This document shows positions 1 through 37,938 of a stretch of DNA of 37,938 nucleotides, piece by piece (position 1 is the stretch's first letter; each line of letters starts with the position of its first letter). The DNA is from an uncultured archaeon (GTDB lineage Archaea > Micrarchaeota > Micrarchaeia > CABMEP01): contig CABMEP010000044.1 of assembly GCA_902385155.1 (NCBI GenBank), positions 1 through 37,938 of the forward strand, in the 5' to 3' direction. Under the pieces are notes generated by a model, which saw only the letters and a list, made by a program, of their open reading frames with translations, made no database searches and was not told the DNA's origin. The translations under genes and the position numbers were made by a program.

Positions 1-64
1 GAGACACGAATCAGGCGAAATCCACCTAGGCAATCTATTTAAATCGTCAAAATGAACGACAGGT

Positions 65-667
65 ATGAGGGCTGCGATCTACCATCACGCCGAGAAAGGC
101 ACCCCCCCTGAAGAGACAGCCAAGCAGCTCAAAGAAATTGAGGAATACTGCAAGACACGCGGTTTCGAGCTCACTCAGATCTACCGTGATGCCGATGAGG
201 GAGATGGCCGGCAGAGACCAATGTTCGTCCAGTTCATGAAAGATGCCAACCGCAAGAAGTTCGACATTGTTGTAGTCTGGTCATTCAAGAACTTCCGTAA
301 GTCTGCCGGGGCCAGGGACTTAAAGCATGTAGTGGCCTTGAAAGATGCTGGGATTGGATTTGTCAGTTACCAAGAGACTTTCTTTGACACTTTGAACAGT
401 GGGTCAAGCGCGCTGGTGCCAATGATGAGATGGATATCGGAAGATGAGAACAAATTAGTGAGCGACCGCATGAAAACAGGAATCGAAAAGGCGAAGAGGC
501 AGGGAATCAGCGTAGGGAGGCCTAGGATCCAGATAGACACTCAAAAAGCAGTAGAAATGCAGAAACAGGGTATGTCTCTCAGGGAAATCTCCAAGGCGCT
601 AGGGGCGTCAAAGGAGACAGTCAGGCAGGCTTTGATTGGATCCGGCTTACAGACCAAGAAATCATAG
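65..667 (+). CDS. Serine recombinase (resolvase/invertase) family protein, probably catalytically inactive, with C-terminal HTH
   Basis: Resolvase-like pattern: E-helix EDENKLVSDRMKTGIEKAKRQG, hinge GRPRI, Hin-like HTH MSLREISKALGASKETVRQAL. TATA-like tatttaaat about 27 nt upstream of ATG. Catalytic motif YxRVS replaced by YHHAE. Confidence 0.85.
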   Translation: MRAAIYHHAEKGTPPEETAKQLKEIEEYCKTRGFELTQIYRDADEGDGRQRPMFVQFMKDANRKKFDIVVVWSFKNFRKSAGARDLKHVVALKDAGIGFVSYQETFFDTLNSGSSALVPMMRWISEDENKLVSDRMKTGIEKAKRQGISVGRPRIQIDTQKAVEMQKQGMSLREISKALGASKETVRQALIGSGLQTKKS

Positions 668-772
668 GAATATGTTAGAATTTCCAGCAAAATCCCATTT
701 TAGCCATACCTGAACTCAGAAGTTGCTGTCCGTCAAACTCCTCTTTGTTCGTAAGCTACGTTCAAGATTTCG

Positions 773-802
773 TCGCCCCTCTTACGGACGTTTCTGGGGC
801 GA
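773..802. terminator. Stem-loop between convergent genes (tcgcccc ... ggggcga)
   Basis: 7-bp perfect inverted repeat at 773-779 / 796-802 between the convergent ends of the recombinase and HNH genes. Confidence 0.3.
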
Positions 803-810
803 ATAGCTAC

Positions 811-1221
811 CTAGAAACCAAATCCAGGTGAGCGAGGTAGCTTAGGTTGGGGTAATGCAAATGGGTTTGTGTTTCTTACCTTCGCATGTTTCCTTTTCTT
901 TTCAATTTTTTGCACGTTTTCTTTATGTGTTTTCTTCGCATGATGATTTGGGCATAATGCTTGTAAATTCTTCACACTTGTACGGCCGCCCGTATCAACT
1001 CTTTTTATGTGGTCAAAATGAGGGGTAACACCATCGCGATTAAAATGTACTTTACATCCCGGCCAGGCACACTTGTCCTTTTGTCTTTGTAGAACCTCAT
1101 TTTTTTGCGAAGCGGTGGGATTAACTCTTTCATACTGCGTTTTAGATTCGCCCCAAACACTAAGTGGTTTTGTGTTACTCAGACTAAAAGGACTTCTTGC
1201 CATATTCTCACCTTTTAACAA
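811..1221 (-). CDS. HNH endonuclease family protein (start at 1221 or 1203)
   Basis: C-x4-C ... HFDHI...GGRTSVKNLQALCPNHHAKKT HNH signature. Confidence 0.85.
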   Translation of the reverse strand: MLKGENMARSPFSLSNTKPLSVWGESKTQYERVNPTASQKNEVLQRQKDKCAWPGCKVHFNRDGVTPHFDHIKRVDTGGRTSVKNLQALCPNHHAKKTHKENVQKIEKKRKHAKVRNTNPFALPQPKLPRSPGFGF

Positions 1222-1357
1222 ACAAACTGCCCACCAGGATCAAAATACCAAGATACACAACTGGCTGGATATTGACGAGTGCCCCAAGCACGATTACAAC
1301 TATCCCTAATTGAGAGTATACATTCAATTGACTTAGACTAACTTGGTTTTTTGCCAT
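1208..1357 (-). CDS. Small membrane protein, 49 aa (not in supplied ORF list)
   Basis: Manual translation: MAKNQVSLSQLNVYSQLGIVVIVLGALVNIQPVVYLGILILVGSLFVKR*. Two hydrophobic segments; slightly overlaps the HNH start; fills the gap between two array genes. Confidence 0.55.
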   Translation of the reverse strand: MAKNQVSLSQLNVYSQLGIVVIVLGALVNIQPVVYLGILILVGSLFVKR

Positions 1358-1422
1358 AGTTTCATCATCAACATGCCCTATTTTTAATATGTTTCAAACT
1401 CTCTTAGCACTTCCAATACTCT

Positions 1423-1752
1423 CTACTTCTCTTTGAACTCGCGTATGGCGAGTATTAGTAATTCTTTCATTTCACGCATATGGTGCTCCATCCTTGCTTT
1501 TCTAAACTCATAACTGCTGGTGACCAAATCAAACTTTTCATTCTCTCCTTCACTATTGATTTGATCCTCAAGCACTTTACCTCGCCGATATAACACCCAG
1601 TCTTGGTATTCCATTTGTGTAATCTTTTTAGCAACATCATACATCTTTTGGTACGCAGTCGCAGCGTCCTGTTTCTTCAACAGACCAAGGATATCTTTGA
1701 TATCCTTTGAATCGATTTTGATATCAGGTAGATTACCAGTCATTCCAACCAT
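1423..1752 (-). CDS. Hypothetical protein, 109 aa, charged helical
   Basis: ORF bounded by repeat copies on both sides. Confidence 0.65.
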   Translation of the reverse strand: MVGMTGNLPDIKIDSKDIKDILGLLKKQDAATAYQKMYDVAKKITQMEYQDWVLYRRGKVLEDQINSEGENEKFDLVTSSYEFRKARMEHHMREMKELLILAIREFKEK

Positions 1753-1770
1753 CTCTTAGCACTTCTAACA

Positions 1771-2112
1771 TTATTTGCGGTTTAAATATTGTTTAACCGG
1801 ATCTGCCACAGTATTTTCATTGATACCCTTGACACCGTTGGATATACAATATTCTGTTTTGAACCAATCAGATAACTCTTTTTTACCGTGACTCGAATTG
1901 CAACTCCCACAACAAATCGCAACATCCTTCATTTGCAGCCCGTCTTTCCAATAGAACGGCCCATTGGAATTGAAATGTTCAATTGTCGCAGAATCTCTTC
2001 GGTTGCTACGGTCGTACGGATAAATCATTTTTTTATGACAATATACACATCTCTGGTCCCTTTCACGGATTTTTAGCAATTCGTTATCCGGGATTCCAAA
2101 TTTGTTTGACAT
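1771..2112 (-). CDS. HNH-type endonuclease-like protein
   Basis: RDQRCVYCHKKM ... DSATIEHFNSNG ... AICCGSCNSSHGKKEL. Start set at MSNKFGIPDNELL (2112) because the longer ORF start lies inside the upstream gene. Confidence 0.75.
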   Translation of the reverse strand: MSNKFGIPDNELLKIRERDQRCVYCHKKMIYPYDRSNRRDSATIEHFNSNGPFYWKDGLQMKDVAICCGSCNSSHGKKELSDWFKTEYCISNGVKGINENTVADPVKQYLNRK

Positions 2113-2140
2113 AACTAATACACTCTCAGAACTTCCAACA

Positions 2141-2722
2141 CTATTTCGTCTTCGCCATCCCCAGCAGCTCTTTAAGGACAACCGGGAGCTTGGTGACCTC
2201 ATCGCTTCCGCTGAAATGGCCCTTGTCCTTCTCTATTATGATCCTGGCCCCTAACCTATTCTTGTAAGTCTCCGCGTTCTCAAGAGGGACATAAGGGTCA
2301 TTGTTGGAGAACACCGCCACGAAGTTGCGGGTGGTCTTCCTTATCCTGTCAAAGTCGATCGGAGTCTCGAACCATGGCTTCACTATCTTCCTCTCCTCTT
2401 TCGTCCGGGTGGCCATGGGAGTCAATGAGACCCATCCGGCCACGAATACCGCCCCGCCTATCTTCGCATCTACAGTCTGTAGGTATCTGAGCACAGCCTG
2501 GCATCCGATGCTATGCCCCACAAAAAACGTGTCCTTGTCCGCCTTTTTCACGACGCCAGCGAGGAAAGAGACCCATTTCCCTATGTCCGGCGCCTCGGAT
2601 TCAGGCATTGATGGGACTTCCACAATGTACCCCTTGGCCTCCAGCTCCTTCTTGAGCCACGGGAACCATCCCTCTTCGGGATATCCTTCCCATCCATGGA
2701 TTATGAAGACGCGTTTCGGCAT
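2141..2722 (-). CDS. RBBP9/YdeN-like serine hydrolase (alpha/beta fold)
   Basis: MPKRVFIIHGWEG..., nucleophile elbow GHSIGC, SNNDPYVP and GHF motifs. Confidence 0.85.
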   Translation of the reverse strand: MPKRVFIIHGWEGYPEEGWFPWLKKELEAKGYIVEVPSMPESEAPDIGKWVSFLAGVVKKADKDTFFVGHSIGCQAVLRYLQTVDAKIGGAVFVAGWVSLTPMATRTKEERKIVKPWFETPIDFDRIRKTTRNFVAVFSNNDPYVPLENAETYKNRLGARIIIEKDKGHFSGSDEVTKLPVVLKELLGMAKTK

Positions 2723-2752
2723 TTTACAAACTTTTTATTAGCACTTCCAACA

Positions 2753-3646
2753 CTATCTTGTCTTCAGGTATCTTCCGTACTCCTTGATGTATCTCTTGAA
2801 GAACCACTGGAGGAATATCAGGTCGTTGCCCTTCACCTGCGACCTCTCCAGCGAAGTGTAGTAGCTGCTCCTCTTCGAAGACGGTATGTTAAGCATAGGG
2901 AATCCATGCCTGTTCAGGACGAAATTCATCAGCAACCTGCTCATCCTGCCGTTACCATCTCCGAACGGATGTATAGTGACCAGTTTCAGATGGATGAGCG
3001 CCGCTAGTTCAATCGGATGCGTTCTCGCCTTGCTCTTGTCATACCATCTGAAAAGCTCCTTCAGCAGGACAGGCACTTCAGCCGGAGAAGGCGGCATGAA
3101 CTTACTGCCGGTTATCCCTACCTGATGTTCCCTTATCCTGCCTGCGATGTCTGGTTTCGTGCCACTGAATAACATATCGTGCCAAAAGAGAAGAATCTGG
3201 AGAGAGAGATCCTTCTTGTAATCCAGTATCTCGTAGAAAACCTTCCTGTGGGCTTCCGCCTCTTTTATATCGTCCAGCGGTTTCGATTTCGGAGTGGTTC
3301 CTCGCTCTAGCAGGTCCGCGGTCTCCCTGTAGGTGAGTTTCGAGCCCTCTATCCTGTTCGTATCATAGGTGAACTTGATCATGAAATGCTCTAGTTCTTT
3401 GTTCTTGGAGGAGACGGGCATCCCCTTCTGCTCCCTTTCGTATCCCCGCTTGATCCCATCGAGCTGCATGAACCACCTGTCCTTGTAGATGTGGTAGATG
3501 AACTCGCGCTGCAGCTCGGCGATGTTCTTCGGGACAGTCTTCCCAAGATATAGCTCCTTCTTTTGCACTTTCCCTTTCTCCCTTATGCTGTGCTCCAGGT
3601 AGTAGTACTCTTGGCTCCCGATAACGCGTTTCTTTATGGATACCAT
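2753..3646 (-). CDS. Fic family protein
   Basis: Fic motif HPFGDGNGRMSR; upstream inhibitory-type motif TNRIEG ([ST]xxxE[GN]). Confidence 0.9.
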   Translation of the reverse strand: MVSIKKRVIGSQEYYYLEHSIREKGKVQKKELYLGKTVPKNIAELQREFIYHIYKDRWFMQLDGIKRGYEREQKGMPVSSKNKELEHFMIKFTYDTNRIEGSKLTYRETADLLERGTTPKSKPLDDIKEAEAHRKVFYEILDYKKDLSLQILLFWHDMLFSGTKPDIAGRIREHQVGITGSKFMPPSPAEVPVLLKELFRWYDKSKARTHPIELAALIHLKLVTIHPFGDGNGRMSRLLMNFVLNRHGFPMLNIPSSKRSSYYTSLERSQVKGNDLIFLQWFFKRYIKEYGRYLKTR

Positions 3647-3655
3647 GGAAATCTT

Positions 3656-3705
3656 TACCCCTACATATTTATAAAATTAACCATTTTAGATGAAATGTAG
3701 AGGTA
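3656..3705. promoter_or_regulatory. Inverted repeat flanking the TATA region of the minus-strand fic gene
   Basis: Arms tacccctacat (3656-3666) and atgtagaggta (3695-3705), 10/11 complementary, enclosing tttataaaa just upstream of the start at 3646. Confidence 0.5.
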
Positions 3706-3758
3706 AGACAAATGGATCAAGTCGGCTCTCTCTTAGCACTTCCAACACTTTCTCTGAT

Positions 3759-4160
3759 TCAGCCCTTTGATGGCCTGCTCTTCGCTATCCTCACGCTCGC
3801 TTTCACGAGCCTCTTCACCAATGATACCGGGATCCTCTCGTCCAGCGGAATCTGCACGGATGCCTTCGTGGTGATATACTTCGCGAGCTCATCCTTGTGG
3901 TCCTCTATCGTCGGGGGCGGGAACAGGAGCACTATGTACGATTTCCGGAGACCGAACCAGGCGAACATCCCGTTGTAGTAATAACCTGGATAGGAATACC
4001 CCGGTGTTTGAAAATAAGCCATGGTCTCTATCGCTCCGGGCGCCGCTTCCTTTATTGCCGCCCTGATCGTCTTCAGATTGATCTGGACATCCTTCGGGCA
4101 CTTCGCTATGTAGGCGTCCACGTCTTTGGATCCGGACTCCTTGGATATGCGTTTGGCCAT
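3759..4160 (-). CDS. DUF1801 / YdhG-like protein
   Basis: VDAYIAKCPKDVQINLKTIRAAIKEAAPGAIETMAYFQTPGYSY...GMFAWFGLRKSYIVLLFPPP. Confidence 0.7.
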   Translation of the reverse strand: MAKRISKESGSKDVDAYIAKCPKDVQINLKTIRAAIKEAAPGAIETMAYFQTPGYSYPGYYYNGMFAWFGLRKSYIVLLFPPPTIEDHKDELAKYITTKASVQIPLDERIPVSLVKRLVKASVRIAKSRPSKG

Positions 4161-4206
4161 GTTTTCCCTTCTTATGCTTCAATCACAACAGCATCCCTAA
4201 CTCGTT

Positions 4207-4572
4207 CTATCTCTTCTCCTCGTTCATCCTCGCTTTCTCTTTCAGCATCCTCTTCATGATCGTGACGGGCGCCTTCTGGTCAAACCTGATCTGTATTGTC
4301 TTGTTTCCTGTCTTGTATCCTTTTTCCGCGAGCGCCTTGCGGTCCTTGCTCTTGAGGTGGAACGCCAGGCCGAAGTCGACGTGATCCTTCAATGCGACGA
4401 AACCAGCGAGAAGGCCGTGGTACTTGTAGAATGGGATGCCCCAGCTTATGCTCTCCTCCGCGCCCGGGACTGCTGATCTTATCATCTTCCTGACCTCCTT
4501 AAGTTTCGGGCGCGCCTCCTTCGGCATGCTGGCGATGTACTCATTGACGTTCTTCGCTTTGTAGTTCTGCAT
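4207..4572 (-). CDS. DUF1801-like protein
   Basis: VNEYIASMPKEARPKLKEVRKMIRSAVPGAEESISWGIPFYKYHGLLAGFVALKDHVDFG. Confidence 0.75.
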   Translation of the reverse strand: MQNYKAKNVNEYIASMPKEARPKLKEVRKMIRSAVPGAEESISWGIPFYKYHGLLAGFVALKDHVDFGLAFHLKSKDRKALAEKGYKTGNKTIQIRFDQKAPVTIMKRMLKEKARMNEEKR

Positions 4573-4609
4573 ATCTCCCTCCTTTAGCTGGAGAGATGGG
4601 AATAAAAAG

Positions 4610-4690
4610 TAAAAGGAGAGGGCTTACGCCCTCTTCCCGAAGCCGGAACCCAGGTTCCGGCGGCCTCCCGACCGTCCTCGCGGATCCGAA
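4610..4690. other. GC-rich tandem hairpin element in a divergent intergenic region (possible structured RNA or terminator)
   Basis: agagggc-ttac-gccctct and gccggaac-ccag-gttccggc are perfect inverted repeats in tandem; read on the minus strand the first hairpin is followed by ccttttacttttta. Confidence 0.45.
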
Positions 4691-4723
4691 GCAAAAGCAC
4701 AAAATAGATTCTTTTTTGACTAG

Positions 4724-4808
4724 TATCTTACATTTATTATGCTTTTTGTGTTATAAACTATATCGTCGTTATTTTTAGGCATACATTAAGAACAGAAAAT
4801 GTAAGATA
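4724..4808. promoter_or_regulatory. 12-bp perfect inverted repeat upstream of the plus-strand fic gene
   Basis: tatcttacattt (4724-4735) / aaatgtaagata (4797-4808); the right arm lies next to TATA-like ttaataaa (4811-4818) about 27 nt before ATG 4841. Confidence 0.5.
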
Positions 4809-4840
4809 AGTTAATAAAGGTCATCGCACAATATATTATT

Positions 4841-5812
4841 ATGGGGATAAGGAAAAAGACAGTGAACGGTCAGGAATACTACTATCTGGAGGAAACAATA
4901 AGGCTAGAGACGCCCAAAGTCTATTCGCTGTTCCTTGGGAAAAGGATACCTCCGAAGCGCACGCTTGAGGAGAAGAGAAAAGAGCTCCTGGAAAAGATCT
5001 ACGCGAATCTGCTGGACAATGCCGAGCGCAGGTACCTGACAAAAGAGCAACTGATAGAGGTGGAGAAGCAGAGAAGGAGGTATCTCCAGAGAGTGAAGGG
5101 ACTAGGCAAGGCGAAACAGGAGGAGAAGGAAGAGATAGACACCGTGAATTTCGTCTACACCACCCTGACCACCGAGGGTGTTCCCGTAACAAGGGAAGAC
5201 GCCGACCTGGCCTACCGGTTCGCCGGAAAGAACGTGAGGGGGATCAGAGACGAGAACCTGAACGTTGCGCTTGACATGATAAACGGGCTGAGATACCTGA
5301 AGGAAAGCAAAAAGGGGATTTCAAGAGGGTTCATACTAGACCTTCATAAAATCATTATGGAGGCGTACAAAGACAAGAATCCTGGGAAGTTCAGAACTAA
5401 ACAAGCCTACATATACCTCAAGAGCCACGAGAGGGCCGAAGAGATAAGGTTCAGGCCCCCTGCTCCAAGCAAGATAGAAGGCAAGATCGCCGAGCTCGTC
5501 GAATGGTACAATCTGAATATGGGGAAGCTCAACGCGGTGGAGTTGGCCGCGCTGCTGCACCTCCGCTTGTACATGATCCATCCGTTCGATGACGGGAACA
5601 AGAGGATGTCCCGCCTGCTCTTCAACAAGGCGTTCTTCGATTCCGGCTACCCGATGCTGAACATATCGAAGGAGACCCAGAGCTATTTCGATGCGCTGAT
5701 CAGATCCGCCGAGAAAGAGGATGAGAAACCGTTCGTGCTGTTCGTCGCGGAGCAGCTCATAGCGTACATGCGCGCTAGATTCAACAAAGGAGCGCGCACA
5801 GCCGGTTCTTGA
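4841..5812 (+). CDS. Fic/Doc family protein
   Basis: HPFDDGNKRMSR motif; N-terminal TLTTEG inhibitory-type motif. N-terminus resembles the 2753..3646 product (QEYYYLE...LFLGKRIP vs QEYYYLE...LYLGKTVP). Confidence 0.9.
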   Translation: MGIRKKTVNGQEYYYLEETIRLETPKVYSLFLGKRIPPKRTLEEKRKELLEKIYANLLDNAERRYLTKEQLIEVEKQRRRYLQRVKGLGKAKQEEKEEIDTVNFVYTTLTTEGVPVTREDADLAYRFAGKNVRGIRDENLNVALDMINGLRYLKESKKGISRGFILDLHKIIMEAYKDKNPGKFRTKQAYIYLKSHERAEEIRFRPPAPSKIEGKIAELVEWYNLNMGKLNAVELAALLHLRLYMIHPFDDGNKRMSRLLFNKAFFDSGYPMLNISKETQSYFDALIRSAEKEDEKPFVLFVAEQLIAYMRARFNKGARTAGS

Positions 5813-5847
5813 ACACCCCCGCTCGCAACGCTTCCAACACTTCCTAT

Positions 5848-5883
5848 TGTAGTTAACAAAAATCAATAGTTTTGTTAACTACA
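5848..5883. repeat. 14-bp perfect inverted repeat, 8-nt spacer
   Basis: tgtagttaacaaaa-atcaatag-ttttgttaactaca. Confidence 0.7.
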
Positions 5884-5927
5884 CAGAAAGCGGCGCTTCA
5901 TCCGAACCAGCTCTCTCAGCATTAATG

Positions 5928-6522
5928 CTATCTCGTCTTCGCCAGCCCGTACTCCGTCTTCCTCTCCTTGACGTACTTCTCGAACAGCCCCTTCGCCGTC
6001 TTCGTGGAGAATGGCCTGTCTTTCAGCTTGCTGTCGGTCTCCAGGTAATTGATCATCTCGGCCGGCCCCTTGTTCAGGATCTTCATCAAGGCGGGGAATC
6101 CTTCCTTCGTGGCCATCCACGCGAAGTCGAGGTCATTGAATGTCCCAAGGACCCTATCCCCTGTATAGATATTGTTCTCTCCGAACGCCCAGTTGTCGTG
6201 GACCGAGACGTACTTGACGATCTGTATGACCTTCTCTCTCGGGTAGCCGACCGTCTCCAATGTCTGCCCCGCGATCCTCGCGCCGGCTTCCATGTGCGCC
6301 TTCCTGAGATCGAGATTGAACGGATTCCCCTTCGGCACCGCCGAATAGCCGACATCATGAAGTATGACCAAAGGGAGCAGCAGGGAGTCGTCGATCTTCT
6401 CCTTCCTGCAGACCAGCATGGCGTCCTTCATCATCCACTCTATATGGGCGATGTCCATCGGGCGGCCCTTCTCGTAGTACGGCTTTGCAAGGTCCCATAT
6501 CTTCCTGTAGATTGTGTTCATG
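5928..6522 (-). CDS. HD-domain protein
   Basis: MNTIYRKIWDLAKPYYEKGRPMDIAHIEWM...PLVILHDVGY...VSVHDNWAFGE. Start placed at 6522. Confidence 0.75.
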
Positions 6523-6545
6523 ATCAACTCTCTTAGCATTTTCAA

Positions 6546-6965
6546 CTATTTTTTCTTCAGCTTTGGAAAATGCTTGTTCTTTGCTCCGCAATTCAAGCAA
6601 ACATCCCTATGGACGCACAGCAGATGCCCGCATTCGGGGCATTTCCACTTGATTCCTTGTTTCTTGACAAATGACGCCATTCCGATCCTGCTGATAGCCC
6701 GCAGGTTCTGGATCGGGCTCTCCCCGTACTTCGTAGTGTATCTTTTATCTAAATCCTTGATCCTCTTGCAAGGGAATCTGCTGCATGAAATGCACAATCT
6801 CCTGCTGTTTCCCTTTTTTTCTGGACACATCGTTATGCTGCACACCTTGCAATGATTAAGCTTGGACCCCGTTCTATTGCATCCCGCGCATGTGTTCTTC
6901 TCACGCTGAAAACCCAAGCAGAGGTCACAGATCACCCCGCAGGGCGCAATGCTTTTCACATCCAT
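6546..6965 (-). CDS. DUF3795-like Cys-rich protein with C-terminal zinc ribbon
   Basis: APCGVICDLCLGFQREKNTCAGC...CSRFPCKRIKDLDKRY; WKCPECGHLLCVHRDVCLNCG. Confidence 0.75.
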   Translation of the reverse strand: MDVKSIAPCGVICDLCLGFQREKNTCAGCNRTGSKLNHCKVCSITMCPEKKGNSRRLCISCSRFPCKRIKDLDKRYTTKYGESPIQNLRAISRIGMASFVKKQGIKWKCPECGHLLCVHRDVCLNCGAKNKHFPKLKKK

Positions 6966-6999
6966 GGATTACACTTCCAACTCTCTTAGCATTCCAATA

Positions 7000-7191
7000 C
7001 TATTTCAGCAGCCTGAACCTCGACGCCCCGATGGATACCACGCCCAGTATGCCCAGCACGATCGGGAATGCGCTATCGCTCATGAAATTCCCCAGCATCA
7101 TTGCCGCCGCGAATATGACGAGCGCTATCCCGATGTGGAACATGGTCCTGTTGCCTTTCGGTTCTCTCTTCGATGTTTTCTCCATATGCAT
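7000..7191 (-). CDS. Small two-TM membrane protein, 63 aa
   Basis: MFHIGIALVIFAAAMMLGNFMSDSAFPIVLGILGVVSIGASRFRLLK; bounded by repeat-like junctions. Confidence 0.6.
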   Translation of the reverse strand: MHMEKTSKREPKGNRTMFHIGIALVIFAAAMMLGNFMSDSAFPIVLGILGVVSIGASRFRLLK

Positions 7192-7212
7192 CCCTCTTGC
7201 CTCCAGCGCGGT

Positions 7213-7872
7213 TCAGTCCTTCCCTTCCCACTCGTTGTAGAACCGCTCGAGGTACCTCTCCATGAACGCATGCCTCCCGTGGGCCATCTCCTTCGCAGTC
7301 TTGGTGTTCATCCTGTCCTTCACCAGGAGCAGTTTCTCGTAGAAATGGTTGATCGTGGTCCCCTTGTCCCTCTTGTAGGCCGCGAACGTCTGGTTCGGCT
7401 GCGGCTTCACGCCGGGATCGTGCATGATCCTGCCCTTCATCCCGCCGTAGACGAACGCCCGGGCTATCCCAATGGCGCCTATCGCGTCCAGCCTGTCCGC
7501 GTCCTGGACCACCATGCCCTCCTTCGTCCTGATGCGGTTCTTCACTCCGGCCCCCTTGAACGAGGTGTTCGCGATGATGTCGCAGACGTGGGAGACTGTC
7601 TCCCCGTCCAGGTCCAGCAACTCCAGCCACTCCCTCGCCACGCGCGGCCCGACAGCCATGTCGTTGCCGTGCAGCTTCCAGTCCGCTATGTCATGGAGCA
7701 GGGCTCCGAGCTGGACGACGAACAGGTCCGCTTTCTCCTTCTTGCCTATGTGGACCGCCGCCCTCCATACGCGGTAGACATGCCACCAGTCATGGCCGGA
7801 GCGGTCGTCTTCCATCTTCTTCCTGACATGCTCCATCGTCTTCTTGATGATGAGTCTCTTGTTCATTGGCAT
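7213..7872 (-). CDS. HD superfamily phosphohydrolase (YedJ-like)
   Basis: GHDWWHVYRVWRAAVHIGKKEKADLFVVQLGALLHDIADWKLHG...QDADRLDAIGAIGIARAFVYGG. Confidence 0.9.
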   Translation of the reverse strand: MPMNKRLIIKKTMEHVRKKMEDDRSGHDWWHVYRVWRAAVHIGKKEKADLFVVQLGALLHDIADWKLHGNDMAVGPRVAREWLELLDLDGETVSHVCDIIANTSFKGAGVKNRIRTKEGMVVQDADRLDAIGAIGIARAFVYGGMKGRIMHDPGVKPQPNQTFAAYKRDKGTTINHFYEKLLLVKDRMNTKTAKEMAHGRHAFMERYLERFYNEWEGKD

Positions 7873-8136
7873 CAGCTCTTCTAGCTATCGAGATAGGAAT
7901 AAAAGAGCGGCTTTTTCTATCTGCCGGAATGCCATTCCGAAACGCTTGTCCGATCTGCCCAGCTCTTCTCCTCGAAACGCCTTCCCTATCGCCAGACGCA
8001 ATGCTCTGCTGCGCTCTCTCGAGCGTTTGGGGTCCGAGACGAGGACTGGCCCTCGATCAGGAAAAACTCGGCAGCCCGTCGCCACCTGCGCCGAGTAAAT
8101 GCAAATATTTAAATATAAGAAATACGTAATCCGACA

Positions 8137-8943
8137 ATGATGACGTCGAACAGACCGCAATGCGTGGCTCAGGACGCAGCCGCAAAACCATTTGCCGGAG
8201 CTCTTCCCAGGATAGAGACGATCGATGACATAAAGGACGCGTGCACAAGGAGGATGCTCGTCGGCGTGATGACCCGGTATCTTGAGGCGTCCGCATATAC
8301 AGCCGGATGCGGCATGGAGGAAAGGAACTTCCTCGATGAGGTCACAAGCATGCTGGACATACGGCACGTCTCCATGTTGTGCGAAGGGATCGGTTTCAAG
8401 GAATCCGCAAGGAACGGGATAGCGATGCTGACGGGAGTTGGCGACACGGATCTGCATCTGGAGATGGAATACCTTGATCACCTGGTGGAGTCGTCTCCGC
8501 GCATGGGCAAAAAGCTGGGGGGGCACCTCCTTGACATCGGCAGCAGTGTCGGAGCGCTGACGCACGAAACGAGGCGCACGTACGGCGCGGAATCTGTAGG
8601 CGTCGACATCGACCGGAACGCGATCAAGCTGGGTAAGTTCCTCGGAGTGAAGGGCCTGGTCGCGATAGAGGAGAACGACTACGCGCTTCCGTTCAACGAC
8701 GAGCGCTTCGATGCGGTCCTCATGAGATCAGTCCTCAACTGCCCGCAGGCGGACGAGATCGTGGTGAATGCCATGATACGGGAGGCTGCCCGGGTCGTCA
8801 AGCGGGACGGGATCATAATCATATCTGGATATACAGACTCCGACGACGCAGAGCTGAGGAGGGTGGGACTCGTGATGTCCACGTCAAGCTCTAGGCTGTG
8901 GACCGTGTGGACCCGCGGCGACCGCTCTTGCGCCCCGGCATAG
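8137..8943 (+). CDS. Class I SAM-dependent methyltransferase
   Basis: HLLDIGSSVGALTHETRRTYGAESVGVDIDRNAI...NDYALPFNDERFDAVLMRSVLN. TATA-like atatttaaatat upstream. Confidence 0.85.
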   Translation: MMTSNRPQCVAQDAAAKPFAGALPRIETIDDIKDACTRRMLVGVMTRYLEASAYTAGCGMEERNFLDEVTSMLDIRHVSMLCEGIGFKESARNGIAMLTGVGDTDLHLEMEYLDHLVESSPRMGKKLGGHLLDIGSSVGALTHETRRTYGAESVGVDIDRNAIKLGKFLGVKGLVAIEENDYALPFNDERFDAVLMRSVLNCPQADEIVVNAMIREAARVVKRDGIIIISGYTDSDDAELRRVGLVMSTSSSRLWTVWTRGDRSCAPA

Positions 8944-8960
8944 GCGCCGGTGTTCCTGGC

Positions 8961-9188
8961 TCACGCCCCCAGGGACTTCAAGAGCATGTAGACCAGCACG
9001 CCGGGCCAGAATATCGCCTTGATCAGGCCCACGACGCCCATCGTCAGGCTCGTGGCCGTGGTGAGGAAATAGTACAGCGCGCCGAGGAATCCTATCCCGT
9101 ACAGCGCTCCGCCCGCCCCGCTCTTCGTGCTGTTGTCCCTGATGTTGAAAACCCATTTCTGCCCTGATTTCTTCGCCATACCAATCAT
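8961..9188 (-). CDS. Small membrane protein
   Basis: Hydrophobic helices GALYYFLTTATSLTMGVVGLIKAIFWPGVLVYMLL. Confidence 0.6.
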   Translation of the reverse strand: MIGMAKKSGQKWVFNIRDNSTKSGAGGALYGIGFLGALYYFLTTATSLTMGVVGLIKAIFWPGVLVYMLLKSLGA

Positions 9189-9201
9189 CTCCGATCAACA
9201 T

Positions 9202-9486
9202 TCATCTCTTCCTGCTGTTCCTGATCTTGCCCCACTTGACATTGTCCCAGACCCTCTCATGGAGATAGTATCCGATGGAGCTGTAGGTGTTGCTGACGAC
9301 CATGAAGCCGAACGCGACTTCCGTCTTGCCCGTGAGCCAGTAGATGACGACGAAGTCCATTATCAGTATGGCGAGCCTGTAGGTGGCGGTCTTCGCCAGC
9401 GACCTCCATGAGCTCTCCTTGAAATGATGGTGATTCCTTGGGGCATCGGCCTTGATCAGGCCCTTGCGTCTCGTCAGGTCCGCCAT
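9202..9486 (-). CDS. DUF2061-like membrane protein
   Basis: SSWRSLAKTATYRLAILIMDFVVIYWLTGKTEVAFGFMVVSNTYSSIGYYLHERVWDNVKWG. Confidence 0.85.
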   Translation of the reverse strand: MADLTRRKGLIKADAPRNHHHFKESSWRSLAKTATYRLAILIMDFVVIYWLTGKTEVAFGFMVVSNTYSSIGYYLHERVWDNVKWGKIRNSRKR

Positions 9487-9507
9487 AGCATCAACGCTCT
9501 CTCGGGA

Positions 9508-9783
9508 TTATCCGCATTCGACCGTGATCTTCTCAAGCTCATTGTTCACGAACGTGCTGTTGTAGCACTGCCTGTTGTATGTCCACCCGAGGCACATCTT
9601 GTCGCAGCCGTAATCAGGCATGTCCGGGCAGTGGTCGTAAGCGAATCCCAGGCAGCTGAATTCCTCGGTGTACATAGGCGATGCGAATCCCTTCTTGCCG
9701 CCGATGACCCTCGCCTTCGGCCAGAAGAAAGCCGCGATGAGCAGGACCGCGACGATCCCGATCAGAAGATATTTCCGTTTCAT
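9508..9783 (-). CDS. Membrane-anchored Cys-rich small extracytoplasmic protein
   Basis: N-terminal TM (LLIGIVAVLLIAAFFWPK), then about 6 Cys. Confidence 0.65.
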   Translation of the reverse strand: MKRKYLLIGIVAVLLIAAFFWPKARVIGGKKGFASPMYTEEFSCLGFAYDHCPDMPDYGCDKMCLGWTYNRQCYNSTFVNNELEKITVECG

Positions 9784-9787
9784 GCGA

Positions 9788-12610
9788 TCATCCCATGTCC
9801 TTGACGAGCGTCCTCGTACCGTCCGCGCAGACGGCGTTGTACATCTGGTCGTATCCCACTAGGTCGTAGTATGTGATTTCAGACGACACGGACGGCTTGT
9901 CGTAGTACGCCCCTCCGCTGCCGTAATCGATGTTGATCGAGTCGCTCGTACCGTCATCCACGAACGTCTGGACGTATCCCGGCCCCCTGTAGCCGAAACG
10001 GGTGTTGACGATGTTGGTGACGTTCCCTGTCACCCCGCGCGTGATCCCATCCACGAACGTGCTGTTCTCCGATGTGGCGACCTCAACAGGCACCCATTCC
10101 CCATCGTAGAACTCCACCCACTGGTGGGGGATGTACTCGTTGGGGCTCTTCTCTATGGAGTATCCCCTGACGAACCTCGCGGGTATCCCCGCGGATCGCA
10201 ACAGGGAGAGATACAGGGACGCGAGCTCGTCGCAGTCCCCGTTCCCGCTATGCAGCACCTCCACGGCAGATTTGGTGTAGGTGTCGCTGTCCGGGCCGTG
10301 GTAGTACTCCGTGTTGCTCTTCAGCCATACGAACAGCGCCTTGGCGACAGTCCAGACATCATCGCCCCCCGTCTCGCCCCTCACCCGCTCCGCTATCGCC
10401 TTTATCTCGCTGTCGTACGGGTCTATCATCGCCCTCGCCATCATGGTGCCGCCGCTCGCCTTTCCTTGCAGCTCCTCGCCGCCCAGGTAGCCGTGGCCTG
10501 ATTCGCTCGCCGCCGCATCGGATATCCTCATCTCTCTCCGGTTGAACAGCTGCAGCGCCTGCGTCCCTTTCATGTCCATGTAGATGTATCCGGTGACGGA
10601 GGAGTACTTCTTCGCCGTGTTGTCAAGCTTCCATGTCATCATCCGGTTCCCGGCCTGGTAGCTCGTGCTGGACTGGGTCAGCCCTTTGCTCGCGTCGGGA
10701 TACACGGTGACCTCCGCCCCCTCGGGATACATCACGACGTAGCTCTGGTACCCGTTGTAGACCGTGGTGTTGTATCCGTACCTCAGGACGTAGTTCGCGG
10801 TCGTGTTGACCGGGTAGTACATGCAGTCCTTGGCTATGGTGAAGTTCCAGGAGAATGAGCTTCCGGCGTTCATGTCGAGCGCGGAGGTCGTGTTCTTGTA
10901 TCCTTGCTTGCCTACGATGACCGTGTACGATCCGGCCGGGACGCCGGTGATGCTGTACTCCCCGTATCGGTCGGTCCTGCCGGTGTACTCGTTGGTCCCG
11001 TCGGTCAGCGTCATGAACGCGTCCTCCACTGTGACGTTCTTGGTGCTCTGGATGGTGCCGTGCACGCTGCCGGTCTGGCCGGAGGAGATGTATCCTCCGT
11101 CCGTCTGGCCATTGAGAGAGCCGGATTGTGAGAGGCCGAAGAGCATGTCCAGGAAGTCGGTTATCATCTTGATTATGGACTCCAGCACGCCCATCTTCTG
11201 CGTCCCCTCGCCCTCGCTGGCGCATGTCCCGTCGTCGCATATGTTGCTCCTGCATGCGTAGTCGTTCTGGCATGATGCGCCGCCGAAATGCTGCCCGGAC
11301 CATGTGCCGTTGGTGTCGCAGTATGACTCCAGGTAGTCAACCATCTTCCGAGTGCCTGTGGAAAAGCATGATCCGTCCAGATAGCATTCGCCCGCGCCGC
11401 AGGATTGGCTGGCCTGGCTCGCGTCAATGAGCGATTTGCTGAAGACGATGGCTGTCGTGCTGTTGATGTAGATCGCGACGCGCTCGTTGTTGGTCCCGAA
11501 CGTTATCCCCGTCCCGCCCATCGGCGTCCCCTCCGGGAGGTCGGAGATGTCCATCTCGGTCACGTCTTCCCATGATCTCTTGTACAGCTGGCCGTTGATG
11601 TATGTGGCGGTGTCATCCACCATTATCGCCACGGCCTTGCCGTCAATGGTCACATTCTTGTTGAAGACGGCCGTATCGGCGAGGGTTGATGGCGCGCATA
11701 CGCCGTCCACGCATCTGCCGCTGAGGCAATCAGGGCCGTAACCACACGATTCTCCATCGGATTTTATCTCCACCTTGTCATTCCCGGTGATGTCCGGAGC
11801 CGTGCTCTTCACGCACGTCCCGTACTGGCTGGTGTACCCTTCCGGGCAGGCGATGATCTTGCCGCCTTCAGACAGGCATTTCCCGGCCTGGCAAGCGGAT
11901 CCGTACGGGCACATGTTGCCGCACTTGCCGCAGTTGTTCTGGTCATCGCTGTTGTCCACGCATGTCCCGCAGCAGCTTCCGCTCGCGCATTCGCCATTGG
12001 CGGAGCAGGATTCTCCGAGCTCCTTGTCGTTGGAAGCGGGAGGTGTGCCCCACAGATCCTGATGGAGCTTGTTCTCGTCGCACCATGCGATATTCTCCTT
12101 GTATCCCGCATCCACGCGCGCCGTGTCGTCCAGGCATTTGTTGTACGCCTCGGTGCACCGTGCCTGGCATGCGGGGATCTCCACCCTCTTGCAGTAGTCT
12201 ATCATCCCTTGTGTCACTTCGCCGTCGCAGTTGCACCCGCTGCATTCGCTCTGGCAAGGCATCTTCCCGCCGTCGTGCAGCGACATCATGGCATTGTAGC
12301 ATTGGGCGTATCCGGCCTTATTGCCGTAGGGATCCGGTATGTCGTAGCAGTAGGTGCTTATCGCGCCGCATCCCGATTCCGTCCCGTCGAAGCAGTAATA
12401 AGTGTACATGGAGGCCATGCTCTCAGTGTATCTGTCCTTCGCGGCCGCCATGCAGTCGGAATGGTTGTAGTCATCGATGCCGTTGAAGCAGTAAAAGAAA
12501 TTCGAGCAGGTCATGGCGACCTCGCCCTGGGCATGCGCGATGCCCATCAGGAACAGGATAGCGGCCATCACGGACGCGAGCAGTAATATGATTCGCCCCA
12601 TATCATCCAT
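9788..12610 (-). CDS. Large secreted protein: Cys-rich N-terminal modules, carboxypeptidase-regulatory-like beta domain, transglutaminase-like domain
   Basis: Signal peptide; repeated Cys modules (GECASGSCCGTCVDN..., CLSGRCVDGVCA); GSVHGTIQSTKNVTVEDAFMTLTDGTNEYTGRTDRYGEYSITGVPAGSYTVIVGKQGYK; transglutaminase GDCDELASLYLSLLRSAGIPARFVRGY...HQWVEFYDGEWVPVEVAT. Confidence 0.85.
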   Translation of the reverse strand: MDDMGRIILLLASVMAAILFLMGIAHAQGEVAMTCSNFFYCFNGIDDYNHSDCMAAAKDRYTESMASMYTYYCFDGTESGCGAISTYCYDIPDPYGNKAGYAQCYNAMMSLHDGGKMPCQSECSGCNCDGEVTQGMIDYCKRVEIPACQARCTEAYNKCLDDTARVDAGYKENIAWCDENKLHQDLWGTPPASNDKELGESCSANGECASGSCCGTCVDNSDDQNNCGKCGNMCPYGSACQAGKCLSEGGKIIACPEGYTSQYGTCVKSTAPDITGNDKVEIKSDGESCGYGPDCLSGRCVDGVCAPSTLADTAVFNKNVTIDGKAVAIMVDDTATYINGQLYKRSWEDVTEMDISDLPEGTPMGGTGITFGTNNERVAIYINSTTAIVFSKSLIDASQASQSCGAGECYLDGSCFSTGTRKMVDYLESYCDTNGTWSGQHFGGASCQNDYACRSNICDDGTCASEGEGTQKMGVLESIIKMITDFLDMLFGLSQSGSLNGQTDGGYISSGQTGSVHGTIQSTKNVTVEDAFMTLTDGTNEYTGRTDRYGEYSITGVPAGSYTVIVGKQGYKNTTSALDMNAGSSFSWNFTIAKDCMYYPVNTTANYVLRYGYNTTVYNGYQSYVVMYPEGAEVTVYPDASKGLTQSSTSYQAGNRMMTWKLDNTAKKYSSVTGYIYMDMKGTQALQLFNRREMRISDAAASESGHGYLGGEELQGKASGGTMMARAMIDPYDSEIKAIAERVRGETGGDDVWTVAKALFVWLKSNTEYYHGPDSDTYTKSAVEVLHSGNGDCDELASLYLSLLRSAGIPARFVRGYSIEKSPNEYIPHQWVEFYDGEWVPVEVATSENSTFVDGITRGVTGNVTNIVNTRFGYRGPGYVQTFVDDGTSDSINIDYGSGGAYYDKPSVSSEITYYDLVGYDQMYNAVCADGTRTLVKDMG

Positions 12611-12683
12611 TGGTCGGATAGGGTTAAAAATGAGATTCAGAGCAAGTTCAGAGATAGGAAGCGACGTAATCGTAAGAAATAGT

Positions 12684-12690
12684 TATATAC
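12684..12690 (+). promoter_or_regulatory. TATA box, leaderless-type spacing
   Basis: agttatatac 27 nt before ATG 12711; the same geometry occurs at 65, 31521, 32379, 33201 and others. Confidence 0.55.
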
Positions 12691-12710
12691 CTTGGACGAC
12701 GAATAAATCC

Positions 12711-14252
12711 ATGTCACAGGAACAGAAATCTCAAGAGCAGAAGGGGCGACCGTTCACTAAGAAACAGAAGGTACTGGCTGCCGCGGCGCTCACCGGATTC
12801 CTCGGACTGAGCCTCGCGACCGGATACGTAGTGGACTCCAGCAGGAACGCGGGATACTACCGGCGCAGCGCGCTGGACTCCGTGGGATTCAGGCACTTCA
12901 AGCTCCAGGTTGACTCTCCGTCCAAATTCCCTTACCAGTTCAGCCCATGGGAGAGATACGCCCAGATAGAAGAGGGGCTTCTTGCTGAATTCAACATCCC
13001 AGAGGCGAAGATCCCACGCCAGACGAAAAGGATAATCTCCGTGGCCAACTGGATATCAGACAACGTCGCCAAGCGCATGCTGCAGGCCATGGACACATAC
13101 GAAGTCGGCGACGTCTCCAAGGTCGCGACATCGGAGAGCCTGATGAATGTCATCGCCGACGAGATGGCCAACGCAGGGATATTCTACGCGAGGGAGAGCT
13201 TCCTCTCCAATTCATTCAATCCGAAGCTCCATGAGAAGGAGGACCTGATCCATCTTGACTGCAAGCTTCTCACCTACCTCATGTGCCACATCGGAAGGAG
13301 GCTGGACCTGAGGACATACATCGTTGACGGGCCCAGCCACATGTACCTGTTCGTGGAGAGCAACCAGGAGAAGGGAACAGGATACGTCATCGAGCCCACC
13401 CAGTTCAGGAGGATAGAGGAGACCGAAGACGCGATCAACTACGCAGGGAAGGGCATAGGCGACGGGTTCTTCACCACTTTTGAGAAGCAGAAAGTCCATG
13501 CCGGCATCGTCGCCACCGAGAGATTCATCAAGGCGGCCAATCTCCATTTCACTCTCACGGACACCAGGATGATAGAGGACGACATGCGCGCCAACATAAT
13601 CGTCGGCCTGCTCGACTACGCCAAGAAGGAGGACGACATCGGCCTGAAGGTGCGGATATACAACAGGATGTTCAGGATGGCGCAGGAAGGCTCCGGGAGC
13701 TACCTCGTCATAAGCAACGCGTTCACGACAAGCCTCGGCCTGGCTGAGGAATGCGTAGAGAAGAAGCGCTACCCCGACGCCGAGACACTCCTGAAGAACG
13801 CCGTGTGGATACGCAGGGAGAGGGACGAGCTCATAGTGAGCAAGGAGCCGATCGAGGAGATACTGTTAGGCAAATTGTACTGGGAGATGGGCAGCAAGAC
13901 GAAGGCGCTGCGCCAGCTCAGGGAAGCGAACGAATTGTACAAGAGCAGAGGATTGTTCTACTACAGGGGGAACGAGGACAAGCCGATAGCGCTCAACAGG
14001 TACCACTGCGTATTGCTGAGATACCTCGCGATGGCCGAATTGGACCATGGCACGATGCAGCTGGAGAGGATACACAACGAGATCCTCCTGCCCGCCTACA
14101 ACCACTACGCCAACAACCAGATGACCGTGCCTGAGATGGACAAGGTGAAGGAGATGATGGACCAGGTCAAGGCCCGGATGGAGCGCGAAGGCGGCGGAGA
14201 CAGCATCTCTGACTTGAGGCGCCTGATAGAGGGGCTGAAAGGGCATCAGTGA
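12711..14252 (+). CDS. Membrane-anchored protein with transglutaminase/SirB1-like and TPR-like regions
   Basis: TM near N-terminus (LAAAALTGFLGLSLATGYVV); LDCKLLTYLMCHIGRRLDLRTYIVDGPSHMYLFVES resembles a transglutaminase-like core; helical repeats after. Confidence 0.6.
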   Translation: MSQEQKSQEQKGRPFTKKQKVLAAAALTGFLGLSLATGYVVDSSRNAGYYRRSALDSVGFRHFKLQVDSPSKFPYQFSPWERYAQIEEGLLAEFNIPEAKIPRQTKRIISVANWISDNVAKRMLQAMDTYEVGDVSKVATSESLMNVIADEMANAGIFYARESFLSNSFNPKLHEKEDLIHLDCKLLTYLMCHIGRRLDLRTYIVDGPSHMYLFVESNQEKGTGYVIEPTQFRRIEETEDAINYAGKGIGDGFFTTFEKQKVHAGIVATERFIKAANLHFTLTDTRMIEDDMRANIIVGLLDYAKKEDDIGLKVRIYNRMFRMAQEGSGSYLVISNAFTTSLGLAEECVEKKRYPDAETLLKNAVWIRRERDELIVSKEPIEEILLGKLYWEMGSKTKALRQLREANELYKSRGLFYYRGNEDKPIALNRYHCVLLRYLAMAELDHGTMQLERIHNEILLPAYNHYANNQMTVPEMDKVKEMMDQVKARMEREGGGDSISDLRRLIEGLKGHQ

Positions 14253-14336
14253 GACTGCTTCCGTAATGTGCGATAACGGATCTCTCTCTTCAGCGACCGC
14301 CCCGGTCTCTTGATTTTTCTTGCTAATTCAGCCTTG

Positions 14337-16103
14337 TCATCTTTTGGGCGGCTTTCGCGTAACGAGATACGCCGCCGCGATCACGATTATGGCTGCGACG
14401 GCGCCGATCGCCGGAACCCAGTCGAATACGTTCGTCTCCGGGCTTGTATTCGCCGGAGTGATGTTTGTCGTTTGGTTCGCTGCTGGCTCGGCAGTTGCCG
14501 TTTGGTTCGCGGCGACAACGTTCGGGGCGCCCAACGCCAGGGTTTCGGTCTCATTCGCCAGCTCTTTCGCCAGGTCGTAATCGCCTGCGACGAACGCGGC
14601 ATTCGCGTCCGCGAGCTTGTCTTTCGCAGCCGATACGTTCTTGCCTGCCTTATCGGCATCGGAGATCGCCGTCCGGGCCGCGGATAGCACGGATCGCGCA
14701 TCAGATTCGGTCGCAACGGCCGGTTGCTGGGTCGATGATTGGTTCTGGCTAGCTTGGTTGACTGACTGGGTCTGATTGACTGATGGAGTTTGATTTACTG
14801 ACGGAGTTGCCGTTATCGCGATCGTGTTTATGCCGCCGCCATATCCTACGCTTATGCCGGTGTGGGTGGAGTTGGACGTCTCTCCGAACTGCGCGCCCTG
14901 GCCGTTCACCTGGACCGTGAACGTCCCGTTCAGGAGCCCCGCAGGCATGGATACCACCGCGGAATCCGTAGTTCCGTTGGAGTCGGCGGTCTTGAATGTG
15001 ATCGTGCCTGCCGTCTGATCGAAGGCGAGAGCGGAGACGGATGAATTTGAGCGGATGGATAGCGGGAAGCATTGGCCATCGGACGCGACGGAATAATCGT
15101 AATCGGGTCTCGCTTCCTTCATTATGACCGCCTTGGCGTTGGCGATGAATATGTTGCGGAACGAATTGGAGTCCAAATCTGCAAGGGCGGATCTCCAGCG
15201 GCCCACCGCGTTGGGCGGGGCGTTCTGGACCGTGTCGCTCGCGTAGTTGAGCCATCTGTTCTTGTCATTGCCCCCTCCGGCATCGCTGGCCCAGAGGATC
15301 CGGGCGTTCCAGGTCTCGAAGAACTGCTCCCATCGCGCATTGAGGTGGCCGTCGCTTTGGTTGACCAATACTCCGCGCCAATTGGAATTGAGCTCGCCCG
15401 GATCATTCATCATGTTCTGGATCCCGGCCGTATCGAAATACAGGTTGGGGTAGCGCAGGAGATAGTCATCGAGCGCGTCCGCGTCGAGCGGCATGTTGTT
15501 GAATCCGAGATGGCACCAGAGGAAAATCGCATCCTTATTGTGGCTGAACATCCGTTCCAGGGCGGCATTCGCAGAAGGGTCATCGGGCACGAAGTGGAAG
15601 GAGAGAGGGACATGATAGGCCGCAGACAGATCAACGAGCTGAAGGATCAATGGCGTGTCTGGCTGGATGTAAGCTGTTGGGGGAGGAGTATAAGACTGAC
15701 CGCTGTAGTATCTCAGGTTGATCTCCCCTATCCCGGTGAATCTTCCAGTGCCCAATTGCGTCCTGGTATATTCGACGAGATGCTGGTCATTGGTGTTAGT
15801 GAAGGCGACGAAGGCGGAGAACCTGCCCGGATACTTCGCGATATAGTCCAGCGATGTCTGGTCATCATTCTTCCCATTCGGATACAGGAGGGCCATGCTC
15901 ACCCCCGCCTGATCCATCTCAGAGATCACGAAATCCGAAGTGTAGTCCTGTGTCATGTGGACATGAGCGTCGAAGATCTTCATCTTGTCCGGTGATGCGT
16001 CCGTGGATGAAGGAGCGCAGATGTCGCCGGCCGCGGCACTGATGTGGATGAGGATGGAGAACAGGAAAAGGAAACAGACGATCCCGATGCCATTCTTCGC
16101 CAT
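14337..16103 (-). CDS. Secreted amidohydrolase-2 family protein with Asn-rich linker and C-terminal TM anchor
   Basis: Signal peptide; MKIFDAHVHMTQDYTSDFVISEMDQAGVSMALLYPN; SFHFVPDD; ILWASDAGG; linker SVNQTPSVNQTQSVNQ; C-terminal PAIGAVAAIIVIAAAYLVTRKPPKR. Confidence 0.75.
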   Translation of the reverse strand: MAKNGIGIVCFLFLFSILIHISAAAGDICAPSSTDASPDKMKIFDAHVHMTQDYTSDFVISEMDQAGVSMALLYPNGKNDDQTSLDYIAKYPGRFSAFVAFTNTNDQHLVEYTRTQLGTGRFTGIGEINLRYYSGQSYTPPPTAYIQPDTPLILQLVDLSAAYHVPLSFHFVPDDPSANAALERMFSHNKDAIFLWCHLGFNNMPLDADALDDYLLRYPNLYFDTAGIQNMMNDPGELNSNWRGVLVNQSDGHLNARWEQFFETWNARILWASDAGGGNDKNRWLNYASDTVQNAPPNAVGRWRSALADLDSNSFRNIFIANAKAVIMKEARPDYDYSVASDGQCFPLSIRSNSSVSALAFDQTAGTITFKTADSNGTTDSAVVSMPAGLLNGTFTVQVNGQGAQFGETSNSTHTGISVGYGGGINTIAITATPSVNQTPSVNQTQSVNQASQNQSSTQQPAVATESDARSVLSAARTAISDADKAGKNVSAAKDKLADANAAFVAGDYDLAKELANETETLALGAPNVVAANQTATAEPAANQTTNITPANTSPETNVFDWVPAIGAVAAIIVIAAAYLVTRKPPKR

Positions 16104-16147
16104 GCACAGCCTTGACGGCCGCCGTTTAAAATAGTATTGAGATGGGA

Positions 16148-16522
16148 TCAGGCCAGCCTCTTCCCTTCCCACAGGTCGTACACTTCCCTTATCTTGATCA
16201 GCACAGCCGCATGCGGGTCGGCCCCCTTGTTTATCGGCAGCTTACTGACGAATCCCATCCACTTCCCCTTCCTGTGCTGCTTCGCGGTCCCTTTCAGCTG
16301 GTACCACTCTGTGCCCTTGCCGCAGACGACAGCGACGCTGCTGTTGCGCGCGATGTTCTTCCTTGTCTTGCCCATCATGTTGTCGGTCGCGCATATCGTG
16401 TCCTTCGCCACGAGCCTGCAGCCCATGACGCAGACCAGGTTGGGCCTGCCCTTCGGGCCGGACGTCGCCAGGTACAGCACGCCCTTCTCGATGAAATCCT
16501 TGTATCTTGATAGGTCAGCCAT
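16148..16522 (-). CDS. Pyridoxamine 5'-phosphate oxidase family (split-barrel) protein
   Basis: KGVLYLATSGPKGRPNLVCVMGCRLVAKDTICATDNMMGKTRKNIARNSSVAVVC. Start taken as MADLSRYKD (16522). Confidence 0.75.
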   Translation of the reverse strand: MADLSRYKDFIEKGVLYLATSGPKGRPNLVCVMGCRLVAKDTICATDNMMGKTRKNIARNSSVAVVCGKGTEWYQLKGTAKQHRKGKWMGFVSKLPINKGADPHAAVLIKIREVYDLWEGKRLA

Positions 16523-16733
16523 GCTGTCGGTTGGGGGGATGGAAATAAAAAGCGAGAGGAAGGCAGGATTCAGGCCTGTCCATAAGGGATACTTCATCGA
16601 GACAGACAAAGGCAAGATATGGGTGAATTTTGTATAATCAAAGGATAGACGGCGAGTGTCCGAAGGAAAGCTGTGAGTGGTGCGGGAAGGTATGCGGCCG
16701 TCCCGTCTCCGGGACCGATCCGAAATGCCCCGG

Positions 16734-18221
16734 TCAGCCGGCTTGCCGCACTTCCGCGAGCAGGAGATCTTTCCCGACAAAGAGGGGCTCGTGGGCGACC
16801 GGGGGGATCCCGTCCTTGGGGAATATGAACAGCACATGCGGATACGATTCCCAGGTCTCCGGCGACAGCTCCTGGATGGGGATCCCCGCCACGTCCGCCC
16901 CGTCGACATACCTGACCCAATAGACGATGCTGTGCTCGGTGAACACTATAGAGCCGGGAGGGATGCTGCCCTTCATGCCGACAAGGTCCAGGTACCCTTC
17001 GTCGCTTATCGTGGGGCCTATGTCCATGGCGACGCGCAGGCATTGGCCGGCGGAAGCCAGGAGGCAGGCGGCGGACACTGCGATCGCGACCGCCTTCGGA
17101 GTATCGCCCGGGGCCCATAGCCTGGATATCCCGTAGCTCAGTATCATGGATGCCGGGACGACGAACATCAGGGACGTCCTGAACAGCCATTCGCCCGGTA
17201 TGAGGGGGAAGCATATGACCAGGACCATCGCTGTCGCGGCCAGCAGGAAAGACAGCTGCTCTCTTTTCCCTTCCTTCCAGGCGCGGTAGGACAGGAACGC
17301 CCCGGCCATGAACACCAGCATGACGACGGCCCATCCGCCGATGATGCCGATCCCGTCGCTCAACGGGGGCGCTCCGGCCTGCGGCCCTAAGCCGGACGAG
17401 CCGGAAACAGCCGCCCCTCCGGCCCCGTCCGGCTGGAATATCCTCTGGATGAGGGAGAACGCGGGGCCGAAGTCGCTGAACATGGCACTGAAGAAGACCG
17501 CGGAGACCAGCATGAACGCCGAGACGACCAGCGCCAATACGCACGCGGCCCCCATGAAGCGTCTCCTATCGGCATTGAGGGCCGACGACAGCACGGCATA
17601 GACGGCGAAGAAGAGGATGGCGGCGAAGAGATCGAGGCTGTGGGACATCCCGGTGAGGACGAGGAAAAGGGATGCCAGGGCCAGGCTCCTTCTCCTGTGC
17701 CAGGAGGACGCCAGCTCATGCAGGTAGTATATGAACATGAACAGGAAGAACACCCCGACCGCGTTCTTCATGAAATCAGCCAGCATCCTGACATACGGCG
17801 CAGAGAATATGACGAGCAGCATGGCGAGGATCCCCGCGGACCGGCTCTTTCCGACGCGTCTCATGAGGAGATACGCGGGGATGGCGGAGAGCGCGCAGAA
17901 GAACGAGACGCCGACCTTCACTCCCAATGTGATATCCCCCAGAAGGAATGCGAAAGCGGACAGGAGGTAGAACGGCAGGGGCGGGGCGCCGTAGGCGAGG
18001 CCCCCTGTGGCGAGGATGCTCCTCACCTGGATGAGGTAGTACGGGCCATCGACCATGGGGATGAGCGCGTCCCTGGAGAAAATCCACAGGAAGAACCCGA
18101 ATCCCAGCAGGAAGACCAGGAGGACCGGGAAGAGCTCCCGGGCCGCCAATTTGTCGGGCGGGCCCGACGCCGGTCGCGTTGACGGCGGACGGCCCCTTCC
18201 GCGCTTGTGCCCTTCAGCCAT
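16734..18221 (-). CDS. Polytopic membrane protein, glycosyltransferase-39/oligosaccharyltransferase-like topology
   Basis: Many TM segments; early loop RDALIPMVDGPYYLIQVRSILATGGLAYGAPPLPFYLLSAFAFLLGD. TATA-like ttttatatag on the minus strand about 27 nt upstream. Confidence 0.7.
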   Translation of the reverse strand: MAEGHKRGRGRPPSTRPASGPPDKLAARELFPVLLVFLLGFGFFLWIFSRDALIPMVDGPYYLIQVRSILATGGLAYGAPPLPFYLLSAFAFLLGDITLGVKVGVSFFCALSAIPAYLLMRRVGKSRSAGILAMLLVIFSAPYVRMLADFMKNAVGVFFLFMFIYYLHELASSWHRRRSLALASLFLVLTGMSHSLDLFAAILFFAVYAVLSSALNADRRRFMGAACVLALVVSAFMLVSAVFFSAMFSDFGPAFSLIQRIFQPDGAGGAAVSGSSGLGPQAGAPPLSDGIGIIGGWAVVMLVFMAGAFLSYRAWKEGKREQLSFLLAATAMVLVICFPLIPGEWLFRTSLMFVVPASMILSYGISRLWAPGDTPKAVAIAVSAACLLASAGQCLRVAMDIGPTISDEGYLDLVGMKGSIPPGSIVFTEHSIVYWVRYVDGADVAGIPIQELSPETWESYPHVLFIFPKDGIPPVAHEPLFVGKDLLLAEVRQAG

Positions 18222-18308
18222 GGATGATGCACTCCCGGCCCCGCTATATAAAACATGCAGTAACGGCGGTGCGGGCTTGCCGCCATTCAGTATCATGCCG
18301 GCCTTGCA

Positions 18309-18662
18309 TCAGGAGCGGGTTCCCCAGTCCCTCTTCACTGTCCACGGCGACGCCATCAGTTCAGGCGTCACGAACTCCGCGGGATCGAACGTCTCGTCAA
18401 GGACTGTGAGCTCCTCCACGTGGCTCTGGTCAAGCGCGAGCGGCTGGGACGTCTCGTAGTCCCATACGTGGAGCTTGTTCCTGAAATCCATCGCATGCCT
18501 GCTCCTGCCGTAGTCCATCGGCGCGCAGACTCTCGTGATGTACGTCCCTTCCTCTTTCGAGAAGAACCTGACCCTCACCTTCCGTTTCGCGTGGATGGCC
18601 CTGATGAGCCGGTCCTTGTCCGTCTCCCTTACGACACTACTTACGTTGAGGTCCATGAGCAT
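18309..18662 (-). CDS. Hypothetical protein, possibly WYL-like fold
   Basis: AIHAKRKVRVRFFSKEEGTYITRVCAPMDYGRSRHAMDFRNKLHVWDYETSQPLALDQSHVEELTVLDETF has WYL-like layout. Confidence 0.45.
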   Translation of the reverse strand: MLMDLNVSSVVRETDKDRLIRAIHAKRKVRVRFFSKEEGTYITRVCAPMDYGRSRHAMDFRNKLHVWDYETSQPLALDQSHVEELTVLDETFDPAEFVTPELMASPWTVKRDWGTRS

Positions 18663-18863
18663 TCACCTTCAATTGGTCGGGTGCGCATTGAGAGCATATC
18701 CCTTTCAGAATAATGCGATGCGCACTGTACCTATGCGGGCGTTAGCGCATTAGAGATAATACTGCATTTCAGCCTCTAAAGCTCAAAATAGCCTCTTTCC
18801 CGCCATCCAAGCCGCGAGAAAGCCTGATGCAAACGTTATAAACAAGGGAAAAGAAGGAAGGCT

Positions 18864-19628
18864 ATGAGGATAGGACTCACGACGGCGTTGGTCATACCGT
18901 TGATATTGCTGCTGGTCCCCGCGGCTTTCGCGGATGTAGGGCCGAAGCCGTACATGAGCTTCTCGCTCCATTACAACATGTCCGATAACATCAGCCTGAT
19001 CAGCGGAGACCAATACGGGTGCGATGATGCGCGGTGCGCGAACGCGACCCCTCTCATGAAGGTCGGGCCCCAGAGATTCAGCTGCTCGGACGACACGTCC
19101 TGCCGCTCTGTCGCCTACGGATACTCGGATTACCAGAAGCTCGTGATCAACTTCTCGGACAAGACGAGGGAAAGCAATGTCTTCCCAGCGTACGACGGCG
19201 AGAGCTACTACGTGGTGGTCAACGACGACGGGATGGAAGTGATGCTGGGATACGATTATGTGGTCCCTCCGGCCGTCGGCCTGATATCGGGCCTGTATGC
19301 TGTATTCATCGCCATGATCGCGACGGCGATGACCCTCGCCATAGAACTGGTCGTCTCGTTCGCCTACCTGTTCATCACCAAGAAACCGATGCTGATCCTC
19401 CCATGGGTGGCGCTGATCAACCTGGTCTCTGTTCCGCTGCTGTGGGCTGTCGTCCTTCTGTCCGGGAACGGCATCTCCCTTCTGATAATGGAGGCCGCGG
19501 TATTCGTCGCGGAAGGATACGCGATACACCTGGTCAACAAGAAAGAGATGCCGATCAAGGACGCCCTCACGCTGAGCCTGCTGATGAACCTGGCGAGCTT
19601 CGCGATTGGATTCCTCCTGCCGTTCTGA
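18864..19628 (+). CDS. Secreted/membrane protein with C-terminal multi-TM region
   Basis: Signal peptide, about 120-aa extracellular domain with Cys, then several TM helices. Confidence 0.7.
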   Translation: MRIGLTTALVIPLILLLVPAAFADVGPKPYMSFSLHYNMSDNISLISGDQYGCDDARCANATPLMKVGPQRFSCSDDTSCRSVAYGYSDYQKLVINFSDKTRESNVFPAYDGESYYVVVNDDGMEVMLGYDYVVPPAVGLISGLYAVFIAMIATAMTLAIELVVSFAYLFITKKPMLILPWVALINLVSVPLLWAVVLLSGNGISLLIMEAAVFVAEGYAIHLVNKKEMPIKDALTLSLLMNLASFAIGFLLPF

Positions 19629-19635
19629 CCGTGGA

Positions 19636-20268
19636 TCATCGGTTCTCCTGTCCATCCGGCCCCTTCAGCTCCCTCATCAGGTCGGCTTTCCTCTGCTCCG
19701 TGATCTTGGCCCTCTCTGTCTCCGGGAGCTTCTCGAACGCCTCCACCTTCTCCTTGATGCGGTGGAACAGCGGCATGACCTCCGCGTCAGATGACTCGAA
19801 CACCATGGTCATTCCGCTCCTGACCTCGAAATGATAGGTGGATATCGTATTGATGGTGGTGCCGTACACGCTGCGCCGGTCCCTCCGGTCGGTGATCGTC
19901 CTCATCTCCAGGCTCACCTTCATGGTGGATTCCATGGGGGCCGACATCCCCTCGGCGGACGACGTCTTCGTTCTCCTGGAGTACCCGGACCACCTGTCGG
20001 CAGGTATCTGATTGATGGTGTTGATGACGCTCGCCAGCGTCATGTGATCGCTGAACCGCTGCCTGCGGCGGTCCACCTTCCGCTCCTTGGGCTCGGTCCG
20101 GTCGGGGATGCCTGCCGTCGCCTCGCATGCGGCGTCGAAAGCGGCGTCCAGCGCCCGATGCGGGGCGGTGATTATCCTCTCCGCGATCACCGCTATCCTC
20201 TTCAGCCTGGACTTCTGGCCGGATCCGGCCTGCGCCGCATGTCCCGAAACACGATATGCCTCGCTCAT
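19636..20268 (-). CDS. Hypothetical protein
   Basis: ORF convergent with 18864..19628; start at MSEAYRV. Confidence 0.6.
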
Positions 20269-20385
20269 CGTAATCACTCTCTGCGTATGACTATTGGTCG
20301 CACTAACCCCACTTCCACTAATATGTTCTTAAAACTGATGCACATATTCAATCAGAGGATAACTGTAATCGATAGGGGCGATGAT

Positions 20386-20718
20386 ATGGATCAGGATATG
20401 ACTACCACTGCATTCGAGCTGAAAGGCCACAGGACCGTGAGAAGCCTCGGAGTGGTCCGGGGGATCGTCGTGAGGTCCCGCTCCCTCATTGGGAACATCG
20501 GGGCCGCCATCCAGTCGCTCTACGGCGGCAACATCACGATCTACCCCGACCTCTGCGAGCGCGCGAGGCAGGACGCGTTCGAGATGATGGTGAAGCAGGC
20601 CGAGCAGTCCGGCGCCAACGCGGTCATAGGCGTGCGCTATGATGCGACAGAGATCGCGTCGGGGATAACAGAAGTCATCTGCTACGGGACGGCTGTAGAG
20701 GTCGACGGGAAGGACTAG
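20386..20718 (+). CDS. YbjQ/UPF0145 (DUF74, heavy-metal-binding-like) family protein
   Basis: [77 protein letters not shown]. Confidence 0.85.
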
Positions 20719-20758
20719 GACCCGGCGGATGCCTGACGTTTTTTCATCCATCTCTAGT

Positions 20759-20911
20759 CTAAACCGACTTCAGGAACCCGTCGTCGCCCATCCTGAACCT
20801 GTGCTCAGGGTTGCTGGGGCAGACGAACTCGTCGCCGCTCCTGGATAATTCCTGGTTGAAGCCTGTCTGCACCCTGCAGGCGGGGCACATCCTGTACTCG
20901 TATATGTCCAT
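20759..20911 (-). CDS. Small zinc-ribbon-like protein, 50 aa (not in supplied ORF list in this frame)
   Basis: Manual translation MDIYEYRMCPACRVQTGFNQELSRSGDEFVCPSNPEHRFRMGDDGFLKSV*. Confidence 0.6.
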   Translation of the reverse strand: MDIYEYRMCPACRVQTGFNQELSRSGDEFVCPSNPEHRFRMGDDGFLKSV

Positions 20912-20983
20912 GGTCGCACCGACCCCGTTTCCACCGCTCTGTTCTTAAAACCAGCCTGACAGTGACTATTAGACGGTGATGGT

Positions 20984-21208
20984 ATGGATGACGTGTTCCA
21001 AGAAAGCATGAAGAAGAACGTGAAATTGGAGATGGCGCACATGAAGCTGATCAGCGACCCTGAATACGCCAAGCTCTACGCCGCGCTGCTCAAGACGCGC
21101 TACGACGCCCTGATGAAGGCGGGGTTCACGAAGAAGGAGGCGTTCGCCATCGTGCTCACATCGATAGGCGGCGAGCCTCCGGCAGGATCGAGCAACGTCG
21201 AGGAGTGA
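20984..21208 (+). CDS. Hypothetical protein, 74 aa
   Basis: MDDVFQESMKKNVKLEMAHMKLISDPEYAKLYAALLKTRYDALMKAGFTKKEAFAIVLTSIGG. Confidence 0.6.
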   Translation: MDDVFQESMKKNVKLEMAHMKLISDPEYAKLYAALLKTRYDALMKAGFTKKEAFAIVLTSIGGEPPAGSSNVEE

Positions 21209-21214
21209 TCTTGC

Positions 21215-21709
21215 ATGATGGAGCCGTACATAATCGCTATAGTGTTCTTCGTGATCGTACTGTTCGCGGCGTTGCTGTTCCTACCTTCATTGATCCCGCG
21301 GTTCGACATGCCTAAGGCGTCGTTACCTCTGCAGAACAGATCCGTTGCGCAGCCCGTGAACGGGACGCCGGCCCCCGCGCCGAACGCCACTCTCCCGTCA
21401 AACGAGACAGCCAACATGACGGACCATTACTGGGGCCTGATAACGGAATCCAATGTGGAGTCGCTCTGCCTGGATGAGGCGAAAGCTCAGGCGGGATCCA
21501 ACTCCTGGGCCGTCCTGGACTGCGGCTGCACCGAGAGCGTGACGCCGGACAAGAAGACGTACGGCTGCAACGTGAGCGCCATGGACGGCATGCATCCGTT
21601 CAGCGCTGAATGCACCAGGAGCGCGGACAGCTGCGTTCTCCGATCAATAGAGGCGGGCGATTTCTCCTACTCGTTCGAGGAGCTTGCGAGGATGCTGGGT
21701 GTAGGGTGA
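21215..21709 (+). CDS. Membrane-anchored extracytoplasmic Cys-containing protein
   Basis: N-terminal TM; Thr/Asn/Pro-rich linker with N-glycosylation sequons; Cys-rich domain. Confidence 0.6.
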   Translation: MMEPYIIAIVFFVIVLFAALLFLPSLIPRFDMPKASLPLQNRSVAQPVNGTPAPAPNATLPSNETANMTDHYWGLITESNVESLCLDEAKAQAGSNSWAVLDCGCTESVTPDKKTYGCNVSAMDGMHPFSAECTRSADSCVLRSIEAGDFSYSFEELARMLGVG

Positions 21710-21786
21710 GACTCGAATCGCTCAAGCGATAAGATGTGGCCACGCGCTCAATCATCTTTTTATTCGCCGGTTGCTAGATTAGTCTC

Positions 21787-22476
21787 ATGAAGTTCCAGCT
21801 CATGCTCGCGCCGATGGAAGGCATCACCGACGCCGCTTTCCGCACCCTTGCCAGCAAGAACGGCGCGGACCTCACGTTCACGGAGATGGCGAGGGTCGCC
21901 AACCTTGCCAAGGGGAAGAAGGAGCTCGCGAGGATTGACATTACTGATTCCACGCCCACACAGATACAATTGGCGGGCTCCAAGCTGGCCGAGTACGAAC
22001 GGTTCCTTTCGGTCTTCAAGCCTTCGGAAGGGTTCCGCGGATTCAACCTGAACCTCGGCTGCCCCGGGCCGTCGTTCATCAGGCAGGGGATCGGCGCCGC
22101 GATGATGAAGCGGGTGACGAGGGTGCAGGAGATAATCAGGATCATCAACGACCACGGGTACGAATGCTCCGTCAAGATGAGGCTCGGGCTGAACCGGTAT
22201 GAGAAGGAGAAGGGAGTCTATCTCAACCTGATCAACGGCGCGGACGCGAGCTTCTTCGTGGTCCATGCGAAAACCGCGGCGCAGAAGGACAGCGATCCCG
22301 CCGATTTCACTGTCTACGACAAGTGCGTCGCCACGGGGAAGAGGATAGTGGCCAATGGCGGGATTAGGACAAGAGAGCAGGTCATGGACCTGAAGGAGAA
22401 AGGCCTCTACGGCGCGATGATCGGGCAAGCCGCCATAGGGAATCCGGAGATATTCGGGGAGCTGGATGTGCGATGA
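21787..22476 (+). CDS. tRNA-dihydrouridine synthase-like TIM-barrel protein, short form
   Basis: LMLAPMEGITDAAFRTL, GFNLNLGCPGPSFIRQGIGAAMM, VKMRLGL, IVANGGIRTREQ, GAMIGQAAIGNPEIF. Confidence 0.85.
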   Translation: MKFQLMLAPMEGITDAAFRTLASKNGADLTFTEMARVANLAKGKKELARIDITDSTPTQIQLAGSKLAEYERFLSVFKPSEGFRGFNLNLGCPGPSFIRQGIGAAMMKRVTRVQEIIRIINDHGYECSVKMRLGLNRYEKEKGVYLNLINGADASFFVVHAKTAAQKDSDPADFTVYDKCVATGKRIVANGGIRTREQVMDLKEKGLYGAMIGQAAIGNPEIFGELDVR

Positions 22477-22488
22477 TGCGCGCTCGGG

Positions 22489-23511
22489 TCAGCCCGATGT
22501 CTTCTGCGCCACGCATCTCTCGAGCTCCCTGGCGATCATCTTCTTCACGAAGCCCTGCCCTATCGTCTTGGCTATCAGGGGCAGGTATTCTTCGGCGGCA
22601 GAATAGATTGTATCCACGACGAACTTCCTGCCTTTCTCCGTAGAGAGCAGGCCCCTGGCCAGCGTCTTCCCTTCCTCTGTGTCCCACAGGTTCAATATCC
22701 CGTCCAATGACAGCGCACGGACAAAGTAGACTGCTCCGTCTTTCTTCTCCATAAGAGCGGAGAATCCGCTCTCATCGGATGCCAATACCTGTATGAGCGC
22801 GTTGGAATACACCTCTTCCCGATTATGCGTTATCTTCTCCTTGACGTCCTCGTGCAGGGATTTGTATGCGCGCTTGGGATCGGCGCCCTTGCGGAGCATC
22901 TCGGTCCAGAAATCCTTGGCGACCCCGATCTCGGTTTCATTAAAAAATGAGACGCGACCTTCGGAGGGATCCCGGCCCAGGTTCAAGGACTCCTCGATCA
23001 GATCTCCGCCGGTCTTTCTTACCTTCTGCAACGGCAGACGCGTCGCGTTGACCATGCATTCCACGATCGGACCGGTGGAACCCACCAATCCGTTCAAGAA
23101 AACCCCGTTATCCTTGGCGATGCGCACGAGTTCGTATGTGTATCCCTTGACCGAAAGGAGATCGCTCAAGAGCTCTTTGCCCTCATTGGTCTCCAGCAAT
23201 TTCGCGAGCGCCTTCACCGCACCTTCGTCCCCCGCGAATACAGTCTTTCCTCCCTTCTTCTCTTCTTTCCAGAACAGGCTTCCGAGCCGGTCGCTGAAAC
23301 CCCATTCCGGATTGTACTCGTTGGACCCCGTCAAGACGTTCTTCACCGCAGCGTAGCCTCGCTTGTCTTTCAGAAGGGAGATCAATCCCTCAACCTTGTC
23401 TGGCCTGAGATAGGATTTGAGCCCATCAAGGCCGTTCTTCTCTAGGCCTTTGATCTCGGCATCCAGGCTCTCCTTGCTATGAATCAGTTTCTGCACGATA
23501 GGGATAATCAT
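22489..23511 (-). CDS. Hypothetical alpha-helical protein, 340 aa
   Basis: Long ORF, no recognised family. Confidence 0.6.
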   Translation of the reverse strand: MIIPIVQKLIHSKESLDAEIKGLEKNGLDGLKSYLRPDKVEGLISLLKDKRGYAAVKNVLTGSNEYNPEWGFSDRLGSLFWKEEKKGGKTVFAGDEGAVKALAKLLETNEGKELLSDLLSVKGYTYELVRIAKDNGVFLNGLVGSTGPIVECMVNATRLPLQKVRKTGGDLIEESLNLGRDPSEGRVSFFNETEIGVAKDFWTEMLRKGADPKRAYKSLHEDVKEKITHNREEVYSNALIQVLASDESGFSALMEKKDGAVYFVRALSLDGILNLWDTEEGKTLARGLLSTEKGRKFVVDTIYSAAEEYLPLIAKTIGQGFVKKMIARELERCVAQKTSG

Positions 23512-23576
23512 CCGGCATTTAAAGTTTTATGTGAGGATGGCTGAATGGAGAGCAAAGCCAAGAAGGAGCAGAACGA

Positions 23577-24023
23577 TTGGCGATATTGGCGGCGGACTGC
23601 GCCATGCACGTGCTCGACCATTTCGAGAAGGAATATCCGGAAGACGACAGGCCGCGGAAGGCCATAGCGGCATGCAGGAGATGGGCCAGGACCGGCGTGT
23701 TCCATATGGCTGACATACGGAAGGCCTCGCTTTCTGCGCACGCGGCCGCACGCAAAGCGAAGGCTGAGGGGCATGACGCGGCCTGCTTCGCGGCCCGCGC
23801 GGCGGGCCACTCGGTGGCTACCGCGCATGTCCATACTCACGCGTTCGGACCCTCATTCTACGCCCTCAAGGCGGTCGCGGCCGCCGATCCCGCCCATGCG
23901 GAAGCCGATATGGCCAGGGAGCATGATTGGCAGTCGAGGCGGATCCCGAAGGGCCTGATGAAAATATGGCGGGAATGGGAATCGAGGCGCAATTCGCCTG
24001 CGGCGAATGCGCATGCGTCGTAG
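23577..24023 (+). CDS. Imm-5-like putative immunity protein (start uncertain)
   Basis: ADCAMHVLDHFEKEYPEDDRPRKAIAACRRWARTG...AHAAARKAKAEGHDAACFAARAAGHSVATAHVHTHA resembles the Ala-rich Imm-5-like domain; reported start is TTG. Confidence 0.55.
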   Translation: MAILAADCAMHVLDHFEKEYPEDDRPRKAIAACRRWARTGVFHMADIRKASLSAHAAARKAKAEGHDAACFAARAAGHSVATAHVHTHAFGPSFYALKAVAAADPAHAEADMAREHDWQSRRIPKGLMKIWREWESRRNSPAANAHAS

Positions 24024-24111
24024 GCGCATCGCGCCTTCCGGAACGGATAAAGGCGGCGATACGATGAGTTGCGAAGGGTCAGGTTTATAACCACCCCGCA
24101 GAAACGCCCTC

Positions 24112-25278
24112 ATGATGCGGATCGACCGGTCCAACGCCATTCCAATAGACGAGAGGGACTTCGAGTTCGTGGAGCGCAAGGGCAGGGGGCATCCTGACAC
24201 CCTGATAGACGGGGCGGTGGAGGAGATCAGCCGCAGCCTCTGCAGAGAGTATCTGGACGCCTTCGGGAGCATACGGCACCACAACGTGGACAAGGCGCTC
24301 ATCACAGGAGGGTCCACTTCCGTCAGTTTCGGAGGAGGACGATTTGACAAGCCCATATTCATCACCCTCAGCGGACGCGCCACGGGCAGCGTGGGGAAGA
24401 GGAATGTCCCTGTCGCGCAGATAGCGGTGGACGCGACGCGCAGGCACATCAGGAAGAGCACGAGGTTCCTGGCGGACGGGGACTACGCGGTGGACTCAAA
24501 GATATCCCAGGGCGCCGCATCTCTCACGTCACTCATCAAGGGGATGCCGAGGGCCAACGACACCTCCGTCTCGGTCGGCTTCGCGCCGATGTCAAGGCTC
24601 GAGAGGACGGTGCTGGAGACGGAGAGGCAGCTGAACTCGCCCTCGTTCAAGGCCAGATGCCCTGAAGTGGGCGAGGACATCAAGATCATGGGCGCCCGCT
24701 CGGGCGATGGGATCGAATTGACGGTGGCTGCGGCGTTCGTGTCGCGCTACGTCTCCTCCCTAAGCGACTACAGGGACAAGAAGGAGAGACTGGAGGAGAA
24801 CGCCAGGAAGATGGCGTCAAGGCTCGCGGGAGACGACGTATCCGTCTCCGTGAACTCGGCCGACAAGGGGAAGGACATCTACCTGACGCTCACGGGCCTC
24901 AGCTGCGAGATGGGGGACGACGGCAGCGTGGGGAGGGGCAACAGGGTGAACGGGCTGATCACGCCCACGCGCCTCATGTCGTTGGAGGCGACGGCAGGCA
25001 AGAATCCCGTCAACCACGTCGGCAAGATATACTCCGTGCTCGCGTTCAGGATCGCCCAGGACGTCGTGGGCCTGGGGGCGGAAGGATGCGACGCCTATCT
25101 CCAGTCGAGGATAGGGGACCGGATCGACAAGCCGTCTTTCTCCGCGGCGGACATCATCTGGGACAAGGAGAAGATCAAGAGGGACGCGCCGCGCATCCGC
25201 AGGATATTCGACGAGCATCTCGACGCCATACCGGAGCTGACGATGGAATTCGTTAAAGGGAAAGTGAAGGTGTTCTGA
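24112..25278 (+). CDS. mat: Archaeal S-adenosylmethionine synthetase
   Basis: [118 protein letters not shown]-like tttataa upstream. Confidence 0.97.
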
Positions 25279-25280
25279 TC

Positions 25281-25970
25281 ATGGCGATGAGCAGGTCCAG
25301 ACGGGATGCGATAAAGAAAAAAGCGCTGATGACCGTCCCGTTGGGGGCGGCGATAATAGGCCTGCTCCTTTTCCTGCCGGCCGGATCATTGGGATATTGG
25401 CAGGCCTGGCTGTTCCTGGCCACGCTGATCGTGCCCCTTCTCCTCGTGGTGAGCTATCTCTGGAAGAACGATCCTGAACTGCTTGAGAGAAGGATGCGGA
25501 TCAACGAGAAGGAGCCCAAGGAGAAAGGGGTGGTCAGGTACGCGCAGCTGCTGTTCTTCCTGGTCTTCCTGATCCCCGGTTTCGATTACAGGTATGGCTG
25601 GTCCAACGTACCGGCATGGCTTGCCGTGCTGTCGGACGCCCTCATGTTCCTGGGCTACATGTTCGTGTTCTGGGTGTTCAGGGAGAACACCTACGCCTCG
25701 CGCATAGTGGAGGTCGAGAAGAAGCAGAAAGTGATCACGACAGGACCTTACGCCATAGTCAGGCACCCGATGTACACCGGCACCATGCTGATGTACGTCT
25801 GCATGCCGATCGCGCTCGGATCGTTTGTCGCGCTTATACCGATGCTCCCTGTGATGGCGGTGTTTTTCGTAAGGATATTCGATGAGGAGAGACTGTTGTC
25901 GAAGAGCCTCGCGGGATACGAAGCGTATCGCAGGAAAGTGAGATACAGATTGGTGCCCGGGATCTGGTGA
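25281..25970 (+). CDS. Isoprenylcysteine carboxyl methyltransferase-like (ICMT/PEMT) membrane protein
   Basis: TTGPYAIVRHPMYTGTMLMYV; FDEERLLSKSLAGYEAYRRKVRYRLVPGIW. Confidence 0.85.
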   Translation: MAMSRSRRDAIKKKALMTVPLGAAIIGLLLFLPAGSLGYWQAWLFLATLIVPLLLVVSYLWKNDPELLERRMRINEKEPKEKGVVRYAQLLFFLVFLIPGFDYRYGWSNVPAWLAVLSDALMFLGYMFVFWVFRENTYASRIVEVEKKQKVITTGPYAIVRHPMYTGTMLMYVCMPIALGSFVALIPMLPVMAVFFVRIFDEERLLSKSLAGYEAYRRKVRYRLVPGIW

Positions 25971-26048
25971 GTGTCGTACGGGGCGGACGGCGCCGGAGCG
26001 ATGAGAAGGTATTTAAGAAAAGATCCCGGCAATGATGCAGTGATTCCG

Positions 26049-26765
26049 ATGAAGATGCAAAAAGGGCGCGGGCGCCGGGAAGACGAATCGTGGAAAGTGC
26101 TCGGGAAGACGAACCTCCAGAAGACGAAATGGCCGAACGCATTCGAGCTGAAGCACACGCCTTTCGTCGAGGCCGTCTTCACCGCATTGAGGGACAAGAG
26201 CACGGGCACGGCGGATTTCGCGACGGCCACCCATGACATCTCGATGCTGCTCGTCGGAGAGGCGCTGAACCTCGTGCCCTATCGGGCTGAAAAGATCATG
26301 ACCCCGCTCGGCGAGCGCATCTCCGGCCTGAGGATGAGCGCGCAGATATGCGCGGTGCCGATAATCCGCGCGGGGCTGCCCATGGCGGACGTCCTGAGGG
26401 AATACATGCCCAGCGCGGCCGTAGGCCATGTCGTCATCCAGAGGGACGAGAAGACGGCGAGACCGAGATTCCTCCTGGACAAGCTCCCGAAGATGCGGGC
26501 GGGCATGACCGTCGTCCTCCTGGACCCGATGCTCGCGACGGGAGGCTCCGCGTCGGCGGCGATAGACCATGTCCTCCGCAAGGGAGTCAGCGAGAAGCAG
26601 ATCATATTCACGAACATAATATCCTGCCCCGAAGGCATCTCGGAGATCATGAAGAGGCACCCGGATGTGACGCTCGTCACGGGATGGATAGACAAGGGGC
26701 TGAACGACATCGCCTATATCCTGCCGGGGCTCGGGGATTTCGGGGACAGGTATTGGGGAACATGA
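26049..26765 (+). CDS. upp: Uracil phosphoribosyltransferase
   Basis: ICAVPIIRAGLPMADVLREYMPSAAVGHVVIQRDE; VVLLDPMLATGGSASAAIDHVLRKGV; GLGDFGDRYWGT. Confidence 0.9.
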   Translation: MKMQKGRGRREDESWKVLGKTNLQKTKWPNAFELKHTPFVEAVFTALRDKSTGTADFATATHDISMLLVGEALNLVPYRAEKIMTPLGERISGLRMSAQICAVPIIRAGLPMADVLREYMPSAAVGHVVIQRDEKTARPRFLLDKLPKMRAGMTVVLLDPMLATGGSASAAIDHVLRKGVSEKQIIFTNIISCPEGISEIMKRHPDVTLVTGWIDKGLNDIAYILPGLGDFGDRYWGT

Positions 26766-26853
26766 TTCCGTCCCCCGATCCTGGGCTCAGGGATACGCGG
26801 CATGCGGGCGGAAGGAAAGATACCATTTTAAGCGGCGCATCCCAGTGCGAGGC

Positions 26854-28143
26854 ATGAAAAACGCCGTATTCATAGTATCCGCATTGCTGATGGGACTCCT
26901 GCTGTCCGGTTGCATCTCCAGTGGTGGAGATCATAACGCCATCAATTACACCAACGATACATCCGACAACAATGCCGCGATCACCAACGTGACATCCGAT
27001 TTCCGATTCACGGTCCCGTCCGAGCTCCCGACAGCGCATGTCGGCAAGCCGTTCTTCTACTCCTTCTGCGACCCGCAGTCCGAAGCGACAGGCGATTTCG
27101 AAAGTGGCTGCGGCCAGAATCCCGGCTCGGTGAATCCGAAAGGCGGTGCCGCCCCGTATGATGTCACCGTCCGCCAATGGACTGCGGACCCGTCCAGGAG
27201 CGCGGACTGGTTCGTCATGGGGCTTTATTCCGAGAAGGGGATGCTGAATCTCACCCCAACCACAAAGGATGTAGGCCAGTACCTGCTGGAAGTGTGCGCG
27301 AGCGACAGGAGCGACCCGGTCGACAGGATATGCGAGAACACCACGCTCTACATCATGTCCGACGTCGCAAACGTCAAAGGAGACGGGATTCTGACGCATG
27401 ATCTGCTGCTGAAGCTCAATTCCATCGTGGTCGCGCGCGATTTCGCGGGCCATGAGGATTCCAAGGACGTGAAGACCGGATACATGCCCACTTCCAACTT
27501 CTCGTTTGAGAAAGTGACATCCACGATCCCGACCCCGTCAGGATGCGCTTCGAGCGCATGGTGCGGCGCAGGCTCATCCTCCGGATTGGATGTCGCAGCG
27601 ACCGACACCGTCATCTCGATAACGGCCGACGGCGGCGCGGCATGCGGGAAGGAGTCATTCCCCGGCGGATACAACGTCGACTACTACATGGTCGGCTATG
27701 TCGGCTACGCGGACAACGCATATATCGCCCTGGACATAACGAACACGGGGACCAAGGAGAAGGCAGTCGACATCTATCTCAACGTCAGCTCAGAAGTGGG
27801 CGCGGGATCCCAGAATTATTTCGATGCGGCCGCGGCCTCGCAGCTATGCATAGGGACGGAGCACTGCGTGACGGCCCCGACCGGGAAGCCTGGGGCGATC
27901 ATGGCGAACGGCACCGTCTATCGCGTGATCGTCCGCCCCGGACACCACAGGATCTCCGTAGGCGCCATGGACAACAACCTCGTGAACACGAACATGGTCA
28001 AATGCCCGTCATCCGTGAGCTCGAACAGCAAGGCGTCCCTCGTGATCATCCCTGCCGACGCGAACGACGGCAAGACGGCGATCGGAAGAATATACACCCG
28101 CAACGACGGGACATCGGACTTCATGGAGATGGGCTTCTCGTGA
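26854..28143 (+). CDS. Secreted lipoprotein-like protein
   Basis: Lipobox-like LLLSGC; extracellular Cys-containing sequence. Confidence 0.7.
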   Translation: MKNAVFIVSALLMGLLLSGCISSGGDHNAINYTNDTSDNNAAITNVTSDFRFTVPSELPTAHVGKPFFYSFCDPQSEATGDFESGCGQNPGSVNPKGGAAPYDVTVRQWTADPSRSADWFVMGLYSEKGMLNLTPTTKDVGQYLLEVCASDRSDPVDRICENTTLYIMSDVANVKGDGILTHDLLLKLNSIVVARDFAGHEDSKDVKTGYMPTSNFSFEKVTSTIPTPSGCASSAWCGAGSSSGLDVAATDTVISITADGGAACGKESFPGGYNVDYYMVGYVGYADNAYIALDITNTGTKEKAVDIYLNVSSEVGAGSQNYFDAAAASQLCIGTEHCVTAPTGKPGAIMANGTVYRVIVRPGHHRISVGAMDNNLVNTNMVKCPSSVSSNSKASLVIIPADANDGKTAIGRIYTRNDGTSDFMEMGFS

Positions 28144-28298
28144 CGGCGCTTCCGCAGGCATCGGAAGGCGATTCCGCCGCTCGGAACGCGTCTGCGCGCG
28201 CAATGCATCATTTATTAAGCTCCACAATCCTAGTAATGACAACAACCCGGTCTGCATAGCGTAGTTGGACCGGCCGTTTGTACAAGGTGAAATGAAAT

Positions 28299-28493
28299 AT
28301 GGTAGAAGGAACAGTGAAATTCTTCAACAGAATGAAGAACTTTGGATTCATCCACGGGGATGATGGGAAGGACTACTTCGTCCACGTGACCGGCATCAAG
28401 GGCGGCGCCATGATCGACGAAGGCGACCGCGTGTCCTTCAAGCCTGTAGCGGGCGAGAAGGGCGACAAGGCAGAGGAAGTGGAGAAGCTTTAA
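28299..28493 (+). CDS. Cold-shock domain protein
   Basis: MVEGTVKFFNRMKNFGFIHGDDGKDYFVHVTGIKGGAMIDEGDRVSFKPVAGEKGDKAEEVEKL. Confidence 0.95.
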   Translation: MVEGTVKFFNRMKNFGFIHGDDGKDYFVHVTGIKGGAMIDEGDRVSFKPVAGEKGDKAEEVEKL

Positions 28494-28542
28494 TTTCTCG
28501 ACTTCTCTTTTCCTTTTTTCTTCTTTTTCCTGTTTTTTTACT
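28494..28542 (+). terminator. Pyrimidine/T-rich terminator after the cold-shock gene
   Basis: tttctcgacttctcttttccttttttcttctttttcctgttttttta. Confidence 0.6.
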
Positions 28543-28644
28543 CAAAAGCCCCCTAGCCGCAGGCCGATGCCTGGCGCCGCTCTCTTGGACGCCGCGGAAC
28601 GGTGCAACATTGTCTCTAACGCCCTGTGTCACGCATAGGGGCGT

Positions 28645-29133
28645 ATGCCGATGTGCGCCAGGTGCTACGCCGAGTTCCATGAGAACGACTGCGTGCGTTG
28701 CCCGGACAAGGGCTACCTCTGCGGCCCCTGCTCGGACGCCGAGCACGTGGTGACATGCCACGACTGCGGGGAGCACTTCTCGTTCTATTCCATGAAGGAG
28801 ATAGGCGGCAGGGCGCTGTGCAGGAAGGACTATGACCGGGAGATGGAGGAGAAGGGGATGGAGATCCTAAGGGCGGAGATAGACATCGGAGCCATCGAAA
28901 CGACTTACGTCGGAATGAGCGCGCCGACCCGCATGCGGAGGCCCGAAACGGCAGCGGTCAGGGAGGAGACAGCAGAATACAGGAAGTCAGACATCCATTG
29001 GGCATCGGAGCGCCGCGGGGACAGGCTCGGAAGCGGAGATGAGGGCTCGCGCACGATATCGGAAGGGATATTCAGGCGCCGCTCGAGCGATCGGCACCGC
29101 GGGCGCCATCATCGCCCCGCCCCGTCCTGCTGA
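28645..29133 (+). CDS. LIM-like / multi-zinc-finger protein with basic C-terminus
   Basis: CARCYAEFHENDCVRCPDKGYLCGPCSDAEHVVTCHDCGEHFSFYSMKEIGGRALCRKDY; tail RRRSSDRHRGRHHRP. Confidence 0.6.
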   Translation: MPMCARCYAEFHENDCVRCPDKGYLCGPCSDAEHVVTCHDCGEHFSFYSMKEIGGRALCRKDYDREMEEKGMEILRAEIDIGAIETTYVGMSAPTRMRRPETAAVREETAEYRKSDIHWASERRGDRLGSGDEGSRTISEGIFRRRSSDRHRGRHHRPAPSC

Positions 29134-29208
29134 TCAGCGCAAGCGTTGCTGGGGGTCATGAAAAAAACAATGCGATTCCGCCGGACCGGGATACTGGGGG
29201 TTCTCTGA

Positions 29209-29805
29209 TCAATCCTTGGGCTTGGTCTCCTCTTCCTCGGCCGTCACTTCCTCGGTGTCTTCGTCGTCGGTGTCCTCTTCGCCCTCCTCGTCGTCCGGAT
29301 CGTCATCGGCGCCTTCGTCCGGCGCCTTGACGGGGGCATTGCCTTTCCGCTTGCCCTGCCTCTTGTCCGCGCTCACGTCTATGTCGGCGTCGCCTTCCGT
29401 GCCCTCGTCGTCGGCGCCTTCAACCTTGTCCTCGTCGGTGTCCTCGAGGAGCTCCAATTCCCCGAGGATCTTGAGTATCTTGTCCAGCTTGGCGTGAATC
29501 TGCTTGATCTGCTCCTGGGAGACTCCGGATCCGCCCGATCCGCCGCCCCTTGATGGGATTCCGCCTTCCCTGAAGCAGCTGGCGCACAGCACCGGCTTCG
29601 ATCCCGTCGGCCTGAACGGCACCTGGCAGTCCTTGCCGCACTTCGAGCACACGGCGTCGAACTTCTGGCCCGGACCCCTGTCCCTGAATCCACCGGACCT
29701 TCCGCCGAATCCGCCAGGCCTTCCCCTGAAACCGCCGGGCTTGCCCCTGAATCCGCCGGATCCGCCCCTGTACCCTCCGCTGCTTCCTCTAGAAAAATTA
29801 CCCAT
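29209..29805 (-). CDS. RGG-like/zinc-ribbon protein with acidic C-terminal tail
   Basis: GGYRGGSGGFRGKPGGFRGRPGGFGGRSGGFRDRG; CSKCGKDCQVPFRPTGSKPVLCASCF; DD/EE-rich end. Confidence 0.8.
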   Translation of the reverse strand: MGNFSRGSSGGYRGGSGGFRGKPGGFRGRPGGFGGRSGGFRDRGPGQKFDAVCSKCGKDCQVPFRPTGSKPVLCASCFREGGIPSRGGGSGGSGVSQEQIKQIHAKLDKILKILGELELLEDTDEDKVEGADDEGTEGDADIDVSADKRQGKRKGNAPVKAPDEGADDDPDDEEGEEDTDDEDTEEVTAEEEETKPKD

Positions 29806-29929
29806 GCACCAGTTACCCCATGAGGCTATTTAAACTGCAGTCCAGGGCGCTTCCCAAGGATACTGCCTGGGATGGGCATCCGATCAAGCCGGATTCCGAT
29901 TCATGGTGCCCACACGGATCACCGCATCA

Positions 29930-30067
29930 TCAGCTCTGCCCTGCTTTCTTCGCGCCGCACTTGATGCAGTACCACACTTCCGGGGTCTCGCTGACCCGCT
30001 TCATGACGCTCCTGCAGACCGGGCACAGCCATCTCAGCGGCCTCTCCGGCTTGTCTTTCGTTGCCAT
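29930..30067 (-). CDS. Small zinc-ribbon protein, 45 aa (not in supplied ORF list in this frame)
   Basis: Manual translation MATKDKPERPLRWLCPVCRSVMKRVSETPEVWYCIKCGAKKAGQS*. Confidence 0.65.
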   Translation of the reverse strand: MATKDKPERPLRWLCPVCRSVMKRVSETPEVWYCIKCGAKKAGQS

Positions 30068-30071
30068 ATCA

Positions 30072-30637
30072 TCATTCCCTGCTCAGCAGAAGCATCGCGG
30101 CGTCGTACCTCGGCCTGACGATCTCCTTCGCGGAGGGGGACAGCTTCTCCCACGAGCGCTGCAGCTTCTTCCGCGTGGACTCCCTCGCCTCCGCCCTGTT
30201 CTTCTTCTCGAAGACGAAGGCGGCCTGCAGTATCCCTGTGATGTCGTCGAAATGGGACATCGCGTCGGCCTCGGCGATTATCCTCGCCTCCGGGCTCTCC
30301 CGCTCCACCTTCTGCGATCCCCTGTGGCTCATTATGCAGTGCTTGACGCGCTCTATCCTGTCCGGGGGATATCCGAGCTCCTTCAGCTTCTCGCCCGCTA
30401 TCCGCGCGCCGCTCAGATGGTGATCCTCCCTTCCATGGATGATGGAGCCGATGTCGTGGAGCCAGGCCGCCAGCTCGACGATCTCCACGTCCGCGCCCAG
30501 CTTCCCGGCCAGCGCCTTCGCATACCGGTGCACCGGGACGAAATGGTCGTGGAACGGTTCGTAGCCGTACTTGCTGGACGGCTTCCTGCATTCGGATTCC
30601 ACGTATCCCCTCACATTGGCGACGATGCTTCCAGGCA
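30072..30637 (-). CDS. HD superfamily phosphohydrolase
   Basis: HDHFVPVHRYAKALAGKLGADVEIVELAAWLHDIGSIIHGREDHHLSGARIAGEKLKELGYPPDRIERVKHCIMSHRGS. Confidence 0.88.
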
Positions 30638-30757
30638 TGATACCAACCGTGCTGAGATGGAATCGATGGCTCTTAAACCTAACCCTGCGGTTCGGCAGGG
30701 CGTTCACCCTTAAATTTAAAAAGCCAGGGTGGAACTCACCGCAAGGAGTGTGATGCC

Positions 30758-31357
30758 ATGAAGGATCCGAAGCTCGAGTTCCTGACCGCCGAGAACAGCG
30801 TGCTGGTATTGGTGGATTTCCAGCCGGGCATGTTCAAGGGGATCAGCTCGGGGAACCGTACGACGATAAAGGCGGCCGCCGTGGGCGCCGCTAAGGCTGC
30901 GAAGATACTGGGCGTGCCCGTGGTGATGACGTCCATAACGCCCAGCATGAACGGGAATTTCCTCGAGGAGATAACAAGCCTGTTCCCGAAGCAGGAGGCA
31001 ATCCCGCGCAAGGTGCCGGGATTCGACGCGTTCGAGGACGCGAAGGTCTGGGCGGCAGTGAAGAAGACGGGGCGCAGGAAGATAGTCATATCGGGCCTGT
31101 GGACGAGCATGTGCTTCGCTTACACCGCGATCCACGCGATGCGCGAGGGCTACGAGGTGTACGCCTTGGTAGACGCCGCTGGAGACGCATCGAAGGACGC
31201 GCACAAGTACGGGATCAAGCGCATGATGCAGATCGGAGTGGTGCCGATCACCCTGATATCGCTGGTGTCCGAGTGGATGCACGACTGGATGAACCCGAAG
31301 TCCGGCGAGCTGATCGAGGAAGTGTACTCCAAGTACGACTCGATGCTCGGCATGTAG
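30758..31357 (+). CDS. Isochorismatase-like cysteine hydrolase
   Basis: NSVLVLVDFQPGMF; VISGLWTSMCFAYTAIHAMREGYEVYALVDAAGDASKDAH. Confidence 0.88.
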   Translation: MKDPKLEFLTAENSVLVLVDFQPGMFKGISSGNRTTIKAAAVGAAKAAKILGVPVVMTSITPSMNGNFLEEITSLFPKQEAIPRKVPGFDAFEDAKVWAAVKKTGRRKIVISGLWTSMCFAYTAIHAMREGYEVYALVDAAGDASKDAHKYGIKRMMQIGVVPITLISLVSEWMHDWMNPKSGELIEEVYSKYDSMLGM

Positions 31358-31520
31358 GTCCGGAGACGCCGCGGCAAGGGCGGGCGGAGCAAGAATGTCT
31401 CGCGCGCGAAACGAGAGAAACGCGCGCTCTTTCCTTTTTTTTCTTTGATGGTCACGGGCACGTCCGGCGCTCGCCTAACGAATTCGCAGCGTTTAAAATC
31501 CCGGCCTGCGAGGGGCACGC

Positions 31521-32267
31521 ATGGCAAAACCACCATTCGATTACACGCTGATCGCAGTAGTGCTCATCCTGGCGGCCGCGGTGCTGCTGGCGATAACATA
31601 CATGGTCCCGCGGCCCGGCGGGGAGAGGACGATCAGCGTCACGGGCACGGCATCCATGACCGTGCAGCCGGACGAGGCCGTCGTGTACGTGCAGGCGGTC
31701 ACGAGATCGAACGATTCGGCGGAAGAGGCGAAGAGCCTGAACGCCGAGGTCTCCGACGCGGTCCTGACCTCCCTGTTGAAAGCGGGCGTGGACAGGGGCG
31801 ACATCGAGACGCAGGGATTCAGCGTGTATCCCGAATACGATTACCTGCAGGACAGGGGACAGGTGCTCAAGGGATACGTGGCCACCAACTCCATGAAGGT
31901 GACCGCGAAGGACTTCGACGATGTCGGGAAGATAGTCGACGTCTCTGTCGATTCCGGCGCTCTGATCAGCTACATAAACTACGAGCTCTCCGCCGCGAAG
32001 ACCAACGAGTACAAGGCGTTGGTGCTGGCCGACGCGTCCAAGGACGCGAGGAACAAGGCGGAGGCGATAGTCGCCGGCCTGGGCAAGAGCCTCGGCGACC
32101 TGGTATCGGTCTCCGCATCCAACTACAACTACATGCCGTACGCGGTGTATGATGAACGGGCGACAGGATCCGCTCCCAGCGCGGATGTGAAGCAGATCGC
32201 GACGGACCTGCCTCCGGCGAACGTGGATGTCTCCGCGACAGTGCAGGTCACCTACCAGGTGGCCTGA
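31521..32267 (+). CDS. SIMPL-domain (DUF541) protein
   Basis: RTISVTGTASMTVQPDEAVVYVQAVTRSNDSAEEAKSLNAEVSDAVLTSLLKAGVDRGDIETQGFSVYPEYDY. Confidence 0.9.
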   Translation: MAKPPFDYTLIAVVLILAAAVLLAITYMVPRPGGERTISVTGTASMTVQPDEAVVYVQAVTRSNDSAEEAKSLNAEVSDAVLTSLLKAGVDRGDIETQGFSVYPEYDYLQDRGQVLKGYVATNSMKVTAKDFDDVGKIVDVSVDSGALISYINYELSAAKTNEYKALVLADASKDARNKAEAIVAGLGKSLGDLVSVSASNYNYMPYAVYDERATGSAPSADVKQIATDLPPANVDVSATVQVTYQVA

Positions 32268-32378
32268 TTCCCCTCCAAGGGGATATCTCTGGCCCCCAGC
32301 GCGAGCCGGGATGCAGGATAGTTAGGAAGAAACCGAACGACTGGAAACCGTTTAAAACAGCGGCTGCGAGGATGTCGC

Positions 32379-32942
32379 ATGGAGAACGCGGGAGCGATAG
32401 ACAGGAAGGCGATAAGATCCCTGGCATCGGACACGAGGGTGTCCATGCTGAAGAGGCTGGCGGACAGGCGCAGGATGCCGTCCGAGCTGTCCAAGGAGAT
32501 GGGGATCGCGCCGTCCACCGTGGTCGAGCACCTGAAGGAGCTGGAATCCGCCGGCCTGGTCAGGAAGGAGAAGACCCGGCGCAAGTGGATATACTACGAG
32601 CTCACGGAGAAGGGCGAGAACATATTCAGGCCCAGGATACCGTTCCAGTTCATACTCTCTTTAGCGATCGGATTCGTAGTGATGGGCGTGAGCCTGTGGA
32701 ATTTCTCCCTGCTGCAGCCCCAGTCCAACGGGCCGGCGGCGGGCGAGATGTCGCGCGACAGCGGCGTCCTGCAGACGTTCGCTACGGCCGCCGAGGGGCC
32801 CGCCATCGCCCCGAAAGCGGTGGCCGACGGCGCTTCCAACGACCTCAGCACGGTGTTCCTGTCGCTCGCGGCGCTCGGCCTCCTGATCGTGCTGGCGATG
32901 CTGTATTCCATCTACGAGGTCATGAGAAACAGGCGGAAATGA
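32379..32942 (+). CDS. ArsR-like winged-helix regulator with C-terminal TM segments
   Basis: SLASDTRVSMLKRLADRRRMPSELSKEMGIAPSTVVEHLKELESAGLVRKEKTRRKWIYYELTEKG then two hydrophobic helices. Confidence 0.85.
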   Translation: MENAGAIDRKAIRSLASDTRVSMLKRLADRRRMPSELSKEMGIAPSTVVEHLKELESAGLVRKEKTRRKWIYYELTEKGENIFRPRIPFQFILSLAIGFVVMGVSLWNFSLLQPQSNGPAAGEMSRDSGVLQTFATAAEGPAIAPKAVADGASNDLSTVFLSLAALGLLIVLAMLYSIYEVMRNRRK

Positions 32943-33200
32943 ACCTGCGCGGTTTTCCGCACGGATTCCGCTGGATTGCAATATTATTTCTACTGAGCGA
33001 CAGCCCGCATAAGTACAGTGCGTGGACCGCTACTCTGGGAGAGCGCACAGAGATCGTACAGCCGGGGTAGCGGAGTTAGTTCTCATTTTGTTTCTCTATC
33101 CTCTAAAAATACGGATAAGACTTCTCCGCACGGAAGCGCCGCATCGGACCGGCCGCCCGGCGACAGCAATATTTAAATTGCGACCGTTCAAAGGAGTAGC

Positions 33201-34187
33201 ATGGAGAAAATGCTATTCGCGACCCTATTGGTCGCTTCGTTAGTGATGATGTCTATCGTGAGCGCCGAGCCGACGCAGCCGCAAGCAACCAGCGCGCAGA
33301 AGGCGCTGCTCGCCGCCGGAGTGGCGGACATGAAGTGCAGGGTGACATACGACACCGGCATCATGAACGCGGTGATTGAGAAATTCCCTTTCCTATCCTC
33401 TCAGTTGAGCTTAAGGATACCTGTCCTCCAGGATGACCTGACCCAGATGAGCAAATTCGCGGACAACGGAGACATGAGGGGCTTCCATGGCTATCTGCAG
33501 GTGAACCTGACGCAGCACTTCAAGCTAGATAACGCCGCTGTCAAGACAGCGATCGAGAGCCTCAGGACGAACAACGGCGGACTGGACAAGAACGAGACTA
33601 AGACGAGGATGCGTGAAGTGAAGGCGACGAACGACGCCCTGATAGAGACGCTGAACAAATGCGCTGACACCAACAAGCACGTGACTCTCGTGATCGGTTA
33701 TTACACCGACTCTCTCACCAACTACCAGAAGAGGGCGGACGAGCTCGCGGCGAAGGGGATAGACACCAAGGACCTCAATGCCCTCATCACCGGCGCGAGA
33801 TCCACTATCGTGGAGCCGCTGAAGGCGGCCACCACAGGAGTCACCGACGGCCAGCAGCTCAAGCTCGCGATGGACACCTACTGTCTCTACGACGGATGCC
33901 TGAACGGCACCAACTTCCACTTCGCTGCCAAGTTCGAGACCGCGAGGCTGACGCACCTCCTTACAATGATAGCCAAGGAGAACATGAGCTCCGCCATGAG
34001 GACTCTCCTTGGTGATGCCGAGAACTTGCTAGACATCGCTAACACCAGGATAACCTCCTGGGGGACGGGCGATGTGCAGCCGGCGGACCTCCAGAGTGCA
34101 TGGGGCCAGATAACATCCGCGGCGAAGGACCTCCACGAGGTGTTCGTGACAGTCAAAGGGGAGCAGAACGCTCCAGAAAGCGGTTGA
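33201..34187 (+). CDS. Secreted helical protein
   Basis: Signal peptide; long ORF; TATA-like tatttaaa 23-30 nt upstream. Confidence 0.65.
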   Translation: MEKMLFATLLVASLVMMSIVSAEPTQPQATSAQKALLAAGVADMKCRVTYDTGIMNAVIEKFPFLSSQLSLRIPVLQDDLTQMSKFADNGDMRGFHGYLQVNLTQHFKLDNAAVKTAIESLRTNNGGLDKNETKTRMREVKATNDALIETLNKCADTNKHVTLVIGYYTDSLTNYQKRADELAAKGIDTKDLNALITGARSTIVEPLKAATTGVTDGQQLKLAMDTYCLYDGCLNGTNFHFAAKFETARLTHLLTMIAKENMSSAMRTLLGDAENLLDIANTRITSWGTGDVQPADLQSAWGQITSAAKDLHEVFVTVKGEQNAPESG

Positions 34188-34202
34188 AGAGCTAGAAGGT
34201 GA

Positions 34203-34616
34203 ATGATTATGGTATCTAAACACAGGAATATGACGGCCATCCTGGCCGTATGCTTGATTGGACTGTTCGTGTTCGGATGCACGAAACCTGCGCTGCAGGA
34301 CCAGGCCAACAACACGACGGGGAATGCCACCATCGCGAATCCGGCTTCGGTGTACTGCGTCGAGCACGGCGGGACGCTGACGATAGTGACCGCCGCTGAC
34401 GGGAGCCAGAGCGGGATGTGCGCCTTCGCTGACGGATCGCAGTGCGACGAATGGGCGTACTACCGCGGAGAATGCGCGCCGTCCGGGACCGCCAACCAGA
34501 CCGTGACAGCCAACGCATCCGGGCTGGACGAGTCGGATTTCATAGTGGTTGACGACTCGATGCCGACCGTGTTCTCGAACGAGCAGACCGCGGAACTGCC
34601 GCAGGAACCGCAGTGA
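34203..34616 (+). CDS. DUF333-like secreted lipoprotein
   Basis: LFVFGC lipobox; YCVEHGGTLTIVTAADGSQSGMCAFADGSQCDEWAYYRGEC. Confidence 0.75.
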   Translation: MIMVSKHRNMTAILAVCLIGLFVFGCTKPALQDQANNTTGNATIANPASVYCVEHGGTLTIVTAADGSQSGMCAFADGSQCDEWAYYRGECAPSGTANQTVTANASGLDESDFIVVDDSMPTVFSNEQTAELPQEPQ

Positions 34617-34684
34617 TCTCGGACATATCTTCTTTTCCGTCATTTTTTTCGCAACGATGCCCTAGCTGCGCGGGCGGACGGCCA

Positions 34685-35296
34685 TCAATCGACGCAGAGC
34701 ACCTGGCCCACAACCCCGTTCTCCACGTAGGCGTGGCATCCGACGCCCGAATAGTATGCGGAACATGTGCCTGAAGTGTACACCGGGATGTGGAACTTCA
34801 CCACCTTCTCGTAATCCGCAGCGGACAGTTCGGCGACGCAGGTGGACTCGCATTCGCTGGAGTCCATGCACTTCTTCCCGGCGTCCGTGGTCGGCAGGAC
34901 GCATACCGGGTCTGGGAACAGGCCTATCGGACCCCATGCCCCGCCCCTGGCGGCGCATGACGCTTCATCGGTCGGATAGCTCTGGGCGCTGGCGTTGCTG
35001 ATGCAGGAGACTTCCCGCCATGCCCCGTCCACTTTCTTGAAGCACACCATATGGCAGGAGAGCGGGATGCCGTAGCAGTCGGAGTGTCTCACGCATGACC
35101 TGCAGTCGTCCGCAGGCATGGCCAACCCAACGCAGCTGCAGACCATGTTCTCGTAATCCGACTTGCCCTGCAGCTCCGCGACGGCGCCGTCTCCCCACCA
35201 GCCGTTGGACTTCGGCCAGAGGAGCGCCGCGATGATAAGTATCCCTAACGCAAGAGCCACGATGTGCCCCGACCTTCCCTTCTCCATCGCAATCAT
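34685..35296 (-). CDS. Membrane-anchored Cys-rich extracytoplasmic protein
   Basis: TM LALGILIIAALLWPKSNGWWG followed by many Cys; N-terminus resembles the 9508..9783 product. Confidence 0.65.
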   Translation of the reverse strand: MIAMEKGRSGHIVALALGILIIAALLWPKSNGWWGDGAVAELQGKSDYENMVCSCVGLAMPADDCRSCVRHSDCYGIPLSCHMVCFKKVDGAWREVSCISNASAQSYPTDEASCAARGGAWGPIGLFPDPVCVLPTTDAGKKCMDSSECESTCVAELSAADYEKVVKFHIPVYTSGTCSAYYSGVGCHAYVENGVVGQVLCVD

Positions 35297-35394
35297 CCCC
35301 GTCTATCGGTACTCCCCTCGCCTCTTAAACCTTGTTCTTCCGTCAGGCGCCCGCCTGATGATATCATTTTAAACGGCGGGATCGAAGGGAGGGC

Positions 35395-37080
35395 GTGGCC
35401 AGATCCGTCATCTTCGTAGGGATCATGCTGACAGGGCTACTCTTTTTCGGCTGCGTCGACACGCATGGCTTTTTTGACTACGGGGGCCGGGCGGGGACGG
35501 GCGGCCTGCACGGCACGGTCACGGACGCGGACGGCACCCCGCTGAACGGGGTCTCCATCTCCCTGATCGGAGAGCCGTCCACCTACGGCGGCAGGACAGG
35601 CAAGGACGGGATGTACAGCATCACGGACCTCCCCGACGGCACTTACGACATCCTCGCGATAAAGGCCGGATACGACCCCGTGACCTTCCCGGGTTTCGCC
35701 GTCTCGGACGGCTACACGTACGAATGGAACATCACGCTGAGCCCCATGGGCGGCATGCATATCCCGGGGGACGGCGCCACAGACGCGCCCGATGCCGGCG
35801 GCCTGTACGGGACCATCATGAACCGGACGGAATCCCCTGTGGAGGACGTCTCCGTCTCCCTCATCGGCGATTCATCCAACTACAGCAGCAGGACGGGCGG
35901 GGACGGGAAGTACAATCTCACCGGAGTGCCCGCCGGCACGTACGAGATTGTCGTGGAGAAGCGGGGATACCGGACCGTGAACTACAGCAACCTCACCATC
36001 AATGCGAGGTGGCCCTACTCCTGGAACATCTCGATCACGAGGGATTGCGTGTATTACGAGGTCAACACGACCGCGAACTATGTCCTGAGATACGGATACA
36101 ACACGACAGTCTACCATGGGGACCAGACATATGTCGTGATGTATCCCGAAGGCGCGACATACAGCGTGTTCCCGGGCACCGACAGCGGGCTGTCCCGGAT
36201 CAGCACGTCCTCCCAGGCGGGGAACAGGATGCTGAGATGGACGCTCGACAACCTGGCGAACCGCTACGCCTATGTCGACGGATACGTCTATGTGGACATG
36301 AGAGGGACGCAGACGATGCGGCTGTTCGACAGGAGAGAGATGAGGATCGTGGACGCCTCGTCGGGCCAGCCCGCCTTCCTGGGAAGCGAGGCGCTGGAAG
36401 GCGAGGCGAGCGGGAACATGGTCGAGGCGGGAAGGACGATGATCGATCCATACGACAGCGAGATACGGACGATAGCGGAGCAGGTGAGGGACGGGACGAA
36501 AAGCGACGATGTCTGGACCGTAGCGGAAGCGATGTTCGTATGGCTGAAGAACAACACGGAATACTACCATGGCCCCGAGAGCGGCGCATACACCAAATCG
36601 GCCATAGAGGTGCTGCACAGCCGGGAAGGGGACTGCGACGAGCTCTCGTCCCTCTACGTCTCGCTGTGCCGGGCGGTCGGGATACCGGCGAGGTTCGTCA
36701 GGGGATACGCCATGGAAGAGGGCTCCACCGATTACACGAGCCACCAGTGGGCCGAGTTCTATGACGGGGAGTGGGTGCCCGTCGAGGTCGCGACCACAGG
36801 GAACACCACGCGCGAGAACGGGGTGACGCGCGGGATATCCGGGAACATAACGCACCTCGTCGATACCCGTTTCGGCTACAGGGGGCCGGGTTACGTCCAG
36901 ATATTCGTGGACGACGGGACAAGCGAGTCGGTGAACATCGATTACGGCAGCGGGGGCAAGTACTACGACAGGCCGTCCGTGACGTCCGATTACAGCTATT
37001 ATGACATCGTGAGCTACGACACGAAGTACATCGCCGCCTGCGCCGACGGGACGAGGGCTCTCGTTGGCGAGATAGGATGA
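35395..37080 (+). CDS. Secreted lipoprotein with two carboxypeptidase-regulatory-like repeats and transglutaminase-like domain; GTG start
   Basis: LLFFGC lipobox; two GGL-GT-...RTG-DG-Y-...GY repeats; REGDCDELSSLYVSLCRAVGIPARFVRGYAMEEGSTDYTSHQWAEFYDGEWVPVEVAT. Confidence 0.88.
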   Translation: MARSVIFVGIMLTGLLFFGCVDTHGFFDYGGRAGTGGLHGTVTDADGTPLNGVSISLIGEPSTYGGRTGKDGMYSITDLPDGTYDILAIKAGYDPVTFPGFAVSDGYTYEWNITLSPMGGMHIPGDGATDAPDAGGLYGTIMNRTESPVEDVSVSLIGDSSNYSSRTGGDGKYNLTGVPAGTYEIVVEKRGYRTVNYSNLTINARWPYSWNISITRDCVYYEVNTTANYVLRYGYNTTVYHGDQTYVVMYPEGATYSVFPGTDSGLSRISTSSQAGNRMLRWTLDNLANRYAYVDGYVYVDMRGTQTMRLFDRREMRIVDASSGQPAFLGSEALEGEASGNMVEAGRTMIDPYDSEIRTIAEQVRDGTKSDDVWTVAEAMFVWLKNNTEYYHGPESGAYTKSAIEVLHSREGDCDELSSLYVSLCRAVGIPARFVRGYAMEEGSTDYTSHQWAEFYDGEWVPVEVATTGNTTRENGVTRGISGNITHLVDTRFGYRGPGYVQIFVDDGTSESVNIDYGSGGKYYDRPSVTSDYSYYDIVSYDTKYIAACADGTRALVGEIG

Positions 37081-37101
37081 ATCCGGCCCGCCCTCACGCG
37101 T

Positions 37102-37500
37102 TCACTCGGTCGGCTTGCCGTCGTACTCCTCCGGCCGGGCGATCGCGTCCGCCTTTGTGCGCATGACCGTCTTGTCGATGTGCTCGGGCGGGGAGTAGAT
37201 GGTGTAGAGCTTGAGCGGCTCGGTCTTGGAGGTGTTGATCACGTTGTGCCTCGCGCCCGCGGGCACTATCGCCGCGCTGCCGTCCTTGACCTTGTACTTC
37301 TCTGCGTCGATGGTCACGAGCCCTTCCCCCTTCTCGAACCTGAAGAACTGGTCGATGTGCGGATGCACCTCGGCGCCTATCTCCTCCCCTGGCTGGAGGC
37401 ACATGAGCACGAGCTGGCTGTTCTTCCCGGTGTAGAGCACGCGGCGGAAGTCGGTGTTCTTCAGCGTCTCTTTCTCAATGAGCGTAGAGTATCCCTTCAT
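37102..37500 (-). CDS. Cupin-domain protein
   Basis: QLVLMCLQPGEEIGAEVHPHIDQFFRFEKGEGLVTIDAEKYKVKDGSAAIVPAGARHNVINTS. Confidence 0.92.
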   Translation of the reverse strand: MKGYSTLIEKETLKNTDFRRVLYTGKNSQLVLMCLQPGEEIGAEVHPHIDQFFRFEKGEGLVTIDAEKYKVKDGSAAIVPAGARHNVINTSKTEPLKLYTIYSPPEHIDKTVMRTKADAIARPEEYDGKPTE

Positions 37501-37548
37501 GGCATCACCTGAGCGACGATTGACCGCATCCCTAATAAATGTGAGCGT

Positions 37549-37938
37549 TCACTCCCGTACGAAGCCGAACCTCTTGCCTGCCGCGGTCATCCTGATGAAA
37601 TGATCGAGGCTGGACTTGAACGCCCCCTCGCTGTGGCGCTTCCTGCCGACGATGTAGGCGACGCGTATCCTCCTGTAGCGCGCCGGGAGCGCCTGGAAAT
37701 GGACCCATGCCGACTTGTCTTTCTTGATAGCATTGAGTATCCGCACGGGTATCCTGAAATCGTCGGCGTTGTCGAGATGCGGCTTGAACGCATGGGAGAC
37801 CGCATCGAGGCCCGCCCGGGTCATCCGTCTCTCCTTTATCAACGTCCTGATCCGCTCCAGGTTCATGTGGGAGAGGGCGCTGGTCCTCTTCCTGGGCGTG
37901 AACCTCTGCGCGAAACGCTTGCCGTCGATCCTCTTGAC
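37549..37938 (-). CDS. YdeI/OmpD-associated family protein, 5' end beyond window
   Basis: Frame stays open to the window end: VKRIDGKRFAQRFTPRKRTSALSHMNLERIRTLI...WVHFQALPARYRRIRVAYIVGRKRHSEGAFKSSLDHFIRMTAAGKRFG. Confidence 0.8.
   Translation of the reverse strand, partial: VKRIDGKRFAQRFTPRKRTSALSHMNLERIRTLIKERRMTRAGLDAVSHAFKPHLDNADDFRIPVRILNAIKKDKSAWVHFQALPARYRRIRVAYIVGRKRHSEGAFKSSLDHFIRMTAAGKRFGFVRE

Follow-up and report, generated by a model that had tools for sequence, protein, structure and literature searches.

Genes of the window

The 37,938-nucleotide archaeal contig CABMEP010000044.1, analysed here at its full length and hereafter called the window, opens with a run of short genes, several of which are followed by a short repeat. 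The question raised by this locus is whether it is an integron-like cassette array, as the first-pass annotation suggested, or a different structure with the same appearance.

The genes located between the sites of the window are accessory and mutually unrelated. Those on the minus strand code for an HNH endonuclease (811–1221, PF01844), an AT-rich hypothetical protein with no Pfam match (1423–1752), an HNH-like protein which is weakly PtuB-like (1771–2112), a serine hydrolase (2141–2722, PF06821), a Fic protein (2753–3646, PF02661), two DUF1801 proteins (3759–4160 and 4207–4572, both PF08818), an HD-domain protein (5928–6545, PF01966), a DUF3795 protein (6546–6965, PF12675), a small membrane protein recognized as an ORF with no Pfam match (7000–7191) and an HD phosphohydrolase (7213–7872, PF01966). 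The earlier description of the locus as a minus-strand run of unrelated genes holds with regard to the differing functions. Composition is uneven as well, GC3 being 32–44% at 811–2112, 63–83% at 2141–7191 and 89% at 7213–7872, with the lowest value (32%) close to the contig end and the highest (89%) at 7.8 kb. The description does not hold for the second Fic gene (4841–5812, PF02661), which lies on the plus strand, opposite to the others.

Also on the plus strand, a gene at 65–667 codes for a serine-recombinase homologue (PF00239); contig C11 carries an intact paralogue, with which it shares 38% identity. In the alignment of the two, the window protein has YHHAEK and KNFRK in place of the paralogue's YARVST and DRFSR, and since these catalytic motifs are lost, the 65–667 product is unlikely to be an active enzyme.

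A repeat linked to stop codons

The search of the window with TGTTGGAAGTGCTAAGAGAG at up to three mismatches resulted in six matches, which lie between 1399 and 6547 and are without exception on the minus strand; 100 dinucleotide shuffles of the window gave none. With two more copies that are degenerate and carry small indels, after the 5928 gene (5911–5930) and after the 7000 gene (6974–7002), the repeat is found 3′ of eight minus-strand stop codons. The stop-linked repeat reported earlier is real and its junctions had been quoted correctly. It begins 0–4 nt past the stop in most cases and 11 nt past it for the 3759 gene, and overlaps the stop codon of the 6546 gene; these values replace the distances given before (0–5 nt, and 14 nt at 3759). 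There is also a weak extra copy at 5822–5845, and no convincing 3′ copy was found for the 4207 and 7213 genes. The window has one site per gene end, in a single orientation.

Outside the array, the 965-kb genome contains one match at up to three mismatches, which lies within the pheS coding sequence and occurs there by chance. A genome-wide gene-end signal, which would place the repeat at the 3′ ends of core genes, is ruled out, as the own genome has one locus and this one chance match. The array of the window is the site cluster of its own genome.

A 37-bp four-box site in genomes of the same class

When the window repeat was searched in 295 class genomes, only scattered matches near the control rate were obtained; the exact repeat gave 10 single, unclustered matches in contigs of other genomes, which is about the chance level, and none in viral contigs, and nothing credible for the site was found in Rfam. 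Related sites came to light only through a de novo search for stop-linked k-mers near DUF1801 genes of other class genomes, which was positive at one of 34 loci, namely in G171 with the repeat TTTTAGAAATACTAAAAGGATATTGGAAAT. Model R1 was built from the window and G171 sites, and a plain-pattern search was then performed with TTAGAAWTTCTAA, the 13-bp near-palindrome that makes up the core of the site (window form TTGGAAGTGCTAA). Exact TTAGAAWTTCTAA palindromes are present in 64 of the 285 class genomes, and those genomes that possess at least two mostly have two or more copies separated by no more than a few kb.

For 51 distinct palindromes gathered regardless of their flanks, 26 of the 102 sides carry an outer box whose gap to the core is exactly 7, compared to 0–2 at other gaps, and A and T are nearly fixed in the spacer. 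The gene-oriented sites give a bounded, dyad-symmetric four-box consensus of 37 bp, TnTAAnAnnnTnTTAGAAWTTCTAAnAnnnTnTTAGA, in which extra half-boxes lie 7 bp from the core on both sides and units recur at 20 bp, with TTCTAAAATAGTATTAGAAATTCTAAATAATTATTAGAT as an example of a full site. Judged by its sequence, the window repeat is a degenerate member of this family, and the single GTTGGAA-like box noticed earlier at each junction is in fact one box of the four.

A 64-site model (R2) matched at E ≤ 0.05 in 170 of the 285 genomes of the class; since six window sites went into it, what it matches in the own genome does not count as independent. Among the inspected genomes and the matches listed, there is mostly one intergenic cluster per genome, with matches at two places in G068, G126, G125 and probably G017, and in G280 eight units stand in tandem with a 20-bp period. 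The site family occurs beside different genes in other genomes, which bears out an expectation of the first-pass annotation. The site has a defined architecture, is clustered and is spread across the class.

A PWM trained on exact palindromes found 157 sites in the selected loci (579 kb), versus 3 in shuffles. The window holds no exact palindrome, so the training was free of window sites, six of which score 18.5–25.4; these scores drop under local base composition, leaving two still above 18, a value never reached in 100 shuffles. Background DNA (845 kb) contained 13 matches of at least 18, five of them from one locus fetched for holding a cluster. The PWM and the models were partly trained on the loci described here, independence being limited to the flank test, the scores of the window sites and the shuffles; the class genomes, which are small and probably belong to DPANN, are mostly incomplete and the gene calls are simple ORF calls.

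The first four-box site of the window (663–699, no strand assigned; core TTAGAATTTCCAG at 675–687; score 20.4 with the PWM from other genomes) sits between the serine-recombinase stop (667) and the 811 gene, the two genes being convergent. All the others are on the minus strand. The four-box site after the 1423 gene (1392–1428, TATTGGAAGTGCTAAGAGAGTTTG) has one mismatch to the repeat, a PWM score of 20.6 and an R1 E-value of 1e-6, and those after the 1771 gene (1744–1780, TGTTAGAAGTGCTAAGAGATGGTTGG, PWM 19.0), the 2141 gene (2114–2150, TGTTGGAAGTTCTGAGAGTGTATTAG, PWM 25.4) and the 2753 gene (2726–2762, TGTTGGAAGTGCTAATAAAAAGTTTG, PWM 25.2) were found both by the pattern at up to three mismatches and by R1. 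The copy after the 3759 gene (3721–3757) matches the repeat exactly (R1 E = 4e-6) and has an intact core and a degenerate right-hand outer box, its score in the PWM scan not exceeding 8. A further four-box site lies over the stop of the 6546 gene (6521–6557, TTGAAAATGCTAAGAGAG; pattern match at up to three mismatches, PWM 18.5). Of the two indel-bearing copies, the one after the 5928 gene (TAGCATTAATGCTGAGAGAG) is degenerate with a deletion and was read from the sequence and aligned, and the one after the 7000 gene (TATTGGAATGCTAAGAGAGTTGGAAG) has a 1-nt deletion (R1 E = 1.6e-5), while the weak copy (AGGAAGTGTTGGAAGCGTTGCGAG, 79% to the repeat family) is downstream of the plus-strand Fic gene.

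Location of the sites and gene turnover

A total of 119 of 150 sites fall outside ORF calls, compared to 14% at random. The 150 include 31 within ORF calls, 58 in co-directional, 29 in convergent and 23 in divergent gene gaps, and in the co-directional gaps 44 of the 58 are closer to the stop. When a stricter pattern had been used before, the numbers were 17 in divergent, 16 in convergent and 16 in co-directional gaps. Toxin-antitoxin and GNAT genes occur between sites in class genomes, and the only families common to site loci in at least three genera are a helicase, GNAT and a zinc/iron-cluster protein. Neither Orc1/Cdc6 nor a similar origin gene family is common next to clusters across genera. 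The cluster of G125, a single-contig genome, is at 546 kb, near a weak minimum of the sampled cumulative GC skew, and the skew of G017 is uninformative on cluster position, so that in these two genomes the cluster is not firmly placed relative to the origin or terminus.

In genus g22, a GNAT gene has a site on each side in different contexts, and homology between G132 and G023, as well as between two G023 copies, begins and ends at sites. G132 and G075 share 94% identity over 790 nt and separate at a site, beyond which their genes differ; likewise, G122 and G183 of genus g28 diverge directly after a common site, with different genes following. Breaks at sites, which the first-pass annotation had proposed to look for between strains, are clear in these g22 and g28 examples, whereas over all 409 alignment-block ends 6.8% are near sites compared to 9.2% for random intergenic positions, i.e. 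not above random. Conserved sites may by themselves lengthen alignments. In the cases examined, gene content between sites turns over, and several of them have their exchange points at sites.

Recombinases and tests for recombination

No PF00589 protein was found in the own genome (completeness 83%), in agreement with the earlier remark that no integron integrase is visible, neither IntI nor another tyrosine recombinase having been found there. Tyrosine recombinases are absent in 19 of 44 genomes carrying the site, yet present in 10 of 15 genomes with no match, and the carriers lacking any PF00589 protein include the well-assembled G004 (97%), G032 (94%) and G125 (one contig). A resident tyrosine recombinase is not needed for the sites. 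The TIGR02249 cut-off for IntI was reached by no class genome; the best TIGR02249 matches were ruled out as integron integrases, being Xer-like and not beside sites. Near clusters, the only recombinase found is the window's own serine recombinase.

Hairpin pairing showed no fold covariation (73.4% of cells paired versus 73.1% in shuffles), and what is conserved in the sites is sequence, not fold. Conservative recombination usually requires matching spacers. Here spacer identity is 0.478 within genomes, 0.468 within genera and 0.435 between genera, whereas archaeal attC sites show greater likeness within a genome (PMC9668308). Together, the pairing, spacer and tyrosine-recombinase tests argue against a recombination site of the attC kind. 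Of the non-classical cassette system proposed earlier, the single locus stands and homology does break at sites in relatives, while a recombination site of the attC type is unsupported.

Interpretation of the site cluster

The explanation that we tentatively prefer, at somewhat below even chances, is that the chromosome has one stretch of clustered sites to which a dimeric DNA-binding protein would attach, and that this stretch lies in a gene-turnover hotspot which mimics a cassette array. A double-stranded binding site is favoured by the lack of covariation, the unshared spacers, the missing link to tyrosine recombinases and the SegB-like size, symmetry and half-site. Each site would be a sequence-specific double-stranded DNA site, bound cooperatively, most likely by a dimeric protein encoded elsewhere, and a role in chromosome segregation or organisation is suggested by analogy with archaeal SegB sites. 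Accessory genes between the sites would be swapped quickly, with exchange points sometimes at sites, and it is this fast turnover, with exchange at sites in several cases, that would give the locus its cassette-array look. The one-orientation placement at gene ends in the window speaks against such a cluster, which does not require it. The lack of a recurring ParA/SegB-type gene beside the clusters, the contrast with the intragenic, scattered SegB sites of Sulfolobus and the unsettled GC-skew position also count against it.

In SegAB, an archaeal segregation system, SegB binds 13-bp sequences of the form TCTAGA-S-TCTAGA, which are mostly intragenic and scattered in Sulfolobus (PMC12284271). 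Both kinds of site have a 13-bp palindrome with an odd centre, TAGA/TCTA half-sites and several sites clustered in one region, but the core here is TTAGAA-W-TTCTAA with half-boxes flanking it at 7 bp, and the sites are intergenic and clustered. No segAB gene was seen beside the clusters among the neighbouring genes examined, and no ParA/SegB-type gene recurs near them, either among 122 neighbouring proteins or across genera.

Less probable, though it comes next, is that the locus consists of integron-like cassettes, in which a gene with its 3′ four-box site would be mobile and a putative recombinase acting in trans would insert and excise it. The CTAA and TTAG boxes 7 nt apart may be reminiscent of attI/attC core sites. 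The uniform orientation of the window sites and their placement one to a gene end, the heterogeneous GC3 and accessory gene content, the site-bounded GNAT gene with homology beginning and ending at sites, and the G132/G075 and G122/G183 splits at a site would all fit cassettes, but no recombinase is linked to the clusters, tyrosine recombinases are not associated with carriage, spacers vary freely within a genome, block ends are no closer to sites than random intergenic positions, and sites also stand in divergent gaps and in tandem. A related and somewhat more doubtful suggestion is a new class-wide gene-exchange platform, in which accessory genes would be swapped at one chromosomal locus by way of the 37-bp four-box site, the recombinase being one other than IntI and Xer.

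That the site is a transcription terminator or a 3′-end processing element common to the genes of the locus is improbable. Such an element would account for the closeness to the stop in co-directional gaps (44 of 58) and for the 29 sites between convergent genes, but not for one locus per genome, rather than a genome-wide distribution, in most carriers among the matches listed, for 23 of 150 sites in divergent gaps, for the eight-unit tandem array or for hairpin pairing that shows no covariation.

In dif-like modules, accessory genes would have built up around a chromosomal Xer site and would be moved by the host Xer, as in Acinetobacter. The pdif modules of Acinetobacter are accessory genes parted by short inverted-box Xer sites and moved with no linked recombinase gene, host tyrosine recombinases acting on them (PMC6449649, PMC13141974). 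The single chromosomal locus, the inverted boxes and the toxin-antitoxin and GNAT genes between sites are shared features, but this origin is very unlikely, as 19 of the 44 carriers, many well-assembled genomes included, have no tyrosine recombinase and spacers are not conserved within genomes.

Least likely of all are CALINs, canonical integron cassettes with ordinary attC sites but no integrase: archaeal integron arrays and CALINs, Nanoarchaeota included, likewise carry accessory genes each with a 3′ inverted-box short repeat (PMC9668308) and the terminal structures of attC can be very short (PMC2727003), but the sites here are symmetric, 37 bp long and free of a covarying fold, the IntI cut-off is reached by none of the class genomes, and the spacers are unshared, the within-genome similarity of attC sites (PMC9668308) being absent.

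Significance

Archaeal cassette-like arrays that lack an integrase need not be integrons. A conserved multi-copy site that is mostly confined to a single locus across a whole class suggests one of two things, a locus for segregation or organisation that has not been described before or a gene-exchange system of a new kind. In these small-genome, mostly uncultured archaea, the 37-bp consensus makes both possibilities directly testable.

Additional features of the window

The array at 811-7872 contains paired cassette families, namely HNH, Fic, DUF1801 and HD, and its GC3 climbs inward, starting at the contig end. The serine-recombinase homologue at 65-667 retains an open reading frame with the catalytic serine and arginines missing, and may be a remnant that binds DNA and has taken on a new role. 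A terminator-like element, a perfect 14-bp inverted repeat with an 8-nt loop, TGTAGTTAACAAAA (5848-5883), lies where the Fic and HD genes converge. Two promoter-like 29-bp stretches, 79% alike, are located just 5′ of the DUF1801 gene at 4207 (4579-4607) and the HD phosphohydrolase gene at 7213 (7876-7904), and flag these as the genes that open two runs.

Site-associated genes in other genomes

The longest tandem array of the site observed, with eight 20-bp units, occupies 243-409 of locus L206 (contig C7 of genome G280), immediately 5′ of a gene start. GGDEF (diguanylate cyclase) genes are found close to sites in two families of the archaeal class (L143:9418-10170 and L202:1518-2099). Three genomes of genus g17 encode an AbrB/SpoVT-like small protein inside the site cluster (L222:10098-10292, L208:11409-11597 and L209:1936-2121), followed by a site in two of the three, and this protein is a candidate binding protein for the genus.
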